Shown piece after piece: positions 1 through 64,000 of a stretch of 64,000 nt of DNA. Numbering within the stretch: the stretch's first letter is position 1; each line of letters starts with the position of its first letter. The stretch is from Flammeovirga sp. SJP92 (GTDB lineage Bacteria > Bacteroidota > Bacteroidia > Cytophagales > Flammeovirgaceae), in the NCBI RefSeq assembly GCF_001583495.1, contig NZ_LQAQ01000116.1, positions 1-64,000 of the forward strand, written 5' to 3'. The position numbers and the translations under genes were made by a program. A model generated the notes under the pieces. The model saw only the letters and a program-made list of their open reading frames with translations, did no database searches and was not told the DNA's origin.

Positions 1-2731
1 TTTGCTGCGTTTGTTGCTTCTCTAACTTTCTTTCTGCTACTCTTTTTTCTTCTTTTGCTTCTTCATGAGCTATACTTCGATTATTCCATTTCACTTCATC
101 TTTTAACTCTGTACTATTTTTCTCAAACTGTTTCGTCCAATCAAGAACAGTTTCAGAATTCTCACTCTTATATTTCGTCATCACATCATTGAAGAAGTTG
201 TACACAGTTTTCACACCATTTGAATCCTTTTCTCCATTAGTATTAGTACTAATGTCATATTCATTGATCGTAAGACTAATATTAAAGTATTCTCCTAGAT
301 TATTACTGTTTAAACTAGATTCTACAGTATCATAAGAGAATTTACATTCAGCTCCATCACCGACCTTAAGAGTAGCATATATTTTATTACTAACGTCTTC
401 TTTGTTATACTTTTTTAATTGGTCATTGGATTTAATTTTGGAGTAAGCTTTGACTTCATCAAAACTTATTATTTGGGGAACACTATAATTTTCTACACTC
501 ACTGATTGATGCCCTACATTAAAACCTCCTACTCCTTTAAGGCCTCCTTCAATTTGCCCTACATAACTTGTATTTACTGCTCTAACATACCCTTTTGACA
601 ACTCATGATAGACATCTCCCTCTTCTGACATTACATGATTCCAATATTCATCATCAATTCCCATTTTATACAGAGGAACAGTCCATTCATTTTGGAGCAT
701 AAAACTGTACATATTTAAGTCAAGAAATGCCATAAAGTGTTTAATTGAGGTATAACTGCCATTCAGCGCTTCAAGCATCCCTAGTGATTGCTTATATTCT
801 CCACTTACACCAATATTTGCAACAGATTTATTCCCAAAACCTGCGTTTCCACCAATACTCCAATAAGAATTAACACCCAAACTTCTCGTATTACCAGAGG
901 CTATTGATGCTCCAAATTTTCCATCTAAACCTAAATAGAAAAATACTGAAAGTTGTGCAGAAATAGATATTGAACCTGAAAGATCAAAGCTGTACGTCCT
1001 TGTGTTGTCATCAAACTGATCTGCAAATTCTTTTAGCCTATCTTTGAAGTATTTATAAGTTAAATTTTCCCCTAAAAAGTTCTTTTCATATTTTCCTTGT
1101 TCCTTCTTAACTTTAATACCAGTATTTGTATTTCTATCATAGCTATAAAATAGTGTACCATTTTTAGGTGTATAATATTCAGGTAAATACACAATATCTC
1201 CTTCTTGCAGCCAAAAGATCCCTACACTATCTTCATACTGTCCATTTTCATGTACTTCATGCCAATAATTCACATTTTCTAAGTCGGATTGTTTAACACC
1301 AAAACGCTCTTTAATACCATCTATCGTATCCCCCTTAAAAACCATATAACCATAGGCTCCATCATTATCAAATTGAACAAGGTATCCTTTAGCTGTTTTT
1401 CGCTTTGGCTTAGAAATTTCATTATTTTCTTTTTCTCTCCTGATTATCTCTTCTTTACTATATTCTTTATTTTCTACACGAATTTGATCTTTCCATTGAA
1501 TAGGAGCATATAAGTATTCAGACAACTCATTGTACAGTCCCATTTCCTGTAAAATTTCACCCAATGAAAAGCCAAAAGCATCAATATGGGCTTCCAGCTG
1601 TTCTATAGACGCTCTGTTTCGTTTTAACTTAATCAACTCTGATAGTATTGCAGGCCTATTCTTATTAGGTGTTGCCTTAGTTTGTGTAGTAGGATACATG
1701 CCTGCAAATGGAAAATAGGCTTCGTTTTTTACTTTTATTTTCTCTTTCTCATCTAGATATACCTCATAGTAATTACATATTGTTGAGGCCATCGTTTCGT
1801 AATCCAACGGTAATGGCTCAGCTTGGAGGTTGGGTAACAATCTAGACCAATCTTTCCTGTAGCTAGGGATATGTTTATGAATAAAGTCATCTAGTGCTAC
1901 TCCATGATGTAATAAAAATGTTTCTTTTAATTTTTCAATAGAAGGCGGGTGTCCATCGACTTTCAATAATACCTCTAAAATATCATCTTCATCAGGACCT
2001 AAAATTGAGTAAAATGTATCTCGTAAATAAAGTCCTAACTGAGAGGAAAACCTTAAGGATAACTCCATACTGAAGTTTGTTGGAGAGAACTTTTTGGCGA
2101 GCATCAGCTCCTTAGATTTACTTTCTATATAATCACTTCGATTATAATTGTGTACCGTTTCATCATAAATCCTTTGACATAAGTTTTTATAGTCCAGTGG
2201 AAGAGGCTGGCTAATTTTATAAGTACGATAGTTTTGAGTCAACAACTCTGCTTTCTCAGTATTTAGAATATCTGATATTTTCCCTTCTGCAAATCTACTT
2301 TGAACTTTATAACCTTTATTTTCACTTTTTTCTCTAGAAAAGAACGTTTCCTTTGTGATACGTGCTGATTCTCCTCCATTAAATTGGATGTACTGAGCAT
2401 TCTTAAATTTATTTTTCAGCTTATCATAAGCTTCCATTAAAATACTATTCGGTAGTTTCAGCTCTTCCGAAATAAAGATATTTATTGGGCTTAAAGGAGC
2501 TATAACACAATTTCTTGCTACTTCATTATATTCATAATGAGGCTCTTGAAAAGAAAGACGAAAATAAAAACCTTCTTTCCTATCTGAATCAAACGCTACT
2601 CTTATAATAAGTGGAGGTGGATTTGATGCGTCAATTTCATCATTTGCATATTCATACTGTTTAATGGGAGAATGGTAATTCTCTTTCTCAGTACTCGAAC
2701 GTTCCTGTTTTTTCTCTAATCTTTGATACAT
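1..2731 (-). CDS. Large protein with annexin-like and LysM-like segments (C-terminus outside window)
   Basis: An open frame on the minus strand runs from ATG at 2731 to the window edge, about 910 codons without a stop; an in-frame TAA lies 16 codons upstream, so this start is well placed. No signal peptide is visible. Residues about 220-300 contain GPDEDDILEVLL followed by HHGVALDDFI, the spacing seen in bacterial annexin-like repeats. Residues about 455-520 (GYMVFKGDTIDGIKERFGV ... EGDIVYLPE) look like a LysM fold. A Gly/Ser-rich stretch follows (about 575-640), and the visible end is a charged helix (HEEAKEEKRVAERKLEKQQ). Annexin-like repeats are known in Bacteroidetes proteins linked to extracellular contractile injection systems, so a secreted or injected effector is possible. 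No toxin domain is visible because the C-terminus is missing. The frame is certain; the function is not. Confidence 0.75.
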   Translation of the reverse strand, partial: MYQRLEKKQERSSTEKENYHSPIKQYEYANDEIDASNPPPLIIRVAFDSDRKEGFYFRLSFQEPHYEYNEVARNCVIAPLSPINIFISEELKLPNSILMEAYDKLKNKFKNAQYIQFNGGESARITKETFFSREKSENKGYKVQSRFAEGKISDILNTEKAELLTQNYRTYKISQPLPLDYKNLCQRIYDETVHNYNRSDYIESKSKELMLAKKFSPTNFSMELSLRFSSQLGLYLRDTFYSILGPDEDDILEVLLKVDGHPPSIEKLKETFLLHHGVALDDFIHKHIPSYRKDWSRLLPNLQAEPLPLDYETMASTICNYYEVYLDEKEKIKVKNEAYFPFAGMYPTTQTKATPNKNRPAILSELIKLKRNRASIEQLEAHIDAFGFSLGEILQEMGLYNELSEYLYAPIQWKDQIRVENKEYSKEEIIRREKENNEISKPKRKTAKGYLVQFDNDGAYGYMVFKGDTIDGIKERFGVKQSDLENVNYWHEVHENGQYEDSVGIFWLQEGDIVYLPEYYTPKNGTLFYSYDRNTNTGIKVKKEQGKYEKNFLGENLTYKYFKDRLKEFADQFDDNTRTYSFDLSGSISISAQLSVFFYLGLDGKFGASIASGNTRSLGVNSYWSIGGNAGFGNKSVANIGVSGEYKQSLGMLEALNGSYTSIKHFMAFLDLNMYSFMLQNEWTVPLYKMGIDDEYWNHVMSEEGDVYHELSKGYVRAVNTSYVGQIEGGLKGVGGFNVGHQSVSVENYSVPQIISFDEVKAYSKIKSNDQLKKYNKEDVSNKIYATLKVGDGAECKFSYDTVESSLNSNNLGEYFNISLTINEYDISTNTNGEKDSNGVKTVYNFFNDVMTKYKSENSETVLDWTKQFEKNSTELKDEVKWNNRSIAHEEAKEEKRVAERKLEKQQTQQ

Positions 2732-3305
2732 AGTTAATTTCTCAGCTTGTAATTTGAATAGTCCTACTTTTAAGTATTATATAAATCGTTAACTTTCAAT
2801 CAGCCTTTCTACAAGGTTTATATGGCCTACTTTCAAGACCGAGGGAGCACTACCAAACTAAAATGGTAGAAAGCTGACTGGCGCGAATGTTAAGCGTTAG
2901 CATCATTCGTGTCCTTCTGATTTCTAAATACTAAAAATCACAATAATTTAGTTTGCAATGTAAATTGTAACATTATCGAGGTAAAAGTAAAATTTTGTGT
3001 CTAACAATAAAAATTTTCTTTGTATTTCATTCTATATTCAATCAAGTAAGTAAGAAAAAATAAGAGAAAGGATGCTTGAAAGGAGAATGTAGGAGGTTTG
3101 TAAAAGTTTCAAATGTAAAAGTATATTTGAAACATGCTCAAAAACTTGCACAATTGCCTTACAAACGTTAACATTACCATATCAAATGATTTTTATTCTA
3201 GTGTAAAAAAATAAGCTAACGATTGCATTACACTGACTTAACGACTTAGAAAGCACATGATGGTGTATTCATCAAGTTTAATCACCACTCATTCCTTATT
3301 CAACT
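2732..3305. other. Intergenic region with a reversed copy of the dispersed repeat
   Basis: About 570 bases without a gene. The first part (about 2787-2930) is a shortened, reversed copy of the mosaic repeat described at 4179. The rest is AT-rich leader DNA before the gene at 3306. No convincing terminator was found. Confidence 0.6.
2787..2930 (-). repeat. Mosaic dispersed repeat, shortened copy
   Basis: Read on the minus strand this matches the copy at 4179-4536: the TTTAGAAATCAG end, the hairpin GAATGATGCTAACGCTTAAC, and the TAGTTTGGTAGTGCTCCC segment. It then skips about 230 bases of the longer copies before resuming at CTTGAAAGTAGG. It is inverted relative to 4179-4536, so the two bracket the gene at 3306. 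Confidence 0.7.
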
Positions 3306-3866
3306 ATGGCACAACTTGATTTACCTCAAAGAGAACAATTGGAATACCTTCTTCGACATGGAGGTGCAAAGAAACGTATTGCTCAGATCTTGGGAATTCA
3401 TTTGTCTACTTTGTATAGAGAAATCAAAAGAAATAGTGTGGATGGAAAATATGTAGCCCAAAAAGCCAACGATTTAGCGGTGGCACGAAAAAAAGTGGTA
3501 GGAAGTCTTCCCAAAGTAAAAAGGTCTAAAAAAATTAAACGAAAAAACCGATACGAACTTTATGCCGACCGTAGGCATATTTATTGGCATTCAGATACAC
3601 CTTGGGTAAGAAACACCTACTTTTTTATCCGTTGGCACTTTGGAGGTAAATATCATCGTTATAAAATTCGTTTGGGTTGGGAAAAAAGATATCATTATAA
3701 AAATGATATTCCTATTCTACAACAATTGGTGGAGTTTATGCTGAAAACACGAAAACCAAGTAAGCATGTAGCTTTTCGAGCTGAAAGAGGGAATAGAAAA
3801 GCAAAAGAAGAAAAAATGGTAAGGTATGCGAGGGCGGTGTTTTATCAATATGTTAGAAGGGCCTGA
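3306..3866 (+). CDS. IS30-type helix-turn-helix protein without a DDE domain
   Basis: A 186-residue basic protein. Residues about 5-50 (PQREQLEYLL ... KKRIAQILGIHLSTLYREIKRNS) match the HTH_38 DNA-binding domain found at the start of IS30-family transposases, including the KYVAQKANDLA segment that follows it there. After that the protein diverges: instead of the DDE integrase core it has about 110 residues rich in Arg, Lys, Tyr and Trp (for example RRHIYWHSDTPWVRNTYFF) that I do not recognise. The frame ends in a normal stop, with no downstream frame carrying the missing catalytic part. It stands alone between inverted copies of a dispersed repeat (2787-2930 and 4179-4536). It may be a domesticated transposase, or the only gene of an unusual mobile element. 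The HTH assignment is good; the role is open. Confidence 0.75.
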   Translation: MAQLDLPQREQLEYLLRHGGAKKRIAQILGIHLSTLYREIKRNSVDGKYVAQKANDLAVARKKVVGSLPKVKRSKKIKRKNRYELYADRRHIYWHSDTPWVRNTYFFIRWHFGGKYHRYKIRLGWEKRYHYKNDIPILQQLVEFMLKTRKPSKHVAFRAERGNRKAKEEKMVRYARAVFYQYVRRA

Positions 3867-4679
3867 TATTTCATCTTTGATGAGATTATCTTCGTCCTGA
3901 TGTTTGAAGGTGTATGCTATTCACCTAGACAAAGAGAAAAAATTGTCATTTTTGATATCTTTTCCATAAATAATTATTGAACATGATAATAAAAAGGGTA
4001 AGGGAATTGGGTATTGCTCCATTTTCTTATCCTTTCTTTTTTGATTTTATGGCCTTTCGCATTTGCTCACGATTTTTTTTTAAAAATCAGAATATTTTTT
4101 TGCCAAAAAAATTGTTGAAAGCTTTTGATGTGGTGTATTATTACACTGTAAACTAAGTTTTCGTTATTTATAATATTTAGAAATCAGGAGATTTCTGATG
4201 ATCTGAAGGACATGAATGATGCTAACGCTTAACATTCGCGCCATTGAGCTTTCTACCACTATAGTTTGGTAGTACTCCCCCGGCATTGAAGGGAAAAGCG
4301 TTAAGAATTTCATGAATTGAGCCATTAAAAATGATTTTCTTGTTCAAGCAAAGCGAGTTTAAAATCATTGAGGCGAGTGGAATGAAATTAGCTTTTGACT
4401 TCTAAGCCTAGATTTTTTGCTTCGTTTTTCATCAATGGAAAAATGAAGAAGAAGGAAGGTTGACAGTAGGACATAAAAGCCTGTAGAAGAATTGAATGAA
4501 AGTTCACGGTAATTTAGTTTACAATGTATTATGGTCTTGAAGACGTTGCAATGCAACATCCCTACAACATCATAGTAGGTTATTACAAAATAGTTCTCTT
4601 TTGAGCTATAATCAGACAGTCATTAAGCAATATCTCCTCGGACCTGAAGGGAAAAGCATCAAGAAAATGAATAAAAAAA
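3867..4679. other. Repeat-filled intergenic region
   Basis: About 800 bases with no gene. It holds AT-rich DNA, a long copy of the mosaic repeat (4179-4536) and a small scrambled fragment of the same family (about 4590-4660, with TGAAGGGAAAAGC and TATAATCAGACAGTCAT pieces). A 64-codon open frame on the minus strand inside the repeat is not credible as a gene. Confidence 0.6.
4179..4536 (+). repeat. Mosaic dispersed repeat, long copy
   Basis: One of the most complete copies. In order: AGAAATCAGGAGATTTCT hairpin; GAATGATGCTAACGCTTAAC ... GCGCC; TTTCTACC ... GGTAG hairpin; TGAAGGGAAAAGCG; an AATGATTTT ... AAAATCATT hairpin; TTTAGCTTTTGACTTCTAAG-like segment; TTTTTTGCTTCGTTTTT; ATGAAGAAGAAGGAAG; and an AT-rich tail ending in TTTAGTTTACAATGTA. 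Other copies lie at 2787, 6722, 12490, 41036 and 62703. It has no coding potential and many potential stems, so it is a non-autonomous or structural repeat of unknown mobility. Confidence 0.75.
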
Positions 4680-5882
4680 CTATTTCTTAAAGCAGAAAAT
4701 AAATTGTGTACCATTGGTACCATCTGATTCTACATGAATATTTCCTTTCAAAGAGTTTACAATATTTTTGACCGTGGCTAGGCCTATTCCATTGCCTGAT
4801 TCTCCGAAACGATCTTGGTTTGTTGCAGTATTAAATATTTCAAATATATTTCCTTGGTCTTCTTCCTGAATACCAGGGCCATTATCTTTTACAATAAAAT
4901 GATAGAATGATGTATCTTCAGAGATCTTGATCTCAATTTTAGGGACCTTTTTATCATTGTACTTTATAGCATTGGATATCAAGTTGATAAGTATCTGGTC
5001 GATGGCCGTTCTATTTATATATAACTCTTCTACTGAACTGTTGAACAGCAAATCTATTTGGAAATCAAAATTAAAAATACCTGCAATATCAGATTTTAAA
5101 TCGTCAATACTGAATGTCGATTTTTTATCGTTTAATAAAGTACTGGATTTGCTATAGCTTAATATCCCATCAATCAATCCTTTTAATTTATCTGTAGATT
5201 TGTAAATATGCTCTACCACCATCTGTGCATTATCATCCAAATCACTGCCGTAGTTGTCTTTCAAAAGGTTGGCCATACCTGAAATAGTACACAGTGGTGA
5301 CTTGAGATCATGTGCGGCCACATATGCAAAACGTTCCAATTCTTTATTTTTGGTGGCCATATCCGATAAAGTCTTTTCCAATTTCAAATTACTTTTTCGG
5401 AGTTCCATCAACTTCATTACCTGATTGCCTAAGGCCTCTAAAGTATTTTTCTGACGCTCTGTTAACACTTTAGGTTTATGATCAATCACACACAAAGTGC
5501 CCAAAGCATTGCCTTTTTTAGAAACTAATGGCACCCCTGCATAAAAAATTACATTAGGGGCATCTACCACTAATGGATTATCATAAAAACGTTCATCTTC
5601 TCTTGAATCAGGAACTATAAACAGCTGATTTGGTTCATTGATGGCATGGGCACAAAAAGCTAACTCTTTAGGAGTCTCAGTAGCATCTACACCATGGTGA
5701 GATTTGAACCATTGACGTTTATCATCCACCAAACTAACTAGGGAAATGGGAGTATCACATATCTCACTGGCTATTTTGGTCAAATTATCGTAATCCTCCT
5801 CCATTAGAGTGTCCAAAATTACGTAAGACTTAAGGTCTTCTAATCTTTCTTTTTCGTTTTTTGGTATATCAGGTTTCTTCAT
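4680..5882 (-). CDS. GAF-domain sensor histidine kinase
   Basis: A 400-residue soluble kinase. Residues about 20-165 form a GAF domain of the kind found in histidine kinases (FYAGVPLVSKKGNALGTLCV). A short coiled coil follows, then the HisKA dimerisation domain with the phospho-acceptor His at about 191 (AYVAAHDLKSPL). The HATPase domain carries the N box (DQILINLISNAIKYN), the G1 box (DNGPGI) and the G2 box (GNGIGLATVKNIV). No membrane segment or receiver domain is present, so it senses a cytoplasmic signal and must phosphorylate a separate regulator, which is not in the neighbourhood. It is monocistronic in a repeat-rich region. The ATG at 5882 is the natural start. Signal and partner are unknown. 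Confidence 0.92.
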   Translation of the reverse strand: MKKPDIPKNEKERLEDLKSYVILDTLMEEDYDNLTKIASEICDTPISLVSLVDDKRQWFKSHHGVDATETPKELAFCAHAINEPNQLFIVPDSREDERFYDNPLVVDAPNVIFYAGVPLVSKKGNALGTLCVIDHKPKVLTERQKNTLEALGNQVMKLMELRKSNLKLEKTLSDMATKNKELERFAYVAAHDLKSPLCTISGMANLLKDNYGSDLDDNAQMVVEHIYKSTDKLKGLIDGILSYSKSSTLLNDKKSTFSIDDLKSDIAGIFNFDFQIDLLFNSSVEELYINRTAIDQILINLISNAIKYNDKKVPKIEIKISEDTSFYHFIVKDNGPGIQEEDQGNIFEIFNTATNQDRFGESGNGIGLATVKNIVNSLKGNIHVESDGTNGTQFIFCFKK

Positions 5883-6400
5883 TTTTAGGTTCTTATATCT
5901 TAGCTATTGGCAGTTGATAAACTGTGTAAAAACAGTAATATCATTATTAAATTAATTATTTCTGATCCATTCTCAAAACCTGATATACAACAGCTTACGT
6001 CTATTCATGTAATATTTAGAGCATTTTTCTAATAATTTATTCTTTTTCGCCAAAAACAGTAAACCTCTCATATTTTTTCTGTTCATCAAAAATACAACAC
6101 TTCATCAATTATTGCTAACCAATATGTAAAAACGAATATCCTTTCTTATTTTGTTCAATAAGAAGGAATTCATCGCCAAATGCTCAAAAAGGAGTAATGA
6201 AATAAGAAAAATATAATAATCAATGTTTTATAGAAATGAATCAAAAGTAGTCTTTTCTTCAGTAATGTTTCTGAGAAAATTTGGACAGATCAAATGAATC
6301 ATTATATGAAAAATAGGTAACCATTGATGTCATAAATGAGATAAAAATACAGTTCATTTCATTGTAAACTGATTTTTAGTTAGATCGGATGATTTTTTAT

Positions 6401-6528
6401 GAGTAGTCAAGCGTATTGTAGTTAGTTACAAAACATTTTTCTTTTGAGTGTATAATCAGAAAGTCATGGAGGCAAAAGGAATGGAATTTAGCTTTTAACT
6501 TCTAAGCCTTGACTTTTTTGCTTCGTTT
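6401..6528 (+). repeat. Direct repeat, copy 1 of the pair with 6795-6925
   Basis: This segment starts TAGTCAAGCGTATTGTAGTT and runs through TGTATAATCAGAAAGTCATG into TTTAGCTTTT and TTTTTTGCTTCG. It is nearly identical over about 125 bases to 6795-6925, a recent duplication or two insertions of the same short form of the mosaic repeat. A MITE end (AAGTACTAGGACAAA) begins right at its right edge. Confidence 0.75.
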
Positions 6529-6552
6529 TTAAGTACTAGGACAAATGAAAAC

Positions 6553-6708
6553 GAGTATTTCGTAGACCCATAATTGAAATTATGAGCTGGTGATATTGAC
6601 TCCAACAACACTAAAGTGTTGCCTTCGTTTTCAACCTTCAAGACTTTAGTCTTGGTTAGGTTGCTGTATCACCTGCCCATAGTTTTAACTATGGTGCACG
6701 AAACACTC
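6553..6708. repeat. Multi-hairpin block (BIME/REP-like)
   Basis: A 156-bp unit bounded by imperfect inverted ends GAGTATTTCGT and ACGAAACACTC. Inside are four short perfect stems: CATAATTGAAATTATG, AACACTAAAGTGTT, AAGACTTTAGTCTT and CATAGTTTTAACTATG, and a weaker long-range pairing between GGTGATA and TATCACC. Such serial palindromes resemble REP/BIME elements moved by Y1 (RAYT) transposases. No such transposase gene is in this window. Confidence 0.6.
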
Positions 6709-6721
6709 GATTACTTTTGAC

Positions 6722-7020
6722 ATTTAGAAATCAGGAGATTTCTAATGATCTGTAGAGCACGAATGGCGCTAACGCTTAACATTCGCGCTAGTGAGCGTAG
6801 TCAAGCGTATTGTAGTTGGTTACAAAACATTTTTCTTTTGAGTGTATAATCAGAAAGTCATGGAGGCAAAAGGAATGGAATTTAGCTTTTGGCTTCAAAG
6901 CCTTGAATTTTTTGCTTCGTTTTTGTTTTAAGACAAAAATGAAGAAGAAAGAAGCTTGGAAGTAGTTCATAAAAGCATGTTTGCAGTAATTTGAAGTTGA
7001 TAAAAACTTAGTATACAATA
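6722..7020 (+). repeat. Mosaic dispersed repeat, variant copy
   Basis: Begins with the AGAAATCAGGAGATTTCT hairpin and GCTAACGCTTAACATTCG. It then switches to the segment also found at 6401-6528 in place of the central module, and ends with TTTTTTGCTTCGTTTTT, ATGAAGAAGAAAGAAG and AGTATACAATACA. The swap shows that the family recombines by modules. Confidence 0.65.
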
Positions 7021-7108
7021 CATTCGTTTACTTTTTCATTGTCAATACAAACGATTAAAGTTATATTAGGTCAATCAATATAACATACTATTATCAACTC
7101 AAATAACT

Positions 7109-7600
7109 ATGAAGTTTTCTTTAAAAATTATCATTATTACTGTATTCTCTGCCTTCCTTTTAATAGGCTGTTCATCCAACCCTGCCGAAACTGAAGAACA
7201 TAAAAAATTGCTGAAAGAGCATGAAGTGATGGAAGCAGAACACAAAAAACTTGCTGCAGACCACCTTAAAATGGAAGCCATGCATGAAAAAATGGTCAAA
7301 GAACATGAGGAAATCAGCGGTGGTGAAGAAGATGCTGAACATGAAGCAATGGAGGCGGAACATACAGCCATCCTAGAAAAGCATAAAAAACTAATGAAAA
7401 AGCATGATAAAATCTTAGCCGATCACGAAGAAATGATCAAGAAACATGCTTCGGGTGAAATTGATATGGCTACTATGAAGAAAGACCATGATCAAATGGA
7501 AAAGGATCATGAAGTTGTATTAGTAGATGAGCATGAACTAATGGAAAAAGAGCACGCTCAATTGATTGCTGATCATGAGAAAATGATGGCGGAACATTAA
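7109..7600 (+). CDS. His/Glu-rich helical lipoprotein
   Basis: A 163-residue lipoprotein. The signal peptide ends in the lipobox LIGC, so Cys21 is the likely lipidated residue. The mature part is almost wholly a repeat of short helical units of the type EHxxLxxEH or DHxxMxxxH, with very many Glu, Lys, His and Met residues and no other Cys. The regular seven-residue spacing suggests a coiled coil, and the His/Met/Glu faces could bind metal ions; this is inference only. It is monocistronic and followed by a strong terminator. No family was recognised. Confidence 0.85.
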   Translation: MKFSLKIIIITVFSAFLLIGCSSNPAETEEHKKLLKEHEVMEAEHKKLAADHLKMEAMHEKMVKEHEEISGGEEDAEHEAMEAEHTAILEKHKKLMKKHDKILADHEEMIKKHASGEIDMATMKKDHDQMEKDHEVVLVDEHELMEKEHAQLIADHEKMMAEH

Positions 7601-7626
7601 TCAAAAAAAGTTCTAGATATAAAAAT

Positions 7627-7656
7627 GGCTCCAAAATGAATTTTCACTTTGGAGCC
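7627..7656 (+). terminator. Terminator after the His-rich lipoprotein
   Basis: Perfect 9-bp stem GGCTCCAAA / TTTGGAGCC with a 12-base loop, followed by GTTTTATTT. It lies 27 bases behind the stop codon and also separates the convergent rimK gene. Confidence 0.85.
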
Positions 7657-7683
7657 GTTTTATTTACAAACTATAGTGAAGTA

Positions 7684-9081
7684 CTAAGCATTCTCAACTA
7701 CTTCCTGTACTCTTTTGTATTTCAAATCTTTTTCAATGGTTTCAATCATTTTCCCAGCGATATCTTTGCTAGACACCCCTTCTATCCCTTCCAAACCTGG
7801 AGAAGAATTGACTTCCAAAAGTAATGGTCCATTTTGACCTCTGATAATATCTACACCCGCCACTTTCAAGTTTAGAGTTTTAGCCGCTAACAACGCCACT
7901 TTTTTCTCTTCAGATGTAATCTTTACCAAGGAAGCCGTTCCTCCCATATGAATATTGGCTCTAAACTCTCCTGGTGCAGCAGTACGCATGATGCTCTCCA
8001 CCACTTTTCCATTGACTACAAAACATCTTAAGTCCTTTCCGTTCGCTTCTTTCACAAACTCCTGAACTAGGATATTGGCCTTTAAACTCTTGAAAGCATT
8101 GATCAAACTTTCAGCCGCTTTAGTGGTCTCAGCTAATACCACACCTTTACCTTGTGTACCTTCCAAAAGCTTCACAATCAAAGGTGCTCCACCTACCATC
8201 TTTATCAACTCATCAGTGTCTAATGGTGAGTTGGCGAAACCAGTAGTCGGTATAGGTAAACCGTTATTGATCAATAACTGAAGAGCATACAGCTTATCTC
8301 TTGACCTTGTAATGGAAGAGGCATTGTTAAGCGTATACACTCCCATAGCCTCAAAGTGTCTTGTCAAAGCCGTCCCATAAAAAGTAGCACTAGGTCTGAT
8401 ACGCGGAATGATGGCGTCAAAATCGTTCAGAATTCTTCCACCTCTATAATGCATTTCAGGGTTTTTCCCATCCAACTTAATATAGCAGTCTTTGATATTC
8501 AAAAATTCCATTTCATGTCCTCTCTCTTGCCCAGCCTCCATAATTCTTCTATTACTGTAGAGGTCAGGATTACTTGCTAAAAGACCAATTTTCAAACCTG
8601 TTGGCTTGACAATTTTATTATGATAATACTGCTTTAATAGATCATCAGTCGGTTCGCCCAGTAAACAAGAAGATTCTGGATCTACCAACATCTTTCCAGA
8701 CATAGCTTGACGTCCCAATAGCATCCTATACCCCATAGAATCTCTATTGGTCAAAGTCAACTGTACTTCCCATGTATCATCTGCAATGGCCAATACCGTT
8801 TTAATCACAAAACGGACTTCACTATTGCCACTTGAGCTTTTTACTCTCCTTTTATCATGAATAGGAGCTTCACAATGAACGGTTGTTTTTCCGTCATTCT
8901 GCAAAGGGTGTACTTCAAAACTCACCCAAGGAGTTCCTTCCTTTTTAAAAGGTACAATATTGACAGCATGTAGTGCAGAAGTCTTTGCTCCTGAGTCTAC
9001 TCTAGCTTTGATAGCAGGAATATTTACTTGTGGAAAGCTACACCATTCTTCGCTTCCAACTACAATTTTATTATTATTCAT
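7684..9081 (-). CDS. rimK: RimB-type aspartyl protease domain fused to RimK ATP-grasp glutamate ligase
   Basis: A 465-residue fusion. Residues 1-~150 form the RimB/COG4067 retropepsin-like domain: VDSGAKTSALHA carries the catalytic-type Asp-Ser-Gly, with a second motif GRQAMSGKMLVDP. Residues ~165-450 are a complete RimK ATP-grasp enzyme (SSITRSRDKLYALQLL, VKLLEGTQGKGVVLAE, LLEVNSSPGLEGIEG). In the known family, RimK adds glutamates to the C-terminus of ribosomal protein S6 (or makes poly-alpha-glutamate), and RimB is its processing protease; here both activities sit in one chain. The ATG at 9081 fits. It is separated from the cobalamin genes by about 170 bases. Confidence 0.93.
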   Translation of the reverse strand: MNNNKIVVGSEEWCSFPQVNIPAIKARVDSGAKTSALHAVNIVPFKKEGTPWVSFEVHPLQNDGKTTVHCEAPIHDKRRVKSSSGNSEVRFVIKTVLAIADDTWEVQLTLTNRDSMGYRMLLGRQAMSGKMLVDPESSCLLGEPTDDLLKQYYHNKIVKPTGLKIGLLASNPDLYSNRRIMEAGQERGHEMEFLNIKDCYIKLDGKNPEMHYRGGRILNDFDAIIPRIRPSATFYGTALTRHFEAMGVYTLNNASSITRSRDKLYALQLLINNGLPIPTTGFANSPLDTDELIKMVGGAPLIVKLLEGTQGKGVVLAETTKAAESLINAFKSLKANILVQEFVKEANGKDLRCFVVNGKVVESIMRTAAPGEFRANIHMGGTASLVKITSEEKKVALLAAKTLNLKVAGVDIIRGQNGPLLLEVNSSPGLEGIEGVSSKDIAGKMIETIEKDLKYKRVQEVVENA

Positions 9082-9256
9082 AAATGACTGATTTAAAGCG
9101 CTGTATTGAACAGAAAATCAATTATTAAACAGATTTGCTCTTCTAAGGTTTCATTTTAGGGGCAAATACTTCGTATAATTAATAAAAAAAGTCAGATTTG
9201 ATTTTACAAAAAAATGATGAAATGATTAATTTATTTGGTATTGGCTGAAATGATGC

Positions 9257-9820
9257 CTATTTCATTTGAATAACTCTATCATAATCAGCTTCTTGCCCTA
9301 AATTAAAAATCAAGGTTTCACCAAAACCTACAGGTAGTTTAAAGATGCTTTTCAAAGGAATTGTGAGCAAATAAGCCCAGATGCATCGAATCACGCCAGA
9401 GTGAGCTACAATTAATACTTTATCTATTTCTTTCAATCTCAATTCCTCCAAAAAGGATTTCACACGTTCAAACATTTCTGCCAATGATTCCCCATTCAAC
9501 GTTCTTGTATTCACAAAATCATTCATCCAAGGATTGAGTTCCAGCTGATCAATTTCACTCCACTTCTTCCCTTCCCAATTACCAAAGTTTAATTCATATA
9601 ACCTTGGGTCAGTTATAAAGTTTTCTAAAAGCAATGCCTCCGAAAGTTTAACACAACGTTCGGCCGGACTTGAATAAACAGCTTCAAAATTTTGTTTCAA
9701 ACTCTCTTTATACGCTTGCACTTCCGCTTCAAAAGTAGCTGCCAAAGGAACGTCTATTTGTCCATAACAGACATCTTTGGCAACATCAACGGTGGTATGA
9801 CGAATTACATGAACTTCCAT
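9257..9820 (-). CDS. cobC: Alpha-ribazole phosphatase (histidine phosphatase family)
   Basis: The last gene of the cobT-cobS-cobC set. The phosphoglycerate-mutase-type motif HVIRHTTVDVAKDVCYGQ near the N-terminus gives the catalytic RHT. A second part SSPAERCVKLSEAL, then HSGVIRCIWAYLL with the second catalytic His, complete the fold. It removes the phosphate from alpha-ribazole-5'-phosphate (or adenosylcobalamin-5'-phosphate) in nucleotide-loop assembly. I chose ATG 9820 (MEVHVIRHTT) because the family starts directly before the RHT motif; a longer frame from 9850 would overlap cobS more deeply. The start at 9820 overlaps the cobS end by 16 bases, which suggests coupled translation. Confidence 0.9.
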   Translation of the reverse strand: MEVHVIRHTTVDVAKDVCYGQIDVPLAATFEAEVQAYKESLKQNFEAVYSSPAERCVKLSEALLLENFITDPRLYELNFGNWEGKKWSEIDQLELNPWMNDFVNTRTLNGESLAEMFERVKSFLEELRLKEIDKVLIVAHSGVIRCIWAYLLTIPLKSIFKLPVGFGETLIFNLGQEADYDRVIQMK

Positions 9821-10593
9821 AATGCAATAAAACTTAAAATGCAGATACATTCAGCAATCTGCTGAACTGCTCCCAAACAATCACCTGTGTATCCACCAAG
9901 CCACTTTTCAAAATATCTTTTGGATAATACCGTCAACAAGGCAACGGGTACTATTGTAATCAGGAAGTAATAATTATAAGTAGATAAAACCACCAAGGGC
10001 AACAAGCCAAATACAAATGCACCAATGATTTCAACAGCACTATGTTTCTTTGCGATTGGTTTTACCTTACTTGTTGCATCTTCACGGGCATATTCTGATA
10101 TAAAACAGATGCTGATAGCCGCTAACCTTGAGACCGAGTGATAAGCCACAAACAATAAAGCCAGTACTATCATACCGCTTGATGAGGCTTTTGTTAGAAG
10201 TTGTGTCAAGCCTGCATATTTCATCAATAACAACAAAATAGTGGCAAGTACACCAAAAGCCCCTACTCTACTGTCTTTCATAATCACTAAAATCCGCTCT
10301 TTTGTCCAACCGCCACCAAAGCCATCTGCAACATCTGACAGGCCATCTTCATGAAAACCGCCGGTAGTTAACACTCCTATCAGCAATGAGAACACCACTG
10401 AAATGGTGGTATCAAATAATAGGGAACTGGCCCAAAAAGCAACAAAGGAAATACCTCCAACTATCCACCCGATTAACGGAAAATACCTTGTCGCTTTATT
10501 AATATAATCAGGGTCGTGATCAATATTAATAGGACAAGGTATCCTCGTATAAAACATGAGGGAAGTGAAGAAAATATTGATTTCTTCTCTCAT
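9805..10593 (-). CDS. cobS: Adenosylcobinamide-GDP ribazoletransferase
   Basis: A 262-residue polytopic membrane protein with about six to seven hydrophobic segments. The family motif GGFHEDGLSDVADGFGGG near residue 80 gives the Asp residues that bind Mg and the GDP-cobinamide. It joins alpha-ribazole to adenosylcobinamide-GDP in the inner membrane, the penultimate step of B12 assembly. Its ATG abuts the stop codon of cobT with no gap, and its own end overlaps cobC, so the three form one operon. Confidence 0.95.
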   Translation of the reverse strand: MREEINIFFTSLMFYTRIPCPINIDHDPDYINKATRYFPLIGWIVGGISFVAFWASSLLFDTTISVVFSLLIGVLTTGGFHEDGLSDVADGFGGGWTKERILVIMKDSRVGAFGVLATILLLLMKYAGLTQLLTKASSSGMIVLALLFVAYHSVSRLAAISICFISEYAREDATSKVKPIAKKHSAVEIIGAFVFGLLPLVVLSTYNYYFLITIVPVALLTVLSKRYFEKWLGGYTGDCLGAVQQIAECICILSFIALWKFM

Positions 10594-11610
10594 TTATTTA
10601 TCTAAAAATTCATCATGATTACTCACTCCGGCATCTTCAAAACTCGCCATTGTGCTTAAAAATTGTACTGCACTTTTTACCACAGGGTAAGCCACAGCAG
10701 CACCTGTACCTTCACCTAATCTCAAGTTCAATTTCAATACTGGTTCTCCACCTAAGTGTTCCAGCATTTTGCGGTGTCCACCTTCATCACTCTGATGTGA
10801 GAATATCGCATTTTCAAGAATAGACGGATTAAGCTCAGCCGCTACCATAAACACACTCGTTGTGATAAAGCCATCTACTAAAATCACCATTCCTTGATCT
10901 TTGGCTTCCAAGAAACCGCCCAACATTTGTGCCATTTCAAACCCGCCATACGTTCTCATCAATTCATTGGCATCTTCAATATCACCATGAAATGCTTTGG
11001 CTGCTTGAAGTGTTTTGAGTTTCTTTTGTAATCCTTCATCGTTGATACCTGAACCTCTGCCAGTACACTCTTCAATGGATAAATGACAGATCTGACTCAA
11101 GATCATTGTAGCTGGAGAAGTATTGCCAATGCCCATCTCTCCAAAACCAATCACATTACATCCTTCTTGAGCCGCATTTTTCACCACGCTTCTTCCTTTT
11201 TCAATACACTCCTCGTATTGTTCAGGCGTCATTGCTTTACTCGTTAAAAAACTAGCTGTTTCTCTTCCTACTTTAAGGTTGATCAATTCAGTGTTTGGCT
11301 CAAAATCATAATTAACGCCCGAATCCACTACTTTAAGATTAATATCATGCTGCATACAAAAAGAATTAATAGCAGCACCTCCTTGTAAGAAATTCATCAC
11401 CATTTGGAACGTTACTTCCTGCGGGAAAGGGCTCACACCTTCATGAGCAATTCCGTGGTCTCCTGCAAATACAATCATATGAGGGTTCGTCAATGTTGGA
11501 GACAATGTATTTTGGACTTTTCCAATTTGAAGAGCCAATTTTTCCAGCATTCCTAATGACCCAAGTGGTTTTGTTTTAAAATCGATCTTGTGTTGAAGTT
11601 GTTGTTCCAT
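10594..11610 (-). CDS. cobT: Nicotinate-nucleotide-dimethylbenzimidazole phosphoribosyltransferase
   Basis: A 338-residue enzyme that activates the lower-ligand base as alpha-ribazole-5'-phosphate. Diagnostic segments are TKPLGSLGMLEKLA at the start, FAGDHGIAHEGVSPFP, GFGEMGIGNTSPATM, and RLGEGTGAA near the C-terminus with the catalytic Glu. It is full length. It heads the cobT-cobS-cobC operon; cobU, which normally sits with these genes, is absent from the window. The upstream region holds a MITE (11681-11837) and no recognisable cobalamin riboswitch. Confidence 0.95.
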   Translation of the reverse strand: MEQQLQHKIDFKTKPLGSLGMLEKLALQIGKVQNTLSPTLTNPHMIVFAGDHGIAHEGVSPFPQEVTFQMVMNFLQGGAAINSFCMQHDINLKVVDSGVNYDFEPNTELINLKVGRETASFLTSKAMTPEQYEECIEKGRSVVKNAAQEGCNVIGFGEMGIGNTSPATMILSQICHLSIEECTGRGSGINDEGLQKKLKTLQAAKAFHGDIEDANELMRTYGGFEMAQMLGGFLEAKDQGMVILVDGFITTSVFMVAAELNPSILENAIFSHQSDEGGHRKMLEHLGGEPVLKLNLRLGEGTGAAVAYPVVKSAVQFLSTMASFEDAGVSNHDEFLDK

Positions 11611-11946
11611 TTTGATTGAAGCTAAACAGCTTGATTGTAATAGTTTAGTAAATAAATTAACTATTGGTTTATTTTCAATTAAGTGCTAAGCCAAAAATAG
11701 ATGAGAATAATTCTTAATTATTTTTTGGGAGTACAATGCTGAAAAACGAATGAATAGTGATTCTATTAATTGTTTTTAAGGTAGTAATTACAAAACAATA
11801 ATAAGAATTAGCGATCTATAGTTTTGTCTTAGAACTTAGTAGCTCAATTGAAAATTAATTTTATAAATGAGGTACCAGAAAATCTACTTCCATTACCCGA
11901 AGGCAAAAGTCATAAATTCTAAACTCTTTTTGAAACTAAATACATG
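11611..11946. other. Intergenic region upstream of cobT, with a MITE
   Basis: About 335 bases. Half is MITE copy M1 (11681-11837). The remainder is AT-rich and should contain the cob promoter. I saw no conserved B12-box sequence. Confidence 0.6.
11681..11837. repeat. MITE, full-length copy M1
   Basis: A 157-bp element with inverted ends AAGTGCTAAGCCAAAAATA and TAGTTTTGTCTTAGAACTT. The interior shares TGAGTACAACGCTGAAAAACG-type sequence and TAGTGRTTCTAT with copies at 15535 and 22358. It has no coding potential. It lies 71 bases upstream of cobT. Confidence 0.75.
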
Positions 11947-12420
11947 TTAATCTTCAAAAGATAGCATCTTCTTAATCAAAATCACTTGTCCTAAATGATA
12001 ATAAGCATGTTCTATCATACCGTCTACGTTCCTTTGATAAGAACCGTATTCTTTTTTGACAAAATTACCCTCTAAATCTTCATCACTTAAACCTTCAATA
12101 CAGACGGCCAAACGTTCTGCATCTTCCCAAAACCGTTCTAGAAATGTTTCCCATTGTTGCTGTGAGGTGATAGGCGGAAAATCAAAACTGAATTTATCTT
12201 TGATCTCCAGTTCACCTCCTTCAAAAACATTTTTAATACCATGGATATAATAATGTATATGCTGTGCTAAAATGGCAATGGTATTAAGTGGTTCTACTTT
12301 ACTGTTGGCAATGTTATAATCCACATCTTTCAACGCTTTTTTAAAGTTGGTATTCGCTATCCAAGTTCCATTGAGCATTACTTCTCTCAATCGGTCTGCC
12401 ACTTTTTTAGAATTGGTCAT
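11947..12420 (-). CDS. DinB-superfamily protein
   Basis: A 157-residue protein of the DinB / DUF1572 four-helix-bundle type. The likely metal-binding His residues are in AILAQHIHYYIHG and MIEHAYYHLGQVILIKKML, the latter being the typical DinB C-terminal helix. Members are thiol-transferase-like or stress-related metalloproteins; the exact reaction here is unknown. It is monocistronic. The ATG at 12420 gives a compact protein without a signal peptide. Confidence 0.75.
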   Translation of the reverse strand: MTNSKKVADRLREVMLNGTWIANTNFKKALKDVDYNIANSKVEPLNTIAILAQHIHYYIHGIKNVFEGGELEIKDKFSFDFPPITSQQQWETFLERFWEDAERLAVCIEGLSDEDLEGNFVKKEYGSYQRNVDGMIEHAYYHLGQVILIKKMLSFED

Positions 12421-12868
12421 GATTTAGAATTTCAAATTGAAGTTTATTTTCAATACTAAAATAGCCAAGAAAAGAACAAATACATTGTAAACTCAATTTA
12501 TAGTCAACTTTCAATCGGCTTTTTTACAAGTTGTCTATGATCTACTTTCAAGCTTACTTCTTCTTCATTTTTGTCTTAACACACAAACGAAGCAAAAAAG
12601 TCAAGGCTTTGAAGGCAAAAGCTAAATTACAGTCATTCGTGTCTACAGATCAATAAAAAGCTCCTGATTTCTGACGTTCTTGACTTATGTTATTATCTGA
12701 TAAGCTTTCTATTATTTTAGTAAGGTAGTACCTCCCCCATACTTGGAATTCCATAGACCAATTTCACCACAGTAATAGTGTATTAAACTATACTAAATCT
12801 AATGATGAAGCTATGCCCTTGGTGTACGAATTGTTAAATTGAACCCCATTGATAAAATGATATATGAA
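12421..12868. other. Intergenic region between divergent genes, with a mosaic repeat
   Basis: About 450 bases. It holds a shortened, reversed copy of the mosaic repeat (12490-12745) and about 100 bases of AT-rich leader for the GH43 gene. No operator was recognised for the hybrid regulator. Confidence 0.6.
12490..12745 (-). repeat. Mosaic dispersed repeat, degenerate reversed copy
   Basis: On the minus strand it shows TTTTTTGCTTCG, ATGAAGAAGAAG, CTTGAAAGTAG and an ACAATGTA end, and partial matches to the GGTAGT and GAAATCAG modules at the other side. Large parts of the centre are missing. Confidence 0.6.
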
Positions 12869-14551
12869 ATGAAAAAATTAACCCTATTATTCCTTTTCCT
12901 TGTTCAGTTTTCATGGGCACAGGAAAGCACTTTCAAAAATCCAATATTACAAGGTGGTTACCCTGATCCTTCCATCACAACTGATGGGGAGTATTACTAC
13001 ATTGTCAATTCTTCTTTTGAGTATTTTCCGGGGCTACCTTTGCACCGCTCTAAGGACTTGGTGAACTGGGAATTTGTAGGTTATGGCCTGCACCGTGAAA
13101 ATCAATGCAATGGTGAAATGAATCTTGTAGATGTACAACAAAATGGCGGTATCCATGCTCCTACTATTCGTTATCATGAAGGAAAGTTTTATATCATCAC
13201 CACTAACGTTTACAATCCAATTGATGGTTCTCCTACCAAGACCATCAACTTTATCATTACTGCCGAACATATCACTGGTCCTTGGTCAGCCCCTCATATT
13301 ATTGAAGGTGCTCCTGGGATTGATCCTGATATTTTCTTTGACGACAATGGAGATGTTTGGTTTGTAGGCACTCATTCTCCTGAAAACCCTAATTATGAAG
13401 GAGAAGGGGAAATATGGACACAGCAACTCGATCTTGACCATTGGAAATTGAAAGGTGAAAGACATTACTTGTACCGAGGCGCTTGTGGCGGTGTCTGGGT
13501 GGAAGGTCCACATGTTTACAAGCATGATGGAAAATATTATTTGATGGTCGCTGAAGGCGGTACAAGCTATAATCACGCTATGATGATTGCTGTGAGTGAA
13601 AACATGACAGGCCCTTATGAATCAAATGAGAGAAACCCTATTCTAACCACTAGAAACCTATCGTATGACAATTGGGTCAACTCTACGGGACATGCTGATA
13701 TTGTACAGCTCAAAGACGGCCGTTGGTACATGGTGGCTTTAGGTATTCGTGGCGACCTTCAAAGAGCATCCAATATGGGTCGTGAGACATTTTTAATTCC
13801 TGTTCAATGGGAAAGAGTACCTTTCTGGTGGGAAGAAATTAAATACGACTGGCCTGTGGTTGCTCCCAAAACTGGCCGTGTAATGAAGTACGAAGAACTT
13901 CCCTTTGCTGATCATCCTCAAATGAGAAATGATGCATTTATGGATAATTTTGATAATAATACATTAAATATTGAATGGAATTTCAGGAGGGTTCCAATGA
14001 AAAACACATACAGCCTCACGGACAAGGAAGGATATTTAAGGTTGAACTTGAAGCCAGAAGTAATCAAAAAAAGAGGAAGAGCCAGCTTGATGGGAATTCG
14101 TCAGAAAGAAACCGATTTTGAATACACTGCCAAGATGAAATTTGCTTCCAAAAAAGAAAATACGGAAGCCGGCATCAGCATCTTCCAGAAAGATGATAAT
14201 TTTATCAATTTTACAGTCAAAAAGAAAGACGGAAAACATGTTCTACAATTGGTTTTAGCTGAAAAGAAAGTCGATGGATTACAAGTATTGAAAGAAGAAA
14301 TACTGCCTGCTTATAAAGGTGAAATTCTTTTCAAACTTCTTTCAAAAGAAAATAAATACATATTCTCGTATTCATTGGACAATGGTAAAACTTTTCTTCC
14401 TTTTGAAACTACAAAATCAGATTACTTGCTGAGTTTTGGATGGAACAGTGGTTATACAGGGACTTATTGTGGTATATATGCTACAAGCAATGGCCAACCG
14501 ACCAAAGAATATGCTGATTTTGATTGGGTGAATTACAAAGGCTTTGAATAA
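12869..14551 (+). CDS. GH43 family glycosidase (beta-xylosidase/arabinofuranosidase type), exported
   Basis: About 560 residues. ATG 12869 gives a clean signal peptide (MKKLTLLFLFLVQFSWAQ); the frame also opens at ATG 12857 and TTG 12839. The N-terminal five-bladed propeller has the GH43 motifs: NPILQGGYPDPSI with the catalytic-base Asp, GIDPDIFFDDNG, and VEGPHVYK with the proton-donor Glu. From about residue 365 a beta-sandwich of the GH43 C-terminal type follows (FMDNFDNNTLNIEWNFRRVP). This two-domain layout is that of xylan 1,4-beta-xylosidases. It is followed after 57 bases by an esterase and, convergently, by a hybrid regulator, so xylan or arabinoxylan use is likely; no SusC/D pair is present here. 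Confidence 0.92.
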   Translation: MKKLTLLFLFLVQFSWAQESTFKNPILQGGYPDPSITTDGEYYYIVNSSFEYFPGLPLHRSKDLVNWEFVGYGLHRENQCNGEMNLVDVQQNGGIHAPTIRYHEGKFYIITTNVYNPIDGSPTKTINFIITAEHITGPWSAPHIIEGAPGIDPDIFFDDNGDVWFVGTHSPENPNYEGEGEIWTQQLDLDHWKLKGERHYLYRGACGGVWVEGPHVYKHDGKYYLMVAEGGTSYNHAMMIAVSENMTGPYESNERNPILTTRNLSYDNWVNSTGHADIVQLKDGRWYMVALGIRGDLQRASNMGRETFLIPVQWERVPFWWEEIKYDWPVVAPKTGRVMKYEELPFADHPQMRNDAFMDNFDNNTLNIEWNFRRVPMKNTYSLTDKEGYLRLNLKPEVIKKRGRASLMGIRQKETDFEYTAKMKFASKKENTEAGISIFQKDDNFINFTVKKKDGKHVLQLVLAEKKVDGLQVLKEEILPAYKGEILFKLLSKENKYIFSYSLDNGKTFLPFETTKSDYLLSFGWNSGYTGTYCGIYATSNGQPTKEYADFDWVNYKGFE

Positions 14552-14608
14552 AAATATTAATTTGGGTGTTGCAATAAATAAAACAACGTTCATAAACAAA
14601 CCACTAAA

Positions 14609-15520
14609 ATGACAAAACGACTACTACTTCCCCTCTTTTTTATGATGACTATTAGCAATGGTTTCGCTCAGCAACTCCTACCGCTTTGGGAAGACAAAGA
14701 CATTCCGAATTATCAAAAATCTAAAGAGAAAGAATTCATTCCTGAACGGAATATTATTTTCATACAAAAGGTACAAAAACCAACGTTAGAAGTTTTCTTA
14801 CCCTCTAAGCAAAGTGCCAACGGAAAAGGCGTATTGATCCTTCCTGGAGGTGGCTATGGTGGAGTGGCTTATGATTGGGAAGGTACGGATTATGCCAAGT
14901 GGCTCAACAGTAAAGGCATTGCTGCTTTTGTGCTGAAATACAGAATGCCTCAGTCAGCATCTGTACAAACCTCTCACCTTGCCCCCATTCAAGATGCACA
15001 AAGAGCCATGAGAATCATAAGAAGTAATGCCACATCCTATAATGTAGATAAAGGTAAAATTGGAGTGATTGGTTCTTCAGCAGGTGGTCACCTGGCCTCC
15101 ACATTAGGCACTCATTCTAAAGCGTATTACCCTGCCAAAGATGAGATTGATCAAGAAAGATTTGAGCCTGATTTTATGTTGTTAGTTTACCCAGTCATTA
15201 CCATGAAAAAAGAAGTAACACACATGGGATCAAGAAACAACTTACTGGGTAAATCAGCATCTGAAGCGTTAGTGGCTCAGTTTTCAAATGAATTACAAGT
15301 GAATGAAAATACGCCTGCTACATTTATAGTTCACTCTGGTGATGATGGTGCTGTATCTGTTGAGAATTCCATCCTCTTTTATCAGGCATTAGTCAAACAT
15401 AATGTAAAAGCTGATCTGCATTTTTATCCTACTGGCAAACATGGCTACGGTATGGGAATAGCATCTGATCATGCTCCAAAATGGACGGGGCTAGCTGAAG
15501 AATGGCTGAAATTGAGATAG
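14609..15520 (+). CDS. Exported alpha/beta-hydrolase, acetylxylan-esterase-like
   Basis: A 303-residue exported esterase with a signal peptide ending FAQ. The fold markers are LPGGGYGGVAYDWEG (oxyanion-hole HGG-like loop), the nucleophile elbow GSSAGGH, the acid HSGDDGAVSVEN, and the catalytic His in TGKHGYGMG. This is the BD-FAE/Axe-type carbohydrate esterase group that removes acetyl groups from xylan. It probably shares a transcript with the GH43 gene, so the pair would debranch and cut acetylated xylo-oligosaccharides in the periplasm. It ends just before MITE M2 and a strong bidirectional terminator. Confidence 0.88.
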   Translation: MTKRLLLPLFFMMTISNGFAQQLLPLWEDKDIPNYQKSKEKEFIPERNIIFIQKVQKPTLEVFLPSKQSANGKGVLILPGGGYGGVAYDWEGTDYAKWLNSKGIAAFVLKYRMPQSASVQTSHLAPIQDAQRAMRIIRSNATSYNVDKGKIGVIGSSAGGHLASTLGTHSKAYYPAKDEIDQERFEPDFMLLVYPVITMKKEVTHMGSRNNLLGKSASEALVAQFSNELQVNENTPATFIVHSGDDGAVSVENSILFYQALVKHNVKADLHFYPTGKHGYGMGIASDHAPKWTGLAEEWLKLR

Positions 15521-15534
15521 ATAAGAAAACCTTT

Positions 15535-15693
15535 AAGTACTAAGTCAAAAATAAATGATAATTAATTCCTCATTATTTATTGTGAGTACAACGCTGAAAA
15601 ACGTATAAATAGTGGTTCTATTTAAAGTTTTTTAAAGGCAGTAATCAGAAAAAATAATATGAATAAGTGTTATATAATTTTGTCTTAGTACTT
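15535..15693. repeat. MITE, full-length copy M2
   Basis: A 159-bp element with near-perfect inverted ends AAGTACTAAGTCAAAAATA and ATTTTGTCTTAGTACTT. The interior is shared with M1 and M3 (GTGAGTACAACGCTGAAAAA, ATAGTGGTTCTAT). It lies between convergent genes, 14 bases behind the esterase stop. Confidence 0.85.
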
Positions 15694-15704
15694 AGAATAT
15701 AGAA

Positions 15705-15751
15705 GAAGAGGGAAGATATGACACCAAAAACGGAGCATTTCTTCCCTCTTC
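15705..15751. terminator. Bidirectional terminator between esterase and hybrid regulator
   Basis: Perfect 12-bp stem GAAGAGGGAAGA / TCTTCCCTCTTC with a 23-base loop. It ends 22 bases before the stop of the convergent regulator gene, so it can serve both genes. Confidence 0.75.
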
Positions 15752-15773
15752 ATTTATATTCTTGCATTTACAA

Positions 15774-18700
15774 TTAGCTTTTTATTGGCTTTCTGTATTG
15801 TGTCGGTGTTTGACCAAATTGTTTTTTGAAGGATTTTCTAAAATATTGTGGATCATTAAAGCCTACTTCATAAGCAATTTCGGAGATGTTCAACTCACTT
15901 GTTTTCAATAATTCCAATGCTTTTTGAAGTCTGATATTTCTCACAAATTCCACTGGTGGCATTCCTGTCTCCGCTTTCATCTTTCGGTAGAATTGAATAT
16001 TACTCATATCCATTTCTTTGGCCAATTCAGGAACAGAGAATTCTGCCTCAGAAATATTCCTTTCAATGATCTTTCTTGCTTGATCTTCAAAAGAGATTTC
16101 CACCACCTGTTTTTTCTTTTTCTTCGTTTTCTGGTCGCTTTTATCAATATCCAAAATGTTGGATCTCATCTTCAATAATTGATTCACCCTTACTTCCATG
16201 TGTTTTGGAGAGAAAGGTTTTGCGATAAAGGAATCTGATCCTGCTTCAAGAGCTTTAATACGCTCTTGAGTGTCAGGATTTGATGAAAGTAAAATCAATG
16301 GTGTATGTTTTGTCTTCTCTCCTGATTTGATTTTCTCTGCCAATTGCAGACCATTCATTCCCTCTAAATAAATCTCCGCAATCACCAACGAAGGATAATA
16401 TTTCAATACTTTTTCATAAGCGTCCAGACCATTGTCAGCATACATGATTTTGTATTCTTTTTCTAAAATACTGGCGATGTACTCTCTGATTTCTTCAGAT
16501 TTTTCCACAATCAAAATCAACTCCTCTTTCTCTACTTTTGCCTTAGTATCTTCTTGGTTTGACTTATTGACAAACTGTAGCTTCTCTGTGTTTGAATACA
16601 AAAGTTTTGGCACCAATTCAGAAGATTCATTTTTCTTATCCTCTATTGAATAAAAATCATCATCTGAAGGAATAATCAAGGTGAACTTAGACCCTAATGA
16701 AGGCTCACTTTCCACATAGATCATACCTTTCATGGCTTCAATAATAGACTTCGCAAATGCCAAACCAATACCAGAACCCACATCGTTGTTGGTTTTCACC
16801 TGATAGAATCGATCAAAAATGATTTCCAGGTCTTCCTTGTTGATTCCAATTCCAGAATCTTTCACTTCAATGGAAAGATAATGACGAGAGTATTTTTGAG
16901 GTAAATTTCCTTTATAGTTTACAAACTTGGGTTGTACTTCACCAAACTCCACAGAAGAAACACTCACCCAAACACCACCATTGGCCACATTGTATTTGAA
17001 AGCGTTAGAAAGAATGTTGTACAGCACCGCTTCCAGCATCACTTTATCTATATAAACCGACTCCTGAAGTTCTGGTAAAAAGTTGATTGTGTAATTGACC
17101 TTTTTCTTCTTTGCCACATGTTTGAAAGCATCGGTGGCATCTTTAATAATGGCTTCTGTTGTTTCCTTTTTGACATTCAAACGCATTTGGCCGTGCTGAC
17201 TCTTTGTCAAGAACATCAACTGATCCGTAAGTCGCAACAAGCGCTGAGCATTTCGATAGGCAATACCCAAAGGTTCCTGCATTTCTGTGGCCACAGTACT
17301 GTTTTTGGCTATCTGCTCAATCGGCCCAAGAACAAGTGTCAAAGGTGTTCTCAACTCGTGAGAGAGATTGGTGAAGAAATTGACCTTTCTTTCGTACTCA
17401 ATTTTCTCATCACGCATTTTGAGGTGTTCGTATTTTTCCTCATTGGCGGTATGCACTTTTCTTCTCCACCAAATCATAATGTAGATCATGGCTCCTACTA
17501 ACAGCAAAGCATAAATAATATAAGCTGTCAGAGATTTGTACCAAATAGGAACAATGTTGATCTTCAATTCTTTGATTTCCTCACTCCATTTCCCATCTAC
17601 GTTAGCAGACATCACCCTGAAAATATAGTTTCCAGGCATCAGGCCGTTGTAAGTAATAATGTGCTGATCTCCCGAAGTTTCTTTCCACTCTTTGTCCAAA
17701 TTTTCCATCTTATAACGGAAAACCTTTTTATCACCCTTAGTATAATTCAGCGTAGAAAGGTAAAAAGAGAACGTATTCTGATCATGATTCAGATTAATTT
17801 CTGACGTGTTTTGAATAATATCTTTCAATACAACCTTAGACTTTACCTTCTCATTGGGATGTACTTCTTTTCCATTCAAATAAAACCTTGAAATAACTGG
17901 CTCTACTGGGTAAGGGTTTTCTCTGAACAAAGGAATTTTTAATAAATCCACTCCCTTTTCACCACCAAACAACACATTTCCTTTGGAGGTTAGTTTCTTT
18001 GATTTATTGTAATAACGCTCATTCAGTAATCCATCTTCTGTTGTATAAGTAAAATACTTATCTTCTTTCCATTCAAAAGTATTGGTCAGTGTTGTGCCCC
18101 AAATTTTATTGTCGGGTGTTTTTACAATACTACTGATTGTGGCTTTTAAAAGTTTGTGAGGAATGTTTTTCTGTGAAAAATGGTTTCTGCCTTTCAGAAA
18201 TTCAAAAAGACCATTTTCTGTCGCCACCAACAAAGTTTGATTGTCCTTCTCTACAATATCCGACACTAAGGAAGTGTTCATTGTAGGAGTCTGAACGTTG
18301 AATTGCTCTATTTTTGTGATTGTAAAATTCTTGTCATAAATCACTTTCCAAAGTCCTTGTCCTCTACTTCCCAGCCATATTTCAGTTTTACTGACGTGGT
18401 ATATTTTTATTATTGGAACATTCAATAATACACGTCCTTTACCTTTGGTCATAGAAACAAACTGATCTTCTTTTTCATTATAATACGCCAATCCAGCATC
18501 CCAGAAACCTGCCCATAAACTGCCATCATATTCACTTTTGGCAATTGACATAATATAAGGATTAGTGATCTTATCTCTGCTTTTATAAGTCCTTTTGATT
18601 TTGGCTGTTTCCGAATTAAGAAGATAGACTCCTTTACCTGCCGTACTTACCCAAGTGTTTTTTTCATCACTGACAATACCCGTGATCTGCTCAAAACGAT

Positions 18701-19844
18701 AATCATGCTGTACGTAATTGCCAGTACCATCAGGATTGTAAGATGCTTCATAATAGAGTTTTCCATTAATTGTCCCAGCCCAAACCTTTCCATTCTGTTC
18801 TTCAATGGCCACCACAGGGTCAATTTCTTTCTGCAAAAGCGGGCGTATTGGCTTTTTATAAAGATCCAATGTATAAACACCAAAGTGAGTTCCCGCCCAA
18901 AGAACACCTGCACGGTCTTCAAAAATAGCAGAAAAACCACTCCTGCCTGTATATTCCTGATTCAGTTCAAGCTGTCTTGACTTCAAATCTATACTGTAAA
19001 TATCATTGGCAGTCATAAACCAAAGCTTTCCTTCTCTTGAAAACGAAGGTTGAAGGTAGGATTTACTGTTATTGATTAAGGATTTTACGACTTTTCCTCT
19101 TAATTGCTTTTGTTTGAAGGAAGCAGTAAAAACACCTTGTGTATTGGAACACCAAATTTCATTCATCTGTGATTGATAAATGCTGTAGACCCCATGAAAA
19201 TCATCTCCCGTCAATAATGCCACCTCTTCTGTTTTTACATTAAAGCACCCAAGGCCCTGCATCGTTCCAAACCATACGTAACCATTAGGGTCAAAATGTA
19301 CTGAAATCACTAAGTCCTGAAAAAGCTGACGATCAAATAAGTCTCCCAACTCACGTTGAGTGTACGACTTGAAGATTTTATCGCTTAAATTATAAAAGGC
19401 CAGTCCATTACCTTGTGTTCCAATCCATACATTCCCGTTTTCGTCTTCAGAAAAAGAAGTGATTCTTTGAATGTTTAATGTTCTTGCGGATTCTGAATTT
19501 TGGGTAAGATGTTCAAATGAATCCGTTTTTTTATCAAAAATAAAAATACCATTGTTGTCTGTACCTATCCATATCTGACCATTGGAATGCTCCATGATTG
19601 CAGATATCTTTTTATCTAATAACGGTTGGTAATCTCTTTCTCCAAACACTGTGATTTCATACCCATCATATTTATACAAACCATCCCAAGAGGCAAACCA
19701 TATGTATCCTTCCTTATCTTGGATAATTCCAGTCACTGAACCAGAAAAGTTAGGCAACTTGATTGGCGCCCCTTTTACTGTAGTAGTAAAGCAAAAGGTA
19801 ATAAGTAAGAGGACAACAATTAATTTATTTAAAAAGTAGGTCAT
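15774..19844 (-). CDS. Hybrid two-component system regulator (sensor kinase, receiver, AraC output)
   Basis: A 1356-residue one-chain regulator. After the signal peptide come two-bladed-propeller sensor repeats (Reg_prop; GYIWFASWDGLYKYDG, NGQIWIGTDNNGIF, NVWIGTQGNGLAFY), a Y_Y_Y domain (about 690-765), a membrane segment (about 771-793), HisKA with His at about 829 (LSHELRTPLT), HATPase (DSGIGINKEDLEIIFDRF, GSGIGLAFAKSII), a receiver and an AraC-type HTH at the end. It senses a periplasmic oligosaccharide, presumably xylan-derived given the adjacent GH43 and esterase genes. Oddity: the receiver lacks the phospho-acceptor Asp. The usual SDIMMPxMDG is AEIYLEGMNG, with Glu at about 1157, and the acidic DD pair reads EK (LIVEKSEE). 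The switch Lys (AKPF) is kept. Confidence 0.95.
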   Translation of the reverse strand: MTYFLNKLIVVLLLITFCFTTTVKGAPIKLPNFSGSVTGIIQDKEGYIWFASWDGLYKYDGYEITVFGERDYQPLLDKKISAIMEHSNGQIWIGTDNNGIFIFDKKTDSFEHLTQNSESARTLNIQRITSFSEDENGNVWIGTQGNGLAFYNLSDKIFKSYTQRELGDLFDRQLFQDLVISVHFDPNGYVWFGTMQGLGCFNVKTEEVALLTGDDFHGVYSIYQSQMNEIWCSNTQGVFTASFKQKQLRGKVVKSLINNSKSYLQPSFSREGKLWFMTANDIYSIDLKSRQLELNQEYTGRSGFSAIFEDRAGVLWAGTHFGVYTLDLYKKPIRPLLQKEIDPVVAIEEQNGKVWAGTINGKLYYEASYNPDGTGNYVQHDYRFEQITGIVSDEKNTWVSTAGKGVYLLNSETAKIKRTYKSRDKITNPYIMSIAKSEYDGSLWAGFWDAGLAYYNEKEDQFVSMTKGKGRVLLNVPIIKIYHVSKTEIWLGSRGQGLWKVIYDKNFTITKIEQFNVQTPTMNTSLVSDIVEKDNQTLLVATENGLFEFLKGRNHFSQKNIPHKLLKATISSIVKTPDNKIWGTTLTNTFEWKEDKYFTYTTEDGLLNERYYNKSKKLTSKGNVLFGGEKGVDLLKIPLFRENPYPVEPVISRFYLNGKEVHPNEKVKSKVVLKDIIQNTSEINLNHDQNTFSFYLSTLNYTKGDKKVFRYKMENLDKEWKETSGDQHIITYNGLMPGNYIFRVMSANVDGKWSEEIKELKINIVPIWYKSLTAYIIYALLLVGAMIYIMIWWRRKVHTANEEKYEHLKMRDEKIEYERKVNFFTNLSHELRTPLTLVLGPIEQIAKNSTVATEMQEPLGIAYRNAQRLLRLTDQLMFLTKSQHGQMRLNVKKETTEAIIKDATDAFKHVAKKKKVNYTINFLPELQESVYIDKVMLEAVLYNILSNAFKYNVANGGVWVSVSSVEFGEVQPKFVNYKGNLPQKYSRHYLSIEVKDSGIGINKEDLEIIFDRFYQVKTNNDVGSGIGLAFAKSIIEAMKGMIYVESEPSLGSKFTLIIPSDDDFYSIEDKKNESSELVPKLLYSNTEKLQFVNKSNQEDTKAKVEKEELILIVEKSEEIREYIASILEKEYKIMYADNGLDAYEKVLKYYPSLVIAEIYLEGMNGLQLAEKIKSGEKTKHTPLILLSSNPDTQERIKALEAGSDSFIAKPFSPKHMEVRVNQLLKMRSNILDIDKSDQKTKKKKKQVVEISFEDQARKIIERNISEAEFSVPELAKEMDMSNIQFYRKMKAETGMPPVEFVRNIRLQKALELLKTSELNISEIAYEVGFNDPQYFRKSFKKQFGQTPTQYRKPIKS

Positions 19845-19988
19845 AAAGATTAATTCATTTCAGGGTATTAGATATTATTAATCTAAAAACTGCAAAATAC
19901 AAAAAAATGAGGTTTTGAATGATGATTTTTCTCTTTCAGCAATGACAAATTAATATTGAGCAAGGATCAATTCCTAATACGCTGTCCA

Positions 19989-20114
19989 TTAAGCGGCTAT
20001 AAAATGGGGAGGCCCTCTCAATTTTAAAGGACCTCCACCAACATCCGGGTAAAGATTTATTCTCTCAGAGGTTTCCCTCCAAAGAGTGATAGTGATGTTA
20101 TGGGCCGTTTTCAT
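19989..20114 (-). CDS. Possible 41-residue peptide (uncertain)
   Basis: An ATG-started frame of 41 codons. Its product begins MKTAHNITITLWRETSERIN, continues LYPDVGGGPLKLRGPP and ends HFIAA before a TAA. Its base composition is clearly richer in G+C than the flanks. The segment also contains an imperfect stem (GGAGGYCCT / AGGACCTCC), so it could instead be a structured RNA. No homologue was recognised and no ribosome site is visible. Confidence 0.3.
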   Translation of the reverse strand: MKTAHNITITLWRETSERINLYPDVGGGPLKLRGPPHFIAA

Positions 20115-20405
20115 TCATCTACCTTTTCAACTCTTACATTGATAAATGCGCAAAAGAAAACTGAAAACCCTATTAGAAACTTTTTTATTTTTTCTATTCA
20201 CTTTCTTCTGTCCTAGTACTTAACACAACAGGAAGGAATTTTATCAAAATGACAATTTTATGGAATAGGTACTTCAATGTATTGGAACTTTCCAAGAATA
20301 TTGAGGGGGTTGAAACCTTTTTGTTGCACTACATGTCTAAAAATTTGATATTAAGTACTAGAACTGAAGCAGTTGACGTTTTTTCATTGTCTTTTATATG
20401 AATTT

Positions 20406-20459
20406 AAGTACTAAGACAAAAGTAAACGGACACTCTATCGTATCTTCTGTCCTAGTACT
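20406..20459. repeat. Short MITE form
   Basis: About 54 bases with left end AAGTACTAAGACAAAAGTA and right end TTCTGTCCTAGTACT, the ends of the 160-bp MITE with the interior removed. It lies 58 bases upstream of the gene at 20518. Confidence 0.7.
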
Positions 20460-20517
20460 AAAAGAATTACAACCAAAGCTTTCGTCCTAATACACACAAA
20501 TTTTAACTCAGAACACT

Positions 20518-20961
20518 ATGGCAACAAGAAACAATATTATCCAATATGTTATTGATGAATTTCAAAAAACAATAGATGCATTTCATAAAGATAGTGAGGA
20601 GTCTATTCAGAACACTATTGACTCTTCTGATACCAAACTTTATGAAAGCAATACGGAAGACGAAATCAGCAGTATTACTATTGCCAACAGCAGTATTGAT
20701 GCACTTTCTGACAATATTCAATCCCTGAAAAAAAGCCTTGCACAAGAACATACTGAAGATAAAGTAAGAGGTGGCAGTGTCATTGAAACGCCAATGATGT
20801 ACCTGATCATGGGCACGCATTTTCCTCCAGTGAAATATGAAGGAAAACAAGTCACCGGAGTGGCTGGTGATGCTCCTATTTACAAATCTATTATTGGCAA
20901 AAAAGAGGGAGATGAAATCAAACTTGGAAACCAGAATATCAAAATCAAATTGTTGAAGTAA
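20518..20961 (+). CDS. GreA/GreB C-terminal-domain-like protein
   Basis: A 147-residue protein. The C-terminal half (about 90-147: SVIETPMMYLIMGTHFPPVKY ... GDAPIYKSIIGKKEGDEIKL) resembles the FKBP-like C-terminal domain of GreA/GreB transcript-cleavage factors, in which TPxGKALLGKKxGDEV is typical. The N-terminal half is acidic and helical but lacks the long coiled-coil finger with its two acidic tip residues, so it is unlikely to be a working transcript-cleavage factor. It may bind RNA polymerase like Rnk or Gfh-type proteins; this is inference. It is followed by a clear terminator, so monocistronic. Confidence 0.7.
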   Translation: MATRNNIIQYVIDEFQKTIDAFHKDSEESIQNTIDSSDTKLYESNTEDEISSITIANSSIDALSDNIQSLKKSLAQEHTEDKVRGGSVIETPMMYLIMGTHFPPVKYEGKQVTGVAGDAPIYKSIIGKKEGDEIKLGNQNIKIKLLK

Positions 20962-20979
20962 ATACTACAATTTCTAATG

Positions 20980-21015
20980 AAGACTCAAGAGAGAATAATT
21001 TCACACTTGGGTCTT
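20980..21015 (+). terminator. Terminator after the Gre-like gene
   Basis: Stem AAGACTCAAG / CTTGGGTCTT (10 bp, one G-T pair) with a 16-base loop, followed by TTTATTATTT. It starts 19 bases after the stop. Confidence 0.8.
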
Positions 21016-21099
21016 TTTATTATTTCAACTCTTTTCATTCCAGCTTGATTGGAGTAACTTATTTACATAATTAAAACAAAATCTAACTCGTATATTACT

Positions 21100-21471
21100 A
21101 TGAATCTTGGAGCTTTTTCTCTTAGTATTGCTGTCAAAGACCTTCAGACTTCCAAAGAGTTTTATGAAAAATTGGGCTTTAGTGTTTTTGCAGGAAATGC
21201 TGAAATGAATTATTACATCATGAAAAATGGAAAAACCAATATCGGTTTATTTCAAGGTATGTTTGAAAAGAACATCATCACCTTCAACCCTGGATGGGAT
21301 GAAGATGCCAATAGTGTAGAAAAGTTTAATGATGTAAGAGAAATACAACAACACCTCAAAAAAGAGGGGATAGCACTTATTTCTGAAGTAGATGAAAATA
21401 CAGAAGGTCCTGGAAGTGTGATGATCACTGACCCGGACGGAAATCAAATACTGCTTGATCAGCATGTTTGA
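21100..21471 (+). CDS. VOC-family (glyoxalase/dioxygenase-fold) protein
   Basis: A 123-residue protein of the vicinal-oxygen-chelate fold. It shows the first beta-alpha unit SLSIAVKDLQTSKEFYEKLGFSVF and the second ending PGSVMITDPDGNQILLDQH. This is the short single-domain form found in glyoxalase-like and resistance-like proteins. Metal ligands cannot be assigned safely: a His at the start of strand 1 is replaced by Ser. The substrate is unknown. It stands alone with its own terminator. Confidence 0.88.
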   Translation: MNLGAFSLSIAVKDLQTSKEFYEKLGFSVFAGNAEMNYYIMKNGKTNIGLFQGMFEKNIITFNPGWDEDANSVEKFNDVREIQQHLKKEGIALISEVDENTEGPGSVMITDPDGNQILLDQHV

Positions 21472-21495
21472 TAAGTAAGTATTATCTCCTTTTTT

Positions 21496-21530
21496 GAGGT
21501 TCAATGGAATGGAATATTACATTGAACCTC
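21496..21530 (+). terminator. Terminator after the VOC-family gene
   Basis: Perfect 11-bp stem GAGGTTCAATG / CATTGAACCTC with a 13-base loop, followed by nine T residues. Confidence 0.92.
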
Positions 21531-21798
21531 TTTTTTTTTATTAAAGATTGGAAACATTATTGGGTTTCAGTAAATTATATAATGGAACACTTCTAATAGG
21601 AGCATGTTTGGAATATATATTTTAGAAGTAAAAGTTTTGCATTTTAGGTTGTGAGGAAATTTATGAACTCACGTTTTGAAAGGGGCAATTTTTACTAAAA
21701 GAGATGGTTCAAACATACTCTAACATAAAGGTATTGATAAAGAAAGCTCAAATAGACTTCCCCTTATTCATTTGTTTTACTTTAACTATCAATTATTT
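21531..21798. other. Short gene-free stretch
   Basis: About 270 bases of AT-rich DNA without a recognisable gene, repeat or operator. It is the leader of the exported protein gene at 21799. Confidence 0.5.
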
Positions 21799-22251
21799 AT
21801 GTCACGTATACTCATTAGCGCTCTATTCCTCTTCACTAGCTTTACTGCATTTTCTCAAATCAATTTCAAAGGATATGTAATCGGCAATGCTTTGCCCGAA
21901 AATAAAATCAACACTACCAAGATGTCATTTGCAGGACATTATGGTCACTTTGAAGCCAATCAGAACAGTCAAGGCGTCATTCACAGTATTTCTTTCAAAC
22001 CTGAAAAAAGTGGTACCCCCACTTTAATGACAAAGGCAGAAGTACAGAAGTTTATTGTTTCCTTGAAGCATTATTTCAGAGTTGAAATGACAAGAGAAGG
22101 ACAGGGCAAAAATGGCCTCTTCAAAGGAGTACATAAAGATTGTCATTTTACCGTAGATTATATTCATCAGCAATTCAACTACGGAAGTTTTTATCATATC
22201 AATCTAACTATTCATAATCCAAAGTTTGGAACGGCATCTTATGTAGAATAA
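21799..22251 (+). CDS. Small exported protein, unknown function
   Basis: A 150-residue protein with a signal peptide (MSRILISALFLFTSFTAFSQ). I chose ATG 21799 because it gives a normal signal peptide; the frame also opens from TTG 21772. The mature part (INFKGYVIGNALPENKINTT ... VEMTREGQGKNGLFKGVHKDCHFTVDYI) has no cysteine pair or catalytic motif that I recognise. It probably acts in the periplasm. It is followed by a terminator that carries a MITE in its loop. Confidence 0.75.
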   Translation: MSRILISALFLFTSFTAFSQINFKGYVIGNALPENKINTTKMSFAGHYGHFEANQNSQGVIHSISFKPEKSGTPTLMTKAEVQKFIVSLKHYFRVEMTREGQGKNGLFKGVHKDCHFTVDYIHQQFNYGSFYHINLTIHNPKFGTASYVE

Positions 22252-22336
22252 TTTGAGAATTCAGCACAGCAGACCACCATAAAAATTAATACGTTTTCTA
22301 AAATAGTTACTAGTTAGCCCCAATAGAGTACATAAC

Positions 22337-22530
22337 AAAGGGAGAGTATATTGAAATAAGTACTAAGTCAAAAATAAATCATAGTTAATTCTAATTTATT
22401 TTTTGTGAGTACAACGCTAAAAAACGTATTAATAGTGGTTCTATCAATAGTTTTTTGAAGGAAGTAATCGCAAAACAATAAATAGAATTAGTATGAGATA
22501 ATTTTGAATTTGTACTTATACTCTCCCTTT
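22337..22530. terminator. Bidirectional terminator split by a MITE
   Basis: Perfect 14-bp inverted repeat AAAGGGAGAGTATA (22337-22350) / TATACTCTCCCTTT (22517-22530) between two convergent genes. The loop is 166 bases and consists almost entirely of MITE M3. Without the insert, the loop would be only a few bases. Confidence 0.7.
22358..22517. repeat. MITE, full-length copy M3
   Basis: A 160-bp element with left end AAGTACTAAGTCAAAAATAA and a worn right end TTTTGAATTTGTACTT. The interior matches M1 and M2 (GTGAGTACAACGCTAAAAAA, TAGTGGTTCTAT). Confidence 0.8.
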
Positions 22531-22534
22531 TGGT

Positions 22535-23632
22535 TTATTGCTGGTATGTTTTATAATCTGTATAACCTTCAGCACCTCCGCCGTAGAAAGTGGCATGATT
22601 GGCATAATCTACAGGAGTGAGTTCCCAATTATTTTTAAATCTTTCTACCAAATCTGGATTGGTGATAAACGGCTGACCAAATGCAACAAGATCTACGTAG
22701 TCTTTTGCTAATAAATCTTCTGCAATTTCTTTTGTCAATTTTCCTGCAACCATAATAGGATGATGATACATGGCTCTCACTTGCGTTCTAAAATCATCTT
22801 TCACTTCTTGGTAGTTAGAGATGTTCTCTGAAAAGTGAAGGTAAGCCAAACCAAATTGATCTAGTTTTTTAATCAATTCCAAAGAAGTCTCAATCACTTT
22901 AGGATCATGCTCTGCACTGCCTTCTGCTACAAATGGAGAAATACGAATCGCCGTTTTATCAGCTCCAATAGCATTCACAACACCTTCCACCGTTTCTAAT
23001 ACCATTCGCATTCTATTTTCAGCACTGCCACCGTATTCATCTGTTCTCTGATTGGCATTTTCTCTTAAGAATGAATCCAATAAATAACCGTGTGCTCCGT
23101 GTAATTCCACTCCATCAAAACCTGCTTCAATAGCGTTTTTAGCCGCTTGAATAAAGTCTTGCTGTGTGTTTTTAATATCTTCCAATGTCATGGCTTTTGG
23201 AACATCTGTTTCAATCATTCCATATTCACCATTACCAAGAGGTCCCCAAACTTTATCCGCTTCTTTAATAGCAGATGGCGCCATGGGTTGTTCTCCTGCA
23301 ATAGCACTGTGTGAACGTCTTCCTACATGCCATAACTGAATAAATATTTTACCGCCTTTTCTATGTACTTCATCCGTCACTGCTTTCCAGCCCTCAATTT
23401 GTTCTTTTGTATAAATACCCGGCGTAAACGAATACCCTCTTCCCACTTTGGAAATAGGGCTTCCTTCCGTAATAATTAAACCTGCAGAAGCTCTCTGTCC
23501 ATAATATTCTACGGCCAAAGGCGTAATCACGTCGTCACCCACCGCACGGGATCTCGTCATGGGAGCCATGGCTATTCTATTGTCTAAAGTAATTTTTCCT
23601 AATTGTAATGGATCAAATAATGTGGTTTTCAT
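22535..23632 (-). CDS. Old yellow enzyme family alkene reductase (NemA-like)
   Basis: A 365-residue FMN-dependent TIM-barrel reductase. Motifs: DNRIAMAPMTRSRA at the start, LIITEGSPIS, FIQLWHVGRRSH, the substrate-binding FDGVELHGAHGYLLDSFL, and the phosphate-binding end VAFGQPFITNPDLV. The family reduces activated C=C bonds and nitro compounds with NADPH (N-ethylmaleimide reductase, xenobiotic reductase). A perfect CRP-type site (TGTGATGTAGATCACA, 23708-23723) lies 76 bases upstream of the ATG, and the next gene upstream is a Crp-type regulator on the same strand, suggesting control by it. Confidence 0.93.
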   Translation of the reverse strand: MKTTLFDPLQLGKITLDNRIAMAPMTRSRAVGDDVITPLAVEYYGQRASAGLIITEGSPISKVGRGYSFTPGIYTKEQIEGWKAVTDEVHRKGGKIFIQLWHVGRRSHSAIAGEQPMAPSAIKEADKVWGPLGNGEYGMIETDVPKAMTLEDIKNTQQDFIQAAKNAIEAGFDGVELHGAHGYLLDSFLRENANQRTDEYGGSAENRMRMVLETVEGVVNAIGADKTAIRISPFVAEGSAEHDPKVIETSLELIKKLDQFGLAYLHFSENISNYQEVKDDFRTQVRAMYHHPIMVAGKLTKEIAEDLLAKDYVDLVAFGQPFITNPDLVERFKNNWELTPVDYANHATFYGGGAEGYTDYKTYQQ

Positions 23633-23707
23633 CTTCTTCTATTTTTTTGTTTTTACAAAGGTCTTACTTTCATTTCAAAGCAAGAAGGAAGTACCGCACA
23701 GCTTTGG

Positions 23708-23723
23708 TGTGATGTAGATCACA
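23708..23723. promoter_or_regulatory. CRP/FNR-type operator upstream of the old yellow enzyme
   Basis: TGTGATGTAGATCACA has TGTGA-N6-TCACA symmetry, identical to the classical CRP half-sites. It lies between the regulator's stop codon and the reductase start, 76 bases from the latter. The neighbouring regulator has an SRETLSR recognition helix that fits such half-sites. Confidence 0.6.
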
Positions 23724-24299
23724 TCAGTCATTGGAAAACCTGCTCAATGTTTCTCGGCTTACACCTAAATAAGACGCTAAATACTTCTTTGGTACCCTTT
23801 GCGTAAGGCCCGGCAGTTTTTCGATCAGATCATTATACCTAGTCTCGGCATTATCTTTCATCAATCCCATTACTCGTTTTTGAAGAGCGATAAATCCTTT
23901 TGTAGATTTAATCCTAAAAAAATTAGCCAACGCAGGTACTCTTTCGCACATCATTTCTCTATCTTCGAAGGACATCACCAAAAAAGTAGAATCTTCAAGA
24001 CAGTCAATATTCAGTGTGGAGATTTCATGATTCTGATAGGCATTAAAATCACTCACCCAATAGTTTTCCATGGCAAACTGCAAAATATGTTCTTTACCGT
24101 TTTCCTCCATAAAATACGACCTGACCAACCCATTGACTATCCAAAACTCATTGGGGACATCTATTCCTTCCTGCACAAGAAATTGGTGTTTCTTTAATCT
24201 TTTAAAAGAAAAATGTGGTGCTATAAAATCCCACTCGCTTTCACTCAGCTTGACGGTTTCCTGAATATGATTTTTTAATTTTTGTAATGCTTCATCCAT
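23724..24299 (-). CDS. Crp/Fnr-family transcription regulator
   Basis: A 191-residue regulator. The N-terminal cyclic-nucleotide-binding-type barrel (about 20-115: HFSFKRLKKHQFLVQEGIDV ... WIVNGLVRSYFMEENGKEHILQFAMENYW) lacks the PRAATV-like cAMP pocket, as is common in Bacteroidetes. The C-terminal winged helix ends RVPKKYLASYLGVSRETLSR, a CRP-like recognition helix. No Cys cluster for an iron-sulfur centre is present. It lies directly upstream of the old yellow enzyme on the same strand, with a CRP-type site in between. The effector is unknown; electrophile or redox stress is a guess from the neighbour. Confidence 0.9.
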   Translation of the reverse strand: MDEALQKLKNHIQETVKLSESEWDFIAPHFSFKRLKKHQFLVQEGIDVPNEFWIVNGLVRSYFMEENGKEHILQFAMENYWVSDFNAYQNHEISTLNIDCLEDSTFLVMSFEDREMMCERVPALANFFRIKSTKGFIALQKRVMGLMKDNAETRYNDLIEKLPGLTQRVPKKYLASYLGVSRETLSRFSND

Positions 24300-24683
24300 A
24301 ATTTTTCATTTCCGATATAAGTACTAGGATAGAGATTCAAAAATACTCATTCTTGTTTTTATCCACTGAATTGAATTTTCACCAAATAATGAAGTTATTG
24401 CACCTATCTAATATTCAGTATCATGATTATAAAAATGTTTTTAACTTTACACTTATTAATACTTTCTATATATGCTTATTTAAACACTATTCACTAGAAA
24501 AATGAAACTTCAATTCTAAATGAACTTTTTTAAAGGCACAAAGGTTAAAATAGTATGAATGCTATACCTCCTTGACTCGCCTTTAAACCTTTCTAAATTC
24601 AACGTTAATTCTAATATTATTACTATTGTGTGTTGTATTAGAAATACATATAGTACAACACAAACTTTGTAAATATTGAGATC
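24300..24683. other. Intergenic region between divergent genes
   Basis: About 380 bases, AT-rich. It holds one MITE-type end (about 24320-24336, AAGTACTAGGATAGAG) near the regulator start and an inverted repeat at 24629-24662 close to the membrane-protein gene. No gene was seen. Confidence 0.55.
24629..24662. promoter_or_regulatory. Inverted repeat upstream of the membrane protein gene
   Basis: Arms TGTGTTGTA (24629-24637) and TACAACACA (24654-24662), 16 bases apart, ending 21 bases before the ATG at 24684. It could be an operator or a hairpin in the leader. Confidence 0.45.
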
Positions 24684-25280
24684 ATGTATTTTAATAAAGT
24701 TTTTAAGAAATCTCTATTCTTATTTTTAGTCATCACATCATTTTCTATCATCAACGTGTACGCTTGTGGCGTAAATGATGTAGAAGCTATTCATTTTATT
24801 TTAGATTTCAACCACTTCTTATTCTTCACTACAATCGGTATTATTTTCACAAAGAAAATCCGTAAAGCACAGTGGCTTCTGCCGGTTGTTTTTCTAAGTA
24901 GTGTTTTCTGTGGTTATTTCGTTTCCACTGATCATTTGTTCTTAGTACCTTATGTAGAACAATTAATCATCATATCACTGATTATTCCAAGTGTTCTGCT
25001 ATTCTTCTTGAACAAAATGTCAGCAAATAAAGTAGCCTTTATTCTTATGCTTTTAGGTTTTGTACAAGGTTATTCGGCACCACATGTGGCATCTCCTTTT
25101 CTCAACGAAACAGAATACGGCGTAAGCTTTATCGTTTCTACCTTAGGTATTTTATTGGCAGGTTATGCATTAGGAAGCATCTTTATTGAACACGATAAAA
25201 AAAGAGGCTTCAATTTAAGGATCGGAGGAACAATTGCATTAGTGATCAACTCTATCATTTGGCTGAATGCTATGATGTAG
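24684..25280 (+). CDS. Polytopic membrane protein, weakly HupE/UreJ-like
   Basis: A 198-residue protein with an N-terminal signal peptide (ending NVYA, followed by Cys) and about five to six further hydrophobic segments. DFNHFLFFTTIGI and GFVQGYSAPHVASP recall the GLDHLLF and GFxHG motifs of the HupE/UreJ family, proposed nickel/cobalt permeases; the match is weak and several His residues are missing. A lipidated or exported start is possible because Cys follows the signal peptide. It is single, with an inverted repeat in front and a terminator behind. Confidence 0.6.
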   Translation: MYFNKVFKKSLFLFLVITSFSIINVYACGVNDVEAIHFILDFNHFLFFTTIGIIFTKKIRKAQWLLPVVFLSSVFCGYFVSTDHLFLVPYVEQLIIISLIIPSVLLFFLNKMSANKVAFILMLLGFVQGYSAPHVASPFLNETEYGVSFIVSTLGILLAGYALGSIFIEHDKKRGFNLRIGGTIALVINSIIWLNAMM

Positions 25281-25324
25281 CCGATATAATGCGATAATTC
25301 CAACAAGGTAAGCTTCATTTATAG

Positions 25325-25368
25325 ACCTTGATATTATATTCATTTTGGAATGGATTTAGTATCAAGGT
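25325..25368 (+). terminator. Terminator after the membrane protein gene
   Basis: Stem ACCTTGATA / TATCAAGGT with a 26-base loop, followed by TTTGTTTTTTTA. Confidence 0.8.
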
Positions 25369-25422
25369 TTTGTTTTTTTAGGACAATAGGTAAATCTTAT
25401 ACTGGTATAAAAATTATCGATT

Positions 25423-25623
25423 TTACAAACGTTAATAAACGTAGTATGTTTGTAATGTAATCAAAGAGAAAACATCAAAACATTATCCTCGGATACTTGT
25501 TTTAAAAGATATAATTTATTTACACCCTGACTTTATATAGTTAGTTTTAGAATACACAATAGTTTGCTTTTTAACTCTTATCAATTGATGCTAATCCCAC
25601 AATCCAAATTGGAATGTGGGATT
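25423..25623 (+). ncRNA. Possible small RNA between an inverted repeat and an orphan terminator
   Basis: TTACAAAC (25423-25430) pairs with GTTTGTAA (25448-25455). About 140 bases later comes a perfect terminator stem AATCCCACA / TGTGGGATT (25593-25601 / 25615-25623) followed by TTTTCATTTT. No gene ends here, so the terminator may close a short untranslated transcript. Tentative. Confidence 0.3.
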
Positions 25624-25811
25624 TTTCATTTTGTAATAGATCATCCTTCATAAAAATCAGTGATGCCAATAATTAGATTAAGCGAAAAGACTCTTACAGA
25701 TAAACTTAATCCTCCAAATACACTGAACACCTCCCATTTCTTCTCTGAATAGAGGATTATTTTGAATCAAAAAAAATGATTCCACGTGGAACCTTTTTCA
25801 AAAAATCAAAT

Positions 25812-26105
25812 ATTACGGTTAAGACGGTATATATATAAGAACTGAGGAACTATACTAAAACTCCATAATAATTGCGGAGTTTTAGTATATATGGAGTTTT
25901 GGTATGTTTTGAATGGATAAATAATGTCTTCGATTGGGGAGTTTTGGTATTTATAAGTAGAGTTAAGGGTCATTTTAAAATATTTCTCTGCTGAAAGCCT
26001 AAAACTTAATGATAATGAAAGGAGAAAGCTTATATATACCAAAACTCCTTAACTCAGACGTATTGTCCAAATTAAGGAGTTTTGGTATATATGGAGATTT
26101 GGTAT
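25812..26105. repeat. Satellite iteron cluster 1
   Basis: Nine motifs in about 290 bases. One is the main iteron in reverse (ATTACGGTTAAGACGGTAT, 25812-25830). The rest are of a second class built on GGAGTTTTGGTATA: at 25851-25864 (inverted), 25876-25889, 25893-25905, 25938-25950, 26037-26048 (inverted), 26076-26089 and 26093-26105, plus weaker forms. Several face each other as inverted pairs. The cluster lies 9-10 kb from the main array at 35-36.6 kb and directly beside the stop codon of the caspase-like gene. Confidence 0.75.
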
Positions 26106-26120
26106 TTAAAAACTACAGGA

Positions 26121-27632
26121 TTAATCCATCATTAATAATAAATCTGTAGCTCTTTGAAGACCTGAGTCACTCGCTTTTTCCAAATCGTTTCTATATCCTT
26201 CTAAAGGTTTGTCCAACTCGTAAGTATCCAAGTTATCATATTTCAATTTACCTAATTCGTACAAGCAGAAAGGATCATTTTCTTTTGCACCTTGCTTAAA
26301 GAAAGTATAAGCTTTGTTTTTATTTCCATTTCTCAAGGCATACTTACCTCCAAAATAAAAACTCTTCAGGCTGTGCTGTCCCATTGCTCTACGGAATAAA
26401 GTATAGATATCTTCTTCATCTGCAAAATTTCTAATGCCAAGCGCTTGGATAGTTGCCAATTGCCAAAGGTGTGTATTGACTCCTTCAGATTGCTCCTTCT
26501 GGAATGCTGTTACTACCTGCTTTGCATAGTAGTCTCTTTCAGAATCTGTCATTTCAACCTGATCGTGCTGATGTTCCATCAACAGTTTCCAGAACATGCC
26601 TTCTACATTTTCATCAATAACTGCTGCATCGTCAAAAATACCAGCTATTGTTTCCAGCTCTTTTGATTTTCGTACAAATGGCTCATCCAATTTATATTTC
26701 GAAAGGTTCATTTGGTAAGTCATATACTTGTCAATGGCTCTTTCCATCAGCGTTGAAGTAGATGTACCTTCCGATTTTGATTTAAAAATAAACTCTGTAT
26801 TTCCAACTGACTCAGAAAATGAACCTAAAATAGGGTGGGATGGAAGTGTTTTCAAATCATATTTCACTGTTTCCGCTGTAACAATGCTATCGCCCTTGTG
26901 CTCCTTTAATGAATGAATCAAAGCACCTGCAAATGGAGAATGTTCTCCTTTTTTGCCATCGGCCACTGCAGTCAATCTACCTGAACTCAATACATATCTG
27001 TTTTTCTCTTTTAACTGAAAACGTAAAAAGTCTTCTGCTGTAATACTGTATTGGTTATTGTAAGCACCTCGGCCCTTGTTGATTTTGTCGTTGAATGAAC
27101 CGCCAAAGCAAACGTCCACAACCACTAGAGCTTGCTGTGATGGCAAGTTTTCTGTCAACGATTTTAATCTATGAAAAGGAAGATAAGAAATCAAACTTGG
27201 ATCCATACCTCTTGTTTTGGTGTTCTTTAGGATCAGGAATCCCTCTTCATAGTACTTGTCTTCGTAGTCTCCATGGCCTGCTAAGTACAACAAGAAACGG
27301 TCATTCTTACGCAACTTACTGTGGTAGCCTCTTATGGCGTCTAGAAGCTCTTCTTTGCTTGGAGAAAGTAAAAGCTCCACATTAAAGTCGTAATCGTTTT
27401 TAAGCACCTCTGCCACCCCTTTGCCGTCAAAAATAGGGTTATTAAGATCCTCGAAGTTATCGTATTCATCTGTAGCTACAATCAAAGCATACGCTTCAGA
27501 ATGTACAGGTAGTTTCTTCTTTGCACTTGTACTTGCTTGAAGTCCACCTCTATACTGTCCTTGAGCAAAGCTGGTTGTAATAGAAAGCAAGCTAATAAGA
27601 CTGACTAATAAAGTCTGCTGTATTGTATTCAT
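26121..27632 (-). CDS. Exported caspase-family (C14) protease with C-terminal repeats
   Basis: A 503-residue protein with a signal peptide (ending SFAQ). Residues about 45-290 form a caspase/metacaspase p20-like domain: the catalytic His at about 120 in LLYLAGHGDYED and Cys at about 175 in VVDVCFGGSFND, preceded by ALIVATDEYDNFEDLNNP and the DGKGVAEVL helix. The C-terminal ~200 residues are helical, with Sel1-like units (AYTFFKQGAKENDPFCLYELGKLKYDN) suited to protein binding. Exported bacterial caspases with such repeats are common in Bacteroidetes; substrates are unknown. It is single and sits at the edge of iteron cluster 1. Confidence 0.88.
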   Translation of the reverse strand: MNTIQQTLLVSLISLLSITTSFAQGQYRGGLQASTSAKKKLPVHSEAYALIVATDEYDNFEDLNNPIFDGKGVAEVLKNDYDFNVELLLSPSKEELLDAIRGYHSKLRKNDRFLLYLAGHGDYEDKYYEEGFLILKNTKTRGMDPSLISYLPFHRLKSLTENLPSQQALVVVDVCFGGSFNDKINKGRGAYNNQYSITAEDFLRFQLKEKNRYVLSSGRLTAVADGKKGEHSPFAGALIHSLKEHKGDSIVTAETVKYDLKTLPSHPILGSFSESVGNTEFIFKSKSEGTSTSTLMERAIDKYMTYQMNLSKYKLDEPFVRKSKELETIAGIFDDAAVIDENVEGMFWKLLMEHQHDQVEMTDSERDYYAKQVVTAFQKEQSEGVNTHLWQLATIQALGIRNFADEEDIYTLFRRAMGQHSLKSFYFGGKYALRNGNKNKAYTFFKQGAKENDPFCLYELGKLKYDNLDTYELDKPLEGYRNDLEKASDSGLQRATDLLLMMD

Positions 27633-27786
27633 AAAAACTGAATTATACTGATTTAATGATTAAGATGAAGAACCAGGTAAAAAAGTTTGGTCTAATTATT
27701 AACATTATGCTAAAAACATAACAATAGTAAATACAAAAGTAAAAAATATCTTTGATCAAATCTATTTCATTTGACACAAAAAAATA

Positions 27787-27807
27787 CCACACTGTAAAAA
27801 AGTGTGG
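27787..27807 (-). terminator. Terminator of the type IX cargo-like gene
   Basis: Stem CCACACT / AGTGTGG with a 7-base loop. Read on the minus strand it is followed by TATTTTTTTG. It lies behind the gene at 27881-28447. Confidence 0.75.
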
Positions 27808-27880
27808 CATTGTTCATAGTAGAATCGTTGTAGCTAATTGAAATAACGAATTAATATTTTTAGGAATAACAATAAATTCC

Positions 27881-28447
27881 TTATTTGATAATGACTTGTT
27901 CAAAGAGGTGTTGATGAGCGGAGGTCATTTTTATAAAATAAACTCCATCTGATAGCTCTATACTTTCACCGTCTTTTGTATATTCCTGATGCTCTTCTTG
28001 TCCTAAGGCATTCAGAATAGTGACATTAATATTTCCGTCATTGGTTTTAAAATTCAAATGCTGTCCTTCAACTGAATAGGAGAGGTAAGGTTTTTCTCCT
28101 AGTACCTCATAGACCAACACTTTATCGTAAGTCTGTTTTTTCCCTTCCATATCTTCTCGTTTCAATCTGAAGTAAGTTGTCACTTCAGGTTGCTTCAGCT
28201 GATAACTGTATTCTCTTTTAATATCTGAGAACTGCCTTCCTTCTAGATGCTCCACTACATTCCATGTTTCACCATCAATAGAAGATTCTATAATGAATTC
28301 CTTATTGTCAATTTCTTTTGATGTCGTCCAATGAATCATACCATTTTCAATTTTGAATTCAGAGATTTCAGTAGATGTATCGATTGGATTACCCATCATG
28401 GGTAGACAAGCAAACAAAAAGAAAAGCAGCGCATATATCAATTTCAT
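27881..28447 (-). CDS. Exported protein with type IX secretion-like C-terminal domain
   Basis: A 188-residue protein with a signal peptide. Residues about 25-110 form a beta-sandwich of the type found next to sorting domains (IHWTTSKEIDNKEFIIESS ... TYFRLKREDMEGKKQTYDK). Residues about 120-188 resemble a type A T9SS sorting domain: NINVTILNALGQEEHQ ... LSDGVYFIKMTSAHQHLFEQVIIK. It is therefore almost only a carrier module without an enzymatic domain. It would be exported across the outer membrane by the type IX system if the tail is active. Confidence 0.8.
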   Translation of the reverse strand: MKLIYALLFFLFACLPMMGNPIDTSTEISEFKIENGMIHWTTSKEIDNKEFIIESSIDGETWNVVEHLEGRQFSDIKREYSYQLKQPEVTTYFRLKREDMEGKKQTYDKVLVYEVLGEKPYLSYSVEGQHLNFKTNDGNINVTILNALGQEEHQEYTKDGESIELSDGVYFIKMTSAHQHLFEQVIIK

Positions 28448-28550
28448 TTTTTCAGGACTAAAGGTTGAGGTATATTTTGTTAACGTTAAAAGTAATGCTG
28501 GATCGTAAACTATTCTCTTTTGTTAACGAAATAACCTTCAGCTCTTAATT

Positions 28551-28787
28551 TTACGGAGTTTTGGTATATTTAATATTTTACGGTTAAGTCGGTATTTATA
28601 GGTTAATTGGGTATTGATCTGTTACTTCTTGTAACGGAACCCTTCAACTGAATTTAGTTTGCGATCAAATGAAGCTTAGAAGGCAGAAGTTTAATTCAAT
28701 TAATTATAAATACCGACTTAACCGTAAAAGTGTATTCCCACCTTAATTTTGGAGCATAATAATTAAACATACCAGCTTAACCGTAAT
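28551..28787. repeat. Satellite iteron cluster 2
   Basis: Motifs: TTACGGAGTTTTGGTATA (28551-28568), TTACGGTTAAGTCGGTA (28578-28594), a weak GGTTAATTGGGTAT (28601-28614), then in the opposite direction TACCGACTTAACCGTAAA (28711-28728), a weak copy at about 28732, and TACCAGCTTAACCGTAAT (28770-28787). The two halves are thus arranged as inverted groups about 100 bases apart. Confidence 0.75.
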
Positions 28788-28813
28788 TCATAAAGTAACT
28801 CTGCTTCAAAATG

Positions 28814-28855
28814 AAAATAAGGCAATACAATTAAAAAACTGCATTGCCTTATTTT
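28814..28855 (-). terminator. Terminator of the desulfidase gene
   Basis: Perfect 13-bp stem AAAATAAGGCAAT / ATTGCCTTATTTT with a 16-base loop. On the minus strand the stem ends in TTTT followed by CATTTTG. It lies 25 bases behind the stop. Confidence 0.8.
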
Positions 28856-28880
28856 AGTCACTATTCAATATATTATCTTC

Positions 28881-30173
28881 TTATTTTGTCATAATATCTA
28901 AAATGGTTTTATCCGTTCCCTTCATTCCTTGCTGTGCAAGTGTACCTACATTTTGTATTGTCTCCTCACAGCAAGCATCCACAATCCCATCACTACTTGT
29001 AAAAACATTTCCAATCTGAGAAAGCATTGCTCCATCAAAAGCAGCATAAATCCCTGAAGCAATCTTGGAAGCACAAGAAGCATTGGCTCCATCACAAATC
29101 ACACCGGATACATTTCCTAGTGTATTAATAATTCCGTTTTGAACCTGTTGTACTGTTCCTCCATCTAAATATACCAAAGCTCCGCTCACTGCCGCCGATG
29201 CTGTCATCACACCGCAATACGCCGATAATCTTCCAACATTCGTTTTGATATGAACTGTAGATAGATGTGAAACCATCAAAGCTCTATACATTTCTTCCTT
29301 TTTCCTATTTTGATCTATACAATAACGGATAATTGGAAGAGAAGCAGTCATTCCTTGATTTCCACTTCCACTTGTGGTCATTACAGGCAAAGCACATCCT
29401 CCCATTCGAGCATCACTTCCCGCAGCAGCATAACTTGCAGAACGGTTTCTCTGATCATCTCCATAAATTCCTTTTTTGATATTTTCCTGAATACACGCAC
29501 CAATGTTTACACCGTATTTCTTTGTAAGTCCTTCCTCAGCTATTCTTGAATTAAACTGATACACTTTTTCAAACAGGGGAGCAATCAATCCAATATCAAT
29601 ACGATTGGCCATTTCAACAATCTTCTCAATAGTCAGAATACTTCTGTCTGTCAATGATGAATTAAAATCGGCGTCATTGCAAGGCTGATCAATTAAAACC
29701 TCATCATTTTTTGTCACTTTAGTAATATTGGTATGCGTATGTTTTATTTCCACACTTGCTTTCTCCTCACCAGCTAGCACTTCAATCATCACATACAATG
29801 TGATATTATTGAGTACAACTTCTAACGTCACATTACCTGTATCAATCAATGCACGAACATCCAACATATCATTTTCAGTCACATTACTGATCACCAATAA
29901 ATCTTTTGAAGCATCGCCTGCTAAAGCCCCCATAGTAGCCGCAACTTCGATTCCTCCCATTCCTCCACTATTAGGAACAATCACACTTTTAGCATTTTTC
30001 AATATGTTTCCAGAGACAAATATTCGTATTGTATCAGGCTTTTTCTTTAAAACTTCTACAGCCTTTGAAGCTGCAAATGCTATGGCAATTGGTTCAGTGC
30101 ATCCTTCTGCGGGAACTATTTCTTCCTCCAGAATTTTAAAAATTTGCTTTTGCTCTTTTTCTGATATGTTCAT
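28881..30173 (-). CDS. L-cysteine desulfidase / UPF0597 family (CyuA/YhaM type)
   Basis: A 430-residue enzyme. Family motifs: VPAEGCTEPIAIAFAASKA near the N-terminus, IVPNSGGMGGIEVAA, GGCALPVMTTSGSGNQGMTA, VICDGANASCASKIASG and CCEETIQNVGTLAQQGM. The conserved Cys residues are those that hold the [4Fe-4S] cluster and catalytic site of L-cysteine desulfidases and the related serine-dehydratase alpha fold. The reaction is L-cysteine to pyruvate, sulfide and ammonia. I chose ATG 30173 (MNISEKEQKQ) because the open frame upstream to 30296 runs through a short MITE and is not family sequence. It is single, with a strong terminator. Confidence 0.9.
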   Translation of the reverse strand: MNISEKEQKQIFKILEEEIVPAEGCTEPIAIAFAASKAVEVLKKKPDTIRIFVSGNILKNAKSVIVPNSGGMGGIEVAATMGALAGDASKDLLVISNVTENDMLDVRALIDTGNVTLEVVLNNITLYVMIEVLAGEEKASVEIKHTHTNITKVTKNDEVLIDQPCNDADFNSSLTDRSILTIEKIVEMANRIDIGLIAPLFEKVYQFNSRIAEEGLTKKYGVNIGACIQENIKKGIYGDDQRNRSASYAAAGSDARMGGCALPVMTTSGSGNQGMTASLPIIRYCIDQNRKKEEMYRALMVSHLSTVHIKTNVGRLSAYCGVMTASAAVSGALVYLDGGTVQQVQNGIINTLGNVSGVICDGANASCASKIASGIYAAFDGAMLSQIGNVFTSSDGIVDACCEETIQNVGTLAQQGMKGTDKTILDIMTK

Positions 30174-30203
30174 TTTCTTGTCTATATATGGAGAGTTTGT
30201 GTA

Positions 30204-30254
30204 TGTACTAAGACAAAAGTATTTAATACTTATTCTATTTTTGGCTGAGTACTT
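30204..30254. repeat. Short MITE form upstream of the desulfidase gene
   Basis: About 51 bases with ends TGTACTAAGACAAAAGTATT and TTTTTGGCTGAGTACTTA. It lies 31 bases before the ATG, so it forms the leader or promoter region of the gene. Confidence 0.7.
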
Positions 30255-30372
30255 ATCATAAAAAGGGTAAAACAAAAAGAGGATCCCTATTTCCATTGTA
30301 CATTTTAGTCAAATTCATTTATACAATAAAAAATAGTTATCCTCTTTTTTTAGCCTTTATGATTTGATCCAT

Positions 30373-30963
30373 CTAAAGATCAAATTCTTTTAATTCCTCT
30401 TCGGTCAATTTTTTATGGTTGGTTGTATGATCGCAAATTTCCTTGATGACAAAGTCCGTTTCTTCCTCTGTCAATTCCCCTGCTTTCCAAAAGAGAACTT
30501 CCCCTGTATTGTCTACTAAGAGCACACCAATGCTATTGTTACAATCTCCTGTATTCCATTCTTTGGTTACAGTTCCTTTTGGATCCGTTAAAATCAAAGC
30601 ACTTGCTTCTCTCTTAGACCTCTTTCTGATCATCCTAATCATAAATCTAACAATTCCATTAGGATATTTTGAATCTTTTAGGTTAACAATTCCATACGCT
30701 TTGAATTCGTCTAAATTGAATTTCCACTGCTTTACTTTCTTGACAAAATCTTCATTGGCATCTGGCGTATCAGGGTCTGCATAAAAGATCATTACTACTT
30801 TTTCTCCAATCAGTGGAGTGATATGATCATTGTTCTTCAGATCTCTAACGGTGATGGGTTGAATGAGATCACCACGTTGCAGTGTTGTGCTATTGGATGG
30901 TCCTGTTTGTGTAAACCCCACCAATGAGCTTAAAGTTAAAATGAATACGAGTAGAGTTCTCAT
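30373..30963 (-). CDS. Exported YtfJ/thioredoxin-like protein
   Basis: A 196-residue protein with a signal peptide (ending GFTQ). The core has a thioredoxin-like order: GDLIQPITVRDLKNNDHITPL, GEKVVMIFYADPDTPDANED (the CxxC position is occupied by DPDTPDA, so there is no redox pair), then ALILTDPKGTVTKEWN, SIGVLLVDNTGEVLFWKAG. This order and the loss of CxxC match the YtfJ family, periplasmic proteins of unknown function. It is monocistronic. Confidence 0.7.
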   Translation of the reverse strand: MRTLLVFILTLSSLVGFTQTGPSNSTTLQRGDLIQPITVRDLKNNDHITPLIGEKVVMIFYADPDTPDANEDFVKKVKQWKFNLDEFKAYGIVNLKDSKYPNGIVRFMIRMIRKRSKREASALILTDPKGTVTKEWNTGDCNNSIGVLLVDNTGEVLFWKAGELTEEETDFVIKEICDHTTNHKKLTEEELKEFDL

Positions 30964-31446
30964 GATGAATTTATAGTCTATCGGAATCTGCTTGAATGTT
31001 TCTTCTTAAAACGTTTCAAACCTTCAGTCCACTTTTTTTTGTTTTAAAAAGGATGAAATGCTTTACAGCTTTTCTTTCTATATGTGAAGGTTTATATTAA
31101 TTACTAAGACAAAAGTATAGAACACTAATTCTTATTATTTTTTATTTTTGACTTAGTACTTATTTGTTATTGCATGTAATATTTACAAATACAAAAACCA
31201 AAATTACCACCTTCAAAATACACCTTTATCCCTATTCAAAATCAATAATTCAAAGGCTCTTACATTTGCTTTGTAGGCACTTTCCTTTTTATATCTTCAA
31301 ATTAAATGTAAGGTTTCTGATGTTACAATTCTTTTTCAACTTATTAGGTTAAACTTTCTTTATTGGTTACATACTGCACTTTGTTGAGTTTACAAAAAGT
31401 AATCTGATTTACTTAATTTTGATATTGTATCAACTCTTATTAAAAA
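30964..31446. other. Intergenic region with a short MITE
   Basis: About 480 bases between divergent genes. It contains a short MITE (31099-31161). A 62-codon frame at 31164-31352 has the composition of the flanking AT-rich DNA and no support as a gene. Confidence 0.55.
31099..31161. repeat. Short MITE form
   Basis: About 63 bases with ends AATTACTAAGACAAAAGTAT and ATTTTTGACTTAGTACTT. Same arrangement as at 30204 and 20406. Confidence 0.75.
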
Positions 31447-31848
31447 ATGAATTCAGGTCTAAAAACTATACTCGTTTCAATAATAATACTCTTTACTGCT
31501 TGTGAAAACATTTTCCAAAGTCAACAACACTTCGGTGATGTTTCATTCCAAATTGAAGTAACCGAACCAGACCTTTATACCTCTGACTTAAGTATTACCA
31601 ACACTGACCTTTTTGCAATAAGGATAGAAAATGTTGTTGACAGGAGTGAGGTGATTACTTTCTCTCACTTACATGATATTCCTTCTACTCTAAAATTAAA
31701 ACAGGGACAATATGACGTTTTTGCGTATTCATCTCCCTCTGAGGAAAGTGATGAATTGATTTTTAAAGGCAAAAAACGACTCACTGTGATTGAAGGTAAT
31801 GCTACTTTATTAAATATTCAATGCATTCAGGGCATCGATCAAGAATGA
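31447..31848 (+). CDS. Small lipoprotein, DUF4493-like
   Basis: A 133-residue lipoprotein with lipobox FTAC (lipidated Cys19). The mature part has the pattern seen in DUF4493-type lipoproteins of Bacteroidetes: VSFQIEVTEPD ... TDLFAIRIENV ... LKLKQGQYDVFAYSS ... FKGKKRLTVIEGNATLLNIQC, an immunoglobulin-like fold. It probably sits on the outer membrane. Role unknown. It is followed by a terminator. Confidence 0.75.
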   Translation: MNSGLKTILVSIIILFTACENIFQSQQHFGDVSFQIEVTEPDLYTSDLSITNTDLFAIRIENVVDRSEVITFSHLHDIPSTLKLKQGQYDVFAYSSPSEESDELIFKGKKRLTVIEGNATLLNIQCIQGIDQE

Positions 31849-31898
31849 TTTTTTTCTATTTCTCTATTTACATTCTCTATTTGCAAACGCTCTGATTA

Positions 31899-31923
31899 CA
31901 AAGGTCCTAAATTGGGACCTTTG
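31899..31923 (+). terminator. Terminator after the small lipoprotein
   Basis: Stem CAAAGGTCC / GGACCTTTG with a 7-base loop, followed by TTTTTTA. Confidence 0.88.
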
Positions 31924-31983
31924 TTTTTTACCTGTTTTGATCCATCGACATATGCAAAAGATATTCACTCACGACCAATAAAA

Positions 31984-32004
31984 AAGGTCCCAAGTTGGGA
32001 CCTT
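31984..32004 (-). terminator. Terminator of the convergent membrane protein gene
   Basis: Stem AAGGTCCCAA / TTGGGACCTT with a one-base loop. On the minus strand it is followed by TTTTTTATT. Its core (GGTCCC) is shared with the opposite terminator at 31899. Confidence 0.8.
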
Positions 32005-32035
32005 AATACAGATAATCTTGTCTTAGAACTTTATA

Positions 32036-32809
32036 TCAAAAACCAATTTGTTGAGAAGGACTATGTTTCTGCAATAGAAAAAGTGCCTCTTCTTTTGTTA
32101 GATTGAAGTAATTAACTAGCATTTCCGCATTCTTAATTTCACCTTTCTTGATCAAACCAATGATCTTTTGAGTCTTTTGATCTATCACCTCATGCACAGC
32201 CTGTACTTCATATCCTCTGAATTGAACAGATGATGCCAAGAATGCTAATACAAAAAGTAAGACTGAAAATGCTCGAAAAGAATTGGCGGTTTGTTCAGCC
32301 TCAGACTTCTGAACTGCTATTTCTTCTAATAATAACTCTCGTCTTTCTTCCAATAGTTTAAGATTCTTTTGAGCCTCTAAAAAAGTTTGATACTTGGCCC
32401 AATTGGTCTTCCCTTTTACAGTATGCTTAGAATTTTCTAAAATCATCTCTTGCACTTGTCTAATTTGATCATCAATTGAAACTGTTGTCTTAATACCAAC
32501 CTGTTCTTTAGCATGAAGCAACTGACCATTCCATTCTGCATAAAAAATCATTGAGGTAAGAAGAGCTGCAAGGATTGCATATTGATTAATGGATTTGTGA
32601 ACTTGATAATAAGAGATAGTTTGTAAAGTATAATGATGGGCTAAAAAAACGATGAAAATAGAAATGGATAGTGCAAGTGGGGTGTTGTGAAAGTATTCCT
32701 TGGTAAACCAAAATGTCACATAGGAACTGTAAAGCATAGATACTACTACTAGAGAGTAATCTATCAGTTTTAACGGTTTCATTATTTTAATTATCTTTGG
32801 ATTGAACAT
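32036..32809 (-). CDS. Membrane protein with a central coiled coil, next to parAB1
   Basis: About 258 residues. Two to three membrane segments at the N-terminal side (LVVVSMLYSSYVTFWFT; ALSISIFIVFLAHHYTL; YAILAALLTSMIFYA), a long charged helical region (about 115-190) and another membrane segment (FRAFSVLLFVLAFLASSVQF). The tail IIGLIKKGEIKNAEMLVNYFNLTKEEALFLLQ looks like a small helical DNA-binding or UBA-like unit. The frame also opens from TTG 32839, but ATG 32809 (or 32782) is the better start. It lies on the same strand as parA1-parB1 and 175 bases behind them. Such four-TM proteins often occur in Bacteroidetes mobile or plasmid regions; function unknown. Confidence 0.7.
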   Translation of the reverse strand: MFNPKIIKIMKPLKLIDYSLVVVSMLYSSYVTFWFTKEYFHNTPLALSISIFIVFLAHHYTLQTISYYQVHKSINQYAILAALLTSMIFYAEWNGQLLHAKEQVGIKTTVSIDDQIRQVQEMILENSKHTVKGKTNWAKYQTFLEAQKNLKLLEERRELLLEEIAVQKSEAEQTANSFRAFSVLLFVLAFLASSVQFRGYEVQAVHEVIDQKTQKIIGLIKKGEIKNAEMLVNYFNLTKEEALFLLQKHSPSQQIGF

Positions 32810-32862
32810 TTCATAGTTGGCAGAGGTGAGATACTCCAACTACGATTTTAAAATGTTTTCTC

Positions 32863-32888
32863 AGGGTATGTACGCCAATACATACCCT
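32863..32888. promoter_or_regulatory. Palindrome between parB1 and the membrane protein gene
   Basis: Perfect 10-bp arms AGGGTATGTA / TACATACCCT with a 6-base centre. On the minus strand (the direction of parB1) no T-run follows, so it is a poor terminator for parB1. It could be a parS-type centromere site or a leader hairpin. Confidence 0.45.
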
Positions 32889-32961
32889 AATTTTTTATAG
32901 ATAGATTTGAGCGTCTATCAGATGTATTAGTCTGAAACTACTTCCAGCATTTCTAATACAG

Positions 32962-32978
32962 TGGTGTACATTACACCA
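32962..32978. promoter_or_regulatory. Palindrome directly behind parB1
   Basis: Perfect 7-bp arms TGGTGTA / TACACCA with a 3-base centre, six bases behind the parB1 stop codon. Candidate partition site or mRNA end hairpin. Confidence 0.4.
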
Positions 32979-32983
32979 TATTT

Positions 32984-33874
32984 CTATATATCTAAACCAA
33001 ATTTCTGAATCAATTCTTTGACTGATTCTTCCATGGCAAGCTTCTCCACTTTTCCTAATTCCTTATCCACTGGAGCATCGATAAGAGTACGGATCGTCTT
33101 ATTGATTTTATTAAAATTGAAAGGCTTTGGTGTATTAGCCACTGCCCTTGAGGTATTCTTTGGAGTTTCAACAGGTTTTTCCAATTTGTTCTGTAGAAAA
33201 TCTTCTAACTCTTCTGTATCAATTATCCCTTCTTTGATGGCTTTTAATGCTTCCTCAAACTTCGCTTGAGATACATTCATTTCTCCATCAAAGTAAGAAT
33301 GTTTGAATAAGTCAGAGACAAGGTCTAACACTTCTGCAATTTTAGCATCACGTAAAATGGTATTTTTTCCAACATTATATTCTTCCGCCAAAAGGTTATA
33401 AAGTTTTCCATCACCTGTTTTCTCGCCCTGCTTTCCCTTGTGTGTTAAGTAATGATGACCTCTGTAATAAGACATTTCACGCTTTGATAGGTTACGTTTT
33501 CCTACTTGGTTTTTGATCATCCAAAGCTTTGCATCATCAATATTATCAATGTCTACAATTACTTCTTCAAAATCATAACCGTTTTCTTCACCACCTAAAG
33601 ACTGACAAATTTCATATCTGTTGTGACCGTCCAACAATACTTTTTGTCCATTCTGCAAATAGAAAAATGTCAAAGGATCTCTTACTCCTTCGTTCTTTAT
33701 ACTCTCTTCAAGTGTATTTCTTTCTGTTTCTGTCAGTGGTCTGATCCACTTTTTTAATTCATCAATAACATGAATTTTACCAGAGGACATTTCTTCCTTT
33801 TTGGAGTCAATCAGCTTTGATGATTTCTGATCGCTACCCGGTAAAAAATCTCCGATATTAATTTCGTTAGGCAT
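32984..33874 (-). CDS. parB: ParB-type partition protein 1
   Basis: A 296-residue protein. Residues about 45-130 form the ParB/Sulfiredoxin N-terminal (CTPase-type) domain: RPLTETERNTLEESIKNEGV, VLLDGHNRYEICQSL (about 79-94), and KLWMIKNQVGKRNLSKREMSY. A helix-turn-helix region follows (NLLAEEYNVGKNTILRDAKIAEVLDLV). The C-terminal 70 residues are variable and likely mediate dimerisation. It overlaps parA1 by 8 bases, so the pair is translationally coupled. Two palindromes lie behind it. The pair points away from the iteron array. Confidence 0.88.
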   Translation of the reverse strand: MPNEINIGDFLPGSDQKSSKLIDSKKEEMSSGKIHVIDELKKWIRPLTETERNTLEESIKNEGVRDPLTFFYLQNGQKVLLDGHNRYEICQSLGGEENGYDFEEVIVDIDNIDDAKLWMIKNQVGKRNLSKREMSYYRGHHYLTHKGKQGEKTGDGKLYNLLAEEYNVGKNTILRDAKIAEVLDLVSDLFKHSYFDGEMNVSQAKFEEALKAIKEGIIDTEELEDFLQNKLEKPVETPKNTSRAVANTPKPFNFNKINKTIRTLIDAPVDKELGKVEKLAMEESVKELIQKFGLDI

Positions 33875-34859
33875 GTGCTATAATTTCTTGTGCTAAATAA
33901 GTGTGTTCATCCATTGCTTTCTTGATCCCTTCCTTCTCCTGTTTCTTCAGGGATTCATCTTCAAACAATGAGAAAATATCTTTACCAATCAACGGCCCTT
34001 TGTTGTAAGCCATATCTCTTACGGCAATTTCTGTTTCAAAAACTCTATAATGAGTAGACCTCAACGCCTCCTTATACTTGTGCATATCTTTGGTTCTACC
34101 CGTTTTTGTAAACAAGAAACCTAATACTTCTAGGTTTGGATTCTCTTCTTTATAATCATTAATATGGCTCAATACGTTGTTGATTCCTCTAAAAGCAAAC
34201 TCAGAAGCATCTACTGGAATCAAGGCTCTGTTAGAAGCAATCAAGCAGGAGTCATTGGTAATTAAAGCAAATGAAGGAGATAAATCGAAGAAAATGTAAT
34301 CATATTCCCCTTCAATTTTTTCAATCACATACCTTTTCACCAACTTATAAGAAGAAGGGCCGGAGTTTCTGTTGAGTGTTTTATTCGTAAAATCCAGGTT
34401 AGTTGTAGAAGGAATAATATGCAGGTTTTCCTGATATTGAATGATGGCATTGTTTACATCACATTTTCCTTCAATAATATCTGAAAGCTCTTTCCCCTCA
34501 TAAAATTGAGGATCTTTATAACCTAAATGTTGTGTCAGGTTTCCTTGAGGATCAGCATCAATCAACAATACTTTTTTACCTAATCTTGATAATGCAGCTC
34601 CAAGGTTACAAGCAGTTGTAGTTTTTGCTACCCCACCTTTGTTGTTGATTATTGAAATCACTTTAAACTTGTCTTTCAATTTTAAACCTAGGGGAGTTAA
34701 GACTTGTGTTAGCTTTTCGATATACTCTGCTTTCAAGTTTTGTTCTCCATTTAATGCTTTATGAAGAGACCTTGTAGGGATTCCAGCTTTCTTTTCGACT
34801 ACTGAAACCTTTAGCATATCATTGTCTTTGATAAAATCAAGTATGTCTTTTTGTGTCAT
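33867..34859 (-). CDS. parA: ParA-type partition ATPase 1 with N-terminal DNA-binding domain
   Basis: A 330-residue ATPase. Residues 1-~60 form a small helical DNA-binding domain (SVVEKKAGIPTRSLHKALNG), typical of type Ia ParA proteins that repress their own operon. The deviant Walker A motif is canonical, KGGVAKTT (about 74-81), followed by VLLIDADPQGNLTQHLG (A') and YIFFDLSPSFALITND (Walker B). ADP/ATP cycling on the nucleoid would move ParB-bound DNA. It is transcribed leftward from just beside the iteron array; two 17-bp direct repeats (34927-34984) upstream are the likely self-operator. Confidence 0.92.
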   Translation of the reverse strand: MTQKDILDFIKDNDMLKVSVVEKKAGIPTRSLHKALNGEQNLKAEYIEKLTQVLTPLGLKLKDKFKVISIINNKGGVAKTTTACNLGAALSRLGKKVLLIDADPQGNLTQHLGYKDPQFYEGKELSDIIEGKCDVNNAIIQYQENLHIIPSTTNLDFTNKTLNRNSGPSSYKLVKRYVIEKIEGEYDYIFFDLSPSFALITNDSCLIASNRALIPVDASEFAFRGINNVLSHINDYKEENPNLEVLGFLFTKTGRTKDMHKYKEALRSTHYRVFETEIAVRDMAYNKGPLIGKDIFSLFEDESLKKQEKEGIKKAMDEHTYLAQEIIAHA

Positions 34860-34926
34860 GATGCGATATTTTCATAATTTCTCAACAAATCAACACAAAA
34901 AAAGTGAAGTAAAAAACTAAAAAAGA

Positions 34927-34984
34927 TATTTTTTTCACTTTAAAGTAAATTATATTATCAATAAAGGTATTTTTTTCACTTTAA
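34927..34984. promoter_or_regulatory. Direct-repeat operator upstream of parA1
   Basis: Two identical 17-bp boxes TATTTTTTTCACTTTAA at 34927-34943 and 34968-34984, 41 bases apart (about four helical turns). A related inverted piece (AAAAAAAGTGAAG) lies closer to the gene at about 34897. They end 67 bases before the parA1 start, and ParA1 carries its own DNA-binding domain, so autorepression is likely. Confidence 0.55.
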
Positions 34985-35508
34985 TGAAAATAGAAGGATA
35001 ATTTTAGTACAAAATCTTCCCAATTGGAAAAAACGTGAAGCAACGGATAATCCTTACTTTTCCTACTCAAGTCATGAAAGCCATATGAATTGCGGTTCTT
35101 TCAGTATATTTAGAATACTTTTCCTAGCAAAAAATACCATTTAAACCATAATACTCCTTCTTATATACTACCTTAACCGCAATAATTGAATTATTTTCCA
35201 GTACAAACCACTTTTCAACCACAATATTGAGCTTAATATACCATCTTAACCGTAATAATATTGATAGAAATAGGATTAAACGGAGTTTTAGTATATTAAT
35301 GAAGGATTTTTCTAGTTCTTAAAACTTAATTTATCCTTTAGAATTAGCGGTTGAAAACTCATCTATACCATCTTAACCGCAGTTTTTAATAGTAAATACT
35401 ATTTCAACCGTAATAATTAAGCCTAATATACCATCTTAACCGTAATTTTTACGGAGAAAGTTGTTCCAAATTGTTTTATTTATAATAAATACTGTTTTAA
35501 CCGCTAAT

Positions 35509-35686
35509 CAGTAACATATTATTTAGCTCAATAACTTTCCATTTAATTAATTCTATAAGCTATTTTTAATATAATCTTCCAATCCAAAAGGATATAATAA
35601 GATCTATTTATTTAGTTATTTTATATACTTATTATTTATAGGGTAACGTAACTAACTGAAAAACAGAATATAATATATCATTTAGA
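35509..35686. other. AT-rich stretch, candidate DNA unwinding element
   Basis: The largest gap in the iteron array is almost pure A/T (runs such as TTTATTTAGTTATTTTATATA are interrupted only by single G or C). Such stretches beside iterons are where origins open. Confidence 0.5.
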
Positions 35687-36433
35687 TACTAAACTAACCG
35701 TAATTCGATACCAAATTAACCGTAGTATAGATATTTACTTAACCATAGGAATATACTTCCTTAACCGTATGACAAAATTGAATATCCCTATTTAACCGTA
35801 AAAAGTGGCTTTAAATACGTCTAAAACCATAATTTTTAATGCTAGAATATTCACTTAACCATAAAACATTGCGGAGTTTTCGTATAACTACTATTTATAA
35901 CGCTAAAAGTAGGATTTCAGACCTCAAATAATCTTCATTCCTGAAAAATACATAAAGCGGATTATTCTTTTATTTATATCATCTTATTCTTTATATACAT
36001 CATAAAGTATAGATAATCAGATTTTTACTGAGTTTCAAATACCAGCTTAACCGTAATAGGATATTCACTACACCGTATTATAAATACCATTTTAACCGCG
36101 CTTTATTCATACTTCAACCATAATATCCTATTATAGATACCATCTTAACCGCAATTTTGCTCTTTAAATATCATTTCAACCATAATTCAGGGTGAGAAAC
36201 CAATATTTTCCGCACTATATATACTATTTCAACCGTAAAATGACTTTTATATACTGTTTTAACCGCAATGATTTTGTTATAAATACCATCTTAACCGTAA
36301 TTTTTGATGATAATTGCGTTTTTTCCGTGATTTTAGCTTTATGGGAACTAATTTTACGTCTTATTCAGTATATATAGAATGTGCTTACTGCTTTAAGACC
36401 TGACTTCTAGAGCACTGTTTCAGCAAACGTCAA

Positions 36434-36442
36434 TGTGGATAA
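36434..36442 (-). promoter_or_regulatory. DnaA box
   Basis: TGTGGATAA on the plus strand is a perfect TTATCCACA DnaA box on the minus strand. It lies inside the iteron array, 336 bases before rep. Confidence 0.7.
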
Positions 36443-36777
36443 CTAATTGAAAATTGAATTTTAAATATATCATCTTAACCGCAATTTTGCCCTTTAAATA
36501 CTATCTTAACCGTAATTGAAAATTATAAATACTAAATACACCGTAAAAAATGTTTGTTTTTCCAAATTTTGCTATAAATTAGACTTTTAAATATACTAAG
36601 TGCACCGTAATTTTTACGGAGCATGTTTGTGGTTTACTTCTGAAATACTAGAATTACCTCTTTTTGAGAATGGGTATGCTTGAGGCGTTCCAGTTTTAGA
36701 AAGTAGGCTTATTCTGATGAAGAATAATAGCATTTTTGCTAGTGCACTTATTTTTTTAAGGTTAATAATATCTATCT

Positions 36778-38334
36778 ATGGATTTAATAAATAACATCAC
36801 TACCCGTGCTGAATTGGTAAAAAGACCCAATCAGATTATAGAAGCAAATACCCAGCTTCCTATTCCTGGTTTAGCACAAAAGTTATTTATTTATACCAAT
36901 ACCTTCCATAACGAGGATTACTCTAAGCCCATCACTTTTAAGCTTTCGAGTTTTTACGGACGTTATGTAGGAGGACAGAACTTGAAGGACGTAGATAAAG
37001 CTTGTCAGCTTCTTAAATCGTCTATGATCATGTTCTATACGCCTATCGATAAAGATTCAGGTCTACCGGTCATTATTGGCAAAGACGGCGATGTGGGCCT
37101 TCTGAACAAGGGTTACCGTAAGGAGTATGTTTCTATTTTTGATAGAATCGTACTGGACAAGACAAAGGTGACTTTTGAATATTCAGACAACTTGTTGCCT
37201 TACCTGAATGCAAAGAGTAATTACACGACTTATATCTACGGAAATATCCGCCAGATGCGTTCCAAGTATGGACCTAAGCTTTACGATTTATTATCAAGAG
37301 GAATTGGATTCTACGAGAGTAGAAAAATAACAGTGGATGACTTCAGGTCTGTATTTGGTCTGGAAAAACATAAAACATATCAGTCGTATGGCCGATTGAA
37401 GCAGTCTGTGATTACGCCTTCTATCAAGGATATCAATAAGAATGCGGATATCGAAGTATCATTGAAAGAATATAAAAAGGGAAGAACTATCAAAGTATTG
37501 GAATTTTTCTTCTCTGGAAAAGTGGATCATCAGCAAAGAGAAAATGACTTTGCTTCTTCTATGGAGCTGTTGAATACTGAATTCAGCCAGGATGCCACTT
37601 TGAAAAATACATTTGATAATTTCATTCATCTCTACAGGTTAAACAATAACTGCTACAAAGATGTAGAAGCAAAGATTATTGATCCGGTAATGAATGAAAA
37701 GATTTTAGGGAAATGGCTTAGTGAGATTATCACTGAACATGCGGGTGGATCAAGAGAGAAATTTATCATTGGCGTACAGAACAACATGCTTTCTTACATC
37801 ATGAATGGTAAAACTTCATTGAATATTGAAGCAACTCCAGCCACTGTTGAGTCATCGATCAAAGAAACGCCAGCTGAAGGAGCATTTGGTAATATTGAGA
37901 TTGTAATCAATCAGGATGAGTTAAATCAGCCAGCAAAACAAGCTCCTACTTCTTATAAATTTGAACCTGTCAATATTCCTTGTCCTGAGTATGGCACTGA
38001 CCAAGAACTATTCAAGGCACTTTCTACGAAATTGGCAAAGAAGTTAAACCACTTTGGTACGTATGATTTTTCTACCAAAAAATTCGGAGAGTGGCATCAA
38101 GTTTATTTGGATGAGTTGAATAACCAGCTTTTTGTATTTTATAAGGATATGAAATCGTTGGGAATTGGTAATTCGGTGATTCGTAAAGCTATTGAAGTGT
38201 TTGTCAATGATTTAGAGGAATATCAAGTAATGAAACCTTTGAAGAAGGAAATCAGAGACTTGAGAAATGCTGTTCAGAGAAATGAAATATTCCCTAACAA
38301 AGGCACTTTTGCAAAAATGATTAATGACTGGTAG
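36778..38334 (+). CDS. Rep_3-family replication initiator with long C-terminal extension
   Basis: A 518-residue initiator. The N-terminal ~260 residues show the paired winged helices of Rep_3/RepB/RepE initiators: PGLAQKLFIYTNTF, a first winged helix ending RQMRSKYGPKLYDLLSRG (about 158-175), then SYGRLKQSVITPSIKDINKN (about 204-223) and the iteron-binding strand GRTIKVLEFFF. Such proteins bind iterons to open the origin as monomers and shut it by pairing arrays as dimers. The C-terminal half (about 270-518) is unusually long compared with the ~300-residue family norm; it contains two helical parts joined by an acidic, proline-rich linker and is not recognised. It sits directly behind the iteron array and ahead of parA2-parB2. 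Confidence 0.9.
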   Translation: MDLINNITTRAELVKRPNQIIEANTQLPIPGLAQKLFIYTNTFHNEDYSKPITFKLSSFYGRYVGGQNLKDVDKACQLLKSSMIMFYTPIDKDSGLPVIIGKDGDVGLLNKGYRKEYVSIFDRIVLDKTKVTFEYSDNLLPYLNAKSNYTTYIYGNIRQMRSKYGPKLYDLLSRGIGFYESRKITVDDFRSVFGLEKHKTYQSYGRLKQSVITPSIKDINKNADIEVSLKEYKKGRTIKVLEFFFSGKVDHQQRENDFASSMELLNTEFSQDATLKNTFDNFIHLYRLNNNCYKDVEAKIIDPVMNEKILGKWLSEIITEHAGGSREKFIIGVQNNMLSYIMNGKTSLNIEATPATVESSIKETPAEGAFGNIEIVINQDELNQPAKQAPTSYKFEPVNIPCPEYGTDQELFKALSTKLAKKLNHFGTYDFSTKKFGEWHQVYLDELNNQLFVFYKDMKSLGIGNSVIRKAIEVFVNDLEEYQVMKPLKKEIRDLRNAVQRNEIFPNKGTFAKMINDW

Positions 38335-38403
38335 TCTTAATCACCCATTTTAGGAGATAATTAACAAGATTAAGTTAATCTAAGATTTAATTTAATGTGT
38401 TAC

Positions 38404-38434
38404 TTTGACCTTTATTAGAATTATATTAGGTTTG
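38404..38434 (+). promoter_or_regulatory. Bacteroidetes-type promoter of parA2
   Basis: TTTG at 38404-38407 and TAGGTTTG at 38427-38434, 19 bases apart, match the -33 TTTG / -7 TAnnTTTG consensus. The -7 box ends 29 bases before the ATG of parA2. Confidence 0.65.
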
Positions 38435-38463
38435 TAATTATACAATAATATAACTTCATAGAC

Positions 38464-39294
38464 ATGATCGGAGAAAATATCGTCAAACTTCGAAAAAAGA
38501 ATAACATGCAACAGAAAGAATTAGCACAGCTGATTGATATTTCTGTTCAAGGCTTAATTAAATGGGAAAAGGGAAAAGTAGAAATCCCTTATTCTGGTCT
38601 ATCCAAGATCGCCGACATTTTTAAAGTACCTTTAGACTATATTGTAAAAGGACCTCCAGCAAAAGTGGTTTCTTTGATCAACTCTAAAGGTGGTAATACA
38701 AAGTCGTCTTTACTGAGACAAATTACCATGGGAATTGTGATAGAGTGCCCAGAACTAAAGGTTTTGTGTATTGATACCGATCCTCAGCAAACGTTGGCGA
38801 TGTACGCTGAAAATGGCAGGCATGAAAACATTGATGTTATCAGTTTTGATTCCAATACAATTGCCGTCTCTGAAAAATACAGAAAGCTGATTGAAGACAG
38901 TCAATACAGTTACGATTACATTTTAGTAGATACAGCAGGGTATGTAGCAGTGACAGATTTGCTGACCAGTATTATTGCTAACTCTGATGTGATTGTACCG
39001 ATTACTCTAAATGAAACAGCATTAGGACCAACAATTTCGAGTATCAGTAATATTGCTGATGTAAGAGATTCATTGGACTTGCCAACCAAAATTATTGGTA
39101 TTCGAAATAGAGTCAACAGAACGGTGAAGGAATCAAGAATGCCTTTTGAATTGGATGGCTATATGGGATTGAAATTATTGGATACTTTTATTCCTGATTC
39201 AATCCAATACCAAAGAGATACTAACTTCAGTAATACGAATATTACAAAAGAGGTGCGTTCATTAATTCATGAATTACTTCCTGTTTTAGAATAA
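38464..39294 (+). CDS. ParA-like partition ATPase 2 with N-terminal XRE domain
   Basis: A 276-residue protein. Residues 1-~60 form an XRE-type helix-turn-helix (NIVKLRKKNNMQQKELAQLIDISVQGLIKWEKG). The ATPase part begins VVSLINSKGGNTKSSLLRQI: the signature Lys of the deviant Walker A loop is present but the usual KGGxGKTT reads KGGNTKSS (about 75-82). A' is VLCIDTDPQQTLAMYA, Walker B is YILVDTAGY. It differs strongly from ParA1, so it is not a duplication of it. It has its own promoter, follows rep and precedes parB2 by 42 bases. The fused XRE domain suggests self-repression. Confidence 0.85.
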   Translation: MIGENIVKLRKKNNMQQKELAQLIDISVQGLIKWEKGKVEIPYSGLSKIADIFKVPLDYIVKGPPAKVVSLINSKGGNTKSSLLRQITMGIVIECPELKVLCIDTDPQQTLAMYAENGRHENIDVISFDSNTIAVSEKYRKLIEDSQYSYDYILVDTAGYVAVTDLLTSIIANSDVIVPITLNETALGPTISSISNIADVRDSLDLPTKIIGIRNRVNRTVKESRMPFELDGYMGLKLLDTFIPDSIQYQRDTNFSNTNITKEVRSLIHELLPVLE

Positions 39295-39336
39295 AGTCTT
39301 GCTGTTTTACTCACTGTATTAGATCAAATATGAACT

Positions 39337-40689
39337 ATGCTGAACCTAGATAAATTTAAGAAGAAAGAAGAAGAAAAATTAAAAGAAGGTAAAACTTCTC
39401 TTAGAGAGAAAGAGTCACAAGAAAAGTTGACGAATGTAGATTATAAATCTCCAGGTGCATTTCATATTGAACCTGAATACAGAGAACTGATTCGTAAGCA
39501 AACAGAAGACGAAGCCCGTAACTTTGAAGAATCAATCAAAGCAGAAGGGGTTCGTGAGCCTATTTTATATTGGACACATACACTTAGAGATAATACAGGC
39601 GCTAGGGTAGTTCATACTGTTGTAGATGGTCACCATCGCTGTGAGGCCGCAATCAAATTAGGATTAGAATACATTCCTTGTAAAGAGTTAAAGTTCAGTA
39701 CGCACAATGACGTCCGTATTTGGATGTTGAGAAACCAATTAGGTAGACGTAATATTGGTGATGCTGAAAAGATACGTATTGCTCTTCAATTGACAGAGTT
39801 CTTAGGAATTGAGGCAAAGGAAAGAAAAAAACGTCAAGTTCAAGGATTCAACGCTACTGCTGAAAAGAAAGTAGAGACTACTCCGGTTGAAGTTTCAGAA
39901 GAGCAAAATGAGTTGGATGATCTGAAAAAATCATTGAATATTGATCCTAAAGGGAGAATCAACAGAGCAGAGGAAGCCGCTAAAATTGCGGGTGTGTCTA
40001 CTAAGAATGTAACCAAAATGAAAAAGGTTATAGAAAAGGGACCTGCTGATATGTTGAATGCCGTGATGGACGGTTACCTTTCTATCCATAAAGCTTGGAC
40101 TGAGTTAAGAGCAGTGGAACTGGAAGAAAAGAAAAAGAAAAGCAGAAAGACAAAACAAGTAGATAAGGATTTAACTCCAAAACAAGTTCAAGCTTTATTG
40201 AACGATGAAGCTTTAGTGGAGAAAGTAAGTAGAGTGGCACTCGCATTCAGATACCCTGATACATCTTTTGAAGAGCAAGATGTCAGTCCTTCACACCAAC
40301 ATTATAATGATTTTACAATTCGTTTTGTAGAAAATAATGAGGAGGTAAAGCAAAGTAAGTATGTTGATGTAATACAAGTTGTGAAGTTAAATGGTTCAGA
40401 ACTTTTGCCTCTAGTAGTAGGTTATCAGATTTTCTCTACATTTGATGACCTTCAAAATTTAAACAGCCTAATTGATTTATCTGCATCTTGTCATAAATTT
40501 TATATTGTTGTAGATGATTCATTACTAGAAGAAGCAAAACGACAAGTTGAAAAACAAGACCTAAAAGTAGGAATTATTACTACTAATCCATCTCCTCTGA
40601 TAGAAGTAGCTTTGGAAAGTCATTATATTGAATTGAATGAACATCAAGAATTACAAGTATTGAGAGAGGCTTTTTTCAGATCTTTGTAG
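39337..40689 (+). CDS. ParB-like partition protein 2 with extra C-terminal domain
   Basis: A 450-residue protein. Residues about 40-150 form the ParB/Srx domain: DEARNFEESIKAEGVREPILY, TVVDGHHRCEAAIKLG (about 95-110), and RIWMLRNQLGRRNIGDAEKIR. A helix-turn-helix region follows (RINRAEEAAKIAGVSTKNVTKMKKVIEKG), then MDGYLSIHKAWTELR. From about residue 285 an extra alpha/beta domain of ~160 residues follows (VALAFRYPDTSFEEQDV ... KFYIVVDDSLLEEAKRQVEKQDLKVGIITTNP), of unknown role, absent from ParB1. It is the partner of parA2. Confidence 0.85.
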   Translation: MLNLDKFKKKEEEKLKEGKTSLREKESQEKLTNVDYKSPGAFHIEPEYRELIRKQTEDEARNFEESIKAEGVREPILYWTHTLRDNTGARVVHTVVDGHHRCEAAIKLGLEYIPCKELKFSTHNDVRIWMLRNQLGRRNIGDAEKIRIALQLTEFLGIEAKERKKRQVQGFNATAEKKVETTPVEVSEEQNELDDLKKSLNIDPKGRINRAEEAAKIAGVSTKNVTKMKKVIEKGPADMLNAVMDGYLSIHKAWTELRAVELEEKKKKSRKTKQVDKDLTPKQVQALLNDEALVEKVSRVALAFRYPDTSFEEQDVSPSHQHYNDFTIRFVENNEEVKQSKYVDVIQVVKLNGSELLPLVVGYQIFSTFDDLQNLNSLIDLSASCHKFYIVVDDSLLEEAKRQVEKQDLKVGIITTNPSPLIEVALESHYIELNEHQELQVLREAFFRSL

Positions 40690-40779
40690 TTTCGTGTTAG
40701 ATTTTATTAGGTCACATATCCAAACAACAATGTATAGCATTTCGTATAAAAAGTATGTTGAATTTAAAATTACATACTT

Positions 40780-40914
40780 ATGCTATCATCAGGATCTAAT
40801 AAAAATGTAAAGAAGAAATTCAGAAAAGGGGTAACTTTAGGAGATTTAATTCGAATGGGAGTTACTCAAGAAGAGATCAAAAAAAGGTTAGGATTTAAAA
40901 AATTATATAGATAA
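40780..40914 (+). CDS. 44-residue basic peptide behind parB2
   Basis: ATG 40780 to TAA 40914 gives a Lys/Arg-rich product beginning MLSSGSNKNVKKKFRKG, with the middle VTLGDLIRMGVTQEEIKKRL, which looks like one helix-turn-helix-like unit. A perfect terminator begins at the stop codon, and the frame ends exactly there, which supports a real gene. It follows parB2 by 90 bases and could be part of that operon as a small regulator. No homologue was recognised. Confidence 0.6.
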   Translation: MLSSGSNKNVKKKFRKGVTLGDLIRMGVTQEEIKKRLGFKKLYR

Positions 40915-40936
40915 AAAGTGGTTGAGAAACCACTTT
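40915..40936 (+). terminator. Terminator of the rep-parA2-parB2 side
   Basis: Perfect 9-bp stem AAAGTGGTT / AACCACTTT with a 4-base loop, followed by TTTT overlapping the stem end. Confidence 0.85.
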
Positions 40937-40942
40937 TTTTCG

Positions 40943-40964
40943 TTTTTGGCAATTTTGCCAAAAA
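40943..40964. promoter_or_regulatory. Perfect palindrome behind the parAB2 operon (candidate centromere site)
   Basis: TTTTTGGCAA - TT - TTGCCAAAAA, 10-bp perfect arms. A related site lies at 41475-41494. Both share TTTGCCAAAAACG, and the first is followed by a further GGCAAATTA. A run of A/T at both ends and the GGC/GCC core suit a ParB-type or repressor dimer. Confidence 0.5.
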
Positions 40965-41035
40965 CGGCAAATTACTTTTTTCCTTCAATGCCAATCGGAG
41001 TACAATCATAAGTAAGAGAGTAATTACATTGTAAA

Positions 41036-41392
41036 ATATATTCATTTACTTTTAATCGATATTTCTACAAGCTTTTTATAATCTACTTCCAAGCTTCCTT
41101 CTTCTTCATTTTTGTCTTGAAACAAAAACGAAGCAAAAAAGTCAAGGCTTGGAAGTCAAAAGCTAAATTTCATTTCTATCGCCTAAATGATTTTAAACTC
41201 GCTACGCTCAAACAAGAAAATCATTTTTAACGGCTCAATACATGAAATTCTTAACGCTTTACCCTTCAAAGCCACAGGGGAGCACTACCCAATGAATAGA
41301 GTTGAAAGCCAACTGGCGTGAATGTTAAGCGGAAGCGAAGTGTCATTCGTGCCTATAGATCTTCAAAAAGATCCTAATTTCTAAATACAATA
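41036..41392 (-). repeat. Mosaic dispersed repeat, long reversed copy
   Basis: Read on the minus strand it has all modules in order: AATTAGGATC, GAATGACACTTCGCTTCCGC, GGGTAGTGCTCCCC, AAGGGTAAAGCG, the AATGATTTT / AAAATCATT hairpin, TTTAGCTTTTGACTTCC, TTTTTTGCTTCGTTTTTG, ATGAAGAAGAAGGAAG and an ACAATGT end. It is the same length as the copies at 4179 and 62703. Confidence 0.8.
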
Positions 41393-41474
41393 AATAGTGA
41401 GAAATTAATTTACAGAGTAGTAATTGTTATTATTGTGTAAGTTTACAGATAATAATAATGCTATTAGAAAACGA

Positions 41475-41494
41475 TTTTGGTAAATTTGCCAAAA
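41475..41494. promoter_or_regulatory. Second palindrome of the GGCAA/TTGCC type, upstream of ychJ
   Basis: TTTTGGTAAATTTGCCAAAA, palindromic except for one base pair, with the shared extension AACG. It ends 25 bases before the ychJ ATG, so it may be an operator of ychJ or part of a partition site set. Confidence 0.45.
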
Positions 41495-41519
41495 ACGAAA
41501 TTATTCTAATTTACCCTTT

Positions 41520-41921
41520 ATGGAAACAGAAAAAAACTGTCCTTGTGGATCAGGGAAAGAATATAAAGACTGCTGTAAAATAGCTCATGATAATATTGAA
41601 AATGTAGTTACAGCAGAGCAATTAATGCGTTCTCGTTATACTGCTTTTACACTTGCCAATGGAGAGTATTTGCATAAAAGCCATCATTCGAAGACAAGAC
41701 CAAAGTCAAGAGGAGAGAGAAGAGAAACAGTAAAATGGGCAAAATCTGTAGAGTGGAAAGGACTTGAAATTATTAATAAGCAACAAGGTTTGGAAGGAGA
41801 TGATTTCGGTGTAGTAGAGTTTAAAGCCTTTTTTATGGAGAGAGGAAGACCTTCTGTAATTCATGAAAAGTCGACTTTTGAAAAAGAAAATGGGCATTGG
41901 GTTTATAAAGATGCATTATAA
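41520..41921 (+). CDS. YchJ family protein (UPF0225, SEC-C motif)
   Basis: A 133-residue protein. It starts with the zinc-binding SEC-C-like motif NCPCGSGKEYKDCC and continues with the YchJ core TAEQLMRSRYTAFTLANGEYLHKSHHSKTRP and VEFKAFFM ... HEKSTFEKENGHWVYKDA (an NTF2-like fold). Function is unknown. It is single and ends at a bidirectional terminator. Confidence 0.9.
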   Translation: METEKNCPCGSGKEYKDCCKIAHDNIENVVTAEQLMRSRYTAFTLANGEYLHKSHHSKTRPKSRGERRETVKWAKSVEWKGLEIINKQQGLEGDDFGVVEFKAFFMERGRPSVIHEKSTFEKENGHWVYKDAL

Positions 41922-41923
41922 AA

Positions 41924-41957
41924 AAAGCTCTGAAGTTAATTTCAACTTCAGAGCTTT
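41924..41957. terminator. Bidirectional terminator between ychJ and lepB
   Basis: Perfect 14-bp stem AAAGCTCTGAAGTT / AACTTCAGAGCTTT with a 6-base loop, with A and T runs on both sides; it serves both convergent genes. Confidence 0.92.
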
Positions 41958-41993
41958 TTTATATTATGATTAACCTATGTTAGAGATCTTAGT

Positions 41994-42980
41994 CTATAAT
42001 GATTTAAACATTCGGCTGGCATCAAATTCTTTTAAGTTAAAAAGAACAATTGTCCCTTTTCCATAAATATGATCAGATGGAACAAAACCCCAGAATCTTG
42101 AATCTAATGAATTATGTCGGTTATCACCCATCATAAAATAATAATCTTGTTGCACTGTATATTCTGTGACTTCCTTTCCATCAATGTAAATTTTGCCCTT
42201 TTCAAATGTAGCATTATTGTCTTCATACTTTAAAATAATAGGTAAATACAGCTGACGGTTTTGAGATGTCAGCTTTACAACATCTCCTTTTTTAGGCACT
42301 CTTGTCGCTGGGTAAAAATCCGCTTCTCTACTTACTATACTTTTTACTGCTTTGATATGTGGATCTTTTTTGATCACCTCCGCTTTCTTTTCAGAGATAT
42401 GAACAATAAAATTTCGTTGTCCAGAAGGGTAAATTTTATCGTTGTTGTGATCGTAATGATACAGATCTAATTTCTCTAGTTTCTTTTTCGATAATCCATT
42501 TTCTGTAAATACTTCAAACTGATGTTGTGTTTCTACATCATCAAACATTAGTTGATTATTTATATAGACATCTGCATTCCTAACTTCAACTACATCTCCA
42601 GGAGTGGCAATACAACGTTTCAAATAGATGGTTTTTAAATCGACAGGTTTATCTTCTGGAGGATAAAAGAACCCTACAATATCTCCTTTTGTGACTTCTG
42701 AGAAACCAGGTAAACGATAAGTAGGAAGAGAAATCCAATCTAAACCATAACCATGGATAAGCGGTAACTGTAATGGAGTAGCGGGAGTAATAGCCCCGTA
42801 ATTTAATTTTGAAATAATAATATGATCTCCGGCTTGTATAGTTGGTTCTAACGAACTTGTTGGAACCACGCTTCTCCAACCAATCAACCATGAGAAAAGT
42901 GAAACTAAGATGAGTACTTGAAAGAAATCCTTGACGGTACTTTTTCCTTCTTGCTGAATTTTCTTTGTGTTAATTTTCAT
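41994..42980 (-). CDS. lepB: Signal peptidase I
   Basis: A 328-residue S26 protease anchored by one N-terminal membrane segment (about 18-34). Catalytic Ser about 43 in VVPTSSLEPTIQAGD and Lys about 121 in IYLKRCIATPGDVVEV; the C-terminal signature is YYFMMGDNRHNSLDSRFWGFVP. An insert of about 100 residues between these, larger than in E. coli, is normal for Bacteroidetes enzymes. It removes signal peptides in the periplasm. Many cells of this phylum carry several copies. Confidence 0.95.
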   Translation of the reverse strand: MKINTKKIQQEGKSTVKDFFQVLILVSLFSWLIGWRSVVPTSSLEPTIQAGDHIIISKLNYGAITPATPLQLPLIHGYGLDWISLPTYRLPGFSEVTKGDIVGFFYPPEDKPVDLKTIYLKRCIATPGDVVEVRNADVYINNQLMFDDVETQHQFEVFTENGLSKKKLEKLDLYHYDHNNDKIYPSGQRNFIVHISEKKAEVIKKDPHIKAVKSIVSREADFYPATRVPKKGDVVKLTSQNRQLYLPIILKYEDNNATFEKGKIYIDGKEVTEYTVQQDYYFMMGDNRHNSLDSRFWGFVPSDHIYGKGTIVLFNLKEFDASRMFKSL

Positions 42981-43108
42981 TTTGATAATTTTGATTTGAC
43001 ACTTAATATAAAGTTTGTTTTAAGTTTAGTGAGGTCCTTTATTGTATCAATTACGAATATATATTTTGAAATTATTCTTACCAATTAATTATACGATTAC
43101 TCAAAAAC

Positions 43109-43155
43109 TAAGTTGAAATCAATGTCTTTTTTTCTTTTTTTTAAGTTGAAATCAA
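43109..43155 (+). promoter_or_regulatory. Direct repeats overlapping the promoter of the T5orf172 gene
   Basis: Two identical 14-bp boxes TAAGTTGAAATCAA at 43109-43122 and 43142-43155 (33 bases apart). The second overlaps the TTG of a -33 box. The -7 box TATTTTTG is at 43168-43175, 19 bases on. This layout suggests control by a repressor or activator. Confidence 0.5.
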
Positions 43156-43217
43156 ATATTGAAATACTATTTTTGTAGAGGTCATTTTACTTTTTTAATC
43201 TAATCTTTTTTCTTGTT

Positions 43218-44330
43218 ATGGAGAATGAATTCATTTATATCGCATCCGCATTTTTAGTGCTTTTTTGCCTTACGATAATCTTATTACTTGTAAGTATAAA
43301 GAGAGGGAAAAAAATTAAAGAACAAGCAAGTCTATTGAAAAGAAGAGATGATTCAGTAGAGCGTTATAATGCACTTGAAAAAACATTAGAACAAACGAAG
43401 AAAGAGGCGCAGGATAACTATTTTGCTCTTGAAGAACGATTGAAAAATGTAGAGAGTGAACTTGACCACAAAGCCAACAACCTTATTCAGACAGCAGAAA
43501 AGTTACTAAAAGATCATACAGACTTTTTAGCATCTCAAGTAACGGCGAGTAATTATGTAGAGACCAAAAACAAATTAGAGGAAGTATTTGATTTTTGCTT
43601 AGCACATGACTACGAAAACCAAGAGGCACTAAAACAGGCTCAAAAATCCTTGCAACGAAAATTTGAAAATCTTGTAAGAAAGGATTTAGAACAGCAATCT
43701 CAAAATGAGTTGAAAGATAAAATGAGAGAGGAGCGTACTTTCCAAGAAAAAGTAAAAGGAGAACTGGAACGATTAGAACAGGAAAAGTTATCCTTACAGA
43801 GAGAATTGCACAATGCGATTCATGTAGCCAATGAGAAGCAAGCTCAACAATTACAATTCAAATTAGATAGAGTAGAAGAACACATTCAAAGAGCCTCTGA
43901 TCAATCTTCTACTTCTACAACCTCGGGTTTTGTGTATATCTTATCCAACTATGGTTCTTTTGGAGAAGAAGTTTTTAAAATTGGTTTTACACAGTCAGAA
44001 AATCCACAAGCAGAGATTGATGCTTTAAGTGAAACTTTACCTTTCCCATTTGATATTCACGCCTTGATTAATGCTTCTAATGCAGAGCAATTATATCAAA
44101 CGCTGAAAGAGAGACTACAGAAATATTCAGTCAATAAAGTTAATTTAGAAAAAGATTTCTTTGCTGTACCGCTAGATAAAATTGTGGAAATAGGAGAGGA
44201 GTTAGAAGGAAAGTTTGTTTACGAAAAAGAGCCTGAAGCATTAGAATATTTCCAGTCGATGGAAACATCAGTAGAAGATTTGGAATACTTGCTTCAAGTG
44301 AAACGTCAACAGCAAAATTCAGAGGAATAG
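43218..44330 (+). CDS. Membrane-anchored coiled-coil protein with T5orf172 (GIY-YIG-like) domain
   Basis: A 370-residue protein. A single N-terminal membrane segment (AFLVLFCLTIILLLVSI) is followed by a long coiled coil (about 35-225) with a DUF4041-like helical stretch (FDFCLAHDYENQEALKQAQKSLQRKFENLVRKDL). The C-terminal domain (about 232-340) begins SGFVYILSNYGSFGEEVFKIGFT, the T5orf172/MUG113 form of the GIY-YIG nuclease fold. The family occurs in phage, plasmid and defence-like settings; a role in DNA cleavage is inferred, not shown. The promoter region has two direct repeats. It is single. Confidence 0.85.
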   Translation: MENEFIYIASAFLVLFCLTIILLLVSIKRGKKIKEQASLLKRRDDSVERYNALEKTLEQTKKEAQDNYFALEERLKNVESELDHKANNLIQTAEKLLKDHTDFLASQVTASNYVETKNKLEEVFDFCLAHDYENQEALKQAQKSLQRKFENLVRKDLEQQSQNELKDKMREERTFQEKVKGELERLEQEKLSLQRELHNAIHVANEKQAQQLQFKLDRVEEHIQRASDQSSTSTTSGFVYILSNYGSFGEEVFKIGFTQSENPQAEIDALSETLPFPFDIHALINASNAEQLYQTLKERLQKYSVNKVNLEKDFFAVPLDKIVEIGEELEGKFVYEKEPEALEYFQSMETSVEDLEYLLQVKRQQQNSEE

Positions 44331-44453
44331 AATTAGTCTTTTTGTTTTCTGCTTGGGTAGTTAATATTTCCTTTTCAGCTATACATTGTTATACTTTCTC
44401 TTTCGAGATTCGTAGGAATAAGTAATTACAGATAAATAATTACTTATGCTTAA

Positions 44454-45566
44454 ATGAAAATGGATTTAACTACCACAGCAACAAAAACAATTACCCCGCC
44501 ATCGTCAAACAGAATTGTATTTCTGGATTATCTGCGGGTGATCTCAATCACAATGGTTTTAATGGTGCATGCCATAGAAATCTTCTATCTTGCCGTAGAC
44601 CATGTTTCCATCAAACCCGGAGACGATTTCTGGGTAGCTTTAATGAGTAGTCCAATGAGGGCTTGTGTGCCTCTTTTTGTGATGGCTTCCGGTTATCTAT
44701 TAGTTCCAGTAAAAGATACCCCAAGTGTTTTTTATAAGAGAAGATTTACCAGAATCTTGTATCCCTTTATCTTCTGGTCTATACTTTACGCTGTTGTTCC
44801 TTATATTTTTGGAGCTGATACTTTTGAAGTAATGCAAAGAAAGATGACCACTTTACTTCACAACTTTAATTTAGAATCAGGACACCTTTGGTTTATCTAC
44901 ATGCTAGTAGGCGTTTATTTGTTCTTGCCTATTATTTCACCATGGTTAAAAACAGCATCAAAACGGTTTGTCGAATTTTATCTTGTGCTTTGGTTTATCA
45001 CAAGTTTCCATCACTATGCAAAACTAGCTTTTCCAAATGGCGTTTATGGTGAAGTTTTCTGGAATGAATTTCATTCACTCTGGTATTTCTCAGGGCACTT
45101 AGGTTTTATTGTATTGGCCTTCTATTTTAGAAAGTTTGTAGACTTAGGAAAAACAAAAAGTAGAGTTCTAGGCTTGATCATTTTCCTTATTGGTTATGCG
45201 ATTACCTTTACTGTTTTCAGAACAATGCTGGATCACACCAATGAAATTTATTTTGTTGAAATTCCTTTCCGTTTCTGCACACCAAATGTCATTTTGATGA
45301 CAATTGGTTTATTCCTAATGATTCGAACTATTGACTTTCAAAATGAAAAAGTATACCGTGTAGTGAAGGAACTTTCAAGATTAAGTTACGGAGTATATCT
45401 ATCTCATTTATTCTTTGTAGGAATTTCATGGACATTGATTGTACAACCTATGCACCTTTCTACGCCTGTTTCAATTCTATTGGTTACAGCGCTTACATGG
45501 TCAGCAAGTTATATTTTAGTGAAGCTGTTATCATACCTTCCTAAAAGTAAATATTTGATAGGATAA
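44454..45566 (+). CDS. Acyltransferase family 3 membrane protein
   Basis: A 370-residue protein with about ten membrane segments. Motif RIVFLDYLRVISITMVLMVHA carries the Arg and His typical of acyltransferase family 3 (OafA/WecH/NodX). HLWFIYMLVGVYLFLPI is the second family marker. It would O-acetylate or succinylate a surface sugar, here of unknown identity. ATG 44454 or 44460 are equally possible starts. It is monocistronic and ends at a long hairpin. Confidence 0.9.
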   Translation: MKMDLTTTATKTITPPSSNRIVFLDYLRVISITMVLMVHAIEIFYLAVDHVSIKPGDDFWVALMSSPMRACVPLFVMASGYLLVPVKDTPSVFYKRRFTRILYPFIFWSILYAVVPYIFGADTFEVMQRKMTTLLHNFNLESGHLWFIYMLVGVYLFLPIISPWLKTASKRFVEFYLVLWFITSFHHYAKLAFPNGVYGEVFWNEFHSLWYFSGHLGFIVLAFYFRKFVDLGKTKSRVLGLIIFLIGYAITFTVFRTMLDHTNEIYFVEIPFRFCTPNVILMTIGLFLMIRTIDFQNEKVYRVVKELSRLSYGVYLSHLFFVGISWTLIVQPMHLSTPVSILLVTALTWSASYILVKLLSYLPKSKYLIG

Positions 45567-45624
45567 ATTTTCCATTAGAGATGTTTCAAATATGCTTCTA
45601 GAAAACTTATCCTTTGGATAAAGA

Positions 45625-45699
45625 ATTGGAGAAGCCTCTCGACATTCGAAATGTGATATTAATGCCGTTTAGATTTCGAAACCGAGAGACTTCTCCAAT
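45625..45699. terminator. Long hairpin behind the acyltransferase gene
   Basis: About 27-bp imperfect stem starting ATTGGAGAAG and ending CTTCTCCAAT, with CTCTCG and TTCGAAAT parts paired, around a ~20-base centre, followed by TTTCTTTT. Its GAGAAGxCTCTCG core resembles the hairpin of the nested palindrome at 54958. Confidence 0.7.
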
Positions 45700-45730
45700 T
45701 TTCTTTTAACGAAGAATAGTTGATTCTTAG

Positions 45731-46120
45731 TTACCTTTTCAATTTTATAATACTATGCGTCACTTTTCCCCAAACTTTAATTTCTTTTTTAGAAATGGAG
45801 TAAGGGGTAGACCAATAGCCTTCGCTTGCCATTCTGAAAATTCTAAAATCGTTATTGATATAAGCGATAAATAAATCTCCAGATTTCAAATCTTCACCTT
45901 TGGCAACAACAAGAAAGTCTCCTGTTGCCAATCGCCATTCAGGAATATCCCTACTCATTTTACAGAAGAAAGTATTATACCCTCTTTCTATAAGGTCATC
46001 TGCAGAAATATCGTTTTCCGCAAAATCTTTTGCAGGACTTGGAAAACCGGTGGCTTCCAAATACTCCTCTTTAAACTTTTCTCCATCTCTCTCGAATTGC
46101 AGTTCTTCAATTTCTCCCAT
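45731..46120 (-). CDS. Degenerate UmuD/LexA-type (S24) protein
   Basis: About 129 residues from ATG 46120; a longer frame from TTG 46207 has no family sequence. ATGFPSPAKDFAEN is the typical UmuD cleavage-region start, and YNTFFCKMSRDIPEWRLATGDFLVVAKGEDLKSGDLFIAYINNDFRIFRM follows the family line. But the usual catalytic GDSM is missing its place: the segment reads KMSRDIPEW, and the Lys of VKRL is replaced (IFRM). Self-cleavage is therefore doubtful. No UmuC partner is in the window. It may be an inactive regulator or a plasmid/phage-derived UmuD. Confidence 0.75.
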   Translation of the reverse strand: MGEIEELQFERDGEKFKEEYLEATGFPSPAKDFAENDISADDLIERGYNTFFCKMSRDIPEWRLATGDFLVVAKGEDLKSGDLFIAYINNDFRIFRMASEGYWSTPYSISKKEIKVWGKVTHSIIKLKR

Positions 46121-46402
46121 CTCTTTATCAATTTTCAATATAACAGTGCAATGACACTGTGGGTAATTTAAGTACGTCAATAAGGGAGATTTTCGTTTAC
46201 ATCTCAAATATAAATAATGATTAAAAAATAAACAATAAAATGTTTAAAAAATAAACTAAATGTAATTCAAAAAATGTGCTTTGTTTGTATTTATTTACCA
46301 TAGTGATAGAATATCTAAACTTGTAGATCTATATTTGCCACTGAGCTATTAATAACATCTCTCATCAATCAACTTTTATAATACAAACAGCCACTAATAA
46401 TT

Positions 46403-46816
46403 ATGAAGAATTTTATTTTAATCGGAAGTATCTTGTGTCTCTTATTTTCATCTTGCGAAACGACAGAAGAAATGGACCCAGAAGAATATTTAGGAACTTG
46501 GTCGATGACAAGTTTTGTGAACACTGGCTGTAGATCTGAAGCCGATAATGGAGAAGATGAAAGATGGGAAAGCCGTTCATGGACTTTTAATTCAGATGGA
46601 ACAGGGGAGTTAGTAAGCTTGGAATATGGAGCTCCTGAGGCTTATAAATATGAGTTTACTTATAGAATTGTCGGAGGTGAATTATATACCACTGAGGTGG
46701 ATGATACAAACGAATACTCAGAAGGTACTATTGAGGTGGAGGACGACCAACTTATAACAGTATATGATAATATTATTACAGGTTGCACAGAAACGATTAC
46801 TTATATCAAACAATAG
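46403..46816 (+). CDS. Small lipoprotein, lipocalin-like
   Basis: A 137-residue lipoprotein with lipobox FSSC. The mature part begins PEEYLGTWSMTSFV, continues SRSWTFNSDGTGELVSL and ends with further strands, like the lipocalin-like domain of many Bacteroidetes lipoproteins. Two Cys (about 43 and 129) may form a disulphide. It is single with a strong terminator. The ligand is unknown. Confidence 0.78.
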   Translation: MKNFILIGSILCLLFSSCETTEEMDPEEYLGTWSMTSFVNTGCRSEADNGEDERWESRSWTFNSDGTGELVSLEYGAPEAYKYEFTYRIVGGELYTTEVDDTNEYSEGTIEVEDDQLITVYDNIITGCTETITYIKQ

Positions 46817-46836
46817 TTTATGTGACAATTAGGACT

Positions 46837-46867
46837 AACCTTCTCTATCAATTGTGTAGAGAAGGTT
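46837..46867 (+). terminator. Terminator after the lipocalin-like lipoprotein
   Basis: Perfect 11-bp stem AACCTTCTCTA / TAGAGAAGGTT with a 9-base loop, followed by TTTTTG. Confidence 0.9.
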
Positions 46868-47212
46868 TTTTTGTGTGAAGACGATTCTAACTTGTTTTAG
46901 CGATTTTAAATACATTAATAATAATAATCTATCGTTGAAAGCAGAAAAGTTCAGTAGAGGGTGCTTATATAGCTTTCTGAAGGGTTCTAGAGTATTATTA
47001 TGCTATATGCTTCAAAACTTTGCATTTTCTCTTCAATATAAAAGCTGAAAAAGGAAAAAGTTGAATCGAAATATTGAGATAAATAAGGAAAACCTCTTGC
47101 TCAAATTTCATTTATTAATTAAACACCTGCATTTATCAATCGCTTTTGTAAAGTAAGACAGCACGCTTCACCTTTGCATCATCAAACAAGTTTCTCAACT
47201 AAATAATAAGAA
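46868..47212. other. Gene-free stretch
   Basis: About 345 bases of AT-rich DNA with no repeat, site or gene that I can support; it must hold the promoter of the gene at 47213. Confidence 0.5.
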
Positions 47213-48757
47213 GTGAAAAAATACATCGCCTTATTTTTTATTTCATTAATATACATTTCAGTACAAGCAAAAGAAAACCCAATACAAGGTCGTATACCTT
47301 CTGAAAACTTGACATTTTTGATGTATTATAACGCAGCTCATATTGCTAAGCATCAAAATATAGAGAAAGAACTTTCTCAAAAAATCCAAGAAGCACATCA
47401 ATATATAGATGATGTAATGGTGTATACACACAGTGTAGATACCTTTCATGTGATGTTGACGGTGAGGTTTAACTTGAGAGAAGAAATTGCTCCTCAAAAG
47501 ATAAAAGATTGGGTACTAGAATCGGGTTTGACAATTACGAAAGAAGAGGGGCCGTTTATTAATTTGGAACAAAAAAAAGATGATAAAGGGCGACAATCTC
47601 GCTTTGGTTTTTTACATCAAGGAGAAGATTTCTGGACTTTTAAACTCTTGTACAAGCAAGGATTTATCAATGCAGAATACAATGCTTTAAGTGAGAAAAA
47701 AATTGAAAAAATCTATACAGAGGAGATCTCTTACACTGAATTTATAAATTACACAGATTCCTTGTATCAGTTGGACCTTCCCAAGGTTAAACCTTTTGTA
47801 GATACAGTACTCGAGAAAGAAAAACAAGATATTCTTCAATCCCAAAAGCTTAAAAAGGGTGTAGAATTCCCTCAAGAGCTTAATCACTTGCCAGTGGTTA
47901 CCTATTTCAATGATCAGACATTTATACAAATAGCAGCCATTTTAGGCTATAATGAGAGCCTATTGGACATATTCTTTAAAAATAAAGCCAAAGAACATCT
48001 TGAAATCTTCGAACCGTTTAATCAAGCAGGGAAAGGAGAAGAGATATGGTATGGTGTAGATGTAAATGAAAAAGAAATCAATATTACAAGTTTAACCTCT
48101 CAAAAAACGCCAAGCAAGATAGTCAAAATAGATCATGATATTCTGCAGTATTTTCCAAGTGATGCAACAAGCTGGATGATTTATGGTTTTGATGTAGAGT
48201 GGTTGCGTAGAAAATTAATCCAGCATTTAGATTTAAAACCAAGAAGGAAAGATGGTGAGTTGAAGCTAAAGGTTTTGACATTGGATGATGATTTTCTGAA
48301 GGTATTTCAAACGGGTTTTTTAGCAGTGAGTAAAGGAAATAAAACGTCATCGAGTAGCTTAAACTTTAAAGTGGCTTTCAAAATGCCAAATGCGGAGAAA
48401 GGAAGGTTGTTGCTTCAGACTTTCAGTTATGAGATGGATTATTTGAGAAAAATAAATGACAATACTTACTTCGTTATACACAATAAGTTTGATGATGAGC
48501 CCACTTACCTTGTAATAGAGGATGATATTTGGATCTTTGGTGTAGGATCTCCAGAAACATTAAGGCAAAAGAATAAAAACGTTTTACAGCAACATCCAGA
48601 ATTGTCAAATAGTAAAACGAATATGATTATGGATGTTGATGATCAGACATTTGGTGGGAGTAGTGTTTTCGAAAGAATTTACAGTACATCAGAACACCTT
48701 TCAAAGAAGAAATTAAGCACAAAAACTATTATAAAGATAAAAGAAAGACCCAACTAA
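47213..48757 (+). CDS. Exported protein of unknown function
   Basis: A 514-residue protein starting at GTG 47213, which gives a good signal peptide (KKYIALFFISLIYISVQAK). The mature protein is mixed alpha/beta with no repeats, Cys motif or catalytic signature that I recognise; segments such as VYTHSVDTFHVMLTVRFNL and ATSWMIYGFDVEWLRRKL suggest a two-lobed fold. Its last 20 residues are basic. It is monocistronic with its own terminator. Confidence 0.75.
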   Translation: MKKYIALFFISLIYISVQAKENPIQGRIPSENLTFLMYYNAAHIAKHQNIEKELSQKIQEAHQYIDDVMVYTHSVDTFHVMLTVRFNLREEIAPQKIKDWVLESGLTITKEEGPFINLEQKKDDKGRQSRFGFLHQGEDFWTFKLLYKQGFINAEYNALSEKKIEKIYTEEISYTEFINYTDSLYQLDLPKVKPFVDTVLEKEKQDILQSQKLKKGVEFPQELNHLPVVTYFNDQTFIQIAAILGYNESLLDIFFKNKAKEHLEIFEPFNQAGKGEEIWYGVDVNEKEINITSLTSQKTPSKIVKIDHDILQYFPSDATSWMIYGFDVEWLRRKLIQHLDLKPRRKDGELKLKVLTLDDDFLKVFQTGFLAVSKGNKTSSSSLNFKVAFKMPNAEKGRLLLQTFSYEMDYLRKINDNTYFVIHNKFDDEPTYLVIEDDIWIFGVGSPETLRQKNKNVLQQHPELSNSKTNMIMDVDDQTFGGSSVFERIYSTSEHLSKKKLSTKTIIKIKERPN

Positions 48758-48849
48758 CTGATAGTTCCAACAATACAATGGTTAATACACTTGCCAAAAA
48801 CTAACTAACGTACATAACATAACCTTCTATAAGTTAACAATCAAGCTAC

Positions 48850-48880
48850 TAAGCCACCCTTTAGAGGAATTGGGGTGGCT
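48850..48880 (+). terminator. Terminator after the unknown exported protein
   Basis: Stem AAGCCACCC / GGGTGGCTT with a 13-base loop, followed by TTTTTATTT. Confidence 0.9.
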
Positions 48881-49423
48881 TTTTTATTTATAAGAGCCTC
48901 ATAACACAATACCAACCTTCCTATATTAAATCGTTTTGAGGATTACAATTAAAACTTCTTTCGGATTGTAAGTTGCTTCGTTATTATGCAAAGATGAAAA
49001 TGAAGAAGAAGTTAAGTCCTTGAAAGCAATGTTATAGCCTTGTTTTGCATAAAACGACAATTCTTAAAATTAGTAAAAGCAACGGGTTTCAGAAATATTG
49101 TATTTAATGTTAATGGAATGTATATGTTAAAAATGGGTGTGTTTTTAATGAAATTTTGCTTTTCACAAGAAGCTGTTATCAAAGTTGTCGTTTATTATGT
49201 TACATTTGGTTATATCACTGTAAAACAGTTGTTATTAATGTTATCAATCTGTGCAAAAGTGTGTTTTTTAGTGGCTTTAAAAGCTTGTTATTTACACATT
49301 TTTCCCCTTTTTTTTCAAAAATTATTTTTTACCACATACATTTGAATTGTCACTGAGACGCTTTATACAAAACATAATTCTATTCATTTTATTAAAGTAT
49401 TTTTTTAATCTGAAGTAATTGAA
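48881..49423. other. Leader region of the polysaccharide utilisation locus
   Basis: About 540 bases, very AT-rich. A short piece near 49004 (AATGAAGAAGAAG) recalls the mosaic repeat. Open frames up to 101 codons on the plus strand start at TTG codons and have low-complexity content, so they are not called. The promoter of the PUL must lie here. Confidence 0.5.
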
Positions 49424-51043
49424 ATGAAATACATTCTATACATACTATTAACAAGCTTATCAGCGAGTATATTCGCACAGAAAGCAGACAGACCTAATAT
49501 TATTTTTATAATGTCTGATGACCACGCATTACAAGCGGTGAGTGCATACGGACATGAAGTTTCAAAAATTGCCCCTACTCCTAACATTGATCGCATAGCC
49601 AATGAAGGCATTAAATTCGATCAGAGTTTTGTAACCAATTCTTTATGTGGCCCTTCGAGAGCTACAATGTTGACAGGAAAGTACAGTCATAAGAATGGTT
49701 TTAGAGCCAATACAGATAAGTTTGATTCTTCTCAACAGACATGGATTAGCTTATTGCATGATGCGGGATATACAACAGGAGTAATTGGAAAGTGGCATTT
49801 AAAGAGTACACCGAAGGGTTTTGATCACTGGAATATCTTAAACGATCAAGGAGAGTACTACAATCCTGATTTTATTTCAAATGGCGATACGACCTATGTA
49901 GAAGGGTATACAACGGATTTGGTGACGGATTATTCTTTAGATTGGATCAAAGAACAGAAAGATACAGATAAACCCTTTGCTTTATTAATTCATCATAAAG
50001 CACCACACAGAAACTGGATGCCACCAATTCGTTATGCAAATGAATTTGATAATGTGGAGTTTCCAGTGCCAGACAATTACTTTGATGATTACGAAGGACG
50101 TCAAGCGGCAGCAAAGCAGGAAATGGTAGTTTATAAAGATGCTCAAGAAGGACATGACTTGAAAATGTCAGTGGCAGTGGGATCAGACGAGTGGAGAAAA
50201 GACATCTGGCCTCATCTATTCGATAGGTTAACCGATGTACAGAAAGAGGCTTGGTTTAAGGCATACCGTGCTAAAAATGATAAAATGAATGCTGCTCAAA
50301 TGACGAAAAAAGAGATGGCATTGTGGAAATACCAAAGATATTTACAAGACTATTGTGCGACTGTAAAAGCGGTCGACGAGAATGTCGGTCGCGTGTTAGA
50401 CTACTTAGATGAACAAGGTTTGACGGAGAATACCATCGTAGTGTATACTTCTGATCAAGGATTTTACTTAGGTGAACACGGTTGGTTCGATAAGCGATTT
50501 ATGTATGAGGAGTCGTTTAAAACGCCATTAGTGATGCGTTATCCAAAAGCAATTAAGGCGGGAAATACGGCTCAGGCAATGGTACAGAATATTGATTACG
50601 GACCAACCTTCCTTGACTATGCAGGCGTTACAATTCCTGAAGATATGCAAGGGAAATCGTTGAAAACAGTGGCTGAGAAGGGGAAAACTCCGAAGGACTG
50701 GAGAAAATCAGTGTACTATCACTATTACGAATACCCTGGTTTCCATATGGTGAAAAGACAGTACGGCGTGAGAACGGACAGATATAAATTGATCCACTTC
50801 TATAATAATATCGACACTTACGAATTTTATGATCTAAAGAAAGATCCTTCTGAAATGAATAACCTGATTGATGCTCCTGAGTATCAAGATGAAATAGCGT
50901 CATTGAGAGAAGAATTGGCTCGTTTGATGAAAGAAGCTGAGGAACCGCCTTATGAGTCGTGGAAGAATACGGATTACCGTAAAGAAGCTAGAATGAGGAG
51001 GTTGAAGGAGAAGAAAATGAAGGCACAATCAAAAACAAAATAA
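49424..51043 (+). CDS. Formylglycine-dependent sulfatase, exported
   Basis: A 539-residue S1-family sulfatase with a signal peptide (ending FAQ). The metal site starts NIIFIMSDDHALQA. The formylglycine motif is SLCGPSRATMLTGKYSHKNG with Cys about 75 (CxPSR form), to be modified by an FGE or anaerobic enzyme not seen here. Later family markers are GVIGKWHLKSTPKGFDHW, NTIVVYTSDQGFYLGEHGW and VRTDRYKLIHF. It would remove sulfate from a glycan and is the first gene of the PUL transcript, 27 bases before the GH144-like gene. It implies a sulfated substrate or decoration, common in marine algae. Confidence 0.94.
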   Translation: MKYILYILLTSLSASIFAQKADRPNIIFIMSDDHALQAVSAYGHEVSKIAPTPNIDRIANEGIKFDQSFVTNSLCGPSRATMLTGKYSHKNGFRANTDKFDSSQQTWISLLHDAGYTTGVIGKWHLKSTPKGFDHWNILNDQGEYYNPDFISNGDTTYVEGYTTDLVTDYSLDWIKEQKDTDKPFALLIHHKAPHRNWMPPIRYANEFDNVEFPVPDNYFDDYEGRQAAAKQEMVVYKDAQEGHDLKMSVAVGSDEWRKDIWPHLFDRLTDVQKEAWFKAYRAKNDKMNAAQMTKKEMALWKYQRYLQDYCATVKAVDENVGRVLDYLDEQGLTENTIVVYTSDQGFYLGEHGWFDKRFMYEESFKTPLVMRYPKAIKAGNTAQAMVQNIDYGPTFLDYAGVTIPEDMQGKSLKTVAEKGKTPKDWRKSVYYHYYEYPGFHMVKRQYGVRTDRYKLIHFYNNIDTYEFYDLKKDPSEMNNLIDAPEYQDEIASLREELARLMKEAEEPPYESWKNTDYRKEARMRRLKEKKMKAQSKTK

Positions 51044-51070
51044 TTCAATAACATCACATTCACTATCTAT

Positions 51071-52687
51071 ATGTTTTTATCCTATTTTGCTATACTAATA
51101 ACACTGTTTACTTCTTTTGGTGAGCCTGTCACTGATAAGAAAAAGAAGCTGGCAGATGAAGAAAAACGTTTTGAAGAAGACGTAAGAATCTTTAATGAAA
51201 CACATGAGGCTACCTTCCGCTATTTTTGGGAATGGGCTCATCCTGTATCGGGATTGACACCGAGAAGGTCATTGAAAAACAAGCGTTACGATATCGGTAT
51301 TGGAGCTTCGGGCTTTGGTATTCAGGCAATTATCGTTGGGGCTCACAGAGGTTGGGTGACAAGAGAAGAAGTGGTGGATCACCTTTTGAAAGTGACGGAT
51401 TTCTTAGAAAATAAAGCCGTTAGGTACCATGGCGTATTTCCTCATTTGATTCATGGGGAAACGGGACAGTTGATCAAATTTGCTGGTCAAGATGGTGCTG
51501 ATATTCAAGAGACTTCCAACATGATGATGGGCCTTTTGGTAGCAAGAGCTTATTTTGATAAAAATACACCAAAGGAGAAGCAGTTAAGAGAAAATATTAC
51601 AAAACTTTGGGAAGCGGTAGACTATACCGTACATGAATACCAAGACGGTTTATGGTGGAATCACTCTGATAATCAGGAAGAAAATAACGGTTTGAAGCTA
51701 TTGATGAAAGGCTACAATGAGGCAATGACGAGTTATGCTCTTGCTTTAGGACACCCTAAACATGCCATCAAAAAGTCTTCGTATCAAGCGTATGTCAACG
51801 GAAAGAATTTTGTCAATGGTAGAAAATACTTCGGTTATACATTGGATTTAGGAAAGCCAAAAGGTGGACCGTTGTACTTGGCACAGACGCCTTTTGTGAC
51901 GATGGATCCTAGAGATATGCAAGATCAATACACATTTTATTGGACAAGAAGCATCGCTCATTCATTGATCAATTGGACGTATTGTTTCAAGTTTGCTCCA
52001 GAGGAATACGGTTACTCTCAAGAAGATTGGGGATTGACGGCTTCACAAATTCCAGGAGGTTATAATAACAGAGCAGGACCTTCCAAAGACAAAGGTGTGA
52101 TTGCGCCATCGGGTGCTTTAGGCGTATTTCCTTATGTGCCGTATCAGTCCATGATGGCATTGAGAAACTTCTATGAAAATCATAAAGAAGGACTTTGGGA
52201 CAAGTATGGGTTCAAAGATGCGTATTCCATAAAAGATAATTGGTATTCAGATCGTTACTTAGGTTTGGATCAAGGTAGAACGGTCATTATGATGGAAAAC
52301 TACCGCAGTGGTTTGTTTTGGGAATTATCAAAGAAGATTCCTGAATTACAAGTCGCAAAAGAAAAGATGGAGATTCATTCTCCAGACCACAAAACAGGAT
52401 TTCCACTAGCAGTAAAAGAGAATATATCACAAAGAGTACAATTAATTCGACATCCTGAATTGAAAGCTTATCATCTGGATTATTTCTTAGAAAATAAAGG
52501 AAAAGTAAGCTTTGAATTTGAAACTTTAAATGGTGTAGTGACTACTTTATTTCCCTCTAAATCTAAATCAAAAGGAATGCATCAATTGGTCTTTAATAAA
52601 GGGCAGTTCCTTTCGGGCACTAAGGGAAAAATCATTATGAAAATTGACGGTAAACTAACAAACGAACTAGCAGTACAACTTTATTAA
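51071..52687 (+). CDS. GH144-like (glycoamylase-fold) enzyme, exported
   Basis: A 538-residue enzyme with a signal peptide. The (alpha/alpha)6 barrel has the glycoamylase-like (PF10091) markers: ATFRYFWEWAHPVSGLTPRRS, YDIGIGASGFGIQAIIVGAHRGW, QETSNMMMGLLVARAYF, KGYNEAMTSYALALGHPKH and DGLWWNHSDN. The characterised relatives are GH144 endo-beta-1,2-glucanases. The next gene, ten bases away, is a GH3 beta-glucosidase, the same pairing as in known beta-1,2-glucan (sophoro-oligosaccharide) loci of Bacteroidetes. Substrate is inferred from this. Confidence 0.85.
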   Translation: MFLSYFAILITLFTSFGEPVTDKKKKLADEEKRFEEDVRIFNETHEATFRYFWEWAHPVSGLTPRRSLKNKRYDIGIGASGFGIQAIIVGAHRGWVTREEVVDHLLKVTDFLENKAVRYHGVFPHLIHGETGQLIKFAGQDGADIQETSNMMMGLLVARAYFDKNTPKEKQLRENITKLWEAVDYTVHEYQDGLWWNHSDNQEENNGLKLLMKGYNEAMTSYALALGHPKHAIKKSSYQAYVNGKNFVNGRKYFGYTLDLGKPKGGPLYLAQTPFVTMDPRDMQDQYTFYWTRSIAHSLINWTYCFKFAPEEYGYSQEDWGLTASQIPGGYNNRAGPSKDKGVIAPSGALGVFPYVPYQSMMALRNFYENHKEGLWDKYGFKDAYSIKDNWYSDRYLGLDQGRTVIMMENYRSGLFWELSKKIPELQVAKEKMEIHSPDHKTGFPLAVKENISQRVQLIRHPELKAYHLDYFLENKGKVSFEFETLNGVVTTLFPSKSKSKGMHQLVFNKGQFLSGTKGKIIMKIDGKLTNELAVQLY

Positions 52688-52697
52688 TGGTAACAGC

Positions 52698-54944
52698 ATG
52701 AGAAAATTATTAATTACAGTAGTAGGCTTATTGATTAGTCAGGTGATGTGTGCACAAGACTATTCGAAACAAGTGGAGAAATTGCTGAAGAAAATGACCC
52801 TCGAAGAGAAAGTAGGGCAAATGACGCAGTTTACTTCTTCCAGCGATGTAACGGGTCCGACATTGAGAGACAATGTGGAGAAAGATGTAAAGGCCGGACA
52901 TGTAGGTTCTTTGTTTAATGCCGTTTCTGCGGAGTATACAAGGGAATTACAGCAGATGGCCGTAGAGGAAACACGTTTGGGGATTCCGTTATTGTTTGGT
53001 TATGATGTGATTCATGGCTTTAAAACGATCTTCCCGATTCCGTTGGCTGAAGCAAGTTCGTTTGACTTGGAGATGATCAAAGGAGCGGCGAGAGTAGCGG
53101 CAGAAGAAGCATCAGCGGCAGGTATTCATTGGACGTTTGCTCCTATGGTGGACGTGAGTAGAGATCCACGTTGGGGTAGAGTGATGGAAGGTGCCGGCGA
53201 AGACACGTATTACAACAGTGTGGTGGCTAAAGCAAGAGTAGAAGGTTTTCAAGGAGATGATTTATCGGCAACCAATACGGTTTTGGCTTGTGCAAAGCAC
53301 TTCTTAGCTTACGGAGCGGCACAAGGTGGTCGTGATTATCATACAGTTGATATGTCGATGCAGACATTACATGACGTTTACTTACCGCCTTTCAAAGCGT
53401 GTGTAGACGCAGGTGTAGAGACTTTTATGACGTCATTCAATGAAATCAATGGAACACCAAGTACTGCCAATCCTTATTTATTCAAAGAAATATTGAGAAA
53501 TCAATGGGACTTTAAAGGAATGGTAGTGACGGATTACACAGCTATCAATGAATTAATTCCTCATGGTATCGCTGATAATTTACAATCAGCAGGTGAGTTG
53601 GCGGTCAATGCAGGTATTGATATGGATATGGAAGGTGCAGTTTTCTTAAATACTTTAGTAAAAGCAGTCAAAGAGCATAAAGTATCAGAAGAAACGATTG
53701 ATGAAGCGTTAAGAAGAATCTTAACGGTGAAGTTCAAATTGGGCTTATTTGATGATCCTTACAAATACTGTAATGCAGAAAGAGAGGAGAAAGTAACGCT
53801 TTCAGGAGATTTTAAGCACAAAGCAAGGTTAGCGGCACAACGTTCTATCGTTTTATTGAAAAATGAAAATCAAACACTTCCGATAACATTAAGTAATACG
53901 AAAAAAATCGCTTTGATTGGTCCATTGGCCAAAAGTAGAAAAGATGTATTGGGAGGATGGAAAGCAAAGGGTTCTCCTAAGAATGCTCAATCACTTTTTG
54001 AAGGCATGAAACACGCTACAGCTGGCAAGGCGGAGTTACTTTATGCGAAAGGCTGTAAGTTAAGTGGTGAAGATAAATCAGGGTTTGAGGAAGCATTGGA
54101 AGTTGCAAAAAAAGCAGATGTAATTGTATTGGCAATTGGGGAGTCAAGAGTGATTTCTGGTGAAGCGAAAAGTAGATCTGACATTTCAGTACCGGGTGTA
54201 CAGACGGACTTGTTAGCACATTTAAAGCAAGCCGGAAAACCTATCGTAGTAGTCTTGATGAATGGTAGACCGCTGACTTTAGAAAGAGAAGACGAACTAG
54301 CGGATGCATTACTAGAAACGTGGCACTTGGGTACAATGGCAGGACCGGCTATTGCAGATGTGATTTTCGGTGGTTACAACCCTTCTGGAAAACTGCCAAT
54401 GACTTTCCCAAGAAATGTAGGTCAAATTCCAATTTTCTATAATGTGAAAAACACTGGTCGACCTTTCAATCCAGAAAAACCTTCAGGTTATAAATCTACT
54501 TACTTGGACGTACCCAACACTCCGCTTTATGCTTTTGGATACGGTTTGAGTTACACAAAATTCGAGTATTCTGAAATCAAAATGTCTTCAAAATCAACAG
54601 ATAATGAAATTACTGCTTCTGTTGAAGTGAAAAATATTGGAGACTACGACGGAGAGGAAGTAGTGCAGTTATATGTGCAAGATGTGGTCGGAAGATCGAC
54701 AAGACCATTGAAAGAACTGAAGGGTTTTGAGAAGATTTTCTTGAAGCAAGGAGAGACTAAAACAGTCACTTTCAACATCAAAAAAGAAGACTTGACCTAC
54801 TTCCGTTGGGATATGAGCGAAGGGGTGGAAGCTGGAGATTTCAATGTCTATATCGGCACAAGTTCTGATCATGTGAAAAGGGCTTCATTTACATTGACAA
54901 AGGGATTTGAAGTAGGAAAAGGTAATCCGGTCAAATCAAAATAA
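52698..54944 (+). CDS. GH3 family beta-glucosidase, exported
   Basis: A 748-residue enzyme with a signal peptide (ending CAQ). Full GH3 layout: barrel (about 20-370) with GYDVIHGFKTIFPIPLAEAS and the nucleophile Asp about 279 in GMVVTDYTAIN; the second alpha/beta domain (RSIVLLKNENQTLPI, GESRVISGEAKSRSDIS); and the fibronectin-like C-terminal domain (GDYDGEEVVQLYVQD). It cleaves terminal glucose from beta-glucan oligosaccharides in the periplasm. It closes the enzyme part of the PUL; a 146-bp nested palindrome separates it from the SusCD part. Confidence 0.95.
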   Translation: MRKLLITVVGLLISQVMCAQDYSKQVEKLLKKMTLEEKVGQMTQFTSSSDVTGPTLRDNVEKDVKAGHVGSLFNAVSAEYTRELQQMAVEETRLGIPLLFGYDVIHGFKTIFPIPLAEASSFDLEMIKGAARVAAEEASAAGIHWTFAPMVDVSRDPRWGRVMEGAGEDTYYNSVVAKARVEGFQGDDLSATNTVLACAKHFLAYGAAQGGRDYHTVDMSMQTLHDVYLPPFKACVDAGVETFMTSFNEINGTPSTANPYLFKEILRNQWDFKGMVVTDYTAINELIPHGIADNLQSAGELAVNAGIDMDMEGAVFLNTLVKAVKEHKVSEETIDEALRRILTVKFKLGLFDDPYKYCNAEREEKVTLSGDFKHKARLAAQRSIVLLKNENQTLPITLSNTKKIALIGPLAKSRKDVLGGWKAKGSPKNAQSLFEGMKHATAGKAELLYAKGCKLSGEDKSGFEEALEVAKKADVIVLAIGESRVISGEAKSRSDISVPGVQTDLLAHLKQAGKPIVVVLMNGRPLTLEREDELADALLETWHLGTMAGPAIADVIFGGYNPSGKLPMTFPRNVGQIPIFYNVKNTGRPFNPEKPSGYKSTYLDVPNTPLYAFGYGLSYTKFEYSEIKMSSKSTDNEITASVEVKNIGDYDGEEVVQLYVQDVVGRSTRPLKELKGFEKIFLKQGETKTVTFNIKKEDLTYFRWDMSEGVEAGDFNVYIGTSSDHVKRASFTLTKGFEVGKGNPVKSK

Positions 54945-54957
54945 AGGAACACTGTTT

Positions 54958-55103
54958 CAAGTGTTAAGCGACAGCGTCACTTGGAACTGCACATTGGCGA
55001 AGTCTCCCGACTTCGAAGTACAAGTAATAAGTAATATTTATTTCGAAGTCAGGAGACTTCGCCAATATTCTATCACAAGTGACGCCTACCGGCTTAACAC
55101 TTG
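54958..55103. repeat. Nested giant palindrome inside the PUL
   Basis: A 146-bp inverted structure. Inner arms ATTGGCGAAGTCTC ... (54993-55017) and the matching end CGCCAAT at 55066 pair over about 25 bp with one mismatch, around a 24-base centre. Outer arms CAAGTGTTAAGC ... CACTTG (54958-54983) and CAAGTGACGC ... CACTTG (55076-55103) also pair with each other, and each can fold on itself (CAAGTG/CACTTG). The left half recurs at 62703-62762. It lies between the GH3 gene and the DUF4958 lipoprotein gene of the same strand. Confidence 0.85.
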
Positions 55104-55216
55104 CGACATAAATAATTCAACCAAAAAATAATTACACAACTACATAAACCTGTTTGATACAACCAAAAACATCAAGCAAAAACTTCTAAGAAACATCATA
55201 CAATCTATTTACTGAA

Positions 55217-56575
55217 ATGAAGAAAAACTACTTTTCAATTTTTTTATCCCTATGGATCCTTTCCTCTTGTACCCAAGAGAAAGTGGAACAATACGTCGGT
55301 CAACCGAAAGACCTAAGGTATGCGGGGGTAGCTGACTACAAATGTGGAGACTTTTTCACTACCTATCAGCCTTCTGTTTTCGTGGGAGGCGGTGAAGCTG
55401 AATTTAAGATTACCAACGTTGTCAATACTTCAGGAGAAGAGATAGAAGTGACCAACAACTTCTCTATTGATCCAGGTAATGGCGTAATCTCATTTTTAGA
55501 ATACAATAACTTACTGCCGGGTGAGTACACATTTGATATTGCTGTAACCAATGCCATTGCAGAAGTGAATTTCCAAAATGTATTATCATTTGAAGCACAC
55601 CAAGCGGAGCCTAGCGGATTGTATTACCTTCCGAATTTATACTCCACTTACGGTACCAATATGGAATTTTCAACAGCATTTCCCAATGTAAAAGGAGGAG
55701 GTCCATATACTTACAAATTGAATAATCACACGGATGTTTTCACGATTGATGCCACAACAGGAAGCATTCATTTAGCCAAAGAATACACTATTGGTGATGA
55801 TGAGTTCAAGGAATTTAAGTTAGATGTTGCCGTAGAAAATGCACAAGGCGAACAAATGCAAGAAAGTATCATGGACATTGAAGTATTAGGAGCGAATATC
55901 GGTCAATTGATATTTCATGGCATTGCGATCAAAGGCGATAGCGAAAGTTATGGATTACAAAATCTGACTTCCAATAATTACTACGGAACAGTAACCAAAG
56001 AGCTGTCAGGCGAAGAGTATACGACGGTATTGAACGATTCTACGCACAATCCAAAGTTTGTAGGAGAAACTTGGAGAAGAGCCTGGGCAGGACAGGTCTT
56101 TCCTTATCAGCAAGAAGACGGCGTGATTACGGAACGTGTATTAGTAGCCTATTGGTCTGATAGTGAAGAATCGAGAAGTTTCTTAGCCACTGAAACTGTA
56201 GATCTAACCAATTATACTACAGATGCTTATATCGAAACTTCAGGACTTTGGAGATACAGTGGTGGGGCTGAACATGTCAATCAGCATTTAAGTGTGGCCA
56301 TTATAGATGTGACAGAACTAGACGAAGGATCCCCTGTAGCGTCTGAATGGGAAATTTTAGAAAATGATATTTCGGACCGCTTTATTCAATTCCCAACAGA
56401 CGGACTTATCAAAGAAATAGACTTAAAACTGAATGGATCTTTAGAGGTTCAAATTCCAGAAAAATACTTGGGCAAGCAGATCCAAGTGGCGCTCATTGCT
56501 GATTTCTTAAACCCAGAAATCGGAGCATTAACAAGAAGGTTTTATGTACACGAACTTCAAGTAAGAGCAAAATAA
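55217..56575 (+). CDS. PUL surface lipoprotein, DUF4958-like (SusE-position)
   Basis: A 452-residue lipoprotein with lipobox LSSC. Two cadherin-like beta-sandwich segments come first (NNFSIDPGNGVISF; VFTIDATTGSIHLAKEY), followed by a ~230-residue domain (LIFHGIAIKGDSESYGLQNL ... TWRRAWAGQVFPYQ) of the DUF4958 type that accompanies SusC/SusD genes. It is presumably a surface glycan-binding protein. Its TAA stop overlaps the susC ATG (TAATG), so the two are translationally coupled. Confidence 0.82.
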   Translation: MKKNYFSIFLSLWILSSCTQEKVEQYVGQPKDLRYAGVADYKCGDFFTTYQPSVFVGGGEAEFKITNVVNTSGEEIEVTNNFSIDPGNGVISFLEYNNLLPGEYTFDIAVTNAIAEVNFQNVLSFEAHQAEPSGLYYLPNLYSTYGTNMEFSTAFPNVKGGGPYTYKLNNHTDVFTIDATTGSIHLAKEYTIGDDEFKEFKLDVAVENAQGEQMQESIMDIEVLGANIGQLIFHGIAIKGDSESYGLQNLTSNNYYGTVTKELSGEEYTTVLNDSTHNPKFVGETWRRAWAGQVFPYQQEDGVITERVLVAYWSDSEESRSFLATETVDLTNYTTDAYIETSGLWRYSGGAEHVNQHLSVAIIDVTELDEGSPVASEWEILENDISDRFIQFPTDGLIKEIDLKLNGSLEVQIPEKYLGKQIQVALIADFLNPEIGALTRRFYVHELQVRAK

Positions 56576-59500
56576 TGAAGAGGATTATGAAACAAGTTAC
56601 TTACAAATATATATTCATCTTATTGGCTTTGGTATGCTCACTCTCTGTTCAAGCACAAGAAGAAACAGAAGAAAAACCAAAGTTTGTAAGAGTAACAGGT
56701 ATGGTGTTGGATCAGGAAGATGATCTGCCTATTCCGGGAGCAAGTATTTTGGTGGAAGGCACAAAACACGGTACAGCTTCTGATTTTAATGGAAAATACT
56801 CTCTCCGCGTAAGAGAAAATGCTACACTATCGGTTTCTTTTATTGGTTATCAAACGAAAAGCATCAGTGTAGAAGGAAGAAAAGAGATTATTGTTCACCT
56901 CAAAACAGATGTGGAAGTTTTGGATGAATTGGTGGTCATTGGTTATGGTAAGCAAGATGCGAAAGAGGTATCGGGTTCCATTAAATCAGTGGTGATTGAT
57001 GACGAAATCGCTTCCATGCCTGCCGCTTCTTTTGATCAGCTGTTGCAAGGACGTATGGCCGGTGTACAGGTTTACTCGGGCGAAGGCGGACCGGGACAAG
57101 CTATGAACTTTGAAATCAGAGGTACAAACACCATCACGGGAACATCAAGCCCATTGTATGTGATTGATGGATTTCCATTGGAAGACCCAACATTGTTCAG
57201 TTTAGATCCTGCGGATATAGAGCGTGTAGATGTATTGAAAGATGCCTCTGCTACGGCGATTTACGGATCGAGAGCCTCTAACGGTGTAATTTTGATCACG
57301 ACCAAACAAGGAACAGCAGGGAAACCAACCGTCACTTTTAATACAAAAATGGGAATGTCACAAATTCCCGAGGAAAGAATAATTAAGACATTAAGCCCTC
57401 AAGATTATGTAGAGGTACAACACGACATAGGAGGAGGAGATCCATGGGGAGAGTCTTCTAACTACACTGATGAAGACTACACCAATTGGCAAAAAGAAAT
57501 TTTCCGTCAGGCACCTTTCCAAAACTATACTTTATCATTGAAAGGCGGTTCTGAGCAAACAAAAGTATTTACCTCACTAGGTTATGTTAATCAGCAAGGA
57601 ACATTATTGAACTCAAGTTTTGAGCGTTTAAATGGACGTTTGAAACTGGATCAAAGTATTGGGAAATTGGTGGATATGAGCGTGAATTTGAATTACGCAA
57701 ATTCCAAACATGTAGGAATGAAAACGTCTACAGCACAAGTTTCAGCCATCAAATCAGCGATTATGTTTAAGCCAATGACCCCTAAAAACGGCGATTTGGA
57801 AGACGAAGATGAACTGAGTGCAGGATTCTATCCGCCAACACAAACACTCAATAATACAGACCGCGAAAGCGAAGTGGACGCCTTGCAAACCAATATCAAC
57901 TTCACGGTGAAATTGGCAGAAGGGTTAAAGTTCAGAACGCAAGTAGGGTATCAGATTAATGTCAACAACGGCAGAACGTTCTTCAATTTAGGAACCAATC
58001 AAGCCGACAGAAGTGGTGCGGGCATCAATGGTACATTAAGTGCTTCGAAGACAGAGAATTTCTTGAATGAAAATGTATTGTCGTACAGCCTAAACCAAAA
58101 TGGACATCACTTGGAAGCCATTGCAGGTTTATCCTTCCAAATGACGGAACGCTTTAACCAATCTTCATCTGCTAATCAGTTTCCATTGGATGATTTAGGG
58201 TGGAATAATATGGGAATTGCAAACGTGGCTCAAATGCCAAGTTCATCGTCCACTCAGCAAAATTTGATGTCAGGTTTTGGTAGGGTCTCTTATACTTACA
58301 AAAATAAATACATTGTGACGGCCTCACTCAGAGCAGATGGGTCATCAAGATTTAAAGAAGGCAACCGCTTTGGTATATTCCCATCAGCGTCGGCCGCTTG
58401 GAGAGCTGGAGAAGAAGAGTTTGTAAAGGACTTAGGTGTATTTGATGAATTAAAATTCAAAGTAGGTTTTGGTACTACCGGTAATAATAGAGTGAGTGAT
58501 TTCGATTTCTTACCTACCGTTGGCGTCTCTTCAGGCTACTATTTTAATGGTGCTTACTCCTCTGCTTTCTATCAAAAACAATTGGCCAATACAGACCTCA
58601 AATGGGAAACTACTCAGCAGTTCAACGTGGGTACAGATATGGGATTCTTCAACAATAGAGTTTTATTGGATCTAGAATATTACTACAACTTGACAGACAA
58701 CCTATTATTTAACGGTAGAATTGCACCTTCTACAGGTTATAATAATGTGAAGCAAAATATCGGTGCAGTTGCAAATCAAGGAGTGGAACTTTCATTGAAT
58801 ACGGTTAATGTAAGGACAAAGAATTTCCAATGGTCTACCAACTTCAATATTTCATTTAATAGAAGTGAAGTCAAAAAACTATCCTACGGAGAGGATTTCA
58901 GATTGTATGATCCAAATGTAGGAGGAATGTTCTCAGGGGAGTTGTATTACGGACTTTTTGTAGGTCAGCCTATGACACAAATGTACGGTTACAGATATGA
59001 CGGAATGTATCAGGTCGATGACTTTATAAAAAGTGCAGACGGGAGTTTGACGCTGAAAGAAGGCGTACCGGAATTCATTTCTCAAACGGGAGAAGTAAGA
59101 CCCGGACATCCAAAATACCGTGATTTGAATGGAGACGGACAGATTGATGAAAACGACAAAGAGATCATCGGTGATCCGAACCCAGAGTATTACGGTGGTT
59201 TTACGAATACTTTCACTTTCAAAAACTGGGATTTAAGCATCTTATTGACATGGTCAGTAGGCCAAGACGTTTTCAATGGCAATAATGCTGATTTTGGTGT
59301 GGTAGGAAGCCAAAGAGGTCGAAATTACTTGGAGCAAGTAGCCAATAGATGGTCGTATGACAACCCAACTTCAGAGGGCGTTTGGGCAGTGCCAGGTCCT
59401 GGATTAGAATACTCTTACCACCAAGTTTACGGAGGGCATCAAATGAGTGATTACTTCATAGAAGACGCCTCTTTCTTAAGAATTAAAAATATTACGCTAG

Positions 59501-59709
59501 GTTATAAAGTCAATAAGCAGTTTTTGAAGAAACTAAAAATCAAATCCTTCAGAGTATATGGATCAGTGGATAACCTTTGGGTGTTTACCAATTACTCAGG
59601 CTACGATCCGGAAGTATCCGTAAGGAGTCAAGCCATGTACAGAGGCATTGATTATTCTTCTTATCCTGCCGCGCAATCAGCCATCCTAGGTCTTCAAGTA
59701 TCCTTCTAA
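56575..59709 (+). CDS. SusC-type TonB-dependent outer-membrane transporter
   Basis: A 1044-residue TonB-linked channel. After the signal peptide (ending VQAQ) comes a carboxypeptidase-D-like regulatory domain (VTGMVLDQEDDLPIPGASI ... TASDFNGKYSLRV), then the TonB box and plug (LVVIGYGKQDAKEVSGSI ... RIERVDVLKDASATAIYGSRASNGVI type sequence) and the 22-strand barrel ending in a C-terminal Phe (ILGLQVSF). It imports oligosaccharides bound by the SusD partner that follows 11 bases later. Confidence 0.97.
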   Translation: MKRIMKQVTYKYIFILLALVCSLSVQAQEETEEKPKFVRVTGMVLDQEDDLPIPGASILVEGTKHGTASDFNGKYSLRVRENATLSVSFIGYQTKSISVEGRKEIIVHLKTDVEVLDELVVIGYGKQDAKEVSGSIKSVVIDDEIASMPAASFDQLLQGRMAGVQVYSGEGGPGQAMNFEIRGTNTITGTSSPLYVIDGFPLEDPTLFSLDPADIERVDVLKDASATAIYGSRASNGVILITTKQGTAGKPTVTFNTKMGMSQIPEERIIKTLSPQDYVEVQHDIGGGDPWGESSNYTDEDYTNWQKEIFRQAPFQNYTLSLKGGSEQTKVFTSLGYVNQQGTLLNSSFERLNGRLKLDQSIGKLVDMSVNLNYANSKHVGMKTSTAQVSAIKSAIMFKPMTPKNGDLEDEDELSAGFYPPTQTLNNTDRESEVDALQTNINFTVKLAEGLKFRTQVGYQINVNNGRTFFNLGTNQADRSGAGINGTLSASKTENFLNENVLSYSLNQNGHHLEAIAGLSFQMTERFNQSSSANQFPLDDLGWNNMGIANVAQMPSSSSTQQNLMSGFGRVSYTYKNKYIVTASLRADGSSRFKEGNRFGIFPSASAAWRAGEEEFVKDLGVFDELKFKVGFGTTGNNRVSDFDFLPTVGVSSGYYFNGAYSSAFYQKQLANTDLKWETTQQFNVGTDMGFFNNRVLLDLEYYYNLTDNLLFNGRIAPSTGYNNVKQNIGAVANQGVELSLNTVNVRTKNFQWSTNFNISFNRSEVKKLSYGEDFRLYDPNVGGMFSGELYYGLFVGQPMTQMYGYRYDGMYQVDDFIKSADGSLTLKEGVPEFISQTGEVRPGHPKYRDLNGDGQIDENDKEIIGDPNPEYYGGFTNTFTFKNWDLSILLTWSVGQDVFNGNNADFGVVGSQRGRNYLEQVANRWSYDNPTSEGVWAVPGPGLEYSYHQVYGGHQMSDYFIEDASFLRIKNITLGYKVNKQFLKKLKIKSFRVYGSVDNLWVFTNYSGYDPEVSVRSQAMYRGIDYSSYPAAQSAILGLQVSF

Positions 59710-59720
59710 CTGACAGAGAA

Positions 59721-61343
59721 ATGAAAAGATTTAATTACATATTATTCATCATTATCGCTACACTAAGTGCATGTTCGTTTTTGGATTTAGAACCCAAAGA
59801 TGAACTGACAAGAGATAATTTTTACAAAAATGACAGAGAAGTAACCTTAGCTTTGTCAGGCGTTTATGCACAGCTACGAACGCTGTATGCAGAAGATTTT
59901 TCGGTTTGGCTAAACGTGGGAACGGACGAGATGCTTTACAGAAGAGCCACGTTTGGAAAAGAATTAAGCCGAATGTCATACAATGAATCTGATATAGATT
60001 TGGCTAGAATCTGGAAAAATAGCTACACGGCTATCAATATTGCCAATGACTTTATTGGGTCGTTGTCTGCATTGGATACCATCCCTAATTTAAAAAGAAC
60101 AGACCACGACTTAATGTTGGGAGAAGCCTTGACGCTAAGAGCAATGTTCTATTTCAATATGGTAAGAATGTGGGAGCATATACCATTACGTTTGGATCAT
60201 TTCACTGACCTCAACGGTAACTTGGAGGACTTGAATTTACCCAATGTACCGGCCAATAAAATCTATAATCAAATTGTGGCAGACTTGGAAGCCTCATTAG
60301 AATTGATGAACGAGCGCCCAAAGCAATACGGAAGAGTTTCGAAACAAATTGCTCACGGTATTTTGGCAAGAGTATTCTTAAATATGGCAGGGGCGAGAGT
60401 ACAAGGAGGTGATTTTGGAAAGGATTACTGTTTGAATAAAGTAGTAGAGCACACCAACGCCGTGGTAAACTACGGTTATCATACGCTCTTACCAGAATAT
60501 GAAGAGGTTTTCTTGAATGAGATCAAGGGCATCAGAAATGATGTGGAAGTGATGTGGGAAGTAGATTTTACAGTTTCAGACAGTAGAAATTTAGGAGGAA
60601 GAATCGGTAATTTCAATGGAGTACAAATCAGCTTTACTTCAGGTAATCAACCTTTCGCAACAGCCAATAGTTACATTGCTCCAACCATGCACAATGCTTT
60701 GTACAGCAATACAGATACTAGAAAAGCATGGAATTGTGCCGACTTTAGCTTCAACAATGACGGTGACTTTTACTTTCCTGTTTTTACCAAAAATCAATTA
60801 AGATGGTACCCTGGAAAATGGAGAAGATTGGATTTGGGAAGAGATTCCAACGGAGAATTAGATGACACTGCAGAAAGCTTAGAAATGGGCGTCATCAACA
60901 AAGATAGAACCTCAATTAATTTCCCATTGTTGCGTTACAGCGATGTTTTATTGATGAGAGCAGAAGCATTGTACCTTTTACAAGGTGAAAACGAACAGTC
61001 TAATCAGGATATTGAATTGGTAAGAAATAGAGCCAATGCAGGTACTTTGGAAGAAGGATTAATGCAAGTGGACGGTAACTATATGAAGCTGATTCAGGAG
61101 GAACGCAGAAGAGAACTTTGCTACGAAGGTCATAGAAGGTTTGATTTGGTACGCTGGGGAACGCTATTGGAAACAATGAGAGATTTGAGTGAAAACATCA
61201 GAGCAAACCCTAGCTTCAGAGAAGAGCACGAAATACAGTTAGTGGCACCAGGTGAGAGGGTAGAAGAGAAGCATGTGGTGTTCCCAATTCCTTCAGACGA
61301 ATTGCAGATCAACGTGAACATTAAACAACACAACCTTTGGTAA
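59721..61343 (+). CDS. SusD-type nutrient-binding lipoprotein
   Basis: A 540-residue outer-membrane lipoprotein (lipobox LSAC). SusD markers: FLDLEPKDELTRDNFYKNDREVTLALSGVYAQL at the N-terminus, TPR-like helices (LMLGEALTLRAMFYFNMVRMWE), and the C-terminal block INFPLLRYSDVLLMRAEALY ... IQEERRRELCYEGHRRFDLVRWG. It forms the lid of the SusC channel and binds the glycan at the cell surface. Confidence 0.96.
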   Translation: MKRFNYILFIIIATLSACSFLDLEPKDELTRDNFYKNDREVTLALSGVYAQLRTLYAEDFSVWLNVGTDEMLYRRATFGKELSRMSYNESDIDLARIWKNSYTAINIANDFIGSLSALDTIPNLKRTDHDLMLGEALTLRAMFYFNMVRMWEHIPLRLDHFTDLNGNLEDLNLPNVPANKIYNQIVADLEASLELMNERPKQYGRVSKQIAHGILARVFLNMAGARVQGGDFGKDYCLNKVVEHTNAVVNYGYHTLLPEYEEVFLNEIKGIRNDVEVMWEVDFTVSDSRNLGGRIGNFNGVQISFTSGNQPFATANSYIAPTMHNALYSNTDTRKAWNCADFSFNNDGDFYFPVFTKNQLRWYPGKWRRLDLGRDSNGELDDTAESLEMGVINKDRTSINFPLLRYSDVLLMRAEALYLLQGENEQSNQDIELVRNRANAGTLEEGLMQVDGNYMKLIQEERRRELCYEGHRRFDLVRWGTLLETMRDLSENIRANPSFREEHEIQLVAPGERVEEKHVVFPIPSDELQINVNIKQHNLW

Positions 61344-61354
61344 ACGGAATTGAC

Positions 61355-62698
61355 ATGAAAAAATTACTCATAAATATAGTGGCAATGTTGAGTTTTACGG
61401 CTTGTTTAACAGAGCATGATGTAGACTTCACGTTACCTGCCGAAGCTCCTCAAACATTATTGTATCATCAAAATGATGTGGTAAAGCCTTTCACACTCTC
61501 GTTTGAGGGTGTGGCACCAGAAACTATGGCGGATGGAGCATTGAACTATGATATCTCCAAAGTGGCATGGATTCAGGCTTCAGACACGACAGTGGTCGAA
61601 GACAGCATCAACCCTTTCTCCATTAATCAAGAAACGGGCGTGATCCAATACACTCCTCATGACTCTACAAAGCTAGGAGCCTATTTGATTGATGTAATGC
61701 TCAACAATGAAGTAGGAACGACAGCATTTACCAATGCCTACCGAGCTGTTTTGGAGGATTGGCGACCGATTGTTTTCATTGAAGCAGAGGATGAGAACAT
61801 CGAATTATTGATTGATAATGCAGGCCAGCCTCTTTCCTCTATTGTGACAGATGCGAAAGTCAACGTGGTAAGATGCGAGACTTCTGATGTGAAAATCGAC
61901 ATTACTCCGGCACTTCCCGAAGGCACTCAATTATTATTACATTCCACGGGTTATTTGTATTTTACAGGAGCAGTGGAGCAAAACACCTATACAGTGGTAT
62001 TGTCAGCTGAGAATGAATACGGCGAAGCACAAGAACAACCAATGCTGTACTTCCATACCAAAGTGGCTTCAACGGTAGAACGACCATTGTTTGAAATGGA
62101 AATTACGTCCAATTACAAGCCAGATGGATTAACTGAATTTGAGTTTGAAGGTATGTTCTTCAAGCAGATTTCAGGACCGGAAATCACTTCGGCTACGACT
62201 TGGTGGAACATCAACCGTGAAAAGAAAAACCATCCTGACCAATCAAGAAACGGAAACTACATCACAAGATGCTATGCTAGAACATTGGAAGAAAACTCTC
62301 AAGCAGAGCATATGATGGTCCCTCTAGGTTCATTTGATACAGAAAATCTCCAAACCATCATGACCGAAACAGGCGTACTTTTCAACGCCGGCGTAGACAT
62401 TACTGGAGATCAAAGAATCGAAATCAGAGCCGTAGGAGAAACCGCCTATAACGAAGCAATAGCAAATAATGACGTAGCTTCAAAAATCGATGATTGGCCA
62501 TTGGTATACACTACAGCAGAGCATGAAAGAACTGAAAAGGGTTGGTTCTTTATTCACCATAATGCGGAAGCAGGTGTAAAAATCAACGACGCTAAAATGA
62601 AAATAGTGGTCCTCTACAGACACATGGGAGCAATCAACAGTGGCTATATGGGATTGGACCAATTGAAAGTCACCGGCAAGTATTTGCTATTTGATTAG
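61355..62698 (+). CDS. PUL lipoprotein, second DUF4958-like protein
   Basis: About 447 residues. I chose ATG 61355 (MKKLLINIVAMLSFTAC), which gives a standard lipoprotein signal; the frame also opens at TTG 61337. Layout as in the gene at 55217: cadherin-like beta-sandwich units (PFSINQETGVIQYTPHD), then a C-terminal domain with FEFEGMFFKQISGPEITSATTWWN and a final strand ending in YLLFD. It is probably a second surface glycan-binding protein. It ends the PUL transcript; a mosaic repeat follows. Confidence 0.78.
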   Translation: MKKLLINIVAMLSFTACLTEHDVDFTLPAEAPQTLLYHQNDVVKPFTLSFEGVAPETMADGALNYDISKVAWIQASDTTVVEDSINPFSINQETGVIQYTPHDSTKLGAYLIDVMLNNEVGTTAFTNAYRAVLEDWRPIVFIEAEDENIELLIDNAGQPLSSIVTDAKVNVVRCETSDVKIDITPALPEGTQLLLHSTGYLYFTGAVEQNTYTVVLSAENEYGEAQEQPMLYFHTKVASTVERPLFEMEITSNYKPDGLTEFEFEGMFFKQISGPEITSATTWWNINREKKNHPDQSRNGNYITRCYARTLEENSQAEHMMVPLGSFDTENLQTIMTETGVLFNAGVDITGDQRIEIRAVGETAYNEAIANNDVASKIDDWPLVYTTAEHERTEKGWFFIHHNAEAGVKINDAKMKIVVLYRHMGAINSGYMGLDQLKVTGKYLLFD

Positions 62699-63181
62699 AC
62701 CTATGTTTCAAGTGTTAAGCGATAGCGTCACTTGGAACAGGACATTGGCGAAGTCTCCTGACTTCGAAAGATGTTAGTTAGAAGTCGGGAGACTTCTGAT
62801 GATCTGTAGGACACGAATGACGCTTTCGCTTAACATTCGCGCCAGGGAGATTTTCTACCCAATTTGTTTGGTAGTGCTCCCCTGGCCTTGAAGGGAAAAG
62901 CGTTAAAAATTTCATGTATTGAGCCGTTAAAAATGATTTTCTTGTTTGAGCTTTAGCGAGTTTAAAATCATTTAGGCGAGAGGAATGGAATTTAGCTTTT
63001 GACTTCTAAGCCTTGAATTTTTTGCTTCGTTTTTGTTTCAAGACAAAAATGAAGAGGAAGGAAGTTTGAAAGTAGGATGTTGAAAGCTTGTAAAATGATT
63101 AACGGATAGCTGACGATATTTTAGAGAAGTGGCTTCAAACGAACCACATTCTCCAACATTGACAGAAGAAATGAAAGAATA
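62699..63181. other. Intergenic region filled by a mosaic repeat
   Basis: About 480 bases between two plus-strand genes. Nearly all of it is the long composite repeat at 62703-63105; the last 75 bases are the leader of the sensor gene. The repeat's hairpins may also serve as the terminator of the PUL. Confidence 0.65.
62703..63105 (+). repeat. Mosaic dispersed repeat, longest copy, joined to the palindrome arm
   Basis: It begins with the same arm as the nested palindrome at 54958 (CAAGTGTTAAGCGATAGCGT ... TTGGCGAAGTCTCC), then AGAAGTCGGGAGACTTCT, GAATGACGCTTTCGCTTAAC, GGTAGTGCTCCCCTGG, TGAAGGGAAAAGCG, the AATGATTTT / AAAATCATT hairpin, TTTAGCTTTTGACTTCTAAG, TTTTTTGCTTCGTTTTTG and ATGAAGAGGAAGGAAG. 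It links the palindrome and the mosaic repeat as one family. Confidence 0.8.
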
Positions 63182-64000
63182 ATGAAAAAGTTACATCGAA
63201 ATATCATTACAATAATCGCTTTTATTTTGGCGACTCCGCTGATGCTTTCAGCGGAGGTACGCCCCAATGAAGTGGTGATTGGACTCGACGATTCTATTCA
63301 GCAACAACTGTTGAATTTAGAAAGCATTCCTTATTGGAAAGACAGCACTCGCTTGATTTCTTACGAAGAAATGCTGGTCAGGAATCCGAAATTCGATGTA
63401 ACGGATCATTATTCGAAAGCAGATTATGACAATGAGGCCAACTACTGGTTGAAGTTTAAAGTCAATATTGATCACAACAGCGCTAAGCATTGGCTTATTG
63501 AAATTTACGATCAGAAAATACAAGAGATCTTCGTTTTTCTTCCATTATTGGACGGTAGTCTGAAAAAGGAAATCATGGGTGCTTCTCATCCTTATGCAAA
63601 AAGAAGGTACGATCACAAAAACTTCGTCATTCCACTGACACATGATATCGATTTTTCAAAACCAATTTTTGTCAAGATCAATAGCAATAAGAAAGTGGAC
63701 CTTCATATGAATTTCCGAAGCATCAACCGTTTTGTGCAGTACTCTACCAAAGAATACCTATGGTTTGGCTTACAGTATGGTGCTTTTATCATTATGGCGG
63801 TGTACTCACTTTTGCTTTGGACGAGTATCCGAGATTTCAAATACATTGCTTATATCGGGCATATCGTGGTGGTGTGTCTGTATAGTATGACCAACGACGG
63901 TGTTGCGTTCCAGTTTTTATGGCCCAAAACGCCAGCTATCAATACCTTTATTAATGCCTTTCTGAGTTTTGCGGTATCTCTGACAGTGACCAATTTTATC
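63182..64000 (+). CDS. 7TMR-DISM sensor protein (C-terminus outside window)
   Basis: ATG 63182 opens a frame of exactly 273 codons to the window end. After the signal peptide (MKKLHRNIITIIAFILATPLMLSAE) come about 150 residues of the 7TMR-DISMED2 extracellular type (ANYWLKFKVNIDHNSAKHWLIEIYDQKIQEIFVFLP), then the first membrane segments (YLWFGLQYGAFIIMAVYSLLLW; YIAYIGHIVVVCLYSM) of the 7TM-DISM domain. The output domain (usually histidine kinase, GGDEF or AraC/LytTR) is beyond the window. Its place right behind the PUL suggests it could sense sugar or regulate that locus; this is inference. Confidence 0.88.
   Translation, partial: MKKLHRNIITIIAFILATPLMLSAEVRPNEVVIGLDDSIQQQLLNLESIPYWKDSTRLISYEEMLVRNPKFDVTDHYSKADYDNEANYWLKFKVNIDHNSAKHWLIEIYDQKIQEIFVFLPLLDGSLKKEIMGASHPYAKRRYDHKNFVIPLTHDIDFSKPIFVKINSNKKVDLHMNFRSINRFVQYSTKEYLWFGLQYGAFIIMAVYSLLLWTSIRDFKYIAYIGHIVVVCLYSMTNDGVAFQFLWPKTPAINTFINAFLSFAVSLTVTNFI

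Follow-up and report, generated by a model that had tools for sequence, protein, structure and literature searches.

We consider it likely that chromosome II, a chromid of Flammeovirga, is replicated bidirectionally from the rep locus described here as its active origin, an origin in which a plasmid-type cassette replaced the ancestral Rep gene and iterons and in which sites at a distance from the origin limit re-initiation. The locus lies in the first 64,000 bases (hereafter the window) of contig C116, a draft contig of 189,675 bases that is not a closed circle. A first-pass annotation of this DNA had already described an iteron origin and proposed a chromid or second chromosome; the plasmid-type nature of the origin cassette, the probable replacement of an older one and the distal sites go beyond it.

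Flammeovirga chromosome II with RepA, ParA and ParB was already published in 2021, and that paper reports a second replicon of 1.4-2.2 Mb in MY04, NBRC 100898, YS10 and L12M1, confines dnaA to chromosome I, states for the genus that chromosome II carries core genes, and does not contain the word ‘iteron’ (PMC8653839). A search of the open-licence literature found no paper linking Flammeovirga with iterons. Nine Flammeovirga genomes (G000-G008) were compared, including the source genome G000 (draft; 8,491,641 bases or 8.49 Mb; 123 contigs). Together with EKP202 (G007), F. aprica JL-4 (G002) and OC4 (G006), in which Rep is 94-95% identical (all three loci found among named genome contigs), the source genome forms the window clade (n=4). 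The five other species are represented by G001, G003, G004, G005 and G008, among which G003 fits F. kamogawensis YS10, G005 fits F. pectinis L12M1 and G008 fits F. yaeyamensis NBRC 100898. The origin region of the window comprises the following features:

32036-32839, minus strand: X, hypothetical protein encoded at the outer end of the cassette (homology to plasmid-type cassettes)
32984-33874, minus strand: ParB1, ParB-like partner (translation motifs; annotation of the p1 homologue)
33867-34859, minus strand: ParA1, partition ATPase of the plasmid-type cassette (Pfam AAA_31)
34901-34982: two 41-bp direct repeats before parA1, candidate ParA1/ParB1 operator or centromere
35087-36613: sparse array of 26 iterons, consensus TATACYATYTTAACCGTAAT, 25 on the plus strand and one (35087) on the minus strand (iterated matrix, more than 14 bits)
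35282-35296, plus strand: exact variant site inside the array, with a second (two mismatches) at 35873
35605-35660 (approximate): AT-rich block, candidate unwinding element (four-genome origin alignment)
36435-36443, minus strand: DnaA box TTATCCACA
36778-38334, plus strand: rep, Rep_3-family initiator, 518 aa (Pfam Rep3_N 46.8 bits, Rep3_C 59.2 bits)
38464-39294, plus strand: ParA2, HTH_3-ParA fusion, probable ancestral partition gene of chromosome II (profile match; neighbours in relatives)
39337-40689, plus strand: ParB2, ParB-like partner (ParB_N 14.6 bits, below the cut-off of 26.3)

Both domain matches of Rep exceeded their cut-offs (22.4 bits for Rep3_N, WH1, and 21.1 bits for Rep3_C, WH2), in agreement with the Rep_3-type initiator gene that had been called before, and rep was the sole Rep3_N match in the source genome (E 0.001). 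The protein consists of two winged-helix domains (about residues 14-245) and a C-terminal extension, for which alignments gave no clear counterpart in the chromosome II Reps of the five other species; a phmmer comparison with PDB sequences returned nothing at E 0.01. The last 135 residues had no plasmid match, and the one clear relative found for the C-terminus, 58% identical, was located on an F. aprica contig (G002:C424:14166-15485), there joined to a plasmid-type N-terminus (32%). Judging from this Rep, replicons seem to exchange domains of their initiators. The locus resembles the Rep_3 iteron plasmids (RepE/F, pi/R6K, RepM) in its two winged-helix Rep domains and in the iterons beside rep, but differs from them in having 26 sparse iterons over 1.5 kb, a long C-terminal extension and a replicon of chromosome size. 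Plasmid iteron arrays are usually short and tandem.

The 26 sites of the array compare with a mean of 0.2 in 20 Markov-simulated 64-kb sequences, that is, the repeats beside the initiator gene are beyond chance. As the matrix was trained on the array itself, independent support has to come from the relatives and from the distal sites. The earlier count of about 28 repeats was a fair estimate, given the 26 sites above 14 bits and one weaker copy (8.2 bits) at 35814. An 18-mer iteron pattern with at most one mismatch matched 13 times in the source genome, each time on the rep contig, compared with two matches of the reversed control; no iteron-like site was found at one mismatch outside the rep contig of this genome, a search that a Vibrio-type trigger on chromosome I (crtS) of another sequence would escape. 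Single iteron-like sites occurred on other contigs of G004, G006, G007 and G008 (one each), which is the level of the reversed control (0-5 per genome). These single sites resemble each other pairwise (G006:C196:9875 and G007:C100:22156; G004:C1:3904699 and G008:C1:4784027). Across the four clade genomes, and counting 27 iterons including the weak copy at 35814, 449 of 540 iteron positions were invariant versus 509 of 987 positions in the array spacers, and the five-base core AACCR was invariant at 128 of 135 positions. Start-to-start steps between iterons ranged from 22 to 197 bp, with gaps near multiples of 10.5 bp: for plus-strand sites above 14 bits and start-to-start gaps below 140 bp (21 of 24), helical phasing reached R=0.83, which was unmatched in 20,000 random draws.

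The AT-rich gap of the first-pass annotation corresponds to the block at about 35605-35660, which is conserved in the four clade genomes. The ‘perfect’ DnaA box described there is indeed present as TTATCCACA, but is weaker evidence than had been implied, as it changes in relatives: at the aligned place OC4 has the same letters (two of the four clade genomes in all), EKP202 has TTATTCACA and F. aprica TTACTCACA, so that TTATNCACA is found in three of four, and the 2-kb regions preceding rep in F. aprica and the five other species contain no TTATNCACA. The box was demoted as a defining part of the origin because of this decay. The stretch from the last iteron to rep (36614-36777) is longer by about 120 bases than in the three clade relatives. 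In the mechanism that we infer for this region, Rep monomers would occupy one face of the helix by binding to the 26 phased iterons, and bound Rep would melt the AT-rich block, perhaps with the help of DnaA, and load the helicase. Rep would also repress itself through the iterons adjoining its own promoter.

The first-pass annotation had named GC skew and a second, dnaA-bearing replicon as points to be checked. Within the first 100 kb of the contig, the cumulative GC-skew minimum fell at 36947, inside rep. When 20 kb on each side of rep were scanned in all nine genomes (in G002 only 9.7 kb downstream), eight of nine had the minimum in the interval from 1,406 bp before to 169 bp after the rep start; the exception is G005, where it lay 5,262 bp (5.3 kb) downstream. 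Whole replicons were sampled in 20-kb stretches (42 of about 112 for G008:C2 and 22 of about 81 for G003:C2), and in both the sampled minimum was at rep, with the maximum about 0.9-1.0 Mb away in G008:C2 (2.24 Mb) and about 0.78 Mb away in G003:C2 (1.61 Mb), the profiles being noisy with some local reversals. A dnaA above cut-off was located on a contig different from that of rep in all nine genomes, including the source genome. Three complete relatives carry a related Rep on a replicon of 1.4-2.2 Mb, and on this replicon no dnaA match exceeded the cut-off. Thus, plasmid-type replication and partition genes occur without dnaA, for the source genome as judged on its 190-kb contig, and chromosome-like size and skew organisation were found in the complete relatives G008 and G003, the draft contig of the source showing the same skew switch. 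The turn of the skew at rep in eight of nine genomes and the minimum at rep on the relatives’ replicons indicate that the locus is the origin of chromosome II, and together with dnaA on another contig and the relatives’ 1.4-2.2 Mb replicons they support the proposal of a chromid or second chromosome. The chromosome-like surroundings noted before were also recovered (signal peptidase, CobS, a DBI_PRT phosphoribosyltransferase, glycosidases, a sulfatase and SusC/SusD-type genes). The gene at 7684-9081 encodes a fusion of a RimK-type ATP-grasp ligase with a putative zinc-protease domain.

With the source contig being a draft and not a closed circle, the locus might instead be an integrated plasmid remnant within the main chromosome, the true origin lying elsewhere. 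This is highly improbable, as the skew turns at rep, no other Rep3_N gene was found in the source genome and the neighbours of the chromosome II origin flank rep. In addition, 19 of the 121 ORFs of contig C116 found their best match, at 60% identity or more, among the G008 stretches sampled, and 17 of these 19 fell in C2, compared with about 13 predicted from sampling alone; since six of the 17 fall in two stretches picked around the C2 origin, this lends moderate support.

Two clusters of sites 8-12 kb from rep, at 25779-26107 and 28552-28790, had not been listed by the first-pass annotation:

25779-25792: parS-like palindrome ATTCCACGTGGAAC of the chromosomal type with one mismatch, its start 31 bp from that of a distal iteron
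25810-25831, minus strand: distal iteron 1, intergenic (matrix, 28.6 bits)
25850-26107: seven variant sites GGAGTTTTRGTATAT with 0-2 mismatches, iteron relatives with a 7-bp spacer
28552-28569, plus strand: one variant site, an exact copy with a TAC prefix (pattern search)
28575-28790: three distal iterons, intergenic, at 28575 (minus), 28709 (plus) and 28768 (plus) (matrix)

The four distal iterons scored 22.7-28.6 bits and all lie in gaps between genes, those at 28575 and 28709 within a perfect 25-bp inverted repeat. Each of the three clade relatives likewise has four, whose order and strands are the same; relative to the rep start they lie at -11.4 to -11.6 and -8.3 to -8.7 kb. Beyond these, near-noise sites occurred at 8792 and 12754 in the window (14.0-14.7 bits), and another of 14.1 bits on the contig outside the window. 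Outside the array, the five other species have 1-6 iteron-like sites (above 11 bits) per 40 kb, versus 0.1-0.3 expected, and their places vary.

The variant sites consist of the iteron half-sites with a spacer of 7 instead of 8 bp. Each of the five exact copies in the source genome belongs to a distal locus or to the array, compared with one match of the reversed control, and the three clade relatives have four, three and three exact copies, all on the rep contig. No exact copy was found in four of the five other species; the fifth has two on G003:C2, far from rep. These two (G003:C2:52563-52577 and 63958-63972; exact GGAGTTTTAGTATAT copies) lie about 0.6 Mb from rep round the circle. With up to two mismatches there were 13 variant sites on contig C116, namely seven at the first distal locus, one at the second, two in the array, one inside the SDH gene (a site also present in the three clade relatives) and two elsewhere. 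Within 40 kb of G006, 11 variant sites were found, whereas 30 permuted patterns gave 0.67 on average and seven at most. Half-site pairs on the contig fell within the three loci in 21 of 23 cases at a spacer of 8 and in three of three at a spacer of 7, versus none of three at spacers of 5, 6, 9 and 10.

The parS-like palindrome beside distal iteron 1 has counterparts in the other genomes: a site of the GTTYCACGTGRAAC pattern lies within 12 kb of rep in all nine, with one mismatch in each; the near-rep sites occupy three lineage-specific positions. In several genomes the reversed control matched at least as often (10 vs 5 in G000; 0-13 over the nine), so that the case for the parS-like sites is one of location alone, the chance of one random site falling within 12 kb of rep being about 0.003. 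A perfect parS-like site lies 33-46 kb on the other side of rep in G000, G006 and G007, and on another contig in G002. In the source genome this side carries a perfect GTTTCACGTGAAAC palindrome between genes (C116:82937-82950), which is also present in the three clade relatives (in F. aprica on another contig). The only ParB above the TIGR00180 cut-off is encoded on a contig other than that of rep in all nine genomes.

In the proposed mechanism, the four distal iterons and the variant sites with 7-bp spacer would titrate or handcuff Rep, which would limit re-initiation. By analogy with Vibrio, the distal sites, conserved like the variant sites in all four clade genomes, may serve in titration; together the two site types recall the control sites of Vibrio RctB. 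Alternatively, the distal sites could be Rep-regulated promoters (of the caspase-like and SDH genes) or decayed fragments of an origin, an alternative that concerns the control step only and is possible, if the less likely of the two. The intergenic position of the sites beside these two genes fits such a role. The number, order and strands of the distal iterons, the same in all four clade genomes, speak against this alternative, as does the reported inhibition of chromosome II replication by the Vibrio counterpart sites (PMC3937223). The gene adjoining the first distal cluster encodes a caspase-domain protein (26121-27632) that occupies the same place in the three clade relatives (84-92%).

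The origin of Vibrio cholerae chromosome 2 (RctB) is likewise an iteron chromid origin with two kinds of initiator site. It differs in its 12-mer iterons with methylation-dependent binding, in an initiation-enhancing RctB site on chromosome I, and in extra sites 40 kb away versus 8-12 kb here.

Around the chromosome II origin the five other species have ParB2-ParA2 (minus strand), then iterons and Rep (plus strand), followed in three of them by YtfJ-type and SDH-type genes; ParA2/ParB2 adjoin the chromosome II rep in all five. The window clade has SDH and YtfJ on one side and ParA2/ParB2 on the other, and between them X-ParB1-ParA1 (minus strand), iterons and Rep (plus strand). In its neighbourhood the locus is thus like the published Flammeovirga chromosome II (PMC8653839), whereas Rep and iterons of the window clade are of another type and are accompanied by a plasmid-type ParAB. 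Two ParA/ParB-like pairs hence flank the window origin. The first-pass annotation had placed ParA/ParB genes on both sides, which holds clearly for ParA, while the ParB partners are no more than ParB-like. For ParB1, Pfam gave no match to ParB even at E values as high as 5; its homologue on p1 is annotated as ‘ParB N-terminal domain-containing protein’. We take ParB1 and ParB2 to be ParB-like from motifs in their translations, from their place behind parA and, for ParB1, from the plasmid annotation of the homologue.

The unit X-ParB1-ParA1-iterons-Rep spans 6.3 kb and is collinear with Flammeovirga plasmids, the gene order being the same in all four plasmid-type loci examined. The divergent parA-parB and rep around a long gap recall p1 (NZ_CP076130.1) of F. 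kamogawensis, in which the gap is filled with repeats and X is present, and the MY04 plasmid (NZ_CP003562.2), in which the Rep-ParA-ParB order is that of the window cassette; both differ in being plasmids and in their Rep (34% and 31%), and p1 in its repeats of about TAATACTAGTAGTTAGACC. ParA1 is 90% identical to its counterpart on p1 and 83% to that of the MY04 plasmid. Over p1, F. pectinis C1 and G001:C6, identities were 87-90% for ParA1, 72-75% for ParB1, 55-58% for X in the same place and 31-34% for Rep, and in the fourth cassette (G002:C424) 39% for ParA1, 32% for ParB1, 40% (191 of 257 aa) for X and 30% for Rep plus 59% for a C-terminal Rep piece. Of the 41-bp repeats before parA1, the first core TATTTTTTTCACT is conserved in all four clade genomes and the second in three; plasmid cassettes have related, diverged A-rich repeats before parA, as judged by eye. 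The exact core of 34901-34982 was found nowhere else on the contig, its 11- and 12-base forms once more. The iterons of the plasmid-type loci, also about TAATACTAGTAGTTAGACC, differ from the window’s TATACYATYTTAACCGTAAT, and the five other species have 16-20 sites of TATGTATAGATATACCGTA over 11 bits in 1.5 kb.

Over residues 1-255, Rep of the clade was 38-42% identical to that of the five other species, versus 90-99% among those five. This gap is not mirrored by DnaA (74-80% between the clade and the five), chromosome I ParB (79-87%), ParA2 (84-89%, compared with the gene beside the chromosome II origin) or ParB2 (62-66%). In a tree of ParB and MnmG rooted on other genera, G003 and G005 lay outside and the window clade beside G001/G004/G008, its nesting supported at 93/95 (not starred); a single clade of the other five was rejected at the borderline (p-AU 0.037). 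Taken together, cassette order, Rep gap, iteron difference and the rooted tree make replacement on the window branch the simplest account: judging from these comparisons, a plasmid-type cassette probably replaced the older chromosome II origin in the window clade. In the clade’s ancestor, the X-ParB1-ParA1-iterons-Rep cassette would have entered between the neighbours of the old origin and displaced the ancestral Rep gene and iterons, while the ParA2/ParB2 pair remained. Against this account, Rep is just 31-34% identical between the window cassette and its three closest plasmid counterparts even though ParA1 reaches 87-90%. Searches for a donor with a window-type Rep were negative in the plasmid collection (best 34%), among named genome contigs (three loci, all of the clade) and in the family’s 18 genomes (best outside the clade 41% over the N-terminus).

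It could also be argued that Rep and iterons diverged fast in place, the window array descending directly from that of the other species. As a full-length Rep tree mixes unrelated C-termini, it was set aside and an N-terminal tree used instead (21 of 23 Reps, those of two 46- and 61-kb plasmids being left out), and this tree did not reject a single clade of all chromosome II Reps (p-AU 0.146), as divergence in place would have it, nor a clade of window-type and four plasmid-type Reps (p-AU 0.101). ACCGTA is common to both iteron types, and both arrays are sparse and of similar length. Nevertheless, we consider divergence in place distinctly unlikely, since Rep is more conserved than DnaA among the five other species (90-99% vs 77-96%), the C-terminal half of the window Rep has no clear relation to their Reps, X-ParB1-ParA1 stand in plasmid order, and the relative orientation of rep and ParA2 has changed.

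A further explanation starts from an ancestral chromosome II that was a fused replicon with two cassettes, of which the lineages lost different ones. Diverged ParA1/ParB1/X (44-45, 36 and 36%) occur near the chromosome II rep in G003 and G005, and a ParA1-like match (35%) in G001, all of which would fit; the former also mean that cassette ancestry may be more tangled than a simple replacement. The genome fitting F. pectinis carries a plasmid-type cassette inside chromosome I, and fusion therefore seems to occur in the genus. This cassette, with Rep, ParA1, ParB1 and X like those of p1, lies at about 4,301,956-4,307,306 of G005:C1, apparently in an integrated megaplasmid. On the other hand, ParA1 of G003 chromosome II (45%) is further from the window ParA1 than that of plasmid p1 (90%), and none of the nine genomes has both Rep types on the contig of the chromosome II rep, which makes loss from a fused ancestor unlikely, although somewhat less so than divergence in place.

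If replacement is correct, it represents a natural swap, in which the initiator and partition genes of a second chromosome are exchangeable while the replicon persists. No published replacement or exchange of a chromid origin was found among titles and opening abstract lines of the open-licence literature. A 2018 review places iteron chromids in beta- and gammaproteobacteria (PMC6090056); the window adds a case from the Bacteroidota, for which nine genomes were compared in their origin anatomy. With two origin versions in sister clades, the needs of a chromid origin (copy control, timing, segregation) become testable, and the conserved distal sites offer concrete targets for studying initiator titration outside Vibrio. 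A wider and rather doubtful proposal is that chromosome II came under the control of a new initiator whose DNA specificity is also new, and that the new origin has a control network of its own, made up of loci with two types of site, one of these loci lying beside a chromosomal-type parS, which would let chromosome I ParB act on the control of chromosome II.

Three parS-type palindromes (at most one mismatch) stand directly upstream of mnmG in all nine genomes, mnmG being identified by Pfam in G000 and G008 and by homology in the others. In G008:C1 (112154-112391 and 4133679-4135697) about 1.2 Mb of the circle separates this trio and mnmG from dnaA, and a sparse skew sample fits an origin of G008 chromosome I nearer to mnmG than to dnaA.
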